Assembly (NCBI GenBank): GCA_021299695.1
Contig: JAJTEK010000004.1
Coordinates: forward strand, 1-64,000
DNA length: 64,000 nucleotides
Reading direction: 5' to 3'
Source of the DNA: Pirellula sp.
Lineage (GTDB): Bacteria > Planctomycetota > Planctomycetia > Pirellulales > Pirellulaceae
The notes below the pieces were generated by a model, which was not told where the DNA came from, searched no databases, and saw only the letters and a program-made list of their open reading frames with translations. This document shows positions 1 through 64,000 of this stretch, in pieces. A program made the position numbers and the translations under genes. Every line of letters starts with the position of its first letter. Within the stretch, counting starts at the first letter, position 1.

Positions 1-1
1 C

Positions 2-352
2 GAAAAGCCTGGACCGAATTCCCAAGCCGCCCGCCTGGTGAAGATAACCTCTTGTTCCCAAATCAAAACACTGAGGCCTGCCCTTGTGGCTCTGATCTCC
101 CAAGCCATCGAACTCCAAGGCACTGGATTCCAATCGCCTAAGCAAACTTCCGATACGATGGAGCGGCCCAAGGAATTGCTCGACGCGTTCTCCAAAGAAC
201 CCGACTTCCAACGCGCCTTCGAAGCCCTCACGCCTGGTCGACAACGGGGTTATCTGCTGCACTTCTCCGGAGCAAAACAGGCCAAAACGCGGTCCGATCG
301 GATCGAAAAGCATCGATCTCGCATCTTGAACGGCCAGGGCTTGCAGGACTAA
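2..352 (+). CDS. YdeI/OmpD-associated family protein, C-terminal part (partial at window edge)
   Basis: The frame is open to the left edge, so the true start lies outside the window; the GTG at 38 is probably an internal valine. The visible 116 residues match the C-terminal half of the YdeI/OmpD-associated (bacteriocin-protection type) family. They contain an AI-x-L helix followed by the family signature FEALTPGRQRGYLLHFSGAK and a TRSDRIEKH tail that contacts the end of the domain. The family is cytoplasmic and its biochemical role is poorly defined. The stop at 350-352 is followed by about 200 bases without a gene. Family assignment rests on recognising the signature; I am fairly sure of the family and unsure of any role. 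Confidence 0.75.
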   Translation, partial: EKPGPNSQAARLVKITSCSQIKTLRPALVALISQAIELQGTGFQSPKQTSDTMERPKELLDAFSKEPDFQRAFEALTPGRQRGYLLHFSGAKQAKTRSDRIEKHRSRILNGQGLQD

Positions 353-440
353 TCCTTTTCTTCTTGTGTCGGCAATTCGCGTTGCATCGACCCTTTTTTG
401 CGAACGGGCTTGATCCCAGTTTGGCCGACATCGACAGAAA

Positions 441-469
441 GCTTACTGGGTGCTTACTGGGTGCTTACT
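441..469. repeat. Short 11-bp tandem repeat upstream of the exported NPCBM-like gene
   Basis: The unit GCTTACTGGGT occurs twice in direct tandem (441-451 and 452-462), followed by a partial third copy GCTTACT. It lies in the 200-bp spacer between the YdeI-like gene and the next gene. No protein frame or hairpin is associated with it. It may be simple slippage. Confidence 0.6.
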
Positions 470-554
470 CCGTAGGCACGATTCCCTGGAACGTGTAGGA
501 TAAACCGACCTAAGGTTTGGCTACCGACTTGTTATGAAGGCTACGTAACGAATC

Positions 555-1826
555 ATGCATTTTTCCACCCCCAAGTTCTCGATCCATACGATTCGCCCAT
601 GGCTAGTGCGCGTCGCTATCCTCGGCTCATCCATGGTCTTTTCGGCAAGTGCGATCGCTCAGACTTCGACTGCCTTGCGAATGACCGATATCCACGGCCA
701 GTCTTGGAACGGAACTCTCGAGTCGATCGATCAAGACCAATTGGTCTATCTTCCATCGCCGACCGCTTCAGCCGAGCCGAATTCTCTGAAGACCTCTGAA
801 TTGATGCGGATCGAACGCTCGGGCAAGAGTCCTTCGAGCCTTGCCGATGCGGTATCGGCGAATTGGAAGGTCCGGCTGAGCGATGGCACTGTTTTATCCT
901 TACAGCAGATTGAAGGCAAAGAGAAAGGCTGGATGATTCGCTTGGCCGACGGAGTGGTCCGCTCGGGGTTCGACGGTGAGCTCAAGTCGCTGAAGTTCAA
1001 GAAGCTCGACCCCAAAGCCCAGGAGGCCTGGGAAGCCTTCGAGCGTGAGGAACTCAAATCCGATGCCTTGATCGTCGTACGGCCGGGGGGAGCCCTCGAC
1101 CGCGTCGATGGTCTGGTCAAAGAGATCAAAGATGGCAAAATCCAATTCGATGTCGATGGACAAATCGTCGACGCATCGATCGACCGACTCGCTGGCGTTC
1201 TTTGGTATCGAAAACCTCAAGAGCCCAAAGGGCAGGGGGCCAGCACCGCCGGCTTTGTGGTCCAACTGCTCGAGGGCAGTTCGATCCTTGCGGATCGGGC
1301 AAAGGTCATCGGGACGGAACTGGAACTCGGAGGCAAATGGACCAACGCGTTGCGAGTTCCGTTGGATTGGCTTGAATCGATCGATTGCGGCTTGGACAAA
1401 ATCGCTTGGCTTTCGAGTCTGACCGGCCTCGATGCTCGTCCTACGAGTCGAGGTGGCTTTGGAGGATTCGACGCGATCTTAGCCAAGACCACCAAGCCCA
1501 GATGGATTCGAAGCGAGTTTGGAACCAACCAGGACCTTCTGTTCCCTGGACCAGGCGAATACCTGTTCCGAGCACCAGCAGGGATGACCAAACTGCAAGC
1601 TCGTATTGAACGATCCGAGGAGTCTGAATTGCGTTCAGCGATCCAGGTCGAGGTATGGGTAGACGATCAAGTTGCCTTGAGGAAAGAGATCGGAGCCGAT
1701 GAGCAAGGGCTCGATTTGGAGGTTGGGATCGCCCAAGAGAAGAAGATCAAATTGGTGATAAGCAGCAAAAGTCCACTGCATCTCGGGACCCGCGCACTGG
1801 TAAAGCAAGCGAAGCTTTTGAAGTGA
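555..1826 (+). CDS. Exported protein with NPCBM-like C-terminal domain, function unknown
   Basis: 423 residues. The N-terminus has a hydrophobic segment ending in a plausible signal peptidase site (SASAIAQ, about residues 30-36), so export is likely. The middle (about 40-240) looks like repeated small beta-rich modules (for example DIHGQSWNGTLESIDQDQLV and DGTVLSLQQIEGKEKGW), each a strand-turn pattern around a G-W core. The last 110 residues resemble the NPCBM-type galactose-binding fold (RSEFGTNQDLLFPGPGEYLF, then VEVWVDDQVALRKEI). NPCBM domains are carbohydrate-binding modules found at sugar-active proteins. No catalytic residues are evident, so a binding or scaffolding role is an inference. 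It stands alone, with no operon partner close by. Confidence 0.7.
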   Translation: MHFSTPKFSIHTIRPWLVRVAILGSSMVFSASAIAQTSTALRMTDIHGQSWNGTLESIDQDQLVYLPSPTASAEPNSLKTSELMRIERSGKSPSSLADAVSANWKVRLSDGTVLSLQQIEGKEKGWMIRLADGVVRSGFDGELKSLKFKKLDPKAQEAWEAFEREELKSDALIVVRPGGALDRVDGLVKEIKDGKIQFDVDGQIVDASIDRLAGVLWYRKPQEPKGQGASTAGFVVQLLEGSSILADRAKVIGTELELGGKWTNALRVPLDWLESIDCGLDKIAWLSSLTGLDARPTSRGGFGGFDAILAKTTKPRWIRSEFGTNQDLLFPGPGEYLFRAPAGMTKLQARIERSEESELRSAIQVEVWVDDQVALRKEIGADEQGLDLEVGIAQEKKIKLVISSKSPLHLGTRALVKQAKLLK

Positions 1827-2049
1827 TTCGAGTGGCTTGAGCCAATCCAAAAGGATATGGTTTGAAAGTTTCATAAAGGCTCGCATCCTTCCATCTGGAT
1901 CGCTTAGTTCAAGCATGCAAAGCTTGCCGACAGGATAAAGAAAACAGCCCTGTGGAAATGTGCGTTCTGGCTAAATTTTTGACGCTGGAAGCCGATAGTA
2001 AGGCTTGCCTAATCAGGCGCGTCAACTCACAGCAGCAAGGGATGAGAAA

Positions 2050-2313
2050 TTGCCAAATTTGAGCAGTGTTCGAGATCTGGTTCTGGAGGAGCTCTGCCGG
2101 ATGCATCAATTGCTTCCGAACGCCTTTCCCATGACCGAGGAGTGTTTGGTGAGGCAAGGAAGTCCGTGTGGTGTTTTTTATTGTCTGCATGGTCCACGGA
2201 GCGTGCGACTGACGGCGGTCCTCGATTTCGCTTCGGCACGTGTTTTGTTCTATGACTCGACTGGGCAGCGCTCAGGGATGCGATGTGTCAAGGACATGAT
2301 TCCGGTAGCCTAG
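2050..2313 (+). CDS. Small conserved planctomycete-type protein upstream of csrA
   Basis: About 87 residues. I chose the TTG at 2050 because AAGG at 2037-2040 is well placed as a ribosome site; an in-frame TTG at 2005 would lengthen the protein by 15 residues. The core LVLEELCRMHQLLPNAFPMT and the motif FYCLHGPRSVRLTAV are a pattern I associate with small hypothetical proteins next to csrA in planctomycetes (recollection, not a search). No membrane segment or signal peptide. It ends 63 bases before csrA in the same orientation, so cotranscription is likely. Function unknown; it could be a small regulatory partner. Confidence 0.6.
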   Translation: MPNLSSVRDLVLEELCRMHQLLPNAFPMTEECLVRQGSPCGVFYCLHGPRSVRLTAVLDFASARVLFYDSTGQRSGMRCVKDMIPVA

Positions 2314-2376
2314 CGAAGGATCAGGGACTCGCGATGCGACAAGCAATGTACGGAAACAAAAGGAATCATTGAGATC
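2314..2376 (+). promoter_or_regulatory. csrA leader with four GGA motifs, candidate CsrA autoregulation site
   Basis: The 63-base spacer between the small ORF and csrA holds four GGA triplets, at 2318, 2325, 2352 and 2362. The last one is part of the AAAGGA ribosome site of csrA. CsrA proteins bind GGA in loops near ribosome sites and often repress their own mRNA. That this leader is a CsrA target is inference from the motif count and position. Confidence 0.35.
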
Positions 2377-2685
2377 ATGTTGATTTTGACAAGAAAAGAA
2401 TCCGAAAGAATTTACCTAGGAGACGATATCGTCCTGACCGTCGTTCGCATCGGCGGTGACAAGGTCCGGATCGGGGTCGAAGCGCCCTCGGATGTAAGGG
2501 TTTTGCGATTGGAGTTGAGCGAACCGGACTCCCAAGGTCGCGTCGATGGTCAACTCGATCGCAAACGGCCGTCGCAGGCACGCACCACCGACGGGCGGCA
2601 CTCCCAGCCCCGAAAAGAACTCGGAAGACAAGAACCCGGAAGACAAGAGCCTGGCAGGCAAGGACCCACGCGACGGGCTGCTTAG
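2377..2685 (+). CDS. csrA: Carbon storage regulator CsrA with extended basic tail
   Basis: 102 residues. The first 50 residues are a canonical CsrA: MLILTRKESERIYLGDDIVL, then VVRIGGDKVRIGVEAPSDV with the conserved R-x-G-I/V-EAP and VLRLEL segment that forms the RNA-binding edge. CsrA is an RNA-binding post-transcriptional regulator acting on mRNA leaders. Usual length is about 60-75, so this one carries an additional basic tail of about 45 residues ending in three 15-bp repeats encoding GRQEP, GRQEP, GRQGP (2623-2667). The tail is likely disordered. An AAAGGA ribosome site precedes the ATG. In many bacteria csrA is beside flagellar genes; here it is not. Confidence 0.92.
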   Translation: MLILTRKESERIYLGDDIVLTVVRIGGDKVRIGVEAPSDVRVLRLELSEPDSQGRVDGQLDRKRPSQARTTDGRHSQPRKELGRQEPGRQEPGRQGPTRRAA

Positions 2686-2743
2686 CTCGTTTGTCTAAGG
2701 AACAATCAAGGCTTGATAGCGAGCCGACTGAAACCATGACGGG

Positions 2744-2779
2744 CGCCGATTCGATGCACCAACAAACATCGAGTCGGCG
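2744..2779 (+). terminator. Stem-loop between convergent csrA and DUF1501 gene
   Basis: A 13-bp stem, CGCCGATTCGATG paired with CATCGAGTCGGCG (one G-U pair), encloses a 10-base loop CACCAACAAA. On the plus strand it is followed by a moderately T-rich run (TCTTGTCGTTTCG). It lies between the csrA stop and the stop of the convergent DUF1501 gene, so it probably ends the csrA transcript. Confidence 0.55.
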
Positions 2780-2837
2780 TCTTGTCGTTTCGTGCTCCAA
2801 CACTGTTGGCTGGCAGCATTGATTTACCTGCCGGCAT

Positions 2838-4289
2838 TTAGCCTTGCAGGACCCCTTGGACCACCCTGCCGTGGACATCGGTAAGTCGATAATCGCGGCC
2901 GCTGTGTCGGAATGCCAATCGTTCGTGATCCCAGCCCATCAGATGCAGGATCGTCGCATGGAAGTCATGCACATCGACCCCGTCTTGGTCGACCCGAAGC
3001 CCGTGCTCGTCGGTCGAACCGTAGACGATCCCAGGCTTGACGCCTGCTCCGGCGAGCCAGGAGCTAAAGGCCCAGGGGTGATGCTCTCGACCTTTCGCGT
3101 CGGCGGTGTTGTTGAATGGAGTTCGTCCAAATTCGGTGGTCCAGACGACCAAGGTGTCCTCGAGCAAGCCGCGTTGTTTGAGATCCTTAAGCAGTGCGGC
3201 GATCGGTTGATCGACGTTCTTGGCCAAGGGCTCATGGGTCATCATATCTCCATGCGCATCCCAGTTCCCCGACGAGCCGGTGTCGATCAACTCGACGAAT
3301 CGGACCCCCTTTTCGATCAGCCTTCGGGCGGCCAAGCATTGCCAAGCAAATCCGGTGGTCTGACCTGGCTTGAGTCCATAACTGGTTAGAGTCGCCTCGG
3401 ATTCTTGGCTCAAATCGAAGACTTCGGGGACGGCCATCTGCATCCCAAATGCGGTTTCAAACGTTTGAAGACGAGTCTTGAGGTTCTCATCGGCGCTTCT
3501 GGAGGCCAAGTGATCCGCATTGAGTTTGGCCAAAAATTGCAGTTCGAGCCGTTGTTTGTCTTGGGGTACTCTCGGAGCGATGTTGCTGATCGGCTCGACC
3601 CCTGGAACGACGAGGGTTCCTTGATTTGCACCTGGCAAAAAATCGCTGGCATAGACCTGCGTACCGGCGTAGGTCTGTTTCGGCGCGATCACCACGAATC
3701 CAGGTAAGTTCCTATTTTCCGAACCGAGCCCGTAGGTTACCCAGGAACCAAGACTCGGTCTGGATTGCGTGAAGGAACCGGTATGCATTCCGAGCGTTGC
3801 GTTGTAGTGGTTCGAGTGCCCCGTGTGCATCGAGCGTATCAGCGCGATGTCGTCGACGCAGGTGGCTACGTGGGGAAAGAGCGTACTGACCTCGGTGCCG
3901 CACTGACCATGCTTGGAAAAATCCCACTGCGGACGCTTGAGAAAAATCTTCTCGTACCCCGGCCGATCCTTGATCTCCGGATGGTCTGCCTGGATCTCTT
4001 TTCCATGATCGCGCGTCAAGGCCGGTTTTGGGTCGAAGGTATCGACATGGGAGACTCCTCCGGTCATAAACAGGAAGATCACCCGCTTTGCCTTTCCCGG
4101 AAAATGGGGCGTTTTGATTGGGGAGTCGGGCCCGAGTTTTGAACCTTCGTCGGCCATGAGTTGCCCGAGGATCCCGGAAAGGAGCATCGAGGAACCGACG
4201 GCCGAGCGTACGAACTGCCTACGATCCTTGGGGGACTTCCATAACGCGTTCATCTGCAACGAGTTCATCTGCGGGTTTCTCGGGGACAT
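2838..4289 (-). CDS. DUF1501 family exported protein (pair A)
   Basis: 483 residues. DUF1501 proteins have an alkaline phosphatase/sulfatase-like fold; a role for them is not established. An N-terminal KDRRQFVRS followed by a hydrophobic stretch suggests a Tat-type signal. Family motifs seen: FMTGGVSHVDTFDPKP, EFGRTPFNN, GREHHPWAFS and the C-terminal SGRDYRLTDVHG. It is encoded 36 bases downstream of the PSCyt/PSD1 gene on the same strand, as in pairs B and C, so the two are probably one transcript and act together outside the cytoplasm. The start region is odd: the ATG at 4289 lies in the last of three 14-bp tandem copies, and residues 7-15 (MNSLQMNAL) show a second small duplication. ATG at 4268 would be an alternative start. 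Confidence 0.85.
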   Translation of the reverse strand: MSPRNPQMNSLQMNALWKSPKDRRQFVRSAVGSSMLLSGILGQLMADEGSKLGPDSPIKTPHFPGKAKRVIFLFMTGGVSHVDTFDPKPALTRDHGKEIQADHPEIKDRPGYEKIFLKRPQWDFSKHGQCGTEVSTLFPHVATCVDDIALIRSMHTGHSNHYNATLGMHTGSFTQSRPSLGSWVTYGLGSENRNLPGFVVIAPKQTYAGTQVYASDFLPGANQGTLVVPGVEPISNIAPRVPQDKQRLELQFLAKLNADHLASRSADENLKTRLQTFETAFGMQMAVPEVFDLSQESEATLTSYGLKPGQTTGFAWQCLAARRLIEKGVRFVELIDTGSSGNWDAHGDMMTHEPLAKNVDQPIAALLKDLKQRGLLEDTLVVWTTEFGRTPFNNTADAKGREHHPWAFSSWLAGAGVKPGIVYGSTDEHGLRVDQDGVDVHDFHATILHLMGWDHERLAFRHSGRDYRLTDVHGRVVQGVLQG

Positions 4290-4317
4290 TTTCTCGGGGA
4301 CATTTTCTCGGGGACAT
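4276..4317 (-). repeat. 14-bp repeat, three copies, carrying ATG codons at the start of a DUF1501 gene
   Basis: On the minus strand the unit ATGTCCCCGAGAAA occurs three times in tandem, each beginning with an ATG (at 4317, 4303 and 4289). Because 14 is not a multiple of three, the three ATGs are in three different frames. I translated each by eye: the 4303 ATG runs to a stop after 12 codons, the 4317 ATG to a stop about 36 codons on, and only 4289 enters the DUF1501 frame. Confidence 0.8.
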
Positions 4318-4325
4318 CGAGGTGT

Positions 4326-7300
4326 TTAATCGATGAAGTGGAACTCATTGCTAGCCATCAGCATACGAATGGCTGCTGCCCAAGCGTCGATCGGCGGGCC
4401 TTCATAGCCTTCGACCAGGGCGAGCAAGGCTTGGGTTTGCGTATCGGTGGCGGGACGTTGAAGGATCCGCTGATAGATCGACTGAACATTGGCCGACGCT
4501 GGTTTGCTGGTATCGAGCATTTTGGCGATCGCAGCGGCCTGTTCGTGAAAGAAAGGATCGTTCAGGTAATAGAGGGCTTGAGTCGGCACCGAGCTTGTCT
4601 GCCGGACAGGGGTGCTGGCATTCGGGTCGGCACCGTCGAAGAGAGCAAGGAACGGATGCCTGCGTTGACGTTGAACCATCATCATGGCGCTTCGACGATT
4701 TGTCGCATAGACGGCGTTGAACGGATCGTGTTGAGAGAACGTCCAGGTCGCAGGGGCTGGGAAAGGATGCTCTTGGCCATAGGAACGATCAAGATTCCCG
4801 CTGCAGGCCAAGATGCTATCGCGGATTTCCTCAGCCGTCAGCCTTCGACGCGGGTAGTGGGACAAAAGTCGGTTCTCTGGATCGGCTAGCATCTGCTCGG
4901 CAGTGGCGCTCGAGGAGCGCCGATAGGCGTTGGTGTTCATAATCCATCGATGCAACTGCTTGATGCTGTATCCGCTTTTGACGAACTGGGCTGCGAGCTG
5001 GTCGAGCAATTCCGGATGGCTGGGCTGATCCCCCCTGGATCCGAAGTCGTTAGGGGTTCTCACAAGCCCTTGACCAAAATGCCACTGCCATACTCGGTTG
5101 ACTATGACACGAGCCATCAGAGGGTGGCTTGCGATCCAATCGGCCAATTCGATGCGGCCACTGGCTTTGGGATCCTTCAACGGATCGCCTCCGAGGATTT
5201 CAATCCAGCGTCGCGGGACGATGTCCCCGGGTTTTTCCGGGTCGCCTCGCAGGTGAACCCGAGCATCGGCAATGGTTCCTTCGACGGTTGCGTAAGCTTC
5301 AGGAATGACCGGCGAAGGTCCAGGATCGAGGATGGGTGTTTGCAGGATCGCAGCCATCTGCTCGAAGACTTCTCCTGCCTTAGGGGCTTTCCAATGCTCG
5401 ACGGAAAAGGACACCCCATCGAGCGCAGCAGGGTGGACGTCTTGTACGAACCCATGGACTCGAACTTGACCCTCGATCGGGCTGACCCAAACCAAACTTA
5501 CGGGTCGCTCAGGACCCGGATGCACAAAAAGAGATTTTGCAGCAAGCGAAGTCCAAACGTTCGCGGGTGAATCCGAGACGTTGGCAAACACCGAGGGGAG
5601 CTCGCCAACACTCCATGAGCGAATATTCGCATTGCCGCCGTTGCTGGTCCGCAGTTCGACGAGCAGCTCCGGGGATTTGGTCGATTCTGCGTAGTACCAA
5701 CTCGCTCGGAGATCCTGGCCCTTTTTATCAACGCCCTTCGATTCGGCTTGTGTTCTGGGACTTAGTTTCTGGAAACTCGTGGCCGAAAAATTGTCGACCA
5801 GCGCGTCGGAGGACCAGACACGGGTGTTGTCATCAACGCTGTTGTCGGCGTTTGGGTCGCTACCGATCGCTTGGATGATTAGTTGCACCATGGTCGAATC
5901 GGCACCGTGGTTTCCTTTGGGCGAGACGGTCAACTGAATCCACTCGCCGGGTTGAACATCGATGGTTTTGGACCCCCCTTGGCTATCGAAGGGGACCTTG
6001 GCTCCCTCCGAGACGTCGGCTTGGAGAATCGCAATGCGGTCGGTCGGGTCGAGTTCGCTTAAGTACTTTCTGGCTTGTCCGAGCGAGGCTTGCTGGCTCT
6101 CCTTGGCTTGCTTGGCTAGATCGGCTTTTTCCTGCCAAGGCTTCCTCAGCGTTTCGATTTGGGATGGGCTTAACAGAGGGACCATGTCCTTGGGCTGACC
6201 CTTGGGCTCACATCCGGGGAAGGAGTATTTGGAACTTGCCAAAATACCGTACAGGGCGTAGTAGTCTTTGGCCGAGATCGGATCGTATTTGTGATCGTGG
6301 CAACGGGCACAACCGATGCTAAGGCCAAGGAAAGATTTGCCGAGATTATCGATCATCTCCTCGTAGGTCAGATACATATCTTTGTCGATATCGTGACCAA
6401 ATCGCCTTGCAATCGCCAGATAGCCCGTGGCGATGATTCCCTCTGAGGTGTTTTGGTCCCCGGCGATCTGATGTCGAACCATCGCGTCAAATGGCATATC
6501 GCGATTCATCGCGTCGAAGACCCAATTGCGATACCTCCAAGCGTTGACAACTGGTCGATCGGTGTTTTCCCCCGCGGTGTCGGCATAGCGGACCACATCG
6601 AGCCAATGCCGTCCCCATTGGACCCCATAGTCGCTCGAGGCGAGCATCGAATCGATCTGCTGGCCGAATCGATCCTCGGCGATCGAAACCGGTGCAGTTC
6701 CGAGGAACTCTTGAAGCGTTTCGGGCGAAGGTGGCAAGCCCGTCAGATCGTAGCTCATGCGGCGGGCTAGAGTCCGCGCGTCTGCTGTTGGGCAAGGAAC
6801 GATGCCCAAGGCCAAAAGCTTTGCGTCGATCTGCTGATCGATCCATTCGGAGCCGAAGGTGTCGATGGGATCTGGGAGAGGTTGGAAGGACCACCAATTC
6901 CGAGCCGTTTGCGCATCCATCCCGCCGACGAGGATTGGAGCTTCTCTGGGGTCTGGGGCTCCTTTTTGGACCCACTCGATCAAGGTGTCGATTTGGAGAT
7001 CGGTCAGCTTGCCTTTCGGAGGCATTTGATGCGTCTGGTACTCAACGGCTTGAATCAACAGGCTCTGGTCCGGGTCGCCTGGCAGGATCGCAGGACCGGA
7101 CTGACCACCTTGGCTCCATCCCAGTTTGGAGTCCAGCAAGAGCCCCCCTTTGGATTTGGTCCCAGAGTGGCATTCGTAGCAGTGTTCGACCAAGATGGGG
7201 CGGACTTTGGATTCAAACCAGTCGTTGGTGTCTTGGGCCTGCACGACCCCGGGGCAGATCGAAGCGATCATGGCTCCCGAGAGCAGGACGGGTCCGCAGT

Positions 7301-7361
7301 GGGCAAGAACCAGCGCAAGAATCCGTCGATTTCGATTTCGAGAAGAGGATTCATGGATCAT
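4326..7361 (-). CDS. PSCyt1-PSCyt2-PSD1 protein, exported planctomycete cytochrome-like (pair A)
   Basis: 1011 residues. Signal peptide with a likely cleavage after VVQAQ (about 43). Domains: PSCyt1 with heme motif CYECH at 61-65 and a distal MPP at about 113-115; PSCyt2/DUF1549 at about 165-375 with a second heme motif CARCH at 351-355 followed by DHKYDP; an inserted beta-rich region at about 445-660; and PSD1/DUF1553 at about 718-1000 (RVIVNRVWQWHFG, NDFGSRGDQPSHPE, PRRRLTAEEIRDSIL, TPVRQTSSVPTQALYYLND). These are planctomycete-specific exported proteins presumed to bind c-type heme; function is not established, with links to polysaccharide degradation proposed. The DUF1501 gene follows after 36 bases. 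The insert differs from those of pairs B and C. Confidence 0.88.
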   Translation of the reverse strand: MIHESSSRNRNRRILALVLAHCGPVLLSGAMIASICPGVVQAQDTNDWFESKVRPILVEHCYECHSGTKSKGGLLLDSKLGWSQGGQSGPAILPGDPDQSLLIQAVEYQTHQMPPKGKLTDLQIDTLIEWVQKGAPDPREAPILVGGMDAQTARNWWSFQPLPDPIDTFGSEWIDQQIDAKLLALGIVPCPTADARTLARRMSYDLTGLPPSPETLQEFLGTAPVSIAEDRFGQQIDSMLASSDYGVQWGRHWLDVVRYADTAGENTDRPVVNAWRYRNWVFDAMNRDMPFDAMVRHQIAGDQNTSEGIIATGYLAIARRFGHDIDKDMYLTYEEMIDNLGKSFLGLSIGCARCHDHKYDPISAKDYYALYGILASSKYSFPGCEPKGQPKDMVPLLSPSQIETLRKPWQEKADLAKQAKESQQASLGQARKYLSELDPTDRIAILQADVSEGAKVPFDSQGGSKTIDVQPGEWIQLTVSPKGNHGADSTMVQLIIQAIGSDPNADNSVDDNTRVWSSDALVDNFSATSFQKLSPRTQAESKGVDKKGQDLRASWYYAESTKSPELLVELRTSNGGNANIRSWSVGELPSVFANVSDSPANVWTSLAAKSLFVHPGPERPVSLVWVSPIEGQVRVHGFVQDVHPAALDGVSFSVEHWKAPKAGEVFEQMAAILQTPILDPGPSPVIPEAYATVEGTIADARVHLRGDPEKPGDIVPRRWIEILGGDPLKDPKASGRIELADWIASHPLMARVIVNRVWQWHFGQGLVRTPNDFGSRGDQPSHPELLDQLAAQFVKSGYSIKQLHRWIMNTNAYRRSSSATAEQMLADPENRLLSHYPRRRLTAEEIRDSILACSGNLDRSYGQEHPFPAPATWTFSQHDPFNAVYATNRRSAMMMVQRQRRHPFLALFDGADPNASTPVRQTSSVPTQALYYLNDPFFHEQAAAIAKMLDTSKPASANVQSIYQRILQRPATDTQTQALLALVEGYEGPPIDAWAAAIRMLMASNEFHFID

Positions 7362-7648
7362 CGGGGATTCCGGGTGTTCGAGTGCATTGAGCTAGTCAAC
7401 GATCGGATATTGTAACCCTTAATAAGATCCTCTTTTCATCCCGGGTCTAGGAATTTTGCTGTAAAAAGAAGCTTCCTAGAAACTGCAAGCCGCGGGGGAA
7501 TTTGACAAAGTCATTTCGAATCGCAGCTTTGTTGATAAAATCGGAGGCGTGCGGGTCTTAGGGCCATGCACTTGCATTGCCAAAACGGAACAACACGGAT
7601 CAGATCATCAGATCATCAGATCATCAGATCAAACGGAACGAATCGAAC
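7362..7648. other. Divergent intergenic region with 8-bp tandem repeats
   Basis: This spacer separates two divergent exported-protein genes and should hold both promoters. A TTGACA at 7502-7507 is seen, but no TATAAT-like box at the right distance, so I do not call a promoter. At 7601-7632 the unit CAGATCAT is repeated about four times in tandem just before the DUF1501 ribosome site. No short gene is evident. Confidence 0.5.
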
Positions 7649-9079
7649 ATGAAGAACCTCGCTCTGGAACTTATCGAGGCACAAGCACGATTGCTTCGAC
7701 GCCGCTGGTTTCTCAAGGAGTGCGCGGTGGGACTCGGAGGTTTGGCTGCTTTGGAACTTCTTGCTGGGGAGTCCTCGGCCCAAGAGTCCGCTGGGCCGCT
7801 TGCGGCCCGAGCTCCCCATTTCCCTGCGAAAATAAAGCGAGTCGTCTATATGTTCCAGGCCGGAGCACCGAGCCAACTGGAACTTTACGATCCGAAGCCC
7901 GAGTTGGCCAATAGAAATGGTCAGTTGCCTCCCCCTGAATTGCTTCAAGGTTATCGGGCTGCATTTATCAATCCGAACTCGGCGCTGCTTGGGGGTAAGT
8001 TCGGATTTGCGCCTCACGGAAAGTGCGGCATGGAGCTCAGCGAGGTATTGCCGCAGATCGCTGGCATCGCCGATCAGATGGTGCTGATTCGCTCCATGCA
8101 GACCGACGCGGTCAACCATGCACCTGCTCAGATCATGATGAACAGCGGCTCCCAGCAATTTGGGCGTCCGAGTTTAGGGAGTTGGACGCTCTACGGCTTG
8201 GGCTCGGAGTCCAAGGATCTGCCTGGTTTTGTCGTTTTGACCAGCGCCAAAGGTACCAGCGGAGGTGCGAGCAATTACGGAAGCGGTTTTTTGCCTACGA
8301 CGTTTTCCGGAACACCGTTCCGCAGCACCGGTGACCCCGTGTTGTATCTGTCGAATCCTAAGGGAGTCGATGGCCAAGCCCAACGCGATTCGATCGATGC
8401 GATCGCCAAACTCAATCGCATGACCCTCGACGAGGTCGGAGATCCGGAGATCGCCTCTCGCATCCAAAGTTATGAGCTCGCTTCAAAACTACAAACCAGT
8501 GCGCCGGAGTTGATGGATTTAAGCACGGAGAGCAAAGAGACGCTCGAGCTCTACGGCGTTAAGGATCCCAAGGAGGCTAGTTTTGCTCGCAATTGTCTAC
8601 TCGCCAGGCGTTTGCTCGAGCGAGGCGTGCGATTTGTTCAGCTTTTTCACGAAGTTTGGGATCAGCATGGGGATTTGACCAACGGAGTCAAGAACAACGC
8701 AGCGGCGACCGATCGCCCAAGCGCCGCGCTGGTACAGGATCTCCAGCGGCTCGGGTTGCTCGAAGATACGCTGGTGATCTGGGGGGGCGAGTTCGGTCGC
8801 ACACCGATGGTCCAAGGTGGCAACGACGGCCGAGACCACCACAACCGAGCCTTTAGCATTTGGATGGCAGGCGGCGGCCTGCGACAAGGCATGGTCTATG
8901 GTAAAACCGATGACTTCGGCTTCAACGCCGTTGAAAATCCTGTCCACGTGCACGATCTGCATGCGACCATTTTGCATCTGCTAGGTTTCGATCACACTCG
9001 ATTGACCTACCGATTCCAGGGGCGAGATTTTCGACTGACGGACGTCCATGGAAACGTAGTCCGCGATATTCTCGCTTAG
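7649..9079 (+). CDS. DUF1501 family exported protein, not paired with its own PSCyt gene
   Basis: 476 residues from the ATG at 7649. The frame is open from 7577, but that upstream part encodes the low-complexity 8-bp repeat (IIRSSDHQI), so I prefer 7649, which has a GGAACGA upstream. LLRRRWFLKECAVGLGG is a good Tat-type signal (RRxFLK). Family motifs: FQAGAPSQLELYDPKPEL, GGEFGRTPMV, GRDHHNRAFSIWMAGGG, and VHVHDLHATILHL followed by RDFRLTDVHG. It points away from pair A and is followed by convergent trmL, so it is a single-gene unit. It is close in motifs to the pair C DUF1501 (both have the GAPSQLE/GGPSQLE variant), suggesting duplication inside the genome. Catalytic activity is unknown. Confidence 0.85.
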   Translation: MKNLALELIEAQARLLRRRWFLKECAVGLGGLAALELLAGESSAQESAGPLAARAPHFPAKIKRVVYMFQAGAPSQLELYDPKPELANRNGQLPPPELLQGYRAAFINPNSALLGGKFGFAPHGKCGMELSEVLPQIAGIADQMVLIRSMQTDAVNHAPAQIMMNSGSQQFGRPSLGSWTLYGLGSESKDLPGFVVLTSAKGTSGGASNYGSGFLPTTFSGTPFRSTGDPVLYLSNPKGVDGQAQRDSIDAIAKLNRMTLDEVGDPEIASRIQSYELASKLQTSAPELMDLSTESKETLELYGVKDPKEASFARNCLLARRLLERGVRFVQLFHEVWDQHGDLTNGVKNNAAATDRPSAALVQDLQRLGLLEDTLVIWGGEFGRTPMVQGGNDGRDHHNRAFSIWMAGGGLRQGMVYGKTDDFGFNAVENPVHVHDLHATILHLLGFDHTRLTYRFQGRDFRLTDVHGNVVRDILA

Positions 9080-9099
9080 CGATCACGATCCAACGGCAG

Positions 9100-9588
9100 T
9101 CATTCCCTAGAGCATTGTGAGCATTGGCGGTAGGCTTCGAAAAGTCCGATTCCTGCGGCGACCGAGAGGTTTAGGCTCCGGACCGGTCCTGTCATGGGGA
9201 GTCGAAGGCAATGCTCTGCGAACTCGGTGCGGACACTAGGGGGAAGTCCGTTCGACTCGCTCCCAAAGACGAGCCAGTCGCCGACTGCGTAGCGGACTTG
9301 GGTATGAAGTTGCTGGGCGAATTTGGTGAAGAACCAAGTGCGTTTGAGGTCCATTTTCGCGAGCATCAAGGCCCAGGTATCGACCACTTCGATGTCTAGG
9401 AACTGCCAATAGTCCAATCCTGCGCGCTGGACGAGTTTTTCATCGAGCCGAAATCCCATCGGCCGAACGACCCAAAGCTTCGCATCGAGCGCTACGCACG
9501 AACGTCCTATATTCCCTGTGTTCTGTGGGATTTCTGGTTGAAAAAGCACGACGTTAAACGAAGGCTTCCCAAGTGCGATTTCGGACAT
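9100..9588 (-). CDS. trmL: tRNA (cytidine/uridine-34-2'-O)-methyltransferase, TrmL-type SPOUT enzyme
   Basis: 162 residues, the usual length for TrmL (about 155-160). The family adds a 2'-O-methyl group at the tRNA wobble position from S-adenosylmethionine in the cytoplasm, using a trefoil-knot SPOUT fold. Seen in order: VVLFQPEIPQNTGNIGRSC (motif 1), VRPMGFRLDEKLVQRAGLDY, VFGSESNGLP (motif 2), and MTGPVRSLNLSVAAGIGLFE (motif 3, knot and cofactor loop). All conserved residues of these motifs appear intact. It converges on the lone DUF1501 gene with a 20-base gap and is divergent from the zinc-ribbon gene. Confidence 0.93.
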   Translation of the reverse strand: MSEIALGKPSFNVVLFQPEIPQNTGNIGRSCVALDAKLWVVRPMGFRLDEKLVQRAGLDYWQFLDIEVVDTWALMLAKMDLKRTWFFTKFAQQLHTQVRYAVGDWLVFGSESNGLPPSVRTEFAEHCLRLPMTGPVRSLNLSVAAGIGLFEAYRQCSQCSRE

Positions 9589-9618
9589 AATGGACCACTA
9601 GCCAATTGCAAGATCGGT

Positions 9619-9624
9619 TATAAT
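9619..9624 (+). promoter_or_regulatory. Possible -10 box for the zinc-ribbon membrane protein gene
   Basis: A perfect TATAAT in the 81-base divergent spacer, 45 bases before the ATG at 9670. No good -35 hexamer lies 16-18 bases upstream, so this is only a candidate. Confidence 0.3.
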
Positions 9625-9669
9625 TCGTCGCCAAGTTTCGACCCATTGTTCTAAGCATCCATCTTCGAT

Positions 9670-10455
9670 ATGCCAATCCCAGTCACCTGCCCAGGTTGCC
9701 TAGCAAGGTTCACCGTCAGCGACAAATACGCCGGGAAACAAGGGCCTTGTCCTAAGTGCAAGCAGACGATTACTGTTCCCGACAAGTCGCAGGAAGTGGT
9801 CATCCACGCACCGGAGAATTATGGTCCAAAGGATGCGGGGGGTAGGCCGGTTCTCAAGCCGATCAAGCGGGTGGAGTTTACCCCCAACGGTTTTCAGATC
9901 GTCGTGGCAATCGGAGTAGCCTCCGTCTCGATCATCGCAGCCCTCTGGGCCCGCTTGTCTGGGATCACACCGCCGACTTGGGCTCTAGCATTCGTCGCGA
10001 TCGCTCTTGCTTATCCTCTGTGCTCGATCGGCTATACGTTCTTCAAAGATGATGAACTTGGAGGCTACATAGGAAAAGACCGCTTGGTGCGACTCGGGCT
10101 CTGCGCGGGAGTCTTTGCACTGACCTGGGGGGTTTATTGGTTGCTTGCATCTTACTTTGGCAACCGAGTGCTAGCGCAAGTCGATACACTCCAAATGTCC
10201 ATCTTTGTGCTTGTCATGTTCGGACTCGGGATCGCCGTATCGGTCGGATCCTGTGAACTCGAGGTCGGTCAGTCCTTTCTCCACTATGCCATTTACTTTG
10301 TCGCGACCCTGCTTCTAGCGTTCCTAGCAGGCCTGCCTCTGGCAGCCCCTTTTTCCAAAGACTCCGACGATGCATCGCTCGGGTTGCCTAAGGGTAGTCA
10401 GAAAGTTCTACTGCCGACCCAACCCACAAATCCGCCTGTTCCCAACACGCCCTGA
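9670..10455 (+). CDS. Membrane protein with N-terminal MJ0042-type zinc ribbon
   Basis: 261 residues. Residues 6-35 form a two-CxxC zinc ribbon: CPGC at the start and CPKC about 20 residues later (PCPKCKQTITVPDK), as in MJ0042-type ribbons common in planctomycetes. After a 50-residue linker come about five hydrophobic helices (for example IVVAIGVASVSIIAALW, LGLCAGVFALTWGVYWLL, SIFVLVMFGLGIAVSV, YAIYFVATLLLAFLAGL), so it is an inner-membrane protein with a cytoplasmic ribbon if the N-terminus stays inside. The C-terminal tail is Pro/Thr-rich. No enzymatic motif is visible. The ThuA-like gene starts 60 bases downstream in the same direction. Confidence 0.75.
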   Translation: MPIPVTCPGCLARFTVSDKYAGKQGPCPKCKQTITVPDKSQEVVIHAPENYGPKDAGGRPVLKPIKRVEFTPNGFQIVVAIGVASVSIIAALWARLSGITPPTWALAFVAIALAYPLCSIGYTFFKDDELGGYIGKDRLVRLGLCAGVFALTWGVYWLLASYFGNRVLAQVDTLQMSIFVLVMFGLGIAVSVGSCELEVGQSFLHYAIYFVATLLLAFLAGLPLAAPFSKDSDDASLGLPKGSQKVLLPTQPTNPPVPNTP

Positions 10456-10514
10456 CCCTCTTTTTTCCCGCTCCTGCAACCCTAGGTTCGTTCCCCCATC
10501 GGAGATCCTCCCCC

Positions 10515-11706
<1,192 letters not shown>

Positions 11707-14418
11707 ATGCTCGCGTCGCTGCGATCCAGAGCCGCTCTTGAAAACCAGCCATCGATCGCCGCCAAGCTGTTGGCGATCGGCTGCTGGCTTTTGTCCTTAG
11801 GATGTCTTGTCGCAACCGGCTGCAAAACCCTTACCATTCCGGCGATCAATCCCAACGGAGGAACCGTCTTCTCGGGTCAATCCACGACGCTGGTCTCACC
11901 CCATGCTGCCAACAATGGCTATCCGGTTCAAGGTCCATCGTACCAGACCCCCCCGGAACCGAAAAAATGTATGCACGGAGTTCCGACTGGGACCGACGGG
12001 AAATCGGGCCATCAGTGCAAACTGTGCAAAGGTGGTGCTACCAGTGCCGATGCGGCCCGAGCCCGATGCGGCGAACTCTTGCTGACTCCCACCAAACTCG
12101 TCGCCCCCGTCGGTGGCGAGGTCATCTTGCTCGCTGGGATCTGCGGCAAGGACGGAATGCTCGTGACCGGCGAACCGATTGAATGGATGCTCTCACCCGA
12201 GAGCGTCGGACAGATTATCGATGTCGGTGACAACAACCAAAGCCAACGACAGCATTTGTTCAAAAAGCACAAAAACGCCCCCGACACCGGCAAGCTCGAT
12301 GTCGATTTTGCTCGCGGTCGAACCAGCAGCGAACCAGGGAAAATCACGCGGGGAACGGCGCGTACCCAGGACGATCTGCCCATTCGCATGGGGCAAACGT
12401 GGCTGAGTCTTTCAAGCCCGAGCGAGGGGGTCTCGAAGGTAACCGTCATGGCTCCCGAGAGCGAAGCTTGGGATAAACGCCGTCAGACCGCAACCATCTA
12501 TTGGGTCGATGCGCGTTGGGAGTTCCCACAGCCCCAGCAAAGCACAAGCGGGCAACCGATCACCTTGGTCACCAAGGTCAGCAAAGCCGACGGACTCGTT
12601 CCAGCCGAAGGCTGGATCGTGCGTTACCGGTCGTTGAACCCAGAAGTCGCTCGCTTTCTACCTCAGTACGGTGAAGTGTTCGAAAAATATGTCGACCGCA
12701 ACGGGAATGCGGTCGTGGAATTGGTCAACATGCTTCAACCCAATTCGATCTCCAAGGCCAATGCATCTGCACTGATCGAGGTCGAGGTCGTGCGCCCAGG
12801 GCAATCGTCCGAGAACATGCCCGAGTTGCCTCTGGGGCGAGGCACCGTGCAGGTAACCTGGAGCTCTGCGGAACTGAACCTAAGCGTCGCGGGTCCCGAA
12901 GTCGCGGTACCAGCACAACCCTTGGCCTATACCGCTACGCTCGAAAATGATGGCTATGCACAGGCCGAGAACGTTGTGCTAACCGCTGCGGTTCCCAACG
13001 GAATGAGCATTCAAAGTGTCACTCCCCAACCGACCCGTCGGACCGGAAACAGCATGTCTTGGGATGTTGGCGTTCTCGGGCCGCGACAAGCGCTCGATGT
13101 CCAATTGGTCACCGAAGCGACCAGCGAAATGGACGCCCGTGTGGTCTTTGAAGCGACCGGGGCTTCCGGTATCCAAAAGAACGCGGTGATCTCGACGCTG
13201 GTCCAAAAACCCCAAGTCACCTTGAGCATCAATGCCGATCCGACCACCACGCAACTCGCTATCGGTGATCTTGCGACGTTCAACATGAAGCTCACCAATA
13301 CGGGCAACCAAACCGTCACGGACTTGGTGGTTTTCCTCGAAGCTGGACCCGGACTCGTTCACGCCAGGGACGGAGCTAGGGAAGTCTCACGACCCGTGGG
13401 CTATCTTGCTCCGGGCCAAAGCGTCGACCTATCGGCTCAGTTTCTTGCCGAGCGCGAAGGCGAATTGACCGTCAAAGCCACCGCCAGGACCGCCAATCAG
13501 GTCCTTACAGGATCGGCAGCGACGGTCCGCGCAGTGCCAGGTCCCCAACGCGTACCCCAAGTCGAACTCGAAATGCGGCCAAGCACCGGTGCGAACCCTA
13601 TCGCTGTCGGTACCGCGACGGCCGTGCAGCTTTTCGTGCGCAACACCGGACCTGTTGCAGTTCGGAATCTGATCGTCACGGTCAAATACGACCCGGCACT
13701 GACTCCCACGGGCGCCTCGGCTGGTTTCGAGCCGATGTATGCCAATCAAATCCTGCGATGGCGATTGCCGGAATTGCCCGTTGGCATGACGACCGAATAC
13801 CAAGTCAACTTCAGCGGGGGCCAAGTCTCGGCCGACGCCCAAGTCGTCGGAACCGTCGAATCGGAGGATCGGAAGGTTCGCGTCATGAGAAACGTCGGTA
13901 TCCCAATCGTTCAAGCAGGACAGCCCAGTTCCGGGGTCCCGACGGTACCACCGCCGGGGCTGGCTCCAAACGCCCCACCTGCAGCTCCGCCATCCCTTCC
14001 GCCAACACTCCCTATGGCCCAGCCACCTGCGGCACCTGCCACCGATCTGCTCGTATCGATCGAACCGGTCAACCGATCCGCAAGACTCAACGAACAGTCG
14101 GACTACATCGTCACGGTCCGAAACGCTTCGGCGATCAATCAGCAACAGGTCTCTTTGGTGCTACAAGTCCCCGAGGGGGTGCAGGTGACCGATGTACGCG
14201 GGCCTGCAGCCTCGAGTTATCAGTTCGATGAAGCTGGACGAATTCTAACGATGGACCCAATCCAAACCTTGCGTCCTGAGGATCAAGTTGCCTACCGAGT
14301 GGTCTTTTTGCACCGTCTCGTCGGGCAAGGCACTCTCAGGGCGATTGCCAAATCGGGGAATGCACCGAACCCTGTAAGTTCCAACTCGACGATTACGACC
14401 CTAGGTCCCTCGGAGTAA
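11707..14418 (+). CDS. Large lipoprotein with DUF11-type repeats
   Basis: 903 residues. The N-terminus has a hydrophobic run ending in a lipobox-like ATGC at about residue 38, so it is probably a lipid-anchored envelope protein. A Cys-rich stretch follows (CMHG, then CKLCKGG, about residues 87-110). Three or more DUF11-like beta-sandwich repeats follow: PLAYTATLENDGYAQAENVV (about 400), LATFNMKLTNTGNQTVTDLV (about 518), VQLFVRNTGPVAVRNLIV (about 640) and DYIVTVRNASAINQQQVSLV (about 800), separated near 745-780 by a Pro/Ala-rich hinge. DUF11 repeats act as stalks in surface proteins. No catalytic motif. Role inferred as envelope structure or adhesion scaffold. The gene is monocistronic by spacing. 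Confidence 0.75.
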   Translation: MLASLRSRAALENQPSIAAKLLAIGCWLLSLGCLVATGCKTLTIPAINPNGGTVFSGQSTTLVSPHAANNGYPVQGPSYQTPPEPKKCMHGVPTGTDGKSGHQCKLCKGGATSADAARARCGELLLTPTKLVAPVGGEVILLAGICGKDGMLVTGEPIEWMLSPESVGQIIDVGDNNQSQRQHLFKKHKNAPDTGKLDVDFARGRTSSEPGKITRGTARTQDDLPIRMGQTWLSLSSPSEGVSKVTVMAPESEAWDKRRQTATIYWVDARWEFPQPQQSTSGQPITLVTKVSKADGLVPAEGWIVRYRSLNPEVARFLPQYGEVFEKYVDRNGNAVVELVNMLQPNSISKANASALIEVEVVRPGQSSENMPELPLGRGTVQVTWSSAELNLSVAGPEVAVPAQPLAYTATLENDGYAQAENVVLTAAVPNGMSIQSVTPQPTRRTGNSMSWDVGVLGPRQALDVQLVTEATSEMDARVVFEATGASGIQKNAVISTLVQKPQVTLSINADPTTTQLAIGDLATFNMKLTNTGNQTVTDLVVFLEAGPGLVHARDGAREVSRPVGYLAPGQSVDLSAQFLAEREGELTVKATARTANQVLTGSAATVRAVPGPQRVPQVELEMRPSTGANPIAVGTATAVQLFVRNTGPVAVRNLIVTVKYDPALTPTGASAGFEPMYANQILRWRLPELPVGMTTEYQVNFSGGQVSADAQVVGTVESEDRKVRVMRNVGIPIVQAGQPSSGVPTVPPPGLAPNAPPAAPPSLPPTLPMAQPPAAPATDLLVSIEPVNRSARLNEQSDYIVTVRNASAINQQQVSLVLQVPEGVQVTDVRGPAASSYQFDEAGRILTMDPIQTLRPEDQVAYRVVFLHRLVGQGTLRAIAKSGNAPNPVSSNSTITTLGPSE

Positions 14419-14477
14419 ACGGCGTAACTGCGTCCCCCATGACCACTATCTCCCCTGTGTATCATCGCGGAGTAGGT

Positions 14478-15914
14478 CTAAGCCAAAATCTCGCGGACCA
14501 CTCGCCCGTGCACATCGGTCAAACGAAAATCTCTGCCGGAGTACCGAAACGTCAGCTTTTCATGGTCGATGCCCATCAGGTGCAGAAGGGTCGCGTGGAG
14601 GTCATGCACATGGACCTTATTCTCCATCGCGGCAAACCCGAATTCGTCGGTCGATCCATAGGTCATCCCACCTCGAACGCCACCACCAGCGAGCCATACC
14701 GAAAAACCATGGTTGTTATGGTCGCGGCCCTTGGCCCCTTCGGACACCGGAGTGCGCCCGAATTCACCCCCCCATAGAATCAATGTGTCTTCGAACAAAC
14801 CTCGCGCCTTGAGGTCCTTGATCAGTGCCGCGATGGGTTGGTCAACTGCTTGGGCTTTCTTGGCATGGTCTGCGATGTTGTCGTGGTCGTCCCACGGTTG
14901 ACCATTTCCGTAGAAGACCTGGACCATCCGTACACCTCGTTCGACCAATCGACGGGCCGCAAGGCAACCGTCGGCGAATTCACCTTTACCGTAGGCATCG
15001 CGGGTCGCCTGTGTCTCTTGATCGAGATTAAAGACATCCTGGGCCTCGGTTTGCATTCGGAATGCCATTTCCAGGGACTGGATCCTTGCCTCGAGCGGGT
15101 TGTCGCTACCTCCTCGTTGTTCGAGGTGCATCTGATTGATCTGCTTGAGCAAATCGAGTTGCTCGCGCTGAGAGGTTTTCGAGATCGCTGCGTTTTGGAT
15201 GTCTCGGATCACACTCTGTGGATCCATTTTCGAGTTGTTGATCTGCGCTCCTTGGTAGATCCCCGGTAGAAACCGATTGCCCCAGAGGGCCGGTCCTACG
15301 ACCGGCTTGCCTGGGCACAAAACGACGAACCCTGGAAGGTTTTCGTTTTCTGTACCCAATCCGTAAAGGAGCCACGAGCCCATCGAGGGTCTTGTCGGCT
15401 GGGTCTCTCCACTGGTCATCATCAAAAGCGATGGTTCATGGTTCGGGATGTTCGTGTGCATCGAACGGATCACGCAAAGATCGTCTGCACAGGTGCTCAA
15501 GTGCGGAAAGATCTCACTGATCTCGAGTCCGCTTTGCCCATGCTTATCGAACCGAAAGGGGGATTTCATCAACCCCCCGGTCTTCCTCTCGGTCTTCAGA
15601 TCGGCTCCGGGAGGTCGTTGGCCATCGTACTTGGTAAGGGCTGGTTTGGGGTCGAAGGTGTCGACTTGCGAGGGGCCACCGTTCATAAACAGGTGGATGA
15701 TCCGCTTGGCTCGCGCCGGAAACATCGGTTGCTTGGGAGCCAACGGATTTTGCGACGCACCGACCAACGCTGGGTCTTGTCCCAAGAGCCCTTGTTGTCC
15801 CAGGATGCCGGCTAGACCGAGCGATCCGAGTCCGGTACCGAGGGTTTGCAAAAGGGACCGGCGCGAAGAGACACCGAGGGATTCGGAAGCGAGTTGTGAG
15901 TGATGGACTCTCAT
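14478..15914 (-). CDS. DUF1501 family exported protein (pair B)
   Basis: 478 residues. SSRRSLLQTLGTGLGSLGLAG is a Tat-like signal near residues 16-36. Motifs: HLFMNGGPSQVDTFDPKPAL, GGEFGRTPVSEGAKGRDHN, HGFSVWLAGGGVRGG, VHVHDLHATLLHL, and RDFRLTDVHGRVVREIL. It is 24 bases downstream of the pair B PSCyt gene. Compared with pair A it keeps the VDTFDPKPAL form rather than the QLELYDPKP form, so pairs A and B are closer to each other than to pair C. It converges on the DUF11 gene with a 59-base gap lacking an obvious terminator. Confidence 0.86.
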   Translation of the reverse strand: MRVHHSQLASESLGVSSRRSLLQTLGTGLGSLGLAGILGQQGLLGQDPALVGASQNPLAPKQPMFPARAKRIIHLFMNGGPSQVDTFDPKPALTKYDGQRPPGADLKTERKTGGLMKSPFRFDKHGQSGLEISEIFPHLSTCADDLCVIRSMHTNIPNHEPSLLMMTSGETQPTRPSMGSWLLYGLGTENENLPGFVVLCPGKPVVGPALWGNRFLPGIYQGAQINNSKMDPQSVIRDIQNAAISKTSQREQLDLLKQINQMHLEQRGGSDNPLEARIQSLEMAFRMQTEAQDVFNLDQETQATRDAYGKGEFADGCLAARRLVERGVRMVQVFYGNGQPWDDHDNIADHAKKAQAVDQPIAALIKDLKARGLFEDTLILWGGEFGRTPVSEGAKGRDHNNHGFSVWLAGGGVRGGMTYGSTDEFGFAAMENKVHVHDLHATLLHLMGIDHEKLTFRYSGRDFRLTDVHGRVVREILA

Positions 15915-15938
15915 GGTTGGCTTTTTGGAAGGGTTGGC

Positions 15939-19184
<3,246 letters not shown>

Positions 19185-19276
19185 ACGGAATGTGGGCTGA
19201 GGTGGGGGATGGGTGCCAGCACGGTGGGGAGGATGGCTTAGTATAGCCCATCTTTCCGTAGGATTCCACTCAGAGT

Positions 19277-19310
19277 CATGGTAGAGCGATTGTCCCCAAT
19301 CGCTCCTAGT
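19277..19310. repeat. Palindromic intergenic repeat, copy 1
   Basis: A 34-bp unit whose core is a perfect hairpin, GAGCGATTG paired with CAATCGCTC around a TCCC loop. It is identical to copy 2. It resembles a REP-like element; read in one frame it gives a peptide like LGTIALP that I recall seeing as spurious N-terminal extensions in planctomycete annotations. Confidence 0.8.
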
Positions 19311-19332
19311 TTGTCGTAGACGTATTGTCTTG

Positions 19333-19366
19333 CATGGTAGAGCGATTGTCCCCAATCGCTCCTAGT
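19333..19366. repeat. Palindromic intergenic repeat, copy 2
   Basis: Identical 34-bp copy, offset 56 bases from copy 1 and in the same orientation. The 22 bases between the copies are not repeated. The minus-strand frame that runs through this copy is the false extension of the pair B PSCyt gene. Confidence 0.8.
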
Positions 19367-19573
19367 CGTCGGTAACGACGGGTCTTAAGGCTTTTGCATC
19401 ACGCTACCGGAGGCTGTTTCCTCGTCTTGGATCGGGCGAGGTGGTACCAGACCTTAGAGCTTTCCTAAGCAGACCTAAGCCCACTTAAGGTGCTCCCCAT
19501 TCAAATCGCGACGACCAGTTAGCCAGCACCGGCGTTTGACTAGCGTCTGGCTCTCAGCGTTTTTCGCATTGCT

Positions 19574-20458
19574 CTACTCTTCGAATCGCCGTGGCCTGAG
19601 ATTCGTTGGATCCTGCTTAGAGATCTCGCGCAGGAAGGTGGCAAGCTCTTCCTGTGTCTCTTCGTTGGCGTGGACCACCAAGACCGAGCCGACCATCGAC
19701 ATCATGGAAGTCCCCCCAGAGTTGACCCAAGTCTCTGGAGTTATCAACGTTTCGATAGCGTGAATGAGATCGTTCGTTACCGTGTTGTTGGGAAAGATAA
19801 AGCTAAGGTCATAGTAGCGGATGATATTGGCCGAATTCTTTTTGTTGGTGACAACGAGTGCTTCTCCTTTCACTACCGTCGTCAAATTCAATGGTTCGAG
19901 TACTTGTCGGATGATGTCGCGTGCTCGCGTGTCCGTGCGAACTGCCATTACGGGGTCCTCTGGTGTGATGGTCTCATCTTCCAATCCTTTCTCATCGATC
20001 AAGATAGCGATCCCCAATTCGTCGCTCAGCGTTTGAAAGAAACTGCGCAGGGGTGTTTTCCCGAGGCTTACGTCGATACGTTTGTCCAGCCTGCGGCGAA
20101 TATCAGCTTCTCGCTCATTGGCCTCGGCATCCGCGGCACCATCGAGCCAACCTGGAACCTCGGCATTCGCTTTGGACCATTCGTAAGGGACCAGCAGTTT
20201 TGGCGCAGGCCAGTTCGCAGACGTGGCTAAATAAATCATATCGCCCCCGCCCATACCTCCCATCCCACCCACACCCCCGCCCACACTGCCCCCCATACCG
20301 CCCATCTGGGCAAGCACATCAGGTTGGTCGCTGGATGTTTCTCTTTGAACGAGAATTTCAGGGGTTTGGTTTACAAACCCCAACCCGCCGATTTTCAGTG
20401 CGGTCACCAGTGCGATACCCCCAGCGATACCGACCATTGAGAAAAAAGATCTAGTCAT
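19574..20458 (-). CDS. Truncated secretin-like protein (STN-type domain without secretin barrel)
   Basis: 294 residues from the ATG at 20458, preceded by GGAGAAA. A signal or anchor helix (FFSMVGIAGGIALVTAL) is followed by a Gly/Met-rich low-complexity stretch (QMGGMGGSVGGGVGGMGGMG, about 54-75). Residues 120-290 match the N-terminal modules of the large secretin in this window: FFQTLSDELGIAILIDEKGL, VLEPLNLTTVVKGEALVV and IETLITPETWVNSGGTSMMS align with ISEMTGLIILIDEPS, MLEPLNLTYVVKNEVVKI and IESTISPDVWLNAGGTATMS. The secretin pore domain is absent. It may be a periplasmic partner or a degenerate paralogue; I infer homology from the motif-by-motif match. Confidence 0.7.
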   Translation of the reverse strand: MTRSFFSMVGIAGGIALVTALKIGGLGFVNQTPEILVQRETSSDQPDVLAQMGGMGGSVGGGVGGMGGMGGGDMIYLATSANWPAPKLLVPYEWSKANAEVPGWLDGAADAEANEREADIRRRLDKRIDVSLGKTPLRSFFQTLSDELGIAILIDEKGLEDETITPEDPVMAVRTDTRARDIIRQVLEPLNLTTVVKGEALVVTNKKNSANIIRYYDLSFIFPNNTVTNDLIHAIETLITPETWVNSGGTSMMSMVGSVLVVHANEETQEELATFLREISKQDPTNLRPRRFEE

Positions 20459-20644
20459 GAGCGTTTCTCCATTGAAGAGATGCAGAAAAGAGAGACCGAG
20501 AAGAGTAGGTTGCCGACTTGGATGCGCGATCCGCAAAGAACCCACCCAAACCTGCTTACGGAATTGTAAACCTATACGTTGGCCGTCGCCAACATTTTCC
20601 GTTCGCTCGGAACTATTTCTCTAGGCTTGCTTGGCCGGAAAGTT

Positions 20645-22882
20645 CTAGCGCAGCAGTCGAGTCAGGTTCGTGTACTCGTCGGTCCAGAGTGGAACCGAGC
20701 GGGGTCGATTGAGATACTCGGGCAAGTCCTTGATTTCGTCGGCGACTTGTTCGAGGAATTGCGGGTCCTTGCTCATAATCACGTAGTAGTTTCGACTCAG
20801 TGTATCGGTCTCCTTGCGGTATATCCTGCGATAACCATATCCGTGCTTTTGAGCCAATTGCTCAGTGACGGGAAACAAATCCAAGTGCGTGTTGGTGATA
20901 TGGATCGCCAGCAGTCCGTCGGGCTTTAGGTGCTGCGAGTAGATGCCGATGGCTTCATCGGTCAGAAGGTGCGTCGGAACCGCATCCCCGGAGAACGCAT
21001 CGAGGATCAGCAGATCGAACTGCTGGTTGGCGCCGGATTTGAGTTCCCGTTCAAGTTGCAAACGGGCGTCTCCCAAGATCGTGTCGACTTTACCTCGGCA
21101 GTCCGAAAGATAGTGAAACCATTGAGTGTTATTGGCCACCTCGATGACTTGGGGATTGATTTCATAGAAGCGAATCCTATCTTCGGCTCGTGCGTAGGTG
21201 GCAACTGTACCTACTCCCAAGCCAATCGTTCCAATATGGCATTGCGAGTGCTTTTGCTGAACGTAGCGAATGCCAATCTCACATCCTGAACCTTGGCCGT
21301 AATAGGTCAAGGGTAGATGTCTTTTGGTAGGATCCGCATACTGCACGCCATGCTGAATATGCCCACTGTAGAAAGCGAACATATCCTCTGGGGTATTTCG
21401 ATCTAGGCGGTCTACAGATAGCACGCCATAAAAATTCCTGGCTTCATGTAGAACGCTTGCGCTATCGGAATCGTTATCCGGCAAAGCCTCGCGAAAGAGG
21501 TAAAAGCAAGTGCTGATGGCCAAGAGTGATGCAAAGCCAAAAAGCCCAAGCCGAATCGGGCTGCGTTTCTGTGCAAGGATCGAGTAGAGAACGACGATGC
21601 ACAGGAGTGTACAGCACAAAAAAGCGAGCGTAAGTTCAAAGAACGTTTTGAAAACATACGGTGCGATCAGATTCACCAGGATACCCCCCAGAGCGCCTCC
21701 GAGTGAAATGGTCAAATAGAAACGTGTCAGATATCCCGGCCCCGGTTTGGACTTTGCAAGCTCCCCATGACAAACCACGAGTATGCAGAACAATGCGGAA
21801 AAATAGACACCCGCCTCCAACCACCATAGCTTTGAGAGTTGGATTTCATTGGCACCGGTGCGTCCTAGCACCCCATTGAAAATGTCCGAAGCCAAGTAAA
21901 CAAACTCGGTGTAGTTCGACAAACAGAAAAGCAACAAAAGCCCAACCATTGTGTAGAAAGAACGGGAATACCACTTGGGCTGGTCGAACGCCACGATGAA
22001 CGAAAGCAGATAAAGTGCTAAAGGGACAATCCACAGCAGCGGTACGGTGGCAATGTTCTGGCATACCTCATTGGTCACCGCCAGAAACACGATGCAGGCC
22101 AATGTCGGTAGCACAATCCACTTGACCATCTGAAAAAGACTTGGTGGCCCCTCGATGATACCGCTAGTTTGAATCCCACCTGCAGAACCTTTGGAGTTGG
22201 AAATCGAGGATGTGCTCGTTATCGAAACCAAGGGAAGACGTTGTGAGTTCCGTGAATAAGTCAACCAAGCACAGTAGCCACAACAGAGCGTAAATACGGC
22301 AAAACCCACCGACCACATCGCCGCTTGGGAAACGATTCCCCAGTTAGCCTCAAAGAAAAACGGATAACTAATCAATGCCAACAATGATCCAAAATTCGAA
22401 AGCGCGAACAAACGGTAGGGCGATTTGTCAAACGATTCACTGAACCACTTTTGAAGCAACGGCCCTGTCGACGAAAGTGCAAAGTAGGGTAGCCCAACTG
22501 TTGCTCCGAGCAACATTAAAACCTGCAGCAACGGCCACTCGTTATCCGCACCGGTAGGGCGTAGGGAGGCCGGAGGTATCAGTCGATTGATCGCGACGCT
22601 TCCAAGAGCGATCGCTAAGACCCCTAGGTGCAGATACAACCGAGACCGAGGCGTTAAGTGAACACTTGTTAGGTGGGCGTATAGATAGCCCAAGAAAAGA
22701 ACGATTTGAAAAAAGAGCATAGCCGAAGTCCAAACCGCAGGGGTGCCACCAAACCATGGCAGAATGAACTTGCTCAGCAGCGGTTGGACCTGGAACAACA
22801 AAAATGCACTGAAAAAAACCGTGATCGCAAAGGCCAAGGGGGGAAAAACCCCCGAGCCTCGTGGCGCATTTTCTTGCTGCAT
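20645..22882 (-). CDS. Membrane-fused spermidine synthase-like protein
   Basis: 745 residues. The first 480 residues hold about 12-13 hydrophobic helices beginning AFAITVFFSAFLLFQVQPLL, the signature of the fused MFS/spermidine-synthase-type proteins. The C-terminal 250 residues are a spermidine synthase-like methyltransferase fold: IGTIGLGVGTVATYARAEDR (nucleotide loop), FYEINPQVIEVA, LGDARLQLE, and LLILDAFSGDAVPTHLLT where the catalytic Asp would sit. True polyamine synthesis by this fused group is unproven; substrates are unknown. AGGATTTAGCG precedes the ATG. By eye the gene is less GC-rich (samples near 45-50 percent) than genes further right (samples near 60-65 percent), which may indicate different origin. 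Confidence 0.82.
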   Translation of the reverse strand: MQQENAPRGSGVFPPLAFAITVFFSAFLLFQVQPLLSKFILPWFGGTPAVWTSAMLFFQIVLFLGYLYAHLTSVHLTPRSRLYLHLGVLAIALGSVAINRLIPPASLRPTGADNEWPLLQVLMLLGATVGLPYFALSSTGPLLQKWFSESFDKSPYRLFALSNFGSLLALISYPFFFEANWGIVSQAAMWSVGFAVFTLCCGYCAWLTYSRNSQRLPLVSITSTSSISNSKGSAGGIQTSGIIEGPPSLFQMVKWIVLPTLACIVFLAVTNEVCQNIATVPLLWIVPLALYLLSFIVAFDQPKWYSRSFYTMVGLLLLFCLSNYTEFVYLASDIFNGVLGRTGANEIQLSKLWWLEAGVYFSALFCILVVCHGELAKSKPGPGYLTRFYLTISLGGALGGILVNLIAPYVFKTFFELTLAFLCCTLLCIVVLYSILAQKRSPIRLGLFGFASLLAISTCFYLFREALPDNDSDSASVLHEARNFYGVLSVDRLDRNTPEDMFAFYSGHIQHGVQYADPTKRHLPLTYYGQGSGCEIGIRYVQQKHSQCHIGTIGLGVGTVATYARAEDRIRFYEINPQVIEVANNTQWFHYLSDCRGKVDTILGDARLQLERELKSGANQQFDLLILDAFSGDAVPTHLLTDEAIGIYSQHLKPDGLLAIHITNTHLDLFPVTEQLAQKHGYGYRRIYRKETDTLSRNYYVIMSKDPQFLEQVADEIKDLPEYLNRPRSVPLWTDEYTNLTRLLR

Positions 22883-23295
22883 CGCTAAATCCTAAGTCGA
22901 CGTTCCAAACAATGTTCTCGTAATTCTATAACGATTGAAGAATCTCCATGCACCTAGCAATAATCCAATTTTTCTCAAGAAATCGCGGTTTTCTCCCGGA
23001 CGGTGTATTGTGATCGCGCCCTGGTAAATACGATAAGCCAAGTCGATTCAGCCAATGTCCAAGTTGTTTTTGGCCGATTCATCAGCTAGACTCATTCAGA
23101 TCGTTAGTAGCCGCTCCTCGGAAGCCCTACTGCGCCCTCGCCTCACCCGCATCCTTCCACTAGGCGACTCTGCAACGCAGAAGGGCTAATCCCGGCGTTC
23201 CTGGCCCCCATCCGATTGCATGCCATCGGCGGTCGGCGTTCACTTTACCGAACTGTGCCCGCGCATGGCCCGAAGAAAGTTATCCGAGGCCCTGA
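22883..23295. other. 413-bp divergent intergenic region, nothing identified
   Basis: Between divergent spermidine synthase-like and hydrolase genes. The left 100 bases are strongly AT-rich (one 60-base stretch about 32 percent GC by count), as expected of promoters. The right part is GC-rich and non-coding in all frames I read. No tRNA, hairpin or repeat was recognised. Confidence 0.4.
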
Positions 23296-24054
23296 ATGAT
23301 CAGCTTACTTGACCACCCGTCGATCAGTGGGAAGTACCTCTTCCCACAAAATCGAAAGTTGAAACGACCCTTTGTAGTCCATGTCAACAACGTCGAGTTG
23401 GCTTGCTTCCATAGGATTGTTGACAACAGTGGATTCACGTTGATTCACTTTCACGGCAATGGCGAAGCGGTAGTAGACTATGTTCCGTTTATGGCGGACG
23501 TTTTTGAAGACATGGGGCTCAATCAGTTATTCGTCGAGTACCGAGCCTACGGTGGGTCTTCAGGCGAGGCGAAACTTGTCGCTATGCTTGCCGACGGTGA
23601 GGCGGTTATGCAAGCTGCCGGAATTGCCCCGGAGCAAGCAGTTGTCTTTGGTCGCTCCATCGGTTCATTGTACGCCATCGAGTTGGCGCATCGACAACCA
23701 AGCGTTGCAGGGCTGATTATCGAAAGCGGGATAGCGGATCCTTACGAGCGATTTTTGGCCTACTCCTATCTTGAATCTTCCGGGATTAGCGAATCCGACG
23801 TCAAGGCCGAGGTTGCCAAGCACTTCAATCACCAATCGAAACTAGCGGGCTACACCAACCCGCTGCTGATCCTGCATGCCGAAAATGACCGTTTGATTGA
23901 TATGTCGCACGCCGAGCGCAACGAGGCGTGGGCAGGTTCAAAGACCAAGCGGCTAGTGCGATTTCCAAAGGGCGATCACAACACAATCTTCCCAGCGAAC
24001 ATGAATCCGTACATTGCTGCTGTCAAAGAGTTTGTCGAAGGGCTTGGGCGATGA
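23296..24054 (+). CDS. Alpha/beta hydrolase family protein
   Basis: 252 residues, cytoplasmic (no signal peptide). A serine hydrolase with the nucleophile elbow GRSIGS (about residue 115-120), oxyanion-side HFHGNGE (about 52-58), likely catalytic Asp in LHAENDRLID and His in FPKGDHN. The pattern FHGNGEAVVDY and EYRAYGGSSGEAK resembles the ABHD13/Bem46-like branch. Substrate unknown. GAGG at 23286-23289 is the ribosome site. It converges on the helicase gene with 81 bases between. Confidence 0.85.
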   Translation: MISLLDHPSISGKYLFPQNRKLKRPFVVHVNNVELACFHRIVDNSGFTLIHFHGNGEAVVDYVPFMADVFEDMGLNQLFVEYRAYGGSSGEAKLVAMLADGEAVMQAAGIAPEQAVVFGRSIGSLYAIELAHRQPSVAGLIIESGIADPYERFLAYSYLESSGISESDVKAEVAKHFNHQSKLAGYTNPLLILHAENDRLIDMSHAERNEAWAGSKTKRLVRFPKGDHNTIFPANMNPYIAAVKEFVEGLGR

Positions 24055-24135
24055 ACAATTCCGCTCTTGCCGCTCATCATCGCTTACCTGTTTGCCTGCC
24101 GCAGGCGAGCGCTTGTTCGTTTCGATACGAGCCTA

Positions 24136-25512
24136 TCAGCGGCGTTTGGTTTTGGGGCTCGAACGTTTTCCGAAAGACTTAGGCGGATTGGATCCCTCGC
24201 GAGGTTTGATCTTTTTGACCTTTCCGCTGATGCTTCGGCGTCGCTTTGTCGACGCACCTGCGGTGCGAGGTTCACTGCTTGTCTCGCTACGCGCCGCACC
24301 GCGAGCCTCACCACGGGTTTTCTTGGTCCGGCGAAAAACGCTCGCCCCATGAAGTTCGGGGTCTTGATCGTTCGGAGAGTGATGCGGATGGTCCTGATCG
24401 ATCGGGATCGGCATTTTGATGACCTTCTCGATTTCCCGCAGGTACTTCAGTTCATCTCCTGAGCACAGAGTGATGCTCTCACCGCTAGCACCGGCGCGGG
24501 CTGTGCGACCGATCCGATGGACATAGGCTTCGGCTTCGACCGGTACGTCGAAATTGATTACATGGCTGATCTCATCGATATCGATTCCGCGGGCTGCGAT
24601 ATCCGTTGCGATAAGCACTCTGATCTTGCCATCGCGAAAGCCGTTCAACACGCGTTGCCTCGCGTTTTGAGATCGGCCTCCGTGGATTCCTTCTGCGGAT
24701 TCCCCTGCATCGATCAGAGATTTAAAGAGCCGATCGGCTCCATGCTTGGTGCGCATAAACACCAAGACGCGGGTCCTGGATTTGTCCGATAGCAATCGAT
24801 CCAAAACTCGACGTTTGTTGCCCCGATCGACAAACATAACCGATTGCTTGACACGATCGGCCGTTCGGGACGGCGGTGTGACCATGACGCTCACTGGGTT
24901 ATGCAGCAAGGTGGTGGTAATTTTTTGGATTTCCGAAGGCATGGTTGCCGAGAGAAAAACCGATTGGCGATTCCGAGGGAGTTGTTTAACGATCCTTTGG
25001 ACATCGGGCATAAATCCCATATCGAGCATTCGATCGGCTTCGTCCAGAACGAAGAAGCGAAGCTTGCTCAGATCGCAGTAGTCCTGATGGATCAAGTCCA
25101 GGAGGCGACCTGGGGTCGCGACGATGATGTGGATCCCTTTGACCAGCGCCGCGACCTGCGGCCTCTGCCCGACGCCGCCGAAGATCGTCGTATGGCGGAC
25201 CTTGGTGAATCGGCCGATTGCGCTGATGTTTTCCGAGATCTGAACCACGAGTTCACGCGTGGGGGCAAGAATGAGGCCTAGGGGCTGATAAGGAGTCGCG
25301 TACTGTCCTAGCTTGTGGATCTGTTGAAGAATCGGTATGGCAAAAGCCGCCGTTTTTCCCGTGCCGGTCTGGGCGCAACCCAAAAGGTCCTTACCCTCCA
25401 AAAGGGGAGGGATTGCCCCTGCCTGGATCGGTGTGGGGGTCAGATATTCAAGGGCCTTTAGAGCCGATTGGATCTCCGGAATGATGGGGAGATCAGAAAA
25501 CGTGCTGGACAC
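24136..25512 (-). CDS. rhlE: DEAD-box RNA helicase, RhlE type
   Basis: 458 residues, GTG start preceded by GAGGTATTT. It unwinds RNA duplexes using ATP, with roles in RNA decay or ribosome assembly. Motifs in order: Q motif TPIQAGAIPPLL, motif I AQTGTGKTAAF, PTRELVVQI (Ia), TPGRLLDL (Ib), DEADRMLDMGF (II), LSATMP (III), ATDIAARGIDI (V) and HRIGRTARAG (VI). The C-terminal 65 residues form a basic Lys/Arg/Ser tail (STKRRRSISGKVKKIKPRE) typical of RhlE-type RNA-binding extensions. All helicase motifs intact. Gene symbol reflects the subfamily-like motif pattern, not a proven orthologue. Confidence 0.9.
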   Translation of the reverse strand: MSSTFSDLPIIPEIQSALKALEYLTPTPIQAGAIPPLLEGKDLLGCAQTGTGKTAAFAIPILQQIHKLGQYATPYQPLGLILAPTRELVVQISENISAIGRFTKVRHTTIFGGVGQRPQVAALVKGIHIIVATPGRLLDLIHQDYCDLSKLRFFVLDEADRMLDMGFMPDVQRIVKQLPRNRQSVFLSATMPSEIQKITTTLLHNPVSVMVTPPSRTADRVKQSVMFVDRGNKRRVLDRLLSDKSRTRVLVFMRTKHGADRLFKSLIDAGESAEGIHGGRSQNARQRVLNGFRDGKIRVLIATDIAARGIDIDEISHVINFDVPVEAEAYVHRIGRTARAGASGESITLCSGDELKYLREIEKVIKMPIPIDQDHPHHSPNDQDPELHGASVFRRTKKTRGEARGAARSETSSEPRTAGASTKRRRSISGKVKKIKPREGSNPPKSFGKRSSPKTKRR

Positions 25513-25678
25513 AAATACCTCGATGGACCCATCGCATGGGTTAGCCGTTGCAATTAAAACCGACGGTGAGTCTAGGTCACAGCGAGAGTAAATATAAGGC
25601 CAATTCGATGTTCCTGATGGAAATCGGGCCAGACCGAGCGCCGCGGGAAGATGCCATCGGGGGCAAGGGGCCCCAAGC

Positions 25679-27064
25679 TCACTCGCCGGAAATCCAAACC
25701 CCGAGGAAAAAGAGGATCCCTCCGAGCAAGATCGCCATCGGGAGGGTTAGTACCCAGGCGATGAGGATCTTGCGAATCGTACCTAGCTGCACCCCGGACT
25801 TGTTGGCCCACATGGTGCCTGCGATTCCTGAGGAGAGGACTTGGGTGGTGCTGACTGGAGCATGGAAGATATCGGCAAGCCCGATGGTGATCGCAGCTAC
25901 GGTCTCTGCCGCGGCACCTTGGGCGTAGGTCAAGTGCGTTTTTCCGATCTTCTCAGCGATCGTCACGACAATCCGTTTGTAGCCGATCGTCGTTCCGATT
26001 CCCAAAGCGAGGGCAACCCCGAGAACCACCCAAAATGGGACATATTCGATCGAGTGCTTGAGCACCTTGCGGTGCGGAGCAAGTTGCTTGGACAACTCGG
26101 GTGCGAGCTTCGCTTTCTCGAGCTCTTTGCCGAACCGATAAATCGATTGGCGAACTTGCCATCGCTCGTCAGAAGGGACGTCCTTGAGGGAGGACTTGCC
26201 TGCGAGGCCCGATTCGATTTCGTCGAGTTGATCGATCAGCTTCGAATGCTCGCCTCCGCTTTGTGCAAGCGAGCCTTTCATCGCGACGGCCGCATCGTGG
26301 ACTTCGACGGCAAGTCCAGGGTGGCGCAGGTCCATCGCGTAATAGGCAGGCAAGAAACCGATGAGTGCCAGTAGGATCAACCCCATTCCCTTTTGACCGT
26401 CGTTCGAGCCGTGTGCCATGCTTACCCCACCGCAGGTTGCAATGAGAACGGCTCGGATCCATGACGGCGGATTGTCCCCCTCTCCAGGTGGGTGATACAG
26501 ATTGGGGTTCTTCAAGACGACTTTCATCGCCAAGAGCAGCATGGCCGCTGCGAAAAAACCGATCATAGGAGACAGCAACAGGGCCTTCCCCACATCCATC
26601 GCCTTGTTCCAGTTGACTCCTGAGAGGTTTCCCTCGGTCATCAAGCTATTGGCAAGTCCCACGCCAAGTATCGAGCCTATGAGTGTGTGGGAACTCGAAA
26701 CCGGAAGCCCCATCCACCAGGTACCCAAGTTCCATATGACGCCTGCGAGAAGCAACGCGATGACCATGACGATCGCCCGTGAACTACTCCCCTCGATCAG
26801 GAGTCCCACGGGAAGCAAATTGACGATGCTAAATGCGACAGTGGTCCCTCCGATGAGAACCCCCAAGAAATTCATGAATCCCGAAAAGAAAACCGCAGGA
26901 GTCGGCTTGAGTGTTTTGGTGTAGATGACCGTTGTAACGGCGTTGGCCGTATCGTGGAATCCGTTGATGAATTCGAACGCAAAGGCGATAAATAAGGCGA
27001 AAAAAAACAGGAATTGTCCGATGGCGCTAAGATTTCCAAAAGCTTCCCAAAAAGTGGTGTTCAT
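25679..27064 (-). CDS. PiT family inorganic phosphate transporter
   Basis: 461 residues from the ATG at 27064, preceded by AAGGAA. A frame open upstream to 27448 would add a Cys/Pro-rich segment antisense to the pair C gene and is rejected. Seen: FAFEFINGFHDTANAVTTVI (first PiT signature), about eleven membrane segments, and the second repeat signature SMAHGSNDGQKGMGLILLA. A soluble region of about 130 residues (about 240-360, with ESGLAGKSSLKDVPSD) sits between the two halves, as in many PiT proteins. It moves phosphate with protons or sodium across the inner membrane. No phoU-like gene is adjacent. Confidence 0.92.
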   Translation of the reverse strand: MNTTFWEAFGNLSAIGQFLFFFALFIAFAFEFINGFHDTANAVTTVIYTKTLKPTPAVFFSGFMNFLGVLIGGTTVAFSIVNLLPVGLLIEGSSSRAIVMVIALLLAGVIWNLGTWWMGLPVSSSHTLIGSILGVGLANSLMTEGNLSGVNWNKAMDVGKALLLSPMIGFFAAAMLLLAMKVVLKNPNLYHPPGEGDNPPSWIRAVLIATCGGVSMAHGSNDGQKGMGLILLALIGFLPAYYAMDLRHPGLAVEVHDAAVAMKGSLAQSGGEHSKLIDQLDEIESGLAGKSSLKDVPSDERWQVRQSIYRFGKELEKAKLAPELSKQLAPHRKVLKHSIEYVPFWVVLGVALALGIGTTIGYKRIVVTIAEKIGKTHLTYAQGAAAETVAAITIGLADIFHAPVSTTQVLSSGIAGTMWANKSGVQLGTIRKILIAWVLTLPMAILLGGILFFLGVWISGE

Positions 27065-27111
27065 GATCGATTCCTTGTTCGGTTCGCAGGGGCAAACACA
27101 GAAGCTTGGGG

Positions 27112-27117
27112 TACAAT
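27112..27117 (+). promoter_or_regulatory. Candidate -10 box for pair C
   Basis: TACAAT (within GGGGTACAATAGC) lies 46 bases before the PSCyt start. The same TACAATAG string occurs upstream of nagB. No -35 hexamer at the proper distance was found. Confidence 0.3.
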
Positions 27118-27162
27118 AGCCGTGGTCATTGAAGATTTCGCCAAGATTGTCAGTAGAGTTGT

Positions 27163-30100
27163 ATGAATTGCAAGACCTCTGGCCGACGTTCGCCAAGCAA
27201 TGCCAAGTATCCGTGGGGAATGCTCCCTGGCCGTTTTTTGCCAAGGAGTTGCAGAGTGGCCGTACTTTCCTGCGTCGAGGGTTCTTGGGTGGTGGGTTCT
27301 TGGGTGGTGCTCCTTTGGACCATTCTTTTTCAGACCACGGCTCTTCTTGGCCAAATCCCGGTTGATTTTCAAGCAACAGGCGATGTTCAAAAACCAGTGG
27401 ACTATCAGAATGAGGTTCGGCCAATCCTGGCCAACCACTGCTTTGCATGCCATGGGTTCGATGATCAGGGGCGACAAGCCGATCTTCGCCTCGATCTGGA
27501 AATGGTCGACTCAGCTTCCGGGGGGGCTAGTCCAGCGATCGTTCCGGGCAGGCCCGACCAGAGCGAAATGGTTCGTAGGATCCATAGCGAGGATCCCGAC
27601 TTGCTCATGCCCCCTGCATCTTTCAATAAACCCCTTACGGATGCTCAAAGAGAGGTTTTGCGACGCTGGATTGCCCAAGGCGCACGCTATGAAAAGCATT
27701 GGGCGTTTTCGAAGTTAACGCGTCCATCGCCGCCGATTTCGAAAAACGACATCGACACCAAAGCAGCCAATCAAGTAGCCAACATCGAATCCAACGCGAT
27801 CGATCGGTGGGTGCAAAGAGAACTGGAGCAGCAGAGCCTGAGTCGTTCCCCGCGCGCGTCGACCCCCACGCTTGTGAGGCGTCTGTACCTGGATCTTGTC
27901 GGTACCCTTCCAAGCCCCGAGGAGGTCCAAGCCGTCTGCGAGGATCGTTCATTAAACCCGATCGATCGGTTGATCGAAAACCTATTGGCGAGCCCTCAGT
28001 TCGGCGAACGCTGGGGGCGGTTCTGGCTCGACCAAGCCCGCTATGCGGATTCCAACGGATTTTCCATCGACGGGGCGCGCGTCATGTGGCCCTACCGCGA
28101 CTGGGTGATCGCCGCGGTCAATTCCGATATGCCCTTCGATCAATTCACCATCGAGCAACTCGCCGGGGATCTGCTCGACCCCTCAGGTGCCTTGCGCGCG
28201 AGCAAGAGTCAACGCATTGCAAGCGCTTTCCACCGCAACACAATGATCAACGAAGAGGGAGGTGTCAAAGCAGACCAATACCGGCACGAAGCGATCATCG
28301 ATCGGGTCAACACCACCGGTTCGGTTTGGTTGGGATTGACCCTTGGCTGCGCTCAGTGTCATACCCACAAATACGATCCGATCAGCATCGACGACTACTA
28401 CCGTCTCTATGCATTTTTTAATGCTTGCGCCGATAACAACTCTGCAGGTCCGACCCTCGAGGTTCTCGAAGGCGAAGTCTTCGGATTGCCCGATTCGGTT
28501 TTTGAGGATTTGTCGGAGTTGAAGAAACTTCGAGAGAAACTCAGTTCCCTGGAGGCTCAGCAGAAGAAGCTTGCCGAAGCACAGATACCAGAGTTGCAAT
28601 GGAAACAGGTCTCTTTACTGCATGCCATGGGCTCCGATGGCCCCGAATTCCTACCCTTGGAGTTCCGTGATGACGGCTCGGTATTGGTCCCCGATCGACT
28701 ACGGGGAAATTCGGTGTTGAAAGTCGAATTCATCCCCCACCAAGCGACTGAAATCTCTGGACCGATCACCGCGATACGACTGCGCACGCTGCCCGACGAC
28801 TCCTTGCCGCAACGCGGTCCGGGGACGGCCGGAAATGGGAACTTCGTACTCTCGGAATTCCAACTCTTCAGAGGGGCGGTTCGCCAAGCGTTCACTCAAG
28901 CTTGGGCTGACCATTCGCAACCGAAATTCTCCGTCGCCGGTGCAATCGATGGCGACCCCAAGACAGGTTGGGCAATCAATACCGATGCAGCTCAAATCAA
29001 AGCGAACCCGGAATTGAAGATGAATGCGCCGCACTGGGCGGTCTTCGCTCTTGCCAAACCTATCGAGCCTAGCGGCACTCCGATCGATGTTCTACTGATG
29101 CACGAGATCAATCAGGGATATCTTGTGGGCCGTTTCGCTTTGGATGTCAGCACAAGTCCTATTCCTCAACAACCCAAAGTGCCTCAAGAGGATCTTGAGG
29201 CACTCAAATCCCAGATCGCTCATTACAGTAGTCGATTGCCAAATCAGGGGAAGCTCTTTGCGCAGATGGTCTCGAAAGATCAACCAGAACCACCGACAAC
29301 CTATCGATTGCTGCGAGGCGATTTTCTCAGTGCGGATAAAGACAACGGTCCTCTGGATCCGACGATCCCCTCGGTGTTTCGAGCTGGGCATGAGCTCGCG
29401 ATGCACAACCGACTCGACTTGGCCCGCTGGATTGTCTCCTCTGACAATCCACTCACGGCCCGCGTGATGACCAACCGCGTTTGGATGAAGCTATTCGGGA
29501 CTGGATTGGTCGAAACGGAGAATGATTTTGGGTTGCAAGGGGCCATGCCAAGCCATCCGGAGTTGCTCGATTGGCTGGCCAGTGACTGGGTCGATTCGGG
29601 TTGGTCGCTCAAGCACCTGATTCATCGGATCGTCACGTCGGAAACCTACCAACAGTCAAGCGCCTGGCGCGAGGAGCTTGCTCAAGTCGATCCGGCCAAT
29701 CGGTTGCTCGCTAGGCAATCTCGGATTCGGCTCGATGCAGAGATCCTCCGCGATCGAGCCCTTTCTGCAAGCGGAGCGATTTGCCTTAGAGTCGGAGGGC
29801 CTAGCGTCCATCCACCCCAGCCCGCCGGCGTCTACAACTTCACCCAGACGACCAAGACCTGGAAAGAGGACACAGGGGCAAATCGATACCGGAAAACGAT
29901 GTACACCGAGTTTTTTCGAAGCGCACCCTATCCGTTGTTTACGACTTTCGACAGCCCCGACTTCAGCACCGTGTGCACCCGTCGCAGTCGGACCAATACG
30001 CCACTGCAAGCCCTCACGCTGGCCAACGATCCGGTCTTTTGGGAACTGGCCGAACTCTTGGTGCAAAGGGCGAAACGCGAAGCCGACCCACTTTCGGTCG

Positions 30101-30327
30101 AGCAACGGATCCATCGCATGGTTCTGCTGGCTTGGTGCCGCGATCCGAGCCGAGAGGAACTCGAACGCTTGAACGAGTTTTATCGGGCAACCCAAGAGTA
30201 CTATCGCCAGAACCCAGCGGAAATTCATCATTCCCCAGGCACCCAAGCAGCCGATCCCAATGATGCGGCTTATGCCCAAGTCGCACGCGTGCTATTGAAT
30301 ACCGATGAGTTCGTGAATCGCGAGTAG
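27163..30327 (+). CDS. PSCyt1-PSCyt2-PSD1 exported protein (pair C)
   Basis: 1054 residues. ATG 27163 is used; the ATG at 27220 (GGGGA close by) is an alternative. The signal region has a 15-bp duplication encoding GSWVVGSWVV. PSCyt1: CFACH at 93-97 with MPP at about 149-151. PSCyt2/DUF1549: at about 210-420 with CAQCH at 396-400, followed by THKYDPISIDDYY. Then a short coiled coil (SELKKLREKLSSLEAQQKKL) and a galactose-binding-like insert (DGDPKTGWAINTDA, about 590-690, F5/8-type pattern), then PSD1/DUF1553 (ARVMTNRVWMKLFGTGLVET, RRSRTNTPLQALTLANDPVF). The second heme motif reads CAQCH where pairs A and B have CARCH. The DUF1501 gene follows after 30 bases. Confidence 0.87.
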   Translation: MNCKTSGRRSPSNAKYPWGMLPGRFLPRSCRVAVLSCVEGSWVVGSWVVLLWTILFQTTALLGQIPVDFQATGDVQKPVDYQNEVRPILANHCFACHGFDDQGRQADLRLDLEMVDSASGGASPAIVPGRPDQSEMVRRIHSEDPDLLMPPASFNKPLTDAQREVLRRWIAQGARYEKHWAFSKLTRPSPPISKNDIDTKAANQVANIESNAIDRWVQRELEQQSLSRSPRASTPTLVRRLYLDLVGTLPSPEEVQAVCEDRSLNPIDRLIENLLASPQFGERWGRFWLDQARYADSNGFSIDGARVMWPYRDWVIAAVNSDMPFDQFTIEQLAGDLLDPSGALRASKSQRIASAFHRNTMINEEGGVKADQYRHEAIIDRVNTTGSVWLGLTLGCAQCHTHKYDPISIDDYYRLYAFFNACADNNSAGPTLEVLEGEVFGLPDSVFEDLSELKKLREKLSSLEAQQKKLAEAQIPELQWKQVSLLHAMGSDGPEFLPLEFRDDGSVLVPDRLRGNSVLKVEFIPHQATEISGPITAIRLRTLPDDSLPQRGPGTAGNGNFVLSEFQLFRGAVRQAFTQAWADHSQPKFSVAGAIDGDPKTGWAINTDAAQIKANPELKMNAPHWAVFALAKPIEPSGTPIDVLLMHEINQGYLVGRFALDVSTSPIPQQPKVPQEDLEALKSQIAHYSSRLPNQGKLFAQMVSKDQPEPPTTYRLLRGDFLSADKDNGPLDPTIPSVFRAGHELAMHNRLDLARWIVSSDNPLTARVMTNRVWMKLFGTGLVETENDFGLQGAMPSHPELLDWLASDWVDSGWSLKHLIHRIVTSETYQQSSAWREELAQVDPANRLLARQSRIRLDAEILRDRALSASGAICLRVGGPSVHPPQPAGVYNFTQTTKTWKEDTGANRYRKTMYTEFFRSAPYPLFTTFDSPDFSTVCTRRSRTNTPLQALTLANDPVFWELAELLVQRAKREADPLSVEQRIHRMVLLAWCRDPSREELERLNEFYRATQEYYRQNPAEIHHSPGTQAADPNDAAYAQVARVLLNTDEFVNRE
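27279..27308 (+). repeat. 15-bp direct duplication in the signal sequence of the pair C cytochrome
   Basis: GGGTTCTTGGGTGGT is present twice back to back (27279-27293 and 27294-27308), adding five residues to the hydrophobic core of the signal segment without disturbing the frame. Confidence 0.85.
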
Positions 30328-30357
30328 GATGGAAACCAAACGAGGAATCCAAAAAAC

Positions 30358-31803
30358 ATGGACAATGTGCGCATCAAAACGAGCATCGATCGAAGGGCCC
30401 AATGCATCATGCAGTACAACCGCCGCGCCATTCTCAGCGCCGCGGGAGTTGGCCTTGGAGCAATCGCCCTGGAGTCGATGATGGCTCAGGAAACGCCAAA
30501 ACCGCTCGGAATGCTTCCGGATTTCCACGTTCCTCCGAGGGTCAAGAACGTCATCTTTTTATTCATGGCTGGTGGGCCAAGCCAACTCGAACTCTTCGAG
30601 GACAAGCCTGTGCTCAGGGAATACCAAGGGAAATTGCCTCCGGAAAGTTTGACCAACGGCCGCCGCTTTGCGTTCCTGCCTGCCGACGCAAAGCTCCTCG
30701 GGAGCAATCGCAAGTTCGAGCGATACGGACAGTGCGGCATGGAACTCAGTTCCCTGTTGCCTCATCACCAGAAAATCGTCGACAAGGTTTGTTGGCTTCG
30801 AGGTATGAAGACCGATGTGTTCAATCATGGTCCTGCGAAGCTGTTTATGAACACCGGATTCCAAGCTCCCGGGCGGCCGAGCATCGGCTCATGGGTGACC
30901 TATGGGCTTGGCAGCCACTCGGAAAGCTTGCCAGGGTTCGTCGTTTTGCAATCCGGTCCACGCGGGCCCAGAGCCGGCAATACTCTTTGGTCGGCCGGCT
31001 TCTTGCCGTCGAAATTCCAGGGTGTACCCTTACGGAGCCAGGGGAGTCCCATCCTGCATTTGGAGAATCCCAAAGGGGTCTCAGGGAGCGTGCAGCAAGG
31101 TTTCATCGAAGCGACCAACGATATGAACCGATTGCGGTATGCCGAAGTTTCCGATCCGGAGATACAGACCCGTATTGCCGCATACGAAACTGCCTTTCGC
31201 ATGCAGACATCGGCACCCGAATTGATGCGGGTCGACCAGGAGACGGCCCAGACGCTTGAGCTCTACGGAGCCGAGCCTGGAAAAAGCTCTTTTGCTAACA
31301 ACTGTTTGCTCGCCCGTCGACTCGTCGAACGCGGGGTCCGTTTCGTGCAGTTGTATCATACAGACTGGGATCACCATGGGGGCAAAAACGCCGATCTAGA
31401 CGATGCGCTCGATAAGGTCTGTTTGGAGGTTGATCGAGCATCCACGGCCCTGATCCTCGATTTGGAACGGCGAGGATTGCTTCAAGAGACGTTGGTGATC
31501 TGGGGAGGGGAATTCGGTCGAACGCCCATGGGTGAACCTCGTGAGACTACCGGCAGAGACCACCATGTCGATTCGTTCACCATGTGGATCGCTGGCGGAG
31601 GTATTCAAGCCGGCAAGATCCACGGGGCGACCGATGAACTCGGCTTTGGAGTGACCGAGGGGCTTGTTCATGTCCATGACCTTCACGCAACAGTGCTCCA
31701 TCTGCTTGGAATCGATCATCAACGATTGACCTATCGGTTCCAAGGCCGAGACTTTCGGCTCACCGATGTGCACGGAAGGCTCGTCGATGAGATCCTCGCT
31801 TAA
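30358..31803 (+). CDS. DUF1501 family exported protein (pair C)
   Basis: 481 residues. The first ATG is supported by GAGGA about 11 bases upstream; ATG 30409 lacks such a site. YNRRAILSAAGVGLGAIALES is a Tat-like signal. Motifs: FLFMAGGPSQLELFEDKPVL, GGEFGRTPMGEPRETTGRDH, VHVHDLHATVLHL and RDFRLTDVHGRLVDEIL. The QLELFEDKP form and the overall match place it next to the lone DUF1501 at 7.6 kb. It follows the pair C PSCyt gene by 30 bases, and mtnB begins 87 bases later on the same strand, so readthrough into mtnB is possible but not shown. Confidence 0.86.
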   Translation: MDNVRIKTSIDRRAQCIMQYNRRAILSAAGVGLGAIALESMMAQETPKPLGMLPDFHVPPRVKNVIFLFMAGGPSQLELFEDKPVLREYQGKLPPESLTNGRRFAFLPADAKLLGSNRKFERYGQCGMELSSLLPHHQKIVDKVCWLRGMKTDVFNHGPAKLFMNTGFQAPGRPSIGSWVTYGLGSHSESLPGFVVLQSGPRGPRAGNTLWSAGFLPSKFQGVPLRSQGSPILHLENPKGVSGSVQQGFIEATNDMNRLRYAEVSDPEIQTRIAAYETAFRMQTSAPELMRVDQETAQTLELYGAEPGKSSFANNCLLARRLVERGVRFVQLYHTDWDHHGGKNADLDDALDKVCLEVDRASTALILDLERRGLLQETLVIWGGEFGRTPMGEPRETTGRDHHVDSFTMWIAGGGIQAGKIHGATDELGFGVTEGLVHVHDLHATVLHLLGIDHQRLTYRFQGRDFRLTDVHGRLVDEILA

Positions 31804-31890
31804 ACGGTCGGCTAGAAGCTTTTGCGGCCACATGGTAACCTTGGTATTAAAAACGTCTCCATTCGGTCCAACCCTCTATTGAACAAAGCT

Positions 31891-32544
31891 ATGAGCCAAT
31901 CCGAAACGATCAATCCGCAATTGCAAGCTTACGAGTCGACCATCGATGGACTCAGGGCCACAGGCCATCAATTCTGGACCCGCGGCTGGTCGCTAGGCAC
32001 TTCGAGCAATTACTCTGCGGTCATCGAACGAGAACCCTTGAAGCTTTTGGTCACAGCCAGCGGCAAAGACAAAGGGCATTTGGGACCCAATGACTTTGTG
32101 GTTTGTGATGCCCAAGGCAATCCGGTATTTGGGAATCAACCCAAAAGCAGTGCAGAGACTTTGCTCCACTGCCTTGCTGCTCGCCGAGGTGCTGGGGCGA
32201 TCCTCCATACCCATAGCGTCTGGTGCACTCTGCTCTCGGAGCACTTCGCTGCGATCGGTGGAATCCGTATCAGCGACTTTGAAATGCTCAAAGGTCTCGA
32301 GGGAATTACTACCCATCAGGCGAGCGTCTGGGTTCCTATTTTCGAAAACACCCAAGACATCCCCTCGTTGGTGGTTCAGGTTGAAAAGTACTTTCAAGAC
32401 CATCCAAATGAGCCTTGTTGGGGATATCTGATTCGCCGCCATGGCATGTATACCTGGGGCAAAGACCTGGCGGAAGCAAGACGCCACATAGAGATTCTTG
32501 AATTCCTCCTAGAGTGTCTTGGGCGATCGACGAAATTGGTATAA
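31891..32544 (+). CDS. mtnB: Methylthioribulose-1-phosphate dehydratase
   Basis: 217 residues from ATG 31891; the longer frame from 31822 reads through the spacer and has no better signal. A class II aldolase/adducin-fold zinc enzyme of the methionine salvage pathway that dehydrates 5-methylthioribulose 1-phosphate in the cytoplasm. Seen: SLGTSSNYSAV, LLVTASGKDKGHLGPNDFVV, KSSAETLLHCLAARR (catalytic Glu), ILHTHSVWCTLLS (zinc ligands HTH) and IRRHGMYTWGKDLAEARRHI (third His). The neighbours are not salvage genes. The permease gene starts 7 bases downstream, implying cotranscription. Confidence 0.9.
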   Translation: MSQSETINPQLQAYESTIDGLRATGHQFWTRGWSLGTSSNYSAVIEREPLKLLVTASGKDKGHLGPNDFVVCDAQGNPVFGNQPKSSAETLLHCLAARRGAGAILHTHSVWCTLLSEHFAAIGGIRISDFEMLKGLEGITTHQASVWVPIFENTQDIPSLVVQVEKYFQDHPNEPCWGYLIRRHGMYTWGKDLAEARRHIEILEFLLECLGRSTKLV

Positions 32545-32551
32545 CGCCATC

Positions 32552-35500
32552 ATGCTTTCCTTAGTTTTTCGCACCATCGCCCACTTCCACCGTCTCTTGC
32601 TTCCCGTGGCCCTTGGGGTGGCAATCTCTAGCGCTGTGATCGTCGGTGCGCTCCTTGTGGGCGATAGCATGCGGGGTTCCTTGCGATTCATCGCCCTGGA
32701 TCGCATCGGTTCGATTCAGCGAATGATCGTGGCGCCACGGTGGTTCCATCAATCGGCCTTGCAAGCCGATCCATCCCGACCCGGCCCAGGATCCATGGTC
32801 GGATTGCTTTGGATCCAAGCAGTCGTCGCCGAGCATCAAGACCGCTCGGAGGAATCCGAAGGAAAAATCACGACTCATCGGGTCACCGAGATGACTCTCA
32901 TGGGAGTCGATCAGAGCTTCTGGGAACTCGGCACAATCCTGCCTGCATCGACGCTGGGCGACGAACAACTCGTATTGAATCGCTCTCTTGCCGATCAGCT
33001 CAAGGTCAAGATCGGCGATCGTGTCACGTTGAAGGTCTCTCGCGATGCGGTCGTTCCGGCCGACAGTGCACTTGGTAAACGAGATACCGAAGTGGTCGCG
33101 TTATCCAGATGGCAAGTCGTGGATATCGTCCCAGATAAAAGCTTAGGCCGCTTCTCGCTTCGCAGTGACCAACGGCCGGTTCTCAATGCCTATGCATCCA
33201 AAGAGTCACTGCAAAAAGCCCTGGAGATCCAGGGCCAAATCAATGCGGTCGCCAGTTCGATCCCCGACTCCCAACCCCTCTTGGAGACTTTGCAACTGAG
33301 TCTCGATGACTTGGGGCTCCGCTGGGAGAGGGTCCAACGGGTCTTTCCCGATAAATCGATCGGGGAATCCACAGACCGAGAACTCCCGTCGGGCACCGAG
33401 CCTGTTTCCGTGTTCGATTACGATCAGTTGACCAGCCAGCAGATGATGATCCCAGACGCTCTTGCCGATGCGTTAGCAGACGGCTCGTCGCGACGCGTAC
33501 TGAGTTACTTGGCCAACAACACCGAGGTCCTTGCAAATCAAAGGGTTGAGTCTCAGGGACGCAGCGTCCCGTATTCGATCATCAGCGGAGTCGATTGGGA
33601 ACTGATTGCTCGGATGCTCTCCGATGGCCGCAAAGATCCAGTACCCATGGATTGGGTTGTGATTCATGATTGGATGGCCAGGGAGCTCGACGCCAAAGTC
33701 GGAGACCGACTGAAAATTGATTATTTTCTACCCGAGACAGTCGAAGGCACCGAAGTTGAGACGAGCTTTGAAGCAAGCATTGTGGCGATCGCGCCTTTGC
33801 GAGAACCCGCACAAGCTTATCGTCGCAAGTCTCCAGCGAGGTTCGCAGAGCCTCCGAGTGTATTCAACGACCCGGCTTGGACTCCCTTGGTCCCGGGGAT
33901 CACCGATCAAGAGTCTATTTCGAACTGGGAGACTCCGTTCGCATTGACTCGCAAAATTGAAAAGCAGGATGACGAGTACTGGAATTCGCACCGTCTGACC
34001 CCAAAGTTATTCATCTCCGAGCAACGGGCTAAAGAGTTATTTGGATCGCGTTTCGGATCGCAAACAGGAATCCGTTTCGATGGGCTCAGCGATGCGCAGC
34101 GGCGGGAGCAAGGGGATCGCATTCTTCAGACGGCCAAGGGGAAATTGTCGCAATTGGGTTGGCGTGAACTGCCCCTGAGAGCCCAACAGTTACAGGCTTC
34201 AAGTGGGACGACCCCGTTCGATGCATTGTTTTTATCCTTGAGTTTCTTTGTCATCGCAGCCGCATTGATTCTCGTCGCTTTGCTTTTCCGATTGACCATC
34301 GAAAAAAGGGCCGATCATTGGGGATTGCTGCTCGCATCGGGCTGGACAAGATCTAAAGTGCGTCGGCTATTGCTGATCGAATCGGCGATGATCGCGGCGA
34401 TAGGTTCCGCCGTCGGGGTCGCCTTAGGGGTCGCCTACGCCTACGCGCTGCTTGCTGGCTTGAAGAGTTGGTGGGTTGGCGCCATTTCCGTTTCGTTCTT
34501 GGATTTTCACATCCGTCCCGAGAGCCTCTGGATTGGATGGATTTCAGGGCTCATTGTTTCTCTTGCCACGACTTGGTTTGTCACGAGGCAATTGCGCAAG
34601 GCCAGCGTCGCGCGACTGCTCAAAGGCCGTATGGACGATCAAGCCCCGAGCATCCAAGCCAACCGCTTGATTCGATACACCGCTATCGGATGCTTCGTTT
34701 TGGGTTTTCTGGCCCTGCTGACTGGTCAGTGGGCCCAGGGCCAAGCCCAAGCTGGGGCGTTTGTCGGTAGCGGCATGCTCTGGATGATCGCGATGGTCTT
34801 GTGGCTTTACTCTCAGATGCGTAGATCGTCGAGCCATCAACATCCGAGTTTGGACTTGAGCACCCTGGCCCGCTCCAACGCCCAGCGAGCGCCCTTGCGA
34901 AGCATCCTGACCGTAGCGCTCATGGCGATGGCCAGTTTCCTAATACTTGCCATGAGTCTTTTTCAGGCACAACCCGACCGTCGAGGGACTGGCGGTTTTG
35001 CTTGGATCGCAAAAAGCTCCCAGAGTATCCATGTGAACCTAGCGGATCCCAAACAGCAGAGGCAAACTCTGGGTGAAAAAGCGCAGGCACTGGTCGATGC
35101 GATGATCGTACCGATCCGCGTTCGCGGGGGGGATGATGCGAGCTGCAACAATCTGTACCAAGCGGCCGAACCGCAGGTTATGGGAGTCGGTCCAAGCATG
35201 CTCATGGCAGATCGAAGCGCTCAGGGCAAGAGCGAGTTTGGATGGTTTGCTACCGACCTGAGCCAATCGCCTTGGAAACGGCTTGAAGCTCCATCTGAGG
35301 GAACCCAAGAGGATCCCTTGCCCGTGATTCTCGACCAGAACACCGCACTCTGGGCGCTGCATTTAGGAGGATATGTAGGTGAGAGATTCAGCTACACCTT
35401 CGGTCAAAAGAAAGTTGAATTCCAAACCGTAGGCGTGTTGCAAAATACAGTCCTACAGGGGAGCCTCTGGATTGGCGAAGCGAACTTCCAAAAGGTTTTT

Positions 35501-36049
35501 CCGGACATCGGCGGATACCGGGCGTTCCTGGTCAAGCCCCAGGACGGCACGAGTGCCCAAGGGCTCGAATCGATCCGAACCGCCTTGGAGGGTGGGTGGT
35601 CTGACGAAGGGCTCAGTTGCGCTTCGGCCGACGGCGTCTTGTCGCGGTTGCTGGCCGTGCAAAACACCTACCTGAGCGCCTTTCAGCTCTTGGGAGGATT
35701 GGGATTGTTGCTCGGGACCTTGGGGCTAGGGGTCTCGCAGCTTCGAAGTGCGCTTGAGCGCAGGAGCGAGTTGGCTGCGATGCGAGCGATGGGGTTCCCC
35801 AAAGCCAGGTTGGTCTGGACCTTGTTCCTGGAAAACGGCTGGCAGTTGTTTCGTGGGTTGGGTATTGGAATGCTCTGCGCTGCGGCTGCCTCGGCGCCTA
35901 TTCTCGTGCGGGGAAACTCGGTCGTCTCGCTCCGTGGTCCTCTAGCGATGCTCGCTTGGGTCATCCTCTTGGGTTTGATCTTTTGTGTCATGGCAGCGGT
36001 GTTGGCGATGCGTCAGCCGCTGCTCGGGGCGCTTCGATCCGATCGATAG
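32552..36049 (+). CDS. Large FtsX-like ABC transporter permease
   Basis: 1165 residues from ATG 32552. N-terminal helix (LLLPVALGVAISSAVIVGALLV), a large extracytoplasmic region (about 40-550), a first FtsX-like membrane block at about 560-720 (FDALFLSLSFFVIAAALILV, LLASGWTRSKVRRLLLIESA), a second extracytoplasmic region, and a C-terminal FtsX block (LLGGLGLLLGTLGLGVSQL, RSELAAMRAMGFPKARLV). The repeated block layout is that of MacB/LolCE-type permeases, with the cytoplasmic Arg-rich coupling loop (AMRAMGFPK) that contacts an ATPase. No ATPase gene is next to it. It would export or extract lipoproteins or other substrates from the membrane; substrate unknown. Confidence 0.82.
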   Translation: MLSLVFRTIAHFHRLLLPVALGVAISSAVIVGALLVGDSMRGSLRFIALDRIGSIQRMIVAPRWFHQSALQADPSRPGPGSMVGLLWIQAVVAEHQDRSEESEGKITTHRVTEMTLMGVDQSFWELGTILPASTLGDEQLVLNRSLADQLKVKIGDRVTLKVSRDAVVPADSALGKRDTEVVALSRWQVVDIVPDKSLGRFSLRSDQRPVLNAYASKESLQKALEIQGQINAVASSIPDSQPLLETLQLSLDDLGLRWERVQRVFPDKSIGESTDRELPSGTEPVSVFDYDQLTSQQMMIPDALADALADGSSRRVLSYLANNTEVLANQRVESQGRSVPYSIISGVDWELIARMLSDGRKDPVPMDWVVIHDWMARELDAKVGDRLKIDYFLPETVEGTEVETSFEASIVAIAPLREPAQAYRRKSPARFAEPPSVFNDPAWTPLVPGITDQESISNWETPFALTRKIEKQDDEYWNSHRLTPKLFISEQRAKELFGSRFGSQTGIRFDGLSDAQRREQGDRILQTAKGKLSQLGWRELPLRAQQLQASSGTTPFDALFLSLSFFVIAAALILVALLFRLTIEKRADHWGLLLASGWTRSKVRRLLLIESAMIAAIGSAVGVALGVAYAYALLAGLKSWWVGAISVSFLDFHIRPESLWIGWISGLIVSLATTWFVTRQLRKASVARLLKGRMDDQAPSIQANRLIRYTAIGCFVLGFLALLTGQWAQGQAQAGAFVGSGMLWMIAMVLWLYSQMRRSSSHQHPSLDLSTLARSNAQRAPLRSILTVALMAMASFLILAMSLFQAQPDRRGTGGFAWIAKSSQSIHVNLADPKQQRQTLGEKAQALVDAMIVPIRVRGGDDASCNNLYQAAEPQVMGVGPSMLMADRSAQGKSEFGWFATDLSQSPWKRLEAPSEGTQEDPLPVILDQNTALWALHLGGYVGERFSYTFGQKKVEFQTVGVLQNTVLQGSLWIGEANFQKVFPDIGGYRAFLVKPQDGTSAQGLESIRTALEGGWSDEGLSCASADGVLSRLLAVQNTYLSAFQLLGGLGLLLGTLGLGVSQLRSALERRSELAAMRAMGFPKARLVWTLFLENGWQLFRGLGIGMLCAAAASAPILVRGNSVVSLRGPLAMLAWVILLGLIFCVMAAVLAMRQPLLGALRSDR

Positions 36050-36082
36050 CCTAAGGGTGACCATACACTCCAAAAATCGGGC

Positions 36083-36112
36083 TTGATTCCCCATTCGTCC
36101 TGGGACTAAACT
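36083..36112 (+). promoter_or_regulatory. Possible sigma70-type promoter for the parvulin gene
   Basis: TTGATT (36083-36088) and TAAACT (36107-36112) are separated by 18 bases, each matching four of six consensus positions, in the 99-base gap upstream of the parvulin gene. Confidence 0.3.
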
Positions 36113-36148
36113 CCCACGACAACTCGAATGGAATCGGAAAGGAATCAA

Positions 36149-38059
36149 ATGCCAAACGCACAAAAATCCCGGGCACAACAATTTTTTGCGGCAACGCTGA
36201 CGGCAAGCTGTTTGTGTTTTCCTGTCATTTCTTTGACCCAAGGCACTCTTGAGGCCCAGGAACGAAATGGAGCCACAACTAGGCTATCGGGAACGCAAGC
36301 CTCTGCGCGAAGTAGCATCAAGGACAGCGAGCAGGCCGTACCTAGTGAATCTGGACCGGCGATCGTGGCTCTGGTCAACGGTCAGAAAATTGTTCTGCAG
36401 GACTTGGCCAACCTTTGCGTCCTGCGCCATGGCGAGGAAGTCCTGGAGAACATGGTCAACCGATACTTGATTCTCCAGGCTTGCCAGGAGCGCAAAATCG
36501 AGATCAAGCAGAAGGATGTCGACGACGAGATCGCACGAATCGCATCGAAATTCAACCTCAGTGTACAGATGTATTTGAAGCTGCTCGAAAGCGAGCGGGA
36601 CATACGCCCCGAGTACTATGCTTCGGATATCGTTTGGCCCATGCTAGCATTAAGAGAATTGAGCAAGGATATGCTCAAGGTCTCGCCTCAGGACATCGAT
36701 CGCGCGTTTCAGAGCGAGTTTGGTCCTAAGGTCCAGGTACGGATGATTGCGACCAAGGATTCTGCAAAGCTACAGCAAGTCCACCAGCAAGCCGTTGCGA
36801 ATCCTGAGTTGTTCAAGACTCTGGCTCGCGACCACTCCGAAGATCCGGCAAGCGCCAGTGTTGAGGGGCTTTTGCCCCCGATTCGCATGAACACGGGCGA
36901 GGATGAACTAGAGCGAATCGCCTTTGCGTTGCAGCCTGGCCAAGTATCTGAAATTTTTAAAGTCGGGGATTTGAATGTCACGCTCCAGTGTGTGCGTCAT
37001 ATGCCCCCGGCCAATCCGCCCGCGGCCCAATTGGCCGAAATTCAGGGAAGGATCAAGTCGGAACTCGAGGAGCAGAAACTTCGCGAATCGGCTGAGAACA
37101 TCTACACCGAACTTCGAAACCGATCCCAGATCGTAACGGTACTCGGGCAGTCGCAGTTGCAGCAGCAGTACCCAGGAATCGCCGCCGTGATCAACGGCCA
37201 GAGTGTGACGACGGAGATTCTTGAAAAGGAATGCGTCAAGAGATTTGGCAATAAGATCCTTGAAGGTGAGATCAACCGTAAACTGGTTGAAGATGCACTT
37301 ACCAAGAGCGGTCAAGCGGTCACACAGGCCGAGGTGGATCAAGAAATCCGAAACACCGCCTTGTTTTACGGCTACATCAATGCAGACGGAACTCCTGACG
37401 TCCAACGATGGGTAGCCGACGTTCTAAGCGACAAGGGGAAAACCATCGAAATGTACGTACGAGATGCCGTCTGGCCGACGGTCGCTCTGAAAAAGCTATG
37501 TGCCGACCAAGTTCAAATCACCGAGGAGGATATCCAACGGGCCTTCGAAGCGAATTTCGGTCAACGGGCTGAAATTCTCGCTATCGTCATGAGCAATCAA
37601 CGTACCGCTCAGGAGGTCTGGGAGATGGCTCGCAGTCGCAACACCGAACAGTTCTTCGGCGAATTGGCCAATCAGTACTCCGTCGAACCGAGCTCTAGGG
37701 CCAACTTTGGCAAGGTCCCACCATTGCGCAAACATGGTGGCCAGGCGAGCCTCGAGAAAGCAGCCTTCAGTCTCAAACCCGGCGAAATGTCTGGAATCAT
37801 CGAAGTCGGTGGCCAGTACGTGATCTTGCGTTCGCAAGGGTTCACCGATCCGGTCGTCCAAGACATCAACGCAGTCAAAGAGGATCTCGTCAAAGAGATT
37901 CGAGAGAAAAAGCTGGCCAAGCAAATGGACACGATGATGGCTAAGCTCTCGGCCGATGCGCAGATCACCAACATTCTGAATCCTAAAAAGAGTCGGGTCG
38001 GTAATGCAGAGATGCAAGCATCGCTCGACGAACTCAAAAAATCCGAAGTCAAACGATGA
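36149..38059 (+). CDS. Exported parvulin-type peptidyl-prolyl isomerase, internally duplicated
   Basis: 636 residues from ATG 36149 (AAAGGAATCAA upstream). Signal peptide (FFAATLTASCLCFPVISL) then two homologous halves. Each half has a SurA/PrsA-like N-terminal helical chaperone part (VALVNGQKIVLQDLANLCVL and AAVINGQSVTTEILEKECVK) and a parvulin/PpiC-like part (LFKTLARDHSEDP...ELERIAFALQPGQVSEIF; FFGELANQYSVEP...LEKAAFSLKPGEMSGIIEVG). It should act as a folding catalyst and chaperone outside the cytoplasm. The PpiC active-site residues look eroded, so chaperone activity alone is possible. It ends with ATGA overlapping the next gene, indicating translational coupling. Confidence 0.85.
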   Translation: MPNAQKSRAQQFFAATLTASCLCFPVISLTQGTLEAQERNGATTRLSGTQASARSSIKDSEQAVPSESGPAIVALVNGQKIVLQDLANLCVLRHGEEVLENMVNRYLILQACQERKIEIKQKDVDDEIARIASKFNLSVQMYLKLLESERDIRPEYYASDIVWPMLALRELSKDMLKVSPQDIDRAFQSEFGPKVQVRMIATKDSAKLQQVHQQAVANPELFKTLARDHSEDPASASVEGLLPPIRMNTGEDELERIAFALQPGQVSEIFKVGDLNVTLQCVRHMPPANPPAAQLAEIQGRIKSELEEQKLRESAENIYTELRNRSQIVTVLGQSQLQQQYPGIAAVINGQSVTTEILEKECVKRFGNKILEGEINRKLVEDALTKSGQAVTQAEVDQEIRNTALFYGYINADGTPDVQRWVADVLSDKGKTIEMYVRDAVWPTVALKKLCADQVQITEEDIQRAFEANFGQRAEILAIVMSNQRTAQEVWEMARSRNTEQFFGELANQYSVEPSSRANFGKVPPLRKHGGQASLEKAAFSLKPGEMSGIIEVGGQYVILRSQGFTDPVVQDINAVKEDLVKEIREKKLAKQMDTMMAKLSADAQITNILNPKKSRVGNAEMQASLDELKKSEVKR

Positions 38060-38802
38060 GTTCAGGCAGTCGCGGTTCGCGGCATTGGGTCCCCGTCGAG
38101 AGACGCACACCCGTCGATGCATCCATCGTCGCTAAGCGGGTCCCGAGTTTTCCCATCGTTAGCAGGGTCGATTTCTCGGAGATCGAGGTCAGGAGGCAGT
38201 CCCTCAAGGCCAAGGGGTTACGAGTCGGTTGGAATGCCGTCTTGGCTCACGCTTATAGTAAGGTCAGCCAGGATATCCCTGAATTGCGAGATGTCTATGT
38301 CGCGCGTCCAGTAGCCTATGTCTACCGACATCCCGAACCGGTTGCTTCTTTGACTATTCATCGCCGGGACGCTTCGGGAAAGGAGCGATTGATCTGGGCG
38401 CGAATCTCGTCTCCGCACCGTGTATCGCTCACGGAGTTGCAGTCCCAGATCGATCGTTTTACGACCGCGCCGATCCAGGAGGTTTACAGAGACGGCTTGA
38501 GGCTCGAACGTCGCGGACCTTTGCTCCGGAGGCTGAATTGGCACCTGCTGATGCGCTGGTGTGGCAGGAAGCGAGCTAAGCATCTTGGGACATTTAGCAT
38601 CTCGAGTTTAGGCCATTTGGGCGGACTTAATCTGTATCATCCCCTGGTCACGGCCACAAGTTTAGCCATGGGTCCAATCTCGCAAGACGGCCACTGCGAT
38701 CTTGCATTGATTTGCGATCATCGAGTCCTCGATGGCGTTCTTGCGATTCGCTCGCTTAATTTACTCACCGATACGATTAGGAACACTTTGTTTCGTGATT
38801 GA
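38056..38802 (+). CDS. Stand-alone 2-oxoacid dehydrogenase E2-type acyltransferase domain
   Basis: 248 residues. The C-terminal part matches the CAT-like catalytic domain of E2 enzymes: GTFSISSLGHLGGLNLYHPL, TATSLAMGPI, then ICDHRVLDGVLAIRSLN with the catalytic HxxxDG (His-Arg-Val-Leu-Asp-Gly). The N-terminal half has the PIVSRVDFSEIEVRR / GWNAVLAHAYSKV pattern of the same fold. Lipoyl and E1/E3-binding domains are absent, so it cannot be a normal E2; it may transfer an unknown acyl group. It starts inside the parvulin stop (ATGA), so it is coupled to a folding-factor gene with no dehydrogenase subunits nearby. Confidence 0.75.
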   Translation: MSSGSRGSRHWVPVERRTPVDASIVAKRVPSFPIVSRVDFSEIEVRRQSLKAKGLRVGWNAVLAHAYSKVSQDIPELRDVYVARPVAYVYRHPEPVASLTIHRRDASGKERLIWARISSPHRVSLTELQSQIDRFTTAPIQEVYRDGLRLERRGPLLRRLNWHLLMRWCGRKRAKHLGTFSISSLGHLGGLNLYHPLVTATSLAMGPISQDGHCDLALICDHRVLDGVLAIRSLNLLTDTIRNTLFRD

Positions 38803-39091
38803 GAGTCTTGGGTATGTCTACTCTAGATTGGACCTTGCATACATTACAATCTGTATATTCGCATCGGTTTTGATATCCTCAGTCGGCAATAGCCCCTTTT
38901 CCTCCCGGAACCATACGTACCTTGGAAAGCGAAGCTACCTTCTCAAAAAGGCGTTCTTTGTTTGAAACCCCGTAGACCCTTTGGAATCCTTGCGTAGAAT
39001 TCGTCGCTGAGCCAACCTCTGACGGATCGGGTTTTACCGGAAAACCACACCGAGAGTTTGTGCTTGACGCCAACAGAAAACCCACAGACTG

Positions 39092-39628
39092 ATGAAGAAG
39101 ATATCACCTCGTTTTTTGATTGTATCGCTTATTTCCCTAGCCTGCATTGGGGGCTGTCGTCAGGAATCCCGTGAGTATCTGCAGGCTTTGGAGGCTAAAG
39201 ATCGCCTGATTGAGAGTTCCCACACAGCTCGCAAGGATATGATTGACTCGTTGGGAAGAAAGAGCCTATCGCACGCCGATCGCGCGATGGAAGAAGAGGG
39301 AAGACTCGAAGAGCAGAGTCTCTATGTTCAGGGAAGACTTGACTCTTCCCGTCCCCACGTCCCTAACCCTGCCCTCTATGAACAGGCTAGCGAACTTGCC
39401 AGGAGTTTGGAGCAGGATCGCAACAGCCTTTTGGACCAGTGGGTTGAGGCTTCGAAAGATCTCAATACGGATGTTGCTAAAGAGATTTCTTCTAAGATTC
39501 GCGATGTAGAACTAGCCTTGGCCGAGGCCAGTGAGACAGCAAAGCGTTCGCGCCCATTCGGAACCTCTGACCAATCCTCTAGCGACGCGGTTCTCGCACG
39601 GGAGCTTGCTCCCGAAGAAAAAAGATAG
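39092..39628 (+). CDS. Small lipoprotein, function unknown
   Basis: 178 residues. MKKISPRFLIVSLISLACIGGC is a lipoprotein signal (lipobox IGGC, Cys at 22). The rest is charged and helical, with probable coiled coil (LEAKDRLIESSHTARKDMID, about 32-51; ELARSLEQDRNSLLDQWVEA, about 100-120). No family recognised. It is followed by a strong terminator and converges on the DUF1598-like gene. Could be an envelope spacer or a chaperone-like lipoprotein. Confidence 0.65.
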   Translation: MKKISPRFLIVSLISLACIGGCRQESREYLQALEAKDRLIESSHTARKDMIDSLGRKSLSHADRAMEEEGRLEEQSLYVQGRLDSSRPHVPNPALYEQASELARSLEQDRNSLLDQWVEASKDLNTDVAKEISSKIRDVELALAEASETAKRSRPFGTSDQSSSDAVLARELAPEEKR

Positions 39629-39642
39629 GCATAACAAAAGAA

Positions 39643-39678
39643 AAAGCCCCCGGTAGGAGTTCCTTTACCGGGGGCTTT
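39643..39678. terminator. Strong intrinsic terminator between two convergent genes
   Basis: A perfect 13-bp stem, AAAGCCCCCGGTA with TACCGGGGGCTTT, and a 10-base loop. The plus strand is followed by GAATTTTTCG, and the minus strand by TTCTTTTGTT, so it can terminate the lipoprotein gene and the DUF1598-like gene from both sides. Confidence 0.93.
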
Positions 39679-39734
39679 GAATTTTTCGATTGGGAAACAA
39701 ACTTTACGTGGTCTGATTACTCAGCGGCGAGTAG

Positions 39735-41114
39735 TTACTGGTACCAAATCTTTTCGTTGTCCAGTTTAGAGGCAGCAACTCTCGCCTCAGCGACCGACTC
39801 GTTTTCCTTGACTTGGGTTGCGAAGTACCAGGACTCGATCATGACACCGCCGCTTGCCGAGACCAGGAGGCCTTGAGCCGTCTGCAAGAAGCTGATTTGA
39901 GGATCGAGCGATTTCGCAACATCGAGTTTAATTGTTTCGATTTGTCCGTGGTTTCCAAGGATGTTTGACAAGTCGCAGGCAGCAAGAGATTGCAAATTTT
40001 GCGATTCGATCAATGCTGCAACCAGGCATAGATCCATCACATTGCGAAGTTCGCCAAATACTGGATCCTTAACCGCCAATTCGCCAATCTTCTTGGTAAA
40101 GTTATCTGCCCATTTTTTGGCCACAGGATCGGCTTTGCCCGTCTGTTTGCGCTGACCTGCTTGGTCGAAAGCTTCGGTCTCGGTCATGGTTTTGACTCTC
40201 TGTCCGGAGATCTTCCAAGCCAAACGGTCTTTGCTGTGGGTGATTGCGTCGTAGTCACATGCCATCCACCAACGAGACTGAATCTGAGTTGAGGCGTTCG
40301 ACCGATTTTGAATCATTTCCATGTAGCTTGGTAAACCTGCCACTGGCGGCTTGGCCAGATTCATTCCATAGAGTTTCATGCGATAGTCGGCCGCGAGGAT
40401 CACGCGTGCCATGTGGCTATCTGCAGGAAGTCCTGAAAGGGTTACTTGCTGAGGGCCAAATGCTCGTGCCAATGCAGGTGCGGCTTGCGATGGGTTGACG
40501 TTTCCGCCAAGGTTTCGCAGAGCTTGGTTGAATTGACGATACCCTTGCTCGGTCGGATCGATAGAAACCGAAACACCACCATTGCGAGCTTGGTCTACGT
40601 AACGAAATGCCGTCGCTAAATCATCGAGGTTGACCACTGGGCTGCCGGTGTTTTTTCCGACGATCGAGCCCTGTGGGCCAATCGCCCATGGTTCGGCCGG
40701 TCCAGCGATTACAATGTCGTTCCGCTCAGGGTAGACAAAAACATAATCGATGCGGGTCAGACCACCCAGACAGTATACGTCCTCAGGAATAGACTTGCCC
40801 TGCTTCTGAGCGTCGAGCACCATTTGCTGGATGCCTTTAAGGGAGATCAGTCGGAGATCCGTCGCCTTGGCAAGATCCCCTTGTGCGCCTTGCATGGTCG
40901 AACGGAGTTGCTCAAGACTCCTGCTTTGGTCCTCGGCCGTAGAGTTCCTCAGTACGCCATCGGAGTCGATCATAACCCCACCGACGCCTCGGTTCCCAAA
41001 GACGTTTCCAAATTGAGCCGTCGCGTTCTCGAACGAAACGGAGCATGCAGCCATCGCAATGGCTAATGACCGTGGTAACCACGATTGAACAAGTCCCGGC
41101 AATCTAAAACGCAT
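39735..41114 (-). CDS. DUF1598-like exported protein, planctomycete-specific family
   Basis: 459 residues. A signal peptide (AIAMAACSVSFENATAQ, about residues 18-34) and then a conserved body: GGVMIDSDGVLRNS, LRLISLKGIQQMV, CLGGLTRIDYVFVYPERNDIVIAGPAEPW, and WWMACDYDAITHSKDRLAWK. I associate this pattern with the DUF1598 family found in planctomycetes (moderate confidence). The body is soluble and should be periplasmic or surface-associated; role unknown. It is divergent from the sigma54 activator gene and ends at the shared terminator. Confidence 0.65.
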   Translation of the reverse strand: MRFRLPGLVQSWLPRSLAIAMAACSVSFENATAQFGNVFGNRGVGGVMIDSDGVLRNSTAEDQSRSLEQLRSTMQGAQGDLAKATDLRLISLKGIQQMVLDAQKQGKSIPEDVYCLGGLTRIDYVFVYPERNDIVIAGPAEPWAIGPQGSIVGKNTGSPVVNLDDLATAFRYVDQARNGGVSVSIDPTEQGYRQFNQALRNLGGNVNPSQAAPALARAFGPQQVTLSGLPADSHMARVILAADYRMKLYGMNLAKPPVAGLPSYMEMIQNRSNASTQIQSRWWMACDYDAITHSKDRLAWKISGQRVKTMTETEAFDQAGQRKQTGKADPVAKKWADNFTKKIGELAVKDPVFGELRNVMDLCLVAALIESQNLQSLAACDLSNILGNHGQIETIKLDVAKSLDPQISFLQTAQGLLVSASGGVMIESWYFATQVKENESVAEARVAASKLDNEKIWYQ

Positions 41115-41144
41115 GATCGTACTCCGTTAAAACACCAAAAATTG

Positions 41145-41153
41145 TGCTAGGAT
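41145..41153 (+). promoter_or_regulatory. Candidate extended -10 promoter element for the sigma54 activator gene
   Basis: TGTGCTAGGAT contains an extended -10 (TG-N-TAGGAT, TAGGAT at 41148-41153). It overlaps an upstream in-frame ATG at 41152, so if real it requires translation to begin at the ATG at 41209. A close relative, TGTGCTACAAT, precedes nagB. Confidence 0.35.
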
Positions 41154-41208
41154 GGACACGGGGGATAACCCAACCCGCTCCCTATTAGTTTATTTCAGCC
41201 TTTGCGCG

Positions 41209-43311
41209 ATGCAACCAATCAAACAACCTGCATACCTAATTATCCGCCAAGGAAACCGTTGGACGGATGTTTTCCGCTTGGAAAATGACCAGTCCCTCGT
41301 CGTCGGAAGGGCTTCTTCCAACGAAATCCCGGTCGCCGACGAACGCGCCAGTCGTCGCCATGCCGAAATCATTTATAAAGACGGCAACTGGATACTTAGG
41401 GATCTAGGGTCCCGAAACGGAACCCTCCTGGACGGTTCCAAGATCGACGCTCCCAAGGTCCTTTCCCCAGGAAATCAAATAACGGTCGCATCATGCCGGA
41501 TGACTTTTGTGCATTCTCTGAGCGACTATGTACCCCCGGTTAACGATTTTGAGGGTGCTAATGATTCTCCAGGATCCCAAACGCAGTCGGATCTGCCACC
41601 TTCGATCATCCAACGACGGGCGAAAGCCTCGATGCTGGAATCTCATGAGATCGAACTTAGACCTCTTTCCCCCGGAGAGTCCGAACCACCGATCCGACCA
41701 GAAACACCCCGACGATCGGATATTCCCGGACAAACCGCATCCAATGAACGGATCGCGAACGCACCGGCGATCGAGGTCTTACCCTTGGCCTTCGAACTAG
41801 CCAAGTCGTTATCGATTAGCGAAGCCTGCGAATTGGCACTTCGAAAACTCCTTGCGATCACAGAGTGCCAAGCCGGAGGGGTGATCAAACTCGATCGGAG
41901 CACCAAGGAGTCCAAGCAGAATCGAACCAAATCTTCGGATTCCGACGCTCCGATCCTGACGGTCTTGGCTGCTCAAGAACTCGCCGGAAAGGCCTACCAC
42001 CCGATCTCCGATACCATCGTTCAAAACCTCATCCGAGACCCATCGGCGATCCTAGCCCGAAATGTCATCTCCGACCCCACCCTCATCGCTAACCCCGAAC
42101 AAAGCGGCAGCCACGTCCTTACAACCACTTCTCTGATTGCCGCTCCGATCCAAGTCGACGGATCGCTTTTCGGTGTTCTGCACATGTACTCGCGGATCGG
42201 TCGCAAGGACCTTGGCCCAGAGGACCTCGAAGTCGCTCTGGCCATCGCCGAAGTTCTTTCGGTATCGATCGCGAATCTTTCAAGGCAGCAGTTGCTCCAA
42301 TCCAAACTCCAATCGACTCGCTCTCGGCTCGAACAACTCGAACAGCGCTTAGGGCATGGCGATTGGATAGGTGATTCCCAGGGAATGAACCTACTGCGTG
42401 AGCAAGTACGTCGGGTGGCTCCCACTCAAGCGACCGTATTGATCCGTGGCGAGAGCGGAACGGGCAAGGAGCTTGTTGCCCGAGCCATCCACGAGAACAG
42501 CCCCCGCGTCTCAGGGCCCTTTGTCACGATCAACTGCGCGGCCCTCTCCCCGACGCTCCTGGAAAGCGAACTCTTCGGGCATGAAAAAGGTGCCTTCACC
42601 GGTGCGACCGATCGAAAAATCGGCAAGTTTGAAATGGCCGACACCGGCACGATGCTCCTGGATGAACTCGGGGAGATGAGTATGGAAATCCAATCCAAAT
42701 TCCTCAGAGTCCTCGAGGGTCATCCCTTTGAACGGCTCGGTAGCAACAAGCCGATCCGGACCAATGTTCGTATCGTAGCTGCGACGAATCGAGACCTCGA
42801 ACAAGCCGTCCAAGAGGGGCGATTTCGCTCGGACCTGTACTTCCGTTTACGCGTCATCGAACTGCGTATCCCACCCCTTCGCGAACGACTCTCCGACGTG
42901 CTGCCGCTTGCTGAGTTTTTCTTGAAGCAGTTCAAAAACAACTCCGGGTATGGCCCGACGGTCTTTTCGGAGCGATCGCGTCGAGCCATGCTCGCCTACC
43001 ATTGGCCAGGAAACGTCCGCGAACTGAAAAACTCTGTTGAACGAGCTCACGTTCTTGCTGTAGGCGATGTGGCGGAACCAGAAGACTTGGCTCTCTCCCA
43101 CCTCCAAATTCCTGGCATCGAATCGAGTCGTCCCGCAGGAGCCCAGCCTGCCGAGCCCTATCGGGAAAGAACCCTCGAACAAGTCGAGCTCGAACATATC
43201 GCACTTACGCTCCAGCACACCCAGGGACAAAAAAATCGTGCCGCAACGATTCTTGGGATCGAGCGATCGACGCTCGATCGAAAACTCAAACGCCTGCAGG
43301 AAGGCACCTAA
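41209..43311 (+). CDS. FHA-GAF-AAA sigma54-dependent transcription activator
   Basis: 700 residues from ATG 41209; ATG 41152 gives an extra 19 residues and overlaps the candidate promoter. FHA domain at about 15-80 ([23 protein letters not shown] and [12 protein letters not shown], phosphothreonine recognition), GAF-like domain about 185-370, AAA+ sigma54-interaction domain with Walker [10 protein letters not shown] (about 413), Walker [10 protein letters not shown], and the GAFTGA loop complete, and a C-terminal Fis-type helix-turn-helix ([20 protein letters not shown]). It couples a phosphopeptide or small-molecule signal to sigma54 transcription. No partner kinase or -24/-12 promoter was seen nearby. 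Confidence 0.9.
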
Positions 43312-44993
43312 CGCGGATCTGCGGACCTGATCGCTTGCTCAATGGCCTGCTTGCGAGCCAGTTCGAATTCATCCCCAGGTGTCCAAGATTGCATCTGTGG
43401 TGCATCGGCGGCGTTCAAGCCAACTTCGGTCAATAACTGAATGTCCTCGATCGCACCGCTTAAATCCCAGCTAGGGTCGTATTGGTCCGAGCGCTGGTGG
43501 TAGTGCTTATCGGTCCATGCCTGCAACTGCTTTTTTCCCCAACCCTCGGGCTGATTCCGCACCGAATGGCCTCCGTGCAGGTAGACGGCAGGAACCCCGA
43601 CCTTGGCCAGCGAAAACTGATCCGAGCGATAGTAATAACCCTTGCTGGGCTCCAAATCGCCGACCACCGTACGGCCTTGCTTGGTCGCCGCGCTTTGGAC
43701 CCATTGATCCAGCGAACTTTTGCCCAATCCGATCACCTGCACATCTCGGGTCGGCCCTAGGAAGTTGATCCCGTCGATGTTGATCAAAGCAGATAGCTTG
43801 CCATTGGGGATCGGAGGATTCTCAGCAAGATACTTCGAGCCAAGCAATCCTTGCTCCTCAGCTCCAACGGCCGCAAACAATAACGAACGCTTAGGTCGAT
43901 AGCCCGACTCACGGATCGCCCGCAAAATCGTGAGCAAAGCTGCCGATCCCGATGCGTTGTCGATCGCTCCATTGTAGATGTTGTCCCCATTGGCATCACG
44001 CTCTGCCGACATTCCGATGTGATCATGGTGAGCCATAAAGACAACGTACTGGTCTGAGATCTTCGGATCGCTTCCAGGAAGAACACCGAGCACATTGGCT
44101 GTCACTCGTTCGCGCGCAACGCATCCGATGCTCGTCGAGAGCATAAGCCCCAGCGGGACTGGCTTGAACCCCCTGTCCTGAGCTTGCTTGCGCAACTGGT
44201 CCAAATCCAACCCGCCCATACGTATCAACTCACGCGTCGCCGACTCGGTCATCCAACCCTTCATCGCCATCCTCGGACCAGCAGAATCCCTGAGCTCAAA
44301 CTCCTCACCGGTCCATGAAGTTTGAATGACGCTAAAGGGATAACCCGCCGAAGCATCGGTGTGGATGATGATCGCACCGGCCGCACCTTGTCGAGCCGCA
44401 CTCTCGTACTTGTAATCCCAACGTCCATAGTAAAGCCGCTTGGAGCCAGCAAATAAATCTGGATCCTCCTCTGGATCGTTGTTCATCATCACAAGTATCT
44501 TCCCCTTGAGGTCGACCCCTTTGAAGTCGTCCCATTGGAATTCTGGCGCCTGAATCCCAAATCCGACAAACACCAACTCGGCTTCCTCGATCGATATATT
44601 CGCCTCAGGTTTGCCCGCTACGGCGATAAAATCCTTGAAGTAATCCAAGCCGATCGAGTCTCCCTTGGCGGTCTTAAACTCCCACCGCTTTTCCGGTTCG
44701 CTGCTCAATCCGAGCATCGGAAAAACCTGACGGTACGAACCCACCGCCGGGGCGATCTCCAGACCAAGGGATTGAAACTGAGTCTCCAAATACAACTGCG
44801 TCAATGCATCTCCTTGAGTCGCAGGCCCCCTGCCCTCCAAGAGGTCATCCGAAAGGAATCGAATGTGCGCTCGGAGCGTCGATTCCGATACTCTCTTTTG
44901 CACCTCCTCGATACCCTGGCCATGCGCCGAACCCAACAAAGCACAACCACCGAAAAAAGCTGCAAAGATTCGTTGCCAAATCGGACGACGCAT
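43308..44993 (-). CDS. M28 family zinc metallopeptidase with PA domain
   Basis: 561 residues. Signal peptide 1-25 ([14 protein letters not shown]). PA (protease-associated) insert about 165-260 (EPEEDPD-type acidic loop, [15 protein letters not shown]). The di-zinc M28 core is intact: AHHDHIGM (His and Asp), [11 protein letters not shown] (bridging Asp), [17 protein letters not shown] (Glu-Glu pair), [11 protein letters not shown] (Asp) and YLHGGHS (His). It should cleave peptides by aminopeptidase-type action outside the cytoplasm. GGGGAT precedes the ATG. Its stop codon overlaps the stop of the convergent sigma54 activator in the bases CTAA, with no terminator in between. Confidence 0.9.
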
Positions 44994-45124
44994 GGGATCC
45001 CCTTCATTTTCAGTTCAAGATTAAACTACGGTTTTGAGCCCGACACCCAAGGAGTGCTCCGCTAAGCTAATAGACACAACCGTGCCACGCAAGCTCAAGC
45101 CCTCTACCAACGGACCCCCTCGAG

Positions 45125-47410
45125 ATGGTCGAAACCCATACAAGAACCGTCGAATTCCAGGTTCAGGGGATGACCTGCGCCGCCTGCGTTGGCCGCGTGG
45201 AACGGGCCATCGCAAAAATCCCAGATGTTCTCCAAGTGTCGGTCAATCTAGCCACCGAACGGGCTACGGTCCAATTCGATCCGAAATCCCCGGAATTAAC
45301 TGCTGCGACCATCGATCAGATCCAAGCGTCGATCGAAAACGCCGGCTACGCCGTCACACGCTTGTCGCCGACGAGGCCCCCCAACGCTTTACCTACCGAC
45401 CCCGAGTCGATTTCCTTAGGCCGCGATTTCTGGATATCCCTGCTCTTTGCCACTCCAGTCTTTCTCCTTTCCATGCTCCCGATGCTATCGAGCAGACTTA
45501 TGGAGTCGATGATGCGATGGATGAGCATGCCGCAATGGAACTGGGTGCTCTGGGCATTGGCCAGCGTCGTTCAGTTCTGGCCCGGACGGCGGTTCTATCG
45601 AAACGCTTACCATAGCATCAAAGACTTTTCGCCCGACATGAACGTCCTGGTCGTTATGGGAACGACGGCGGCCTATGGGGTCAGCTCCTTGATCACCTTT
45701 TTCCCCAATTGGCTCGGTCATAACCAACAGCATGTCTATTTCGAATCCTCTGCAGTCGTCATCTGTTTGGTGCTCCTGGGTAAATACCTCGAAGCCCGTT
45801 CCAAGCAATCGACTAGAGAGTCTCTCTATGGCTTGGCTAAACTGCAACCTCAAGATGCCCAACGCGTTGTGGATCAGCATACGCAGCGCGTGGCTATCTC
45901 AGAGATCTCCCTCGGGGATCGACTCGCCGTCTACGAGGGACAAGCCATCCCGCTCGATGGAGTGATTGAAACGGGAAGCAGTTTTGTCCAAGAAGGAATG
46001 GTCACCGGGGAACCTATCCCCAAGGAAAAAACGATCGGCGATCGGGTTATCGGCGGTACTATCAACGGCAACGGACAACTGACGATCCGAGTCACGGCTA
46101 TCGGCAATGATACGTTCCTTTCTCGTATGATGGCCATGGTCATCGAGGCGCAAGCCCACAAACCCCCGATACAGACGACCCTAGATCGTATCATTCGAAT
46201 CTTTGCTCCGAGCGTGCTGCTCATGGCCATCGCTACAGGTCTCGGATGGTGGTTGCTCAGTTCCGAATCGGCATTTGAAAAAGCTCTTGTCCATTCCGTC
46301 GCGGTGCTCGTTGTCGCTTGCCCTTGCGCACTGGGACTCGCTTCGCCTTTGAGCATGATGGTCGGAAGCGGTCGGGCCGCCGAGCTTGGAATTCTATTTC
46401 GATCTCATGAAGCGATTCAAAAGCTCGCTCGTGTCGACTCGGTCATCTTCGACAAAACCGGTACGCTGACGCTTGGCGCTCCGCTCCTGAAGGGAGTTTG
46501 GCCCATCGCCACATCGCCCCCTTCCCATAGCGAATCTGAAATACTCGGACTCGCTCGTATGGTTGCTCATTCATCGAATCACCCAATCTCCATCGCAATT
46601 CGTGAGGCGGCTCTGGAGCTTCGACCGAAAGGATTTGCAATCGAAAGCCAAGCCGTGCCCGGTAAAGGTGTGCGTGTTAAGCTCAGCGACCGGCGGGAAC
46701 TTTCTCTTGGGTCCTACTCCTGGATGGAGCAACAAGGTTTGACCAACCTGGAGTCGGACCAACTCCACCGCGAATTGTCCGCCCAAGCTTTGAGTGTCAG
46801 TTGGTTGGCCCAGGGCAAGGAGATTCTCGGTGCCCTGGGTGTCCACGACCCGCTCAAACCACAAAGCGAGTCGACGATCGCAGCGCTCAATAGGCTTGGC
46901 CTTCGCACCACCATCCTCTCGGGAGATCAATCCAACGCCGTTCGTACTGTCGCCCAGACGCTTCATGTCGAGCGATGGCACGCGGAGCAAACTCCCGAGG
47001 AAAAAGGGAAGAAAATCCAACTCTATCGCGATGGGGGCGAGACGGTGGCTTTCGTTGGGGATGGAATCAACGATGCGCCAGCCTTGGCCAGCGCCGACGT
47101 CGGAATCGCCATGGGCAATGGTTCGCAAATCGCTATATCCACCGCCGACGTGGTTCTCGCGTCGGGCTTTGTCCCACAGGTCCCACTGGCAATCGGACTG
47201 GCTCGCAGCGTCATGCGCAACATTCACCAAAATCTCTTCTGGGCATTCGGCTACAACCTGATCCTATTGCCGCTTGCCGCCGGTTGGCTCTCCCCGTGGA
47301 CCAACTGGACTTTCTCCCCAATGCTCGCTGCCCTTGCCATGGGGCTCTCGAGTTTGCTGGTCGTTGGGAATTCGTTAAGGCTTCGAGCCTACCGTGGCTT
47401 GAGTCACTAA
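45125..47410 (+). CDS. copA: Copper-type P1B-ATPase
   Basis: 761 residues. One N-terminal heavy-metal domain with MTCAAC (Cys 18 and 21), eight membrane segments expected, metal-binding CPC motif at residues 399-401 (ACPCALGLASP), MVTGEP, phosphorylation motif DKTGTLT (Asp 443), nucleotide-site SSNHPIS at about 484, and hinge GDGINDAPALASADVGIAMG. CPC with that context is typical of Cu(I) exporters in the inner membrane. Usual length is near 750-800. No copper regulator is next to it, and no clear operator was seen upstream. Its stop overlaps that of the convergent hem gene by four bases. Confidence 0.92.
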   Translation: MVETHTRTVEFQVQGMTCAACVGRVERAIAKIPDVLQVSVNLATERATVQFDPKSPELTAATIDQIQASIENAGYAVTRLSPTRPPNALPTDPESISLGRDFWISLLFATPVFLLSMLPMLSSRLMESMMRWMSMPQWNWVLWALASVVQFWPGRRFYRNAYHSIKDFSPDMNVLVVMGTTAAYGVSSLITFFPNWLGHNQQHVYFESSAVVICLVLLGKYLEARSKQSTRESLYGLAKLQPQDAQRVVDQHTQRVAISEISLGDRLAVYEGQAIPLDGVIETGSSFVQEGMVTGEPIPKEKTIGDRVIGGTINGNGQLTIRVTAIGNDTFLSRMMAMVIEAQAHKPPIQTTLDRIIRIFAPSVLLMAIATGLGWWLLSSESAFEKALVHSVAVLVVACPCALGLASPLSMMVGSGRAAELGILFRSHEAIQKLARVDSVIFDKTGTLTLGAPLLKGVWPIATSPPSHSESEILGLARMVAHSSNHPISIAIREAALELRPKGFAIESQAVPGKGVRVKLSDRRELSLGSYSWMEQQGLTNLESDQLHRELSAQALSVSWLAQGKEILGALGVHDPLKPQSESTIAALNRLGLRTTILSGDQSNAVRTVAQTLHVERWHAEQTPEEKGKKIQLYRDGGETVAFVGDGINDAPALASADVGIAMGNGSQIAISTADVVLASGFVPQVPLAIGLARSVMRNIHQNLFWAFGYNLILLPLAAGWLSPWTNWTFSPMLAALAMGLSSLLVVGNSLRLRAYRGLSH

Positions 47411-49371
47411 CTTCTTCGATCGGTCATTTCGTGGACCATATCGACCAATGCGATCACGTGGTCGACCGGGGTACCTGGCAGGATGCCATGTCCGAGGTTA
47501 AAGATGTGGCCGGCTCGTCCTGCGGCCAAATCCAATACGTCCTTGGCATGCTTACGAATCGTATCGATTCCTGCGAAAAGTATCGTCGGGTCGAGGTTCC
47601 CTTGAACCGCTCTATCTGGGCCTGCCATGTCCCAACCGACATCGAGTGACACTCGCCAATCGATCCCTACGACGGTTCGGGAATCCCCTCGCAGGCAGGA
47701 AATGAGCATCGGGTTTCCGGTCGCGAAATTGATTACCGGTACGTTCGGAATGATCGACTCGAGGAGCCGCTGCATGTGCGGCAAGATATTAGTGCGGTAA
47801 TCGTTTGGAGAGAGGCAACCAGCCCAGGAATCGAAAAGCTGAACGACCTGTGCTCCGGCGACAATCTGCGAGTTCAAGTAGAGCGAAATCGAATGAACAA
47901 GTTTGTCCATCAAGATATTCCAAGCGCTCGGATCGTTGGCCATCAACGACTTGGTATGGAGAAAGTTGCGAGATGATCCCCCTTCGATCATGTAGCTTGC
48001 CAGTGTAAAGGGGGAACCCGAGAAGCCGATCACCGGGATTCGCTCCGGCAGTGCCCGGCGGGTCTGTTCGACGGTCTGTGTGACGAAGCTTAAGGCATCC
48101 ATCGACTCGAGCCTTGCGACTCGGTCGATATCTTTAGCTTGGCGTATCGGGTTATGGATCACCGGTCCATCTCCCTGGGTAAACTCTAGATCGAAACCCA
48201 TCGGTTCGAGAATCGGCAATAGGTCTGAGAAAATGATCGCCGCGTCGACTCCGAGTTTTTCGACGGCCGTGACCATGACCTCGGCGCATAGACTGGGGTT
48301 TTTACAAAGCTCCAAAAAGGAGACTTTTTCTCTCACTGCACGGTACTCTGCCATGTACCGACCTGCTTGACGCATCAACCAAATCGGCGTGACATCGGAT
48401 GCTTGCCGATAGCAGGCTTTGAGGAATGGGCTCTGGGAGAGACTCTCCCCGAGCCGTCCGAGTTTCTCCTTGGCCGTACCGCTTGTGCTCGATGGCAGGA
48501 CCGCTGCAGTAAACCGCTTGGCCTTGAGAATTCGATGGCATTTCTCCGAAGTTTGTTGAACGAGTTGCCCCATCTTGTTCGGGCTCGCCTCGAGGTCCAC
48601 GGGCAAGTTCAAGTGCTGGAGCATTTCCGAAGTTGTCGGCCCGATCGATGCGACGACCAGACGGTCCATTGCGGTTCGAAGTTCCGACTCGCACCCGAGT
48701 TTCTCGGCCATGCGGAGCAAATTAACTGCCTGATGGGCGCTGGTGAACATCAGGACATCCTGTTTGCCTTGGCAGATCGATTCGATATTCTTTTGGAGCG
48801 GCTCGGTGTCCTCTGGAAAATCCCATTGGTAGACCTTCACGCTCAGGACGTTGGCTCCTCGCGCTTCGAGACCGGCAACCAGGGAATGATTCGTCACACC
48901 GTATTCCTGAAGTCCTATGGTCAAGTTCGAAACCGGGATGTTCTGATCGATCAACTGGAGGACTTCGCGCCAGGTATTCGGTTCAGGTGCGCGAAAGCTA
49001 GGCTGAAGTCCCACTTCTCGCATCGCCGCTACGGGCTTAGGGCCTCGCGCGATGGTGATAATGTCTGAAAGGGAATTCAAAAGCCGCTGCCGATCGACAT
49101 GCTTTTCAACGGTCGAGAGGAAATGCTTGAAACCAACCCCTGTAAGGAAGATCACCAAACCGATTTCGCCGGTGATGATTCGATAGGCAAAGTCGACGGC
49201 CTCTTTGTTCTTGTCGATCGGCAGTTCTCTCATCGAAGGGCTGACGGTGGGCGTTCCACCAAAGCGCTCGATAAGCCTTGCAAACTCATCGCGGCGTCGA
49301 CTCTCCAGAGCGCTGACGCGAAGACCGTGGAAATTCGGTTCGGACCTGGAGGGTTCACTGGAGTCGGTCAT
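47407..49371 (-). CDS. hemDE: Fused uroporphyrinogen-III synthase and uroporphyrinogen decarboxylase (HemD-HemE)
   Basis: 654 residues from ATG 49371; the longer frame to 49638 runs into the upstream reductase gene and is rejected. Residues 10-285 form a HemD-type domain (GLRVSALESRRRDEFARLIE, VIFLTGVGFKHF, LMFTSAHQAVNLL, ASIGPTTSEML). Residues 313-654 are a complete HemE: PFLKACYRQ, IWLMRQAGRYMAEY (Arg 334 and 338), FSDLLPILEPMG (Asp 383), FDSWAGCLS, WRVSLDVGWDM, VQGNLDPTIL and FNLGHGI. Together they convert hydroxymethylbilane to uroporphyrinogen III and then to coproporphyrinogen III. It follows the GarR-like gene by 23 bases. Rare fusion; no frameshift or stop in the linker (about 286-312). 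Confidence 0.88.
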   Translation of the reverse strand: MTDSSEPSRSEPNFHGLRVSALESRRRDEFARLIERFGGTPTVSPSMRELPIDKNKEAVDFAYRIITGEIGLVIFLTGVGFKHFLSTVEKHVDRQRLLNSLSDIITIARGPKPVAAMREVGLQPSFRAPEPNTWREVLQLIDQNIPVSNLTIGLQEYGVTNHSLVAGLEARGANVLSVKVYQWDFPEDTEPLQKNIESICQGKQDVLMFTSAHQAVNLLRMAEKLGCESELRTAMDRLVVASIGPTTSEMLQHLNLPVDLEASPNKMGQLVQQTSEKCHRILKAKRFTAAVLPSSTSGTAKEKLGRLGESLSQSPFLKACYRQASDVTPIWLMRQAGRYMAEYRAVREKVSFLELCKNPSLCAEVMVTAVEKLGVDAAIIFSDLLPILEPMGFDLEFTQGDGPVIHNPIRQAKDIDRVARLESMDALSFVTQTVEQTRRALPERIPVIGFSGSPFTLASYMIEGGSSRNFLHTKSLMANDPSAWNILMDKLVHSISLYLNSQIVAGAQVVQLFDSWAGCLSPNDYRTNILPHMQRLLESIIPNVPVINFATGNPMLISCLRGDSRTVVGIDWRVSLDVGWDMAGPDRAVQGNLDPTILFAGIDTIRKHAKDVLDLAAGRAGHIFNLGHGILPGTPVDHVIALVDMVHEMTDRRS

Positions 49372-49394
49372 GGAGAGATCTTCGTCTGCTGAGG

Positions 49395-50291
49395 CTAGCG
49401 TGTGTGGTTGGAGAGTCGTTCGAGTACTTTGGCAAGCGCATGGATCCCCTCGGATCCATGGCCGTAGACCTGGGCGCTGCGCCAAAGTTGTGTTACCAGT
49501 GCGGATCCAGGGAGCGATACATTGGCCTTTTCGGCGGACTGCGCGACTAATCGCATGTCCTTTTGCTGGGTGTCGACCATAAACCCTGGACTCCAATCCC
49601 CGGCACAGATTTTTGGACCTAAATTCTGCAATGCCCAACTCGCTGCGGCCCCCGCCCCCAAAGCCTCAATGAGAATCTTCGGATCGATTTGGAGTCCACG
49701 GGCCAACGACATCGCTTCGCATACCCCGAGCAGATTCATTGCCCCCATGATCTGGTTGCAAAGCTTGACCCCTTGTCCAGCTCCCAAAGGTCCGCAGTGG
49801 GTGATCGTCTTGCCCATCGCCTCAAAGATCCCACGAGCCGCGTTGAAATCGTACTCGCTTCCCCCTACCAAGATGCTCAATGTTCCATTCTGAGCTCCGA
49901 GGGTGCCACCGGTAACAGGAGCTTCGAGGTAACGAAATCCACCCGCGGCGAGTCGATCGCCTAATCCCAAGGATGCGCTCGGCGCGATGGTGCTCATGTC
50001 GATGAACAAGGTTCCTGGGGCTGCACCTTCGACCGCGCCGCTTTCCCCAAAGAAAACCTGCTCGACATCCGGACCATCGGTCAGGCAACTGATGACCACC
50101 TCGACCCCTTGAGTCGCTTGGCTTGGAGTGTCAAAAGCAACTGCTCCAGCCTTGACCGCATCGTGCGTTTTGGCCTTCGTCCGGTTGTAAACTTGGACAC
50201 GATACCCGGCTTTGAGCAGATTGCAGGACATGCGGGTCCCCATCAATCCCATTCCCAAAAAGGCCACGCCCTGCGATTGAGTACCGCTCAT
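49395..50291 (-). CDS. 3-hydroxyisobutyrate/2-hydroxy-3-oxopropionate reductase family oxidoreductase
   Basis: 298 residues, the typical beta-hydroxyacid dehydrogenase length. N-terminal Rossmann nucleotide loop GVAFLGMGLMGTRMS (about 8-22), Asn-Arg-Thr after it (VQVYNRTKAK, suggesting NADP), substrate loop YLEAPVTGGTLGA (about 119-131), catalytic Lys in GQGVKLCNQIMGA (about 172), and C-terminal helix signature FMVDTQQKDMRL. It reduces tartronate semialdehyde or a similar beta-keto acid in the cytoplasm; exact substrate is not determinable. Upstream of the hem fusion on the same strand and divergent from nagB. Confidence 0.88.
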   Translation of the reverse strand: MSGTQSQGVAFLGMGLMGTRMSCNLLKAGYRVQVYNRTKAKTHDAVKAGAVAFDTPSQATQGVEVVISCLTDGPDVEQVFFGESGAVEGAAPGTLFIDMSTIAPSASLGLGDRLAAGGFRYLEAPVTGGTLGAQNGTLSILVGGSEYDFNAARGIFEAMGKTITHCGPLGAGQGVKLCNQIMGAMNLLGVCEAMSLARGLQIDPKILIEALGAGAAASWALQNLGPKICAGDWSPGFMVDTQQKDMRLVAQSAEKANVSLPGSALVTQLWRSAQVYGHGSEGIHALAKVLERLSNHTR

Positions 50292-50395
50292 GCACCCCGT
50301 CCTGAAAATACCGAGTTGTCGTTGCTGTCATTCCAAAGCGAACATGCTAAACGATCCATCAAAAATCGGGTAGGCAAAAAACCAACCTCCGGCTG

Positions 50396-50404
50396 TGCTA
50401 CAAT
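50396..50404 (+). promoter_or_regulatory. Extended -10 promoter element upstream of nagB
   Basis: TGTGCTACAAT gives TG-N-TACAAT, an extended -10 (TACAAT at 50399-50404). It is followed by a 58-base leader to the ATG at 50463. No clear -35, as is common with extended -10 promoters. It supports the short start over the long open frame from 50109. Confidence 0.45.
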
Positions 50405-50462
50405 AGTTTTCATTGGAAAAACAGCCCGATTAAGTCTCCTGAACCCATTCCTGCCACGAGGT

Positions 50463-51227
50463 ATGATCATCGATATCGTCATCCAACCCGACCGACCCCG
50501 AATGGGTGCCTATTCGGCGAAACTCGCCGCCATGATCCTCCGCAGCGCCATCGCTGAGCGAGGCCAAGCTCGAATCATTGTCGCGACTGGATCGAGCCAA
50601 TTCGAAGTCCTCGATGCCCTGACGTCCGAACCTCGAATCGATTGGACCTGCGTCGACGGATTCCACTTGGACGAATATGTCGGTATTGCTCCGGATCATC
50701 GCGCATCGTTCTGCGGTTACCTAAAATCCCGATTCGTTGAGAAAATCCCACTGAGATCCTTCCATTTCCTCGATGGAACCGGCAACCCCGAAACTGTCTG
50801 CCAGCGCGCTGCTCGTAGCCTGCTGGAATCTCCTGTCGATGTTGCTTTGATCGGTATCGGCGAAAACGGCCACCTAGCCTTCAATGATCCGCCGGCGGAT
50901 TTCGAAACGACCGAAGCCTACCACGTGGTGCTTCTTGACCAAGCGTGTCGCAAACAACAGGTCGGAGAAGGTTGGTTTGCCTCCCTCGAAGACGTTCCGA
51001 CCCACGCGATCAGCATGACCATCCATCAAATTCTGCAGTCGCGAAAAATCATCTGCAGCGTTCCCGACGAACGCAAAGCACCGGCCGTCCGAGATAGTGT
51101 CGAAGGCCCAGTCTCCAACCTCGTTCCAGGCTCGATTCTCAAACGCCATCCCAACACGACGCTCGTTCTGGACCGAGCTGCAGCAAGCCTCCTTAAACCG
51201 CTAGGCTCCGATCCGACCGGAGCCTAG
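50463..51227 (+). CDS. nagB: Glucosamine-6-phosphate deaminase
   Basis: 254 residues from ATG 50463. The frame is open to 50109, but that part is antisense to the reductase gene. NagB converts glucosamine 6-phosphate to fructose 6-phosphate and ammonia in the cytoplasm. Seen: ATGSSQFEVLDAL (phosphate loop), DGFHLDEYVGIAPDHRASF (catalytic Asp and ring-opening region), GIGENGHLAFNDPP (substrate loop), and ISMTIHQILQSRKIIC. The length is near the usual 250-270. The GAGG just before the ATG is rather close. It may feed sugars taken from amino-sugar polymers or cell wall into glycolysis. Confidence 0.92.
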   Translation: MIIDIVIQPDRPRMGAYSAKLAAMILRSAIAERGQARIIVATGSSQFEVLDALTSEPRIDWTCVDGFHLDEYVGIAPDHRASFCGYLKSRFVEKIPLRSFHFLDGTGNPETVCQRAARSLLESPVDVALIGIGENGHLAFNDPPADFETTEAYHVVLLDQACRKQQVGEGWFASLEDVPTHAISMTIHQILQSRKIICSVPDERKAPAVRDSVEGPVSNLVPGSILKRHPNTTLVLDRAAASLLKPLGSDPTGA

Positions 51228-51279
51228 CCAACCCGAACCGAATTCAAGCCTCTTTGGTTATCCAACGAACGAATTGCTC

Positions 51280-54200
51280 ATGCTCTCGAAAACCTCTTCC
51301 CTAAATCCATCCACCAATCCGCCCTCAAATCGAAATGTTCGAACGCACAGGCATGCGCGGCTTGTGCGCCTCTGGCTGATGATTCTCTGGCTCGGTTCCA
51401 TGGCCGGAAGCATGGCGGCCCAAGATTTCATCCCCCGGAAACAAACCATGCCCCCCGGCCCCCCCTTGAGCCCTGCCGAAGCCTTGTCCCGTATGGTCGT
51501 ACCCGAAGGATTCCATGTCGAACTCGTCGCCTCGGAACCCGACCTGCAAAACCCTGTCGCTATGGCCTTCGATGACTCGGGCCGCATCTATGTCACCGAA
51601 AGTTTTGAATACCCTCGCCATGAACCCGGGCCAGGCAAAGATCGCATCAAGATCCTTACCGACTCCGATGGCGATGGAAAAGTCGATCGCGTCAAAGTCT
51701 TTGCCGAAGGTCTCAATATCCCGTCGGGAATCGCCGTCGGACACGGGGGCGTTTGGGTAGCCAACGCACCAGACCTGCTGTTCCTCCAAGACACCGATGG
51801 TGACGATGTGGCCGATCAGTCGACAGTCGTCGTGACCGGCTTCGGACGAGTCGATACCCACGAACTGCCCAACGCCTTGACCTGGGGACCCGACGGATAC
51901 CTCTACGGTCTAAACGGCGTTTTCAATCCCTCGGTCATCGAACAGGATGGTCGCAAACACGAATTCACCTGCGCCATGTTCCGTATCGATCCCCGCACGA
52001 AAAAATTTGAAATCTTCTGCGAGGGAACAAGCAACCCCTGGGGAATCGCATTCGACTCGCTCGGCAACTCGTTTGTCAGCGCTTGCGTTATCGATCACCT
52101 TTGGCACCTGACCGAAAGCGGGTACTATCTCCGCCAAGGTGGACCTTACCCACCGAACACTTGGTGGGCCGAATCGATTGTCAAGCATAAGCATCAAATG
52201 GCGGCCTACTGTGGGATCGAATTCTTCGATTCTCAGGCCTATCCAGAAGCCTACCGAAATAAACTTTACATGGGAAACATCCACGGAGGATGCATCAATA
52301 CCGATCGTGTCGAACGCTCCGGGGCAAGCTATCAAGGGTTCGGTGAACCGGATTTCCTGACGGCCAACGACGTCTGGTTCATGCCCGTTGCACAAAAGAT
52401 CGGACCCGACGGGTGCCTCTACGTTCTGGACTGGTACGACCGATACCATTGCTACCAAGACGCCTCGGCGGATCCCAAAGGGGTCGACCGAGGACACGGA
52501 AGACTCTATCGAATCGTCCACTCCGAGCGTCCGAAACCCCGCTACGAAGACATCTCGAAACTGACCGAATCCGAGCTGATCGCCGCCCTTGCGGACCCGA
52601 ACCTATTTGTTCGTCAAAGATCTCAACTAGAACTCGCCGAGCGCAAGATCGCCCAAGGGTCTGCGACGGCACTGGAACTCGAAACTCTAGTCAATCAGGT
52701 TGCATCCTTGAAAACAAAGCTACATGCGATCTGGGCCCTCTCAGGCTCCGGCGCCCTACGTGATTCGTTTCTCCTCTCGTTGCTCGATCATGCCAATCCA
52801 GAAGTTAGAGCCTGGGCCGTTCGCCTAGCCGGCGATCTGTTCCCCTCGGATCCATCAATCGTCGCTCGGTGCCGAGATCTGGCAGCCGATCCAGACCCAC
52901 GCGTGCTGGTTCAAGTCGCAGTTGCCGCTACGAAATTTCATCGGGCCGTCCCGAGCACTGAAGCCTGGATCGCAACCGAACTGGAAATCGCTCGCCACAA
53001 CGCTGCCGATCCACTCCCCGATCCGATTCTCGGCCGGATCGTCTGGCAAAACCTCAAGCCTGTGGCCAACGAAGCGCGTCGAGCCATCGTGAATCAATCG
53101 TTGCACTCGACGAGCCCTTCCGACTCCCTCTTGGACTCCATGTTGCCTCGATTCGCTGCACTCTGGACCGATCGGCTTGCGAATTCGAATTTCAATCAAG
53201 AACAGACCGAGGTGATCGCAGACCTTTTCTCGCTGCTTGAGCATTTTCGCAAGAAAAGCCCAAGTCTCGCAACGGCTATCTTGCAGCCTCTTGTGAACCG
53301 ATCCTTGAACCGTGGTTTTGATCCCATCGAGCTTCGAATACTCGTTCGGAAATTTTATTCACCCCAAGACAGCATCCCTTGGGATAAACTGCGGACCGGC
53401 CAACCAAGTGAAAAACAAGAGATCCTCCTGGGGTTACTAGTCGGTCACCCTGAAGCTCTCCGTATTGCAAAACGATCGGTTCTGGACTTGCAGGAACGTC
53501 CTTCGGTTCGCCAAGACCTTCTCCGCCTGGTCGCCGACGAATCCCCCGAGACGGCGAGAGAAGTTTTTCACCAAATGCTCCAACAACCTGCCCCCGACTC
53601 TAAAGACGATCGGGCCTGGATAAATACCGTCATCGATCTCGGAGTCGAGAAATCTCAGAGTTCCGACTTCGATCGACTCGCCCAAAAACTCCCATCGCTC
53701 TCGAGCGAATTGCAAGCAGCCATCGCCGAACGCATGTGCCAACGCGACCCGACGGCCTCGGTCCTGCTCTCGTGGATCGCCGATGGCAAACTCCGCAAAG
53801 AACTCCTAAGCCCAAACCGTATCCGCTTGCTGGCAACCCAAGGTTCCTTGGAAACCAAAGCGTTCGTCGGCAAAATCTTTGGTACCATCAATGTCGACGG
53901 AACCCGAGAACGCGAACAAGTCGTTCGAACCATGGCCCAACAACTTCAAGGGGCAACCGGCGATGCGAAACGGGGTTGGGTTACCTACGAACGCATCTGT
54001 GGCCAGTGCCATGTCATGCACGGAAAGGGGATTGAGGTTGGTCCGAATATTACGGCCAACGGCCGCGGATCATTCGAACAACTGCTCGTGAGCGTCTTTA
54101 ATCCGAGCCTTGTCATCGGTGATGCCTATCGATCCGTGACCCTGCGAACTACCGACGGAACGGTTGTGACCGGCCTTTTGGTTTCCCGCGATGATCGCCT

Positions 54201-54423
54201 GACGGTCATCAAAACCCAGGGAGGGAAAGAGGTCCAAGTCCCCGCCGATGAAATTGAAGCGTATCAACAGGATAAAAAATCCTTGATGCCCGAGGGGATC
54301 GAATCGCAACTTTCCCCAAAGGAACTGGCCGATCTATTTGCTCTTTTGTCGCTTGAGAACCCTCCCGAGAATCCTGACAATAGGGAAATCTCTGGGACAC
54401 CGGAGAGACTGCACCGAAAATAA
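51280..54423 (+). CDS. PVC-type membrane-bound dehydrogenase with CxxCH heme site and HEAT-like repeats
   Basis: 1047 residues from ATG 51280 (a TTG at 51274 is also possible). A membrane or signal segment (LWLMILWLGSMAGSMAAQ, about 30-46), then a beta-propeller of the sorbosone-dehydrogenase/PQQ type with acidic DTDGDDVAD and SDGDGKVDRVKV segments that may bind Ca. Residues about 420-870 are helical, HEAT-like repeats. The C-terminal cytochrome c module has CGQCH near residue 907-911, followed by HGKGIEVGPNIT. The family is widely found in PVC bacteria and thought to be a periplasmic dehydrogenase passing electrons to cytochrome c. Substrate unknown. Confidence 0.88.
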   Translation: MLSKTSSLNPSTNPPSNRNVRTHRHARLVRLWLMILWLGSMAGSMAAQDFIPRKQTMPPGPPLSPAEALSRMVVPEGFHVELVASEPDLQNPVAMAFDDSGRIYVTESFEYPRHEPGPGKDRIKILTDSDGDGKVDRVKVFAEGLNIPSGIAVGHGGVWVANAPDLLFLQDTDGDDVADQSTVVVTGFGRVDTHELPNALTWGPDGYLYGLNGVFNPSVIEQDGRKHEFTCAMFRIDPRTKKFEIFCEGTSNPWGIAFDSLGNSFVSACVIDHLWHLTESGYYLRQGGPYPPNTWWAESIVKHKHQMAAYCGIEFFDSQAYPEAYRNKLYMGNIHGGCINTDRVERSGASYQGFGEPDFLTANDVWFMPVAQKIGPDGCLYVLDWYDRYHCYQDASADPKGVDRGHGRLYRIVHSERPKPRYEDISKLTESELIAALADPNLFVRQRSQLELAERKIAQGSATALELETLVNQVASLKTKLHAIWALSGSGALRDSFLLSLLDHANPEVRAWAVRLAGDLFPSDPSIVARCRDLAADPDPRVLVQVAVAATKFHRAVPSTEAWIATELEIARHNAADPLPDPILGRIVWQNLKPVANEARRAIVNQSLHSTSPSDSLLDSMLPRFAALWTDRLANSNFNQEQTEVIADLFSLLEHFRKKSPSLATAILQPLVNRSLNRGFDPIELRILVRKFYSPQDSIPWDKLRTGQPSEKQEILLGLLVGHPEALRIAKRSVLDLQERPSVRQDLLRLVADESPETAREVFHQMLQQPAPDSKDDRAWINTVIDLGVEKSQSSDFDRLAQKLPSLSSELQAAIAERMCQRDPTASVLLSWIADGKLRKELLSPNRIRLLATQGSLETKAFVGKIFGTINVDGTREREQVVRTMAQQLQGATGDAKRGWVTYERICGQCHVMHGKGIEVGPNITANGRGSFEQLLVSVFNPSLVIGDAYRSVTLRTTDGTVVTGLLVSRDDRLTVIKTQGGKEVQVPADEIEAYQQDKKSLMPEGIESQLSPKELADLFALLSLENPPENPDNREISGTPERLHRK

Positions 54424-54430
54424 GCCAGGG

Positions 54431-55021
54431 TTAACGCTTCGGTTTGCCTGTGGAGATCTTGCCTGTGGAGCTCTTGCTCGATGGGCCAGACGAAGACATC
54501 GAGCCGGTCGTTCTGCCACTGGAGTCTCGGAATTGAGTACGGCCCGAACTCGATTGACTCGCTCCAACGCTGCGGCCGCTCGCATCGCGGAATTGGTTTC
54601 TACCATCCTGCGTTTGCTGCATCTGCCCGATCGTCCTTCCGTTGGAAGCACGAAGCACGCTGTTGCCTGATCGAGCAGCAGAACCCGAAGAGGATCCGGA
54701 CGATTGCGAAGTCCCGACGGTTCGTCCACTCGCGTCGCGGAAGGTCACCTTTCCTGCCTGGATGCTAGCCGTCCCGGTCGTTCTTCCGCTGGCATCGCGA
54801 AAAGTGATCCGATCCCCGGATCTGGTGGCGCTCCCGGTCGAACGCCCGCTCGCATCGCGGAAGTCCGATCGGTCCGAACCGCTGTTGGCAGCCGACTGCC
54901 AGAGTCGGAGCTGAGCTGGGTCTGTTCGGTCCGTTTTGGCCGTTGGGGCCGTTTGGGCCATTGCAGAACCAGAGAGCGTCAAGAGGGCCAATGCAGCGAA
55001 ACGACGAAGGACTTGTACCAT
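54431..55021 (-). CDS. Exported RDASGR-repeat protein
   Basis: 196 residues from ATG 55021, with GGAG about nine bases upstream. Signal peptide FAALALLTLSGSAMAQ (about 8-23). The rest is six imperfect copies of a repeat around FRDASGRTTG of 15-30 residues; copy 4 has degenerated to LRASNGRTIG and copy 3 has a Ser-rich insertion. The repeats predict short beta-turns and a fibre-like or solenoid structure. Similar FRDASGR repeats occur in several bacterial secreted or phage-like proteins as I recall. It ends in a basic tail. Function unknown. It is downstream of, and on the opposite strand from, the convergent PVC dehydrogenase. Confidence 0.72.
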   Translation of the reverse strand: MVQVLRRFAALALLTLSGSAMAQTAPTAKTDRTDPAQLRLWQSAANSGSDRSDFRDASGRSTGSATRSGDRITFRDASGRTTGTASIQAGKVTFRDASGRTVGTSQSSGSSSGSAARSGNSVLRASNGRTIGQMQQTQDGRNQFRDASGRSVGASQSSSGRTQFRDSSGRTTGSMSSSGPSSKSSTGKISTGKPKR

Positions 55022-55373
55022 GGGCGAATTCTCCGATAAACAAACAGCATGAACCGCTCGATCGAGCACATCGGGCCAATGCTTGCTCCGTGCTTCTTCT
55101 CGTACTCAGCATCGCGGTACTCGTACTCGATCAGGTCTAGTATAGCAATCCGGTTCATAGCTCCGCAAGTTACCGCGGACCGCACCGCTCCACGATTGGC
55201 ACCGCCGCAGTTCCAACGGCCATCGGTTACGAGTACCGTCTCTTCTGGGGGGACCGAGACTCGGGGATCAAGTCCCCGGAGTAAAAAGGCAACCGGGGTA
55301 AAAAGGCAAAAAGTTTGAGCTAGGCCCAAACTTTTCGCAGGTTTTTCAGATCGTTACTACCGGGCCCGTGGAA
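55022..55373. other. 352-bp intergenic region with terminator-type hairpins
   Basis: Between two minus-strand genes. It includes the hairpin at 55309-55335 and a smaller hairpin, CGGGGA paired with TCCCCG, just beyond it. The rest is unremarkable, and no short gene is evident. Confidence 0.45.
55309..55335 (-). terminator. Intrinsic-type terminator downstream of the secretin gene
   Basis: A perfect 9-bp stem, AAAAGTTTG with CAAACTTTT, with a 9-base loop. On the minus strand it is followed by T-rich sequence (CTTTTTGCCTTTTTACC), consistent with ending the secretin transcript. Confidence 0.75.
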
Positions 55374-58300
55374 TTACGGGCGGCGGGTCGCGATGCCTAG
55401 CTGCTCTTCTTCTTCCTCAGGGATGATGATCCGAGGAGTCACGGTGAACATCAAGGTTTCGGTATCCCGACCGATCGCGTTGTTCTTAAAGAGACGGTTG
55501 ATGTAGGGGATCTTCGAGAGGATTGGAGTTCCCTTTTCGATCCGTTCTTCTGAAAGGCGTTTGATACCACCCATGAGGATGGTGCCACCGTCTGGAACCG
55601 TCACGGTCGTGCTGACGCTCGTCTGCGAGAAGGATGGCTGCTGGACGGTGATGCCTTCAACAATCTCCTCTTCGTTGTTCCGACCAGGGGTTGGCAGTCC
55701 GTTGGACGGATTCAAGATACTCGTGCCGGTCCTGGTGCTCTTCTTGCCTTGGAAAGTAAACTGACGATCGGTCGCTCCGAGTCGTGTAAACTGTGGCATC
55801 ATGGTCAAGCGAACGAATCGTTTGTCCGGGGAGACTACAGGCTGAACATTCATCTGCGTGCCTTCGTTCAGGACTACGATGATCGGTCGTTGACCGACTG
55901 CGAAGTCACCTACGATTGGGGCATAACCCAAGACGAAGGGTCGCGATGTGGTATCGTTGATCGTGCCGAATTGGCCGTCGAACATCGTTACCTTGGGAGC
56001 TTGGAGGACGTTGGATCGTTTGTTACCTTGTGCCGCTTGTAGGAACAGGAACATTTCGATATCGCTCAAGATCGCCACACCGATCGTGCTACCGGCACCT
56101 GGGTCGAATCCACCGAAGCTCGGAATGGTCGTCCCAAAGCTACCTTGGCTCAATCGAATGTCCAAGTCCGCCGTTGGAATCAGCGAATTCGGGTTCTGGC
56201 TAGTCGGATCGGTCTCAACACCGATGGCGATCGATGGCCCGGAATCCTCACGTGGGATTCGGTTTCGGGTGTTGTCGTCGAGCTGAACTTGGAAGTTCAC
56301 CCCCATCTTCTCGAAGAAGCTATCCGATAGCTTGATAAATCGCACTTCGATCGTCACTTGCAAGTTTTGCAACGCTCTCAGGCTCTTGAGCAAATCGGCG
56401 ATCTGCTCGTGGGTTTCCTGAGGGGCATTGACGATCAAGCTCAGGTTTTGACTGAATGGACTCATCGTCGCTGTACCGCCGGCATTGAGCCAAACATCGG
56501 GCGAGATGGTCGACTCGATTAGGGCCATCAACTCCGAGAAGTTGGCCATTGAACCTCCTCCGAGTACACCTGCAGTCCCGTTGCCGTTCATCGGATCCGA
56601 ACCGAACCTCGATAAGCCGACGTTGTTCGCCGCACCGGGAGAGACCCCAGCGAACTGAGCCAAAACGTTAGCATTGGGCTCAATCGTGGCGAGTTTGCTG
56701 TTACGCAGCCCCATCGCGTCTTGCTCTTGAACATTGACGGCCACGAAGCTGTCTTGGGCTTGGTAGGCCGCCTGCAATGCACCTCCTAGACCTGAGTTGT
56801 TGTCGGAGATGAAGTTGGCGATCGGAATCACCAGGTCACGAACCGAATAGGTCTTGCTGTACATTTCCTGTTGCATGAACCGTCGGCTCTGGATCTTGAC
56901 GACCTCATTCTTGACGACATAGGTCAGGTTCAAGGGCTCAAGCATGTTCTTCAGAACATTTTTGAGCTTGATACGGTTTCCGCGAAGGTCCAACGTAATC
57001 GGCTGATCGGAGCGAAGACCTTCCTCGGCGATCGATGGTTCATCGATCAAAATGATCAGGCCGGTCATTTCCGAGATCGTTTTGATCGCGTCGGCAAGTG
57101 GCCTCTCTTCGAACGAAGCGGAGAACGGTTCCTCGAGCAACTCGAGGATCTGGCGCTCCGAAGGCTGAAGCTTGAGCGACTCGTCGTTGTACTTGTCTCG
57201 ATACTTCTTCAGGTCATACCAATCCTTGACGGGTGGGAATTGAAGAGGCTGGCTGTCGGTCAGGTAAGTCGCCGAGGCGCGTTCCGCATCGGTGAAGCTG
57301 TTGACTAACGCCTCTTCCTTCATCGCCTGAATTTCTTTTTGCTCTGCCACGCGGCGTTCGATCACCGAACGTCCTCGCATCATTGCGGCGATCTCCGAGT
57401 TCGGTTTGATCTCCTCAACCTTGCGACCGATGACCTCGGCCTCTGCAAAGCGTTGGTCATCCATCAGCTCATTGTACTGATCGACCAGTGTCTGGATCTG
57501 AGCATCTTCCTTAGCCTGCGTCGATCCATCGAGTACGATACGGTCTTCGATCTGCCTGTTGCGCTGTTCTAACTCGATCGAGGAACGGTTGGTCTCCATC
57601 CAGGATTCTACGTTGGTGATCACGCGGTCGACCATCGCCAGCATCTGCTTTCGGTAGGCCCCATCGACCTCCGATTGCGAGACGCGTGTTCGAAGGTTTT
57701 TGAGCCGGTCCATCGACTCGTAAGGCTTCTCGTTGACCATTCGCTCCGCCTCGGCGATCTCTCCGGAGACCTCGGCGAAAAGTCGCTGCTTGCGCTGAAT
57801 GGCTTCGCGATCCTGAGTCGCGATGGCCGAGACGGCTTCAGGTTCCGATCGTGTTTGCAGGTAAGCCAACTTGTCTTTGAGTTGCACCCGGGAATTCGGA
57901 TCGAGTTCGTCTTTTTTCTTCCAAGCGTTGGTGAAGCACTCCTTGGCGCCGTCCCGGTCGTCGCGGGCCAAAGCTTCAAGTCCTCGCTCGTACCATTGGG
58001 CCCCGGAGATCTGAGGATCTGCCGCCAATACACCATCTTGACTGCTGGCCTGGGCGATCTTCGAAGCATCCGAACCGGGCTGATAAAGACCCGACTGGAC
58101 GCCGTTCTGACGGTCCGATAAGCCACCTGCGGTCGTGACGCGACCAGCCGACGGATTCATCAAAGGACTGCCAGGAGCCTGTGCTTGTTGTGCCAAAGCC
58201 GCCTTGGGGTCCATACCCCGAAGCCGCATCGCTCGCTCGATGTCCATCGAGACTTCGCGTGGCTTGATCATGCTAGATGCAAATTCCGCATCGGCGATCT

Positions 58301-58646
58301 TCAAGGCCATGGCCTGATCGATGAATCGCTTCGCGTTGACCAATTCCCCTTTCTGGAGAGCTAACTTCGCTTGCGATGCTAACGCAAGACATTGCTCTTT
58401 GGGATTTGGAGCGGTACTTGCCGGCGGCACTGCTTGCACCGCACTTCCCGCCGCAGGTGGAACACCCAATGCCGGAAGAGTACTCGGTGGTAGCGTGCTC
58501 GGCGGCAACGGTGGCAAAAGCCCTTGCTGTGCGCTGACTCGCTCAGACGTGGTCGAGATAGCAACTGTTGCTGCAACACTCGGCCAGGTTGCCGCACAAG
58601 CCACGGTCAAGAGCCGAAACGTTCTGAGGGGATTTAGAGATTTCAA
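55374..58646 (-). CDS. Secretin-type outer-membrane protein (GspD/PulD family)
   Basis: 1090 residues. Signal peptide near 1-40 (VACAATWPSVAATVAIS), then a proline-rich stretch (LLPPLPPSTLPPSTLP). A long helical N-terminal region (about 80-480) is unusual for secretins. An STN-type module (about 500-590, ISEMTGLIILIDEPS and MLEPLNLTYVVKNEVVKI), N-domains, and the C-terminal secretin barrel (about 830-1080): KVTMFDGQFGTINDTTSRPF, VVLNEGTQMNVQPVVSPDKR, TVTVPDGGTILMGGIKRL and PILSKIPYINRLFKNNAIGR. It should form a multimeric outer-membrane channel for type II-like secretion or pili. No other secretion-pathway genes are in the window. Confidence 0.88.
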   Translation of the reverse strand: MKSLNPLRTFRLLTVACAATWPSVAATVAISTTSERVSAQQGLLPPLPPSTLPPSTLPALGVPPAAGSAVQAVPPASTAPNPKEQCLALASQAKLALQKGELVNAKRFIDQAMALKIADAEFASSMIKPREVSMDIERAMRLRGMDPKAALAQQAQAPGSPLMNPSAGRVTTAGGLSDRQNGVQSGLYQPGSDASKIAQASSQDGVLAADPQISGAQWYERGLEALARDDRDGAKECFTNAWKKKDELDPNSRVQLKDKLAYLQTRSEPEAVSAIATQDREAIQRKQRLFAEVSGEIAEAERMVNEKPYESMDRLKNLRTRVSQSEVDGAYRKQMLAMVDRVITNVESWMETNRSSIELEQRNRQIEDRIVLDGSTQAKEDAQIQTLVDQYNELMDDQRFAEAEVIGRKVEEIKPNSEIAAMMRGRSVIERRVAEQKEIQAMKEEALVNSFTDAERASATYLTDSQPLQFPPVKDWYDLKKYRDKYNDESLKLQPSERQILELLEEPFSASFEERPLADAIKTISEMTGLIILIDEPSIAEEGLRSDQPITLDLRGNRIKLKNVLKNMLEPLNLTYVVKNEVVKIQSRRFMQQEMYSKTYSVRDLVIPIANFISDNNSGLGGALQAAYQAQDSFVAVNVQEQDAMGLRNSKLATIEPNANVLAQFAGVSPGAANNVGLSRFGSDPMNGNGTAGVLGGGSMANFSELMALIESTISPDVWLNAGGTATMSPFSQNLSLIVNAPQETHEQIADLLKSLRALQNLQVTIEVRFIKLSDSFFEKMGVNFQVQLDDNTRNRIPREDSGPSIAIGVETDPTSQNPNSLIPTADLDIRLSQGSFGTTIPSFGGFDPGAGSTIGVAILSDIEMFLFLQAAQGNKRSNVLQAPKVTMFDGQFGTINDTTSRPFVLGYAPIVGDFAVGQRPIIVVLNEGTQMNVQPVVSPDKRFVRLTMMPQFTRLGATDRQFTFQGKKSTRTGTSILNPSNGLPTPGRNNEEEIVEGITVQQPSFSQTSVSTTVTVPDGGTILMGGIKRLSEERIEKGTPILSKIPYINRLFKNNAIGRDTETLMFTVTPRIIIPEEEEEQLGIATRRP

Positions 58647-58831
58647 CGCGACACTCCTTTATCGCTCCAAAGGGATACCCAACACGATGCTGGGAATACT
58701 ATTCTTGACTCGGAATTCGCAAGCTCAAGTTTTAGCTAGAAAGCAAATTTACTCGAAATGGTAAAATAGGAACTTTCGGAACGCTTTACCTAGCTTGCGC
58801 ATCTTAACCCGCTTTGCAAAATCGAGGATTT

Positions 58832-59905
58832 TCAACGTAGTATCGTGCCACCGACGGTCTGTTGAGGACCGGGCTGACTAGCACGAATCGATACCGGTGG
58901 ATTTCCGGTCAAAGGAAACGGTACCAGCGGGGGACTGGAATTCGGAACCGACGCGATATTGGGCTTCGGGACATTCGTCACGTAACCCAACGCCACTGCC
59001 GTGTAGGAACTTACTTCACCACCTCCATCGTAGACCCAAGCATTCCAAGCGGTTTGCAGACTCCCCAACTTGGGATACCCATAAACGTCTCCGACGGCTT
59101 GAACCCAATTCTCCGATTGCATCCCACGCTCGAGAAACTCAACGAACCGGCGAGGACCTGCCTGGGCGATCAGAAATGCACATAAGCTGTAACCCTGAGC
59201 ATACAACGGCATCATGTCGGGTGGATACTCTCGCATCGCAAACAAATGCGAGAATGGAATCCCTCGACTCTCGGTCAGAAACTTGACCAACATCACATCA
59301 TGCTTGCTCCGTTCGCTCAAATGCTCGACGGTCGTACAAGCTCCCTCGTCGGCCCACCTGGGAACCGGCTTGCCGCTGGCTGAGAAATGCGTCGCCAAGA
59401 CAGTATGGGTCATTTCATGGGGCAATACGCTGTCGAGTATCCGCTCCTTGGTTCCGCTGACGACCATCTGAATCGATCGGATCGTCCCCCCGACAAGCGT
59501 GTACTTGGTCTCTCCACTGGCCGGCAGATTCGGGCTGGTATTGACCATCAATGGGACCTTCTCGTGCCATTCGGGCAACTTGCGCCCTAGCCAATGCATC
59601 GCTAAGTGATTGCGGTAGGCCTCGGCCATCGTGGCAACTTGTTTGGCAAACTCAGGATCCTGGCACATGACCCTGAAATGCTGCGTCTCGACCAAAAAAC
59701 GCTGCCCCATGACACCCGTATTCGATGCAGTCGCACCGGTCAAATTCCCCGGGGCCGCCGCTGCCATCCGCGGCGCGTATTGCTGGCCTAACGCAGGTGC
59801 CCCGATGGCACCGACCAAGATCAAAAAAGCCAGGCCCAAGCCCCAGCCGTATCGCTTCGCATCCATGCTTCGCTGTCTTTCGAAGAGTTTGCGATCGACC
59901 CCCAT
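58832..59905 (-). CDS. HExxH zinc protease-like protein, gluzincin type
   Basis: 357 residues. Signal peptide (GLAFLILVGAIGAPALGQQ). Active-site helix LPHEMTHTVLATHF (HExxH, about residues 165-178), downstream Glu in RWADEGACTTVEHL (possible third zinc ligand). The fold fits the peptidase MA-like / DUF1570-type domain found in planctomycetes. It should be exported and may act on extracellular peptides. A Pro-rich tail follows. ATG 59905 is preferred (AGGAAGC upstream); ATG 59866 is possible. The folP operon is upstream with a 144-base gap. Confidence 0.8.
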   Translation of the reverse strand: MGVDRKLFERQRSMDAKRYGWGLGLAFLILVGAIGAPALGQQYAPRMAAAAPGNLTGATASNTGVMGQRFLVETQHFRVMCQDPEFAKQVATMAEAYRNHLAMHWLGRKLPEWHEKVPLMVNTSPNLPASGETKYTLVGGTIRSIQMVVSGTKERILDSVLPHEMTHTVLATHFSASGKPVPRWADEGACTTVEHLSERSKHDVMLVKFLTESRGIPFSHLFAMREYPPDMMPLYAQGYSLCAFLIAQAGPRRFVEFLERGMQSENWVQAVGDVYGYPKLGSLQTAWNAWVYDGGGEVSSYTAVALGYVTNVPKPNIASVPNSSPPLVPFPLTGNPPVSIRASQPGPQQTVGGTILR

Positions 59906-60049
59906 GCTTCCTGCATGAGGTCCGATCGTCGCGGCCGAGTCTAGAAAACCCGCGCGCTGTTTCTCCAGTCCAATTCGACAGGAACTGAAGAAAACCCAAG
60001 AAAAAAACAGACGGGTTTGCTAGCGTTGCTCAGCGTCCGAGCCCGGGGG

Positions 60050-60922
60050 CTAGCAAGCCGCCAACAAGCGAAAGGCCTGCGCATGGCCCGCCACATCGTG
60101 CACTCGAAGGATCTGTACCCCCTGGAGATGCATCGCGAATGAGACTCCCAAGGTTCCGTAGTCCCGCCCCAGATCCTTGCTGCCGAGCAATTTGCCGATG
60201 AAACCTTTTCGGGAATGACCCACCAAAAGGGGTCTGCCCAATTGATGAAATAAACCTACCGATCGGACCAACTCAAGGTTGTGCTCATGCAACTTGCCAA
60301 AACCAATCCCTGGATCCAAACAGATTCTCTCGGCTGCTATTCCCGCATGACGCAACTGCAAATCCCGATCCATGAGATATCGAAGGATATCGACGGGGCA
60401 ATTCTCATAGCTAGGATCGTCTTGCATCGTCTGCGGGGTCCCCTGCCGGTGCATCGCACAGACTCCCGCTAAACTTTCGATGGCTACCGAGACCATCTGA
60501 GCGTCAGCCTCAAGCCCAGAGACGTCATTGATGATCGATGCTCCCAACGCAATCGCAGACCTCGCCACAGAGGCTTTCGTCGTGTCGATCGAGATAGGAA
60601 TCGAGAGCTTGCCCGCAAGACGCTCTAGCACCGGCGCGATCCGCTTGAGCTCCTCGGATTCATCGACTGGCTGGCTATAGGGACGCGTGCTCTCACCCCC
60701 GATGTCCAATAGGTCCGCCCCGTCATCTTCGAGCCTCCTGGCTCGATCGACCGCGGATTGAACCGTGTAAAAATTCCCTCCATCGGAAAAACTATCCGGC
60801 GTGACGTTCAAGATCCCCATGATCAAAGGGGTCTTGCGAAACTCCAAGACTCGGTCTTTGATCGTCCAAGTTTCCGAACGCGCCAAGGGCATCGAATAGC
60901 TGGTAGAAGCGGTCATGTCCAT
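60050..60922 (-). CDS. folP: Dihydropteroate synthase
   Basis: 290 residues. TIM-barrel enzyme that joins pterin pyrophosphate to p-aminobenzoate in folate synthesis, in the cytoplasm. Both signatures present: LIMGILNVTPDSFSDGG (pterin loop, about 33-49), DGADLLDIGGESTRPYS (second loop, about 68-84), later SIDTTKASVARSAI, IINDVSGLEAD, and LVGHSRKGFIGKL (catalytic Arg/Lys loop). It ends a five-gene minus-strand cluster; the gene upstream in the cluster, the UXS-type decarboxylase, stops 7 bases before it. Confidence 0.95.
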   Translation of the reverse strand: MDMTASTSYSMPLARSETWTIKDRVLEFRKTPLIMGILNVTPDSFSDGGNFYTVQSAVDRARRLEDDGADLLDIGGESTRPYSQPVDESEELKRIAPVLERLAGKLSIPISIDTTKASVARSAIALGASIINDVSGLEADAQMVSVAIESLAGVCAMHRQGTPQTMQDDPSYENCPVDILRYLMDRDLQLRHAGIAAERICLDPGIGFGKLHEHNLELVRSVGLFHQLGRPLLVGHSRKGFIGKLLGSKDLGRDYGTLGVSFAMHLQGVQILRVHDVAGHAQAFRLLAAC

Positions 60923-60929
60923 GCTTGGA

Positions 60930-61907
60930 TTAATTGAAATTCGGTGTGGGAGGATGGTACGAATCGATGTCGATCGATCGGAACCAATCGATCGTTTTGG
61001 TCAAACCTTCCCTCAGCGGAGTCGTGGGGTTCCATCCGAGCTTTGATCTCGCAAGTGTGATGTCCGGCTGGCGTCGCGTGGGGTCATCGGGTGGCAATGG
61101 CAGATATCGGATCTCCACTTGGCTTTGAGTCAATTCGCGAATCAACTCGGCCAACTCGCCAATGGTGTACTCGTCGGGGTTTCCGATGTTGACCGGTCCG
61201 GTAAATCCCTCGGTATTCATCATGCGAATCATCGCTTCGACCAAATCGTCCCGGTAACAGAATGACCGCGTCTGTTCCCCGCTTCCAAATAGGGTAATCG
61301 GCTCATTTCTCAGCGACTGTCGGATGAAGTTCGAGACGACACGACCATCGAATGGATGCATCCGGGGGCCATAGGTGTTGAAAATACGGACGATCCGGAC
61401 CTCCACCTTATTCATCCGGGAGTAATCCATAAACAGGGTCTCTGCGACCCGTTTTCCTTCGTCGTAGCAGGATCGGATCCCAATCGGATTGACATTCCCC
61501 CAATAGCTCTCCGGTTGAGGATGCACCTGCGGATCTCCGTAGACTTCACTGGTGCTAGCCTGCAGAACGCGGGCCCCACAACGTTTGGCCATCCCCAGTA
61601 CATTGGTCGCCCCAAGCACCGATGTTTTGACCGTCTTGATCGGATTGTACTGGTAATGTCCAGGTGCCGCCGGGCATGCTAAGTTGTAGATCTGATCGAC
61701 TTCTAAGAAAATTGGCAGGGTGACATCATGCCGGATCAACTCGAAGTTCGGCCTCTTGAGCAACGCGAATACATTGCTCTTTTGCGAGGTGAAAAAATTG
61801 TCCAAGCACAGCACATCGTGCCCCTGATCCACCAACCGCTCGCATAGGTGCGAACCGAGGAACCCCGCTCCACCGGTGACCAACACTCTCAAAATTTTTC
61901 CACTCAT
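60930..61907 (-). CDS. UDP-glucuronate decarboxylase (UXS type)
   Basis: 325 residues. Short-chain dehydrogenase/epimerase fold: [14 protein letters not shown] (NAD site), [46 protein letters not shown], and active site [13 protein letters not shown] (YxxxK), all characteristic of UXS enzymes that make UDP-xylose from UDP-glucuronate in the cytoplasm. About 310-340 residues is usual. Located between folP and the phosphodiester glycosidase, with 7-base gaps on each side, so they form one operon. Confidence 0.93.
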
Positions 61908-61914
61908 CGCCGAA

Positions 61915-62856
61915 TTACTCGTTTCCTTGATCTTCCGACCGATTCATCACCATCCCGAGGATCACAGGAACCGGGCGAACGCCCGTCGGATCGCTCGGCC
62001 GGTTGGCCAGTGCAAGCTCCGACTGCTCGTTTCGAATCCACATCGAGGATGAGCCTCCACCATCGAGATTGATCCCATCGGCGCAGCCACTTTCCAACAG
62101 CAATCTGGCCAACTCCTCTTCGCTGACCCCCTCACTGTACCCTTTTTGCCTCCCATCGACCACCAACCATACGAACTTCTGCCCATCGGCTGAGATCCCC
62201 ACTGCGGTTCGAGGATGACGCACTTCCTGAGGCTCGACTAGCACCTTGGAATCTTTGAGTATTCCTCGGAACCCCGATACGGCCCACTTGGCCTCAATCC
62301 CCTTGGATCGCAATTCCTTTTCCGAGGAAATCGTCCCCATCGAAATCCGATTTGAGCCGTCCATCCAGACGGACCAATAGCCCCCTTGGGGTGGACTGAT
62401 CATCCGTTGGCCCTGGGAGACCCAGCCGCTGATGTCGGCCGCCCCACCGACTTTGTACTTGCCAGGTTTACCGGTCTGTGGGTCCAAAAGCATCGCCCAG
62501 GCTGCCGTGTTGATCGCTGCGATCGCTTCGACCTTCTTGGCCAAATCCTCGGGCCTGTTTAAAGCGACCTCCGCAGGTCCTGCCCCATCGGGGTCCTCAC
62601 CCGTCACGACCTCAAAGGAAACCTCGGCTCGCTGCATGTCGATAACCAAAGAATGAATCTGAAGCGGCCGCGGATCTTGTCGTACCGAGCGCTCGTAGGT
62701 AACCCCCTCGGGCAACTTCCACACGGTCTTTACCTGGGTTGCCGTTTCGGCCGGCGCTGCCGACTCGACCGGCTTTTCTTGCGCCATCCCAGACCCGACC
62801 AGAGAGCAAGCGGCGAGCAAAACCAAATTCCAACTTCCGAAAATCCCCTTGACCAT
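61915..62856 (-). CDS. Exported phosphodiester glycosidase (NAGPA-type domain)
   Basis: 313 residues from ATG 62856 (GGGAGAG upstream). Longer frame to 62982 rejected. Signal peptide ([16 protein letters not shown]). The C-terminal 200 residues match the NAGPA/DUF2233 phosphodiester glycosidase family: [40 protein letters not shown] and [10 protein letters not shown]. Family members remove sugar-phosphate caps or cleave glycosyl phosphodiester bonds. Likely acts on cell-envelope or extracellular polysaccharides; the substrate is unknown. Within the folP/UXS cluster. Confidence 0.85.
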
Positions 62857-62885
62857 GAGTCTCTCCCGATCGCCATTGACTTGTT

Positions 62886-63788
62886 CTATTGACTTACTAT
62901 CCCAGCGGGTGCTTTGCGGTGCGAGGCCATGAACCTCAACTGCTGATACATCGTCGTGACGATCGGTGCTGAAAATCCACACCGCTTGGCCTCCTGCAAC
63001 GCATTGCCATAAATGGCCTCGACCTCGATGGGACGGCCATGCAAATAATCCAATCGCATGGAACTATCGTAAGGAACCATCTCGTCGGTGTGATCGATCA
63101 CCCAATCGACATAACTCGGCTCGATCAAGCAACCCGCCGCACACCCAATCTGACGAACCTCCTCGCTGATCCTAGCGGCCAAGCTCCTCGAATCCGAATC
63201 GGCCATGATCGCATCGGTACTCGCATCGAGCAAATCGTCGGTCAAGTGCGCCTCGATTCCCGATGCGACCATGTCGGACAGGATTTGCTCGAGCCGATGC
63301 GTCTCTGGACCGGCATCCCTGCCTTCGATGCCGCGATAAGCTCCAAACACGATCCTTCCATAATCCAAATGGCGGATATGCCCAGGACCCACCTTGTTTG
63401 AACACAAGAAACAACATCCACCGGCGACCTGCGTTGAACCCAAAAAAGACCTGGCTGCCTGCTCGACATTCAAGCCGTTCTGCAGAACGAGCACAATCGA
63501 GTCCGAATGCAAAAGCGGGGTCACTAACGATTCGAGCAAGTGATTCTGCGTACTTTTCAATCCGATCAACACCACGTCGCACACGGGCATCTGCGAGGGA
63601 CTCCCATAGGCATGGACCCGGGGTAAATGAAAATCTCCTAACTTGCTGTCAACGCGCAAGCCGTACTTGCGAACATGCTCGATGTCCGAATGAAAAAGGA
63701 AGTGGACCTCATGACCGGCGCGGGCCAAGAGTCCTCCATAAAATCCACCCAACGCACCCGATCCTATCACCCCGTACTTGTATCCCAT
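62886..63788 (-). CDS. Ketopantoate reductase family protein
   Basis: 300 residues. N-terminal Rossmann loop KYGVIGSGALGGFYGGLLAR (about 4-23), LIGLKSTQNHL with the catalytic Lys (about 76), LQNGLNVEQ, and C-terminal helical domain with RLDYLHGRPIEVEAIYG (substrate Glu). This is the PanE fold, which reduces 2-dehydropantoate to pantoate with NADPH; the family also includes other ketoacid reductases, so panE itself is not certain. Member of the minus-strand cluster; the phosphodiester glycosidase starts 29 bases downstream. Confidence 0.85.
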   Translation of the reverse strand: MGYKYGVIGSGALGGFYGGLLARAGHEVHFLFHSDIEHVRKYGLRVDSKLGDFHLPRVHAYGSPSQMPVCDVVLIGLKSTQNHLLESLVTPLLHSDSIVLVLQNGLNVEQAARSFLGSTQVAGGCCFLCSNKVGPGHIRHLDYGRIVFGAYRGIEGRDAGPETHRLEQILSDMVASGIEAHLTDDLLDASTDAIMADSDSRSLAARISEEVRQIGCAAGCLIEPSYVDWVIDHTDEMVPYDSSMRLDYLHGRPIEVEAIYGNALQEAKRCGFSAPIVTTMYQQLRFMASHRKAPAGIVSQ

Positions 63789-63818
63789 CTGCCGATTCGC
63801 TACTCCGATGAATGATCT

Positions 63819-64000
63819 TTAAGAATGTCCTGAATAGGATGCTACCGTCTCTCTGGGGTTCCACCATCGTCTCGGCGTGATCCATTTGAGGATGATCCCC
63901 ATCCCGCAACTGATCATAAGGAGTATACCCCCGGTACTAACCGTTAAAAGCAAAGCGCTCAGAAATCCCAAATTGCCTCGATCGAGTTGCTCGGCAGGGA
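63819..64000 (-). CDS. C-terminal fragment of a membrane protein (partial at window edge)
   Basis: The minus-strand frame is open from the right edge (in frame from 63998) to the TAA at 63819-63821, giving 59 residues with no start in the window. It contains one clear hydrophobic helix (GFLSALLLTVSTGGILLMIS), continuing into GMGIILKWITPRRWW, then a polar tail. Only 30 bases separate it from the panE-like gene, fitting the operon. Family not recognised, and it may not be a gene; the low confidence reflects that. Confidence 0.45.
   Translation of the reverse strand, partial: PAEQLDRGNLGFLSALLLTVSTGGILLMISCGMGIILKWITPRRWWNPRETVASYSGHS

Follow-up and report, generated by a model that had tools for sequence, protein, structure and literature searches.

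Tetrapyrrole synthesis branches at uroporphyrinogen III, towards heme on one side and towards siroheme and B12 on the other. Fusions of the enzyme that makes this intermediate, uroporphyrinogen-III synthase (HemD), have been described: Table 3 of PMC4921024, a selection, lists CobA-HemD and HemC-HemD and contains no HemD-HemE, while the passages of PMC11237513 on this subject mention CobA-HemD in other organisms and name no HemD-HemE in Archaea. According to the relevant part of PMC4921024, channelling was not promoted by fusion as such. Here we analyse a HemD-HemE protein encoded in a 64,000-nucleotide stretch of a Pirellula contig (the window; Table 1). An earlier note on this DNA had suspected the pairing to be uncommon, and indeed we found no description of it in the open-access literature, in a text search that equates 'hemE' with 'heme'.

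Like CobA-HemD, which is present in the same genome, the protein chains HemD to a consumer of its product uroporphyrinogen III, but in CobA-HemD the siroheme/B12 enzyme lies N-terminal of HemD, whereas here the heme-branch enzyme lies C-terminal. HemC-HemD, as listed in Table 3 of PMC4921024, also joins HemD to an adjacent enzyme of the pathway, yet to the one that precedes it rather than the one that follows. The C-terminal half resembles stand-alone HemE in fold and in exceeding the equivalog cut-off of TIGR01464, and differs from it in carrying an N-terminal HemD. We consider it likely that the fusion is a bifunctional HemD-HemE enzyme with a heme-branch HemD, probably derived from the joining of adjacent genes: the N-terminal domain would convert hydroxymethylbilane into uroporphyrinogen III, which the C-terminal domain would decarboxylate to coproporphyrinogen III. 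The proposal of the earlier note that two consecutive heme enzymes are fused thus stands as regards the domains, both complete and in one chain, while their activities are predicted. Channelling of uroporphyrinogen III, which the note expected from such a fusion, would be a further possibility.

The gene and its two halves

The gene runs without internal stops from an ATG at 49371 to a stop codon at 47407-47409, and the single frame previously claimed is free of any stop or frameshift in the linker. An in-frame TTG upstream, at 49638, would give a frame of 743 aa, but the ATG is the likely start because the preceding gene ends at 49395. That gene, of the 3-hydroxyisobutyrate-dehydrogenase type, ends 23 bases from the ATG on the same strand, and the ATPase gene is convergent with the fusion gene, their ends overlapping by 4 bases. 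No heme gene adjoins the fusion within the window. Among loci L064-L189, many of which are too short to reveal flanking genes, the dehydrogenase neighbour was matched at nine and the ATPase at five, and all loci with either neighbour carry close relatives of the fusion protein.

Table 1. The hemD-hemE gene, its domains and its neighbours (positions in the window)
Feature	Position	Strand	Protein	Basis
hemD-hemE fusion gene	47407..49371	minus	654 aa + stop	single open frame, Pfam, NCBIfam
HemD (uroporphyrinogen-III synthase, HEM4) domain	48556..49290	minus	residues 28-272	PF02602 134.5 bits, fold match
Linker	48436..48555	minus	residues 273-312	tail of a long helix followed by a low-confidence stretch (292-302)
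HemE (uroporphyrinogen decarboxylase, URO-D) domain	47428..48435	minus	residues 313-648	PF01208, TIGR01464, fold match
Heavy-metal P-type ATPase neighbour	45125..47410	plus		Pfam E1-E2_ATPase, HMA; separate from the fusion
3-hydroxyisobutyrate-dehydrogenase-type neighbour	49395..50291	minus		Pfam NAD_binding_2, NAD_binding_11

In the HemE half, where the earlier note had placed a complete HemE (313-654), URO-D (PF01208) scored 390.3 bits against a cut-off of 23.9 at residues 313-648, and the NCBIfam hemE model TIGR01464 gave 385.9 bits against its equivalog cut-off of 302.95. The motifs reported there, MRQAGRYM, FSDLL, VQGNLDP and LGHGI, are all present, with cores invariant across 29 fused proteins. 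The active-site residues of human HemE, which we take to be R37, R41, R50, D86, Y164, S219 and H339, map by eye to R334, R338, R347, D383, Y460, S515 and H628, all seven of which are invariant in the same 29 proteins. The predicted structure of the fusion (mean pLDDT 86.3, falling below 50 at residues 292-302) matches UroD structures in this half, 6w2o among others, with a TMt of about 0.90.

For the HemD half, the earlier note had expected a HemD-type domain at about residues 10-285, and HEM4 (PF02602) was found within them, at 134.5 bits against a cut-off of 27.5 and covering the whole profile (1-231 of 231). The fusion reached none of the NCBIfam U3S equivalog cut-offs, the best models being PRK07239 (146.9 of 273 bits) and PRK05928.2-1 (112.3 of 233 bits); none of seven other HemD-bearing proteins passed any listed U3S cut-off either, and these narrow models therefore leave the group uncovered. 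PRK07239, the best-scoring curated HemD model, is presumably the actinobacterial type that combines HemD with DNA binding, which we take to be that of actinomycete NnaR. The fusion shares this best match with NnaR-type regulators, but it stays under the cut-off of the model, has HEM4 and URO-D as its only Pfam domains, with no DNA-binding domain found, and differs in architecture and partner.

Among solved structures, the HemD sequence matched only U3S of T. thermophilus. The predicted fold of this half has the two lobes of U3S, with Foldseek probabilities of 1.00 for 1wcx (TMt 0.71), 3re1_B (0.70), 1jr2 (0.67) and 3d8r (0.59); the U3S matches ranked highest by E-value had TMt of 0.52-0.59 and rmsd of 6-8. 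Twelve positions picked for their invariance in the alignment of fused proteins (T77, G78, G80, G110, K112, W134, Y181, P186, T210, S242, G244 and P245) are unchanged in all 14 aligned separate HemDs of the same subtype, and eight of them are identical in T. thermophilus U3S when aligned by eye, W134, T210, S242 and P245 being the exceptions. Y181, which we assume to be the equivalent of human Tyr168, aligns with a tyrosine of the T. thermophilus enzyme. It may be that these twelve positions line the active cleft.

Purifying selection acts on both the HemD and the HemE half, and the linker is freer. In 13 of 13 pairs the highest dN fell on linker residues 287-312, while dS was clearly usable for both halves in two pairs, those with L006 (HemD dN 0.047, dS 1.02; linker dN 0.113; HemE dN 0.028, dS 0.67) and with L005 (HemD dN 0.011, dS 0.232; linker dN 0.036; HemE dN 0.012, dS 0.421).

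Distribution of the fusion among relatives

Comparison with related genomes, as the earlier note had proposed, revealed the fusion to be widespread though not universal. Both domains lay within one aligned stretch in 75 of the 99 genomes searched (one per species; hand count, including the genome of the window), eight of the 75 being single-contig assemblies. The rows of G074, G029 and G056 contain one stop each, yet the preceding frame holds both domains (L030, L222 and L221), and two further genomes in addition to the 75, G042 and G070, are also fused, with a longer linker. One frame spans both domains in all 30 loci fetched from the best matches (L004-L033), and named records with the fusion belong to Pirellula, Roseimaritima, Botrimarina and Adhaeretor. 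In a contig scan that yielded 36 loci, 21 clearly hold both domains in one frame and L096, which contains unread bases, does so in part. Adjacent unfused hemD/hemE pairs do occur in f21, so a missing stop or a frameshift in assembly might in principle have joined two such genes; the recurrence of one arrangement in so many species, in single-contig assemblies and in named records of four genera makes the chance of such an artefact negligible, and we reject it.

The fusion is common throughout the order and almost missing from families f8, f17 and f20; beyond the order it was seen in two f22 genomes and in a single genome from beyond the class. HemD of this subtype stands apart from HemE in f21 and in part of f22. 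The f21 genomes examined have separate hemD and hemE genes, adjoining in some and, as far as the fetched stretches reach, often unlinked. Six with long frames (G215, G240, G298, G421, G260 and G280) had been suspected of a fusion, which was rejected when HemD and HemE proved to lie in separate frames 48-99 bases apart. In three f22 genomes (G386, G488 and G508) a single HEM4 accompanies an unfused HemE. An apparent fission into HemD and HemE in G080 was dismissed, as each gene stops at a contig end; sequences in G016, G025 and G086 also run off contig ends.

A second HemD and the two branches

In the genome of the window, HemE is encoded at one locus and HemD at two, the HemD-HemE fusion and a CobA-HemD fusion; HemC and ferrochelatase occur once each. 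A search for additional copies, suggested previously, therefore returned no second HemE and one further HemD. The HemD-HemE protein lacks the TP_methylase domain (PF00590) that L002, the second HemD protein, carries, and the two HemDs differ in subtype: with an HMM built from fused-type HemD and its near relatives, CobA-HemD scored below 55 bits and the fused HemD above 150. The second HemD shifts the question to why there should be a HemD per branch. The fused HemD may serve the heme branch and the HemD on CobA the siroheme/B12 branch.

At least two HEM4 loci were present in 35 of 40 sampled genomes of the order, 34 of them fused and the other being G080, cut by contig ends; in the remaining five, HEM4 occurs once and HemE is unfused. 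In families f8, f17 and f20, 75 of 81 order genomes have a single HEM4 locus (hand count), with HemE unfused wherever its place was listed, and the HEM4 proteins checked there (L147 and L165) are intact CobA-HemDs. Dedication of a HemD to one branch is therefore not obligatory. Five fused genomes showed a single HEM4: G020, G682, G039, G047 and G086, the fusion of the last running off a contig end. A short CobA frame or fragment is present in G682, G047 and G086, two of these near a contig start, and the CobA-HemD end has likely been lost from these assemblies; CobA was not found in the drafts G020 and G039, where gaps could account for the single HEM4. With contig breaks or draft gaps likely in three and possible in two, we do not take these genomes as proof of catalysis by the fused HemD.

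Genus g329 provides a natural control, with CobA and HemD uncoupled and the fused HemD in decay. In the two copies examined (G719 and G706), CobA is encoded by a separate frame (277 and 290 aa), HemD of the other subtype exists in free form, and Y181, K112, T210 and further residues are missing from the fused HemD. Between these two copies the distance in HemD is 4.19 times that in HemE; ten other pairs, two of them with one partner from g329, gave ratios of 0.90-2.53. In G571, a fused genome of f8, HemD is partly eroded despite an additional HEM4 frame of 521 aa.

These observations bear on what the fusion does. A serious though less likely alternative is plain co-expression, in which both halves are active and fusion equalises their amounts without channelling or flux sorting, the second HemD being a leftover. 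The unfused and often unlinked genes of f21, the sufficiency of one HEM4 locus in most f8, f17 and f20 genomes, and a variable, poorly ordered linker with no evident fixed docking would all suit it, but the fusion tracks a second HEM4 locus across the 40 order genomes, and in the two g329 copies examined the fused HemD erodes where a free one exists; together these suggest that it matters which enzyme supplies which. It is improbable, in our view, that the fused HemD is non-catalytic and instead senses or docks hydroxymethylbilane or uroporphyrinogen to tune HemE, leaving synthesis to CobA-HemD. Such a role would recall S. coelicolor NnaR, whose HemD is reported as catalytically inactive in the relevant part of PMC11162112 and whose type presumably gave the closest curated model; f8, f17 and f20 also tolerate absence of the fused-type HemD, and g329 keeps the domain although eroded. 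Yet the separate form retains the twelve positions just as the fused one does, most of them as in T. thermophilus U3S, the presence of these residues in a stand-alone HemD speaks for an independent activity, and in G020 and G039 the fusion is, possible gaps apart, the sole HEM4 and CobA was not found.

If the fusion is the bifunctional enzyme that we favour, the branch point might have moved one step upstream, each HemD handing uroporphyrinogen III directly to its fused partner, the first committed enzyme of the branch, and competition between HemDs for hydroxymethylbilane setting the flux, a speculative extension that we regard as rather doubtful. Were it true, flux into heme versus siroheme/B12 would depend on HemD capture rather than on enzymes competing over free uroporphyrinogen III. 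One HemD per branch enzyme constitutes a natural test of whether fusion controls branch flux, with built-in controls in the group: fused, adjacent, unlinked and lost states and a genus with a decaying fused HemD. A HemD-HemE fusion could also aid engineered heme production, provided that both halves are active.

Origin of the fusion

Quick trees of the two halves contain many weak forks, and because of these they fit a single old fusion with later splits and repeated fusion alike. Horizontal transfer from the order of the window to f22 is unsupported, since the HemD and HemE parts of the f22 fusions each cluster with unfused sequences from f22. Unfused hemD lies directly upstream of hemE at ten f21 loci (L100, L101, L102, L129 and L191-L196); the fusion probably formed when such neighbouring genes joined, and f21 would partly retain that adjacency.

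The fused gene and its domains

The single uninterrupted HemD-HemE frame read in the earlier note was borne out: it contains no internal stops and both Pfam domains are present (see table). The HemE half (uroporphyrinogen decarboxylase, UroD) scores above the curated hemE equivalog cut-off (385.9 vs 302.95 bits), and the HemD half (uroporphyrinogen-III synthase, U3S) falls below every narrow NCBIfam HemD cut-off, its top score being to PRK07239 (146.9 of 273). The nearest solved structures by sequence are UroD chains and T. thermophilus U3S, respectively. A structure model with 29 fused proteins as input had a mean pLDDT of 86.3 and a pTM of 0.64, with low confidence at residues 292-302; on this model Foldseek matched UroD on the HemE side (TMt about 0.90) and U3S on the HemD side, where 1wcx reached TMt 0.71 and the U3S matches ranked top by E-value 0.52-0.59. 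In a codon comparison with 13 relatives, dN was low in both halves and high in the linker, dS being clearly usable in both halves in two of the 13 pairs.

Features of the fusion, its neighbours and the loci compared with it
Feature	Position	Strand	Details
hemD-hemE open frame	window 47407-49371	minus	ATG at 49371, stop 47407-47409, 654 residues
HEM4 domain (HemD)	residues 28-272		Pfam 134.5 bits
URO-D domain (HemE)	residues 313-648		Pfam 390.3 bits
3-hydroxyisobutyrate-dehydrogenase-type gene	upstream of fusion, ends 23 bases before	minus	same strand as fusion
Heavy-metal P-type ATPase gene	window 45125-47410		convergent with fusion, 4-base overlap
CobA-HemD gene, own genome	L002:1465-3000, contig C110		511 aa
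Fusion, genus g329, genome G719	L138:2194-4116
Fusion, genus g329, genome G706	L185:2090-4054
Fusion, family f8, genome G571	L112:2624-4693
Stand-alone HemD, Terriglobia (Acidobacteriota) record	L098:2995-3816

Twelve HemD positions picked for invariance among fused proteins (T77, G78, G80, G110, K112, W134, Y181, P186, T210, S242, G244 and P245) were unchanged in all 14 separate HemDs of the same subtype aligned, and 8 of the 12 match T. thermophilus U3S; they probably form the active cleft. We consider it likely that both halves are enzymes and that the protein performs two consecutive steps: with both catalytic, one chain would carry out the HemD step and then the HemE step. What chiefly calls for caution about the HemD half is that it lies near the PRK07239 model, which we take to be of the NnaR type. 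PMC11162112 reports that the HemD of S. coelicolor NnaR is catalytically inactive.

Fusions of HemD are already known, with CobA-HemD and HemC-HemD in Table 3 of PMC4921024, and CobA-HemD and HemC with CobA-HemD in passages of PMC11237513. There, as in HemD-HemE, HemD is joined to a neighbouring enzyme, but the partner is CobA (the enzyme taking uroporphyrinogen III towards siroheme/B12) or HemC. No description of HemD-HemE was found in the open-access literature by a text search that could not separate hemE from heme, and the architecture may already be visible in database annotations. Among loci L064-L189 the dehydrogenase neighbour was matched in nine and the ATPase in five, all close relatives of the window, so that the neighbours say little about the function of the fusion.

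Fused and separate genes among relatives

The earlier note had left it to related genomes whether the genes are fused or separate: the fusion is widespread in the order Pirellulales, yet not every relative has it. Both domains lie within one aligned stretch in 75 of 99 genomes (own genome included; hand count), and G042 and G070 are likewise fused with a longer linker. Five are fragmented or truncated at contig ends (G080, G010, G003, G016, G025). Seven are unfused, namely G069, with adjacent, overlapping hemD and hemE frames; G084, G067, G079, G098 and G076, with HemE and no HemD beside it; and G052, with a separate HemE 1.8 kb past a weak HemD-like frame. Fragments or weak matches were obtained in five (G092, G055, G004, G093 and G086, the last with a fused frame leaving the contig at its end), and five genomes had no match.

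A class-wide search (397 genomes) gave the same pattern: among the matches listed, many genomes throughout the order are fused, families f8 (G571 excepted), f17 and f20 have HemE alone, and G615 and G728, both of the window's family, are without a match. Every f21 genome examined keeps hemD and hemE as separate genes: they are neighbours in ten loci (L100, L101, L102, L129, L191-L196), and elsewhere (e.g. L103-L105, L130-L133) no partner gene lies within roughly 3 kb; f22 is mostly separate among those examined, G500 and G490 being fused. Matches listed in a phylum-wide search (393 genomes) include at least one fused protein from beyond the class (G155, 664 aa). Pirellula, Roseimaritima, Botrimarina and Adhaeretor are among the named records that carry the fusion, and HemD comes first in every fused case examined.

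Among the matches listed in the class-wide search, f23, f93 and f94 resemble the window protein weakly at best (E about 1e-37 to 1e-51), f21 and f22 mostly reaching 1e-110 or better; the HemE of the former three may be of another kind.

Two HemD subtypes and the pathway branch point

The earlier note had also raised the possibility of another hemD or hemE in the genome (5.49 Mb, 229 contigs, 95% complete), and this held for hemD: there is a second HEM4 locus, encoding a CobA-HemD protein, while URO-D occurs only at the fusion. One HemC and one ferrochelatase were found, making a heme pathway plausible. The HemD of this CobA-HemD scores about 130 bits with HEM4 vs about 200 in many relatives, and may be drifting.

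An HMM built from fused-type HemD and near relatives gave more than 150 bits for HemD fused to HemE or stand-alone and less than 55 bits for the HemD of CobA-HemD. Three stand-alone HemDs, of f23, f24 and f93 (158-180 bits), are widely separated on the tree and may constitute a third kind. At least two HEM4 loci were present in 35 of 40 order genomes sampled, 34 of them fused (30 as a single aligned row; G256, G302, G431 and G473 shown to be single frames) and one, G080, broken across contigs; each of the remaining five (G076, G092, G348, G079, G067) combines a single HEM4 with an unfused HemE, the HemE of G092 being in pieces. By hand count across 297 order genomes, f8, f17 and f20 together had one HEM4 in 75/81, at least two in 4/81 and none in 2/81, and all other families at least two in 203/216, one in 11/216 and none in 2/216. 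A CobA domain was present in all five HEM4 proteins checked (L002, L147, L152, L165, L164); CobA in further genomes was sought by family search. In at least eight f17 genomes (G579, G723, G727, G757, G782, G788, G791, G800) the lone HEM4 frame is 270-331 aa long, which leaves no room for CobA-HemD; this HemD may be free, or a contig end may have truncated it.

Since each branch would own its HemD, the branch point might in effect be shifted to hydroxymethylbilane, a reading that we regard as possible but rather unlikely. The pairing of two HemDs fits it, as does decay in genus g329, but families with a single CobA-HemD do not. CobA is in its own frame in G719 and G706, where the other HemD subtype occurs in free form and the fused HemD has lost Y181, K112, T210 and other residues. 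Between these two fusions HemD is 41% identical and HemE, which is intact, 86%; the HemD/HemE distance ratio is 4.19, vs 0.90-2.53 in ten other pairs computed. The lost residues and fast divergence thus indicate that, in both g329 fusions looked at, the fused HemD is decaying in the presence of a free one. Ten further g329 members have a CobA frame of 266-375 aa (seven) or 563 aa (one), or no match (two). In f8 and some f17 genomes, the one HEM4 is CobA-HemD in both proteins checked (L147, L165), and G571, the one fused genome seen in f8, has a partly eroded fused HemD beside a 521-aa HEM4 frame; dedication of each HemD to one branch is therefore a tendency, not a rule.

Origin of the fusion

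Quick trees of HemE (65 rows) and HemD (49 rows), with many weak forks, both follow taxonomy: fusions of the window's order group together, f22 fusions fall among f22 rows, and f21 pairs form a group of their own. In the HemE tree, the order's fusion group also takes in the f8, f20 and most of the f17 rows that are unfused, the f17 row L116 lying outside it; L112, the eroded f8 fusion, falls outside the order's group in the HemD tree, on a very long branch. On these data, a single ancient fusion may have been split or lost later, or adjacent genes may have fused independently two or three times. The stand-alone acidobacterial HemD (L098), of the same subtype and 45% identical, suggests that this subtype is older than the fusion. 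In the MAG records L085, L092 and L099, labelled Candidatus Kuenenia stuttgartiensis, hemD and hemE are adjacent and fall with f22, a family of the window's class; these labels may be wrong.
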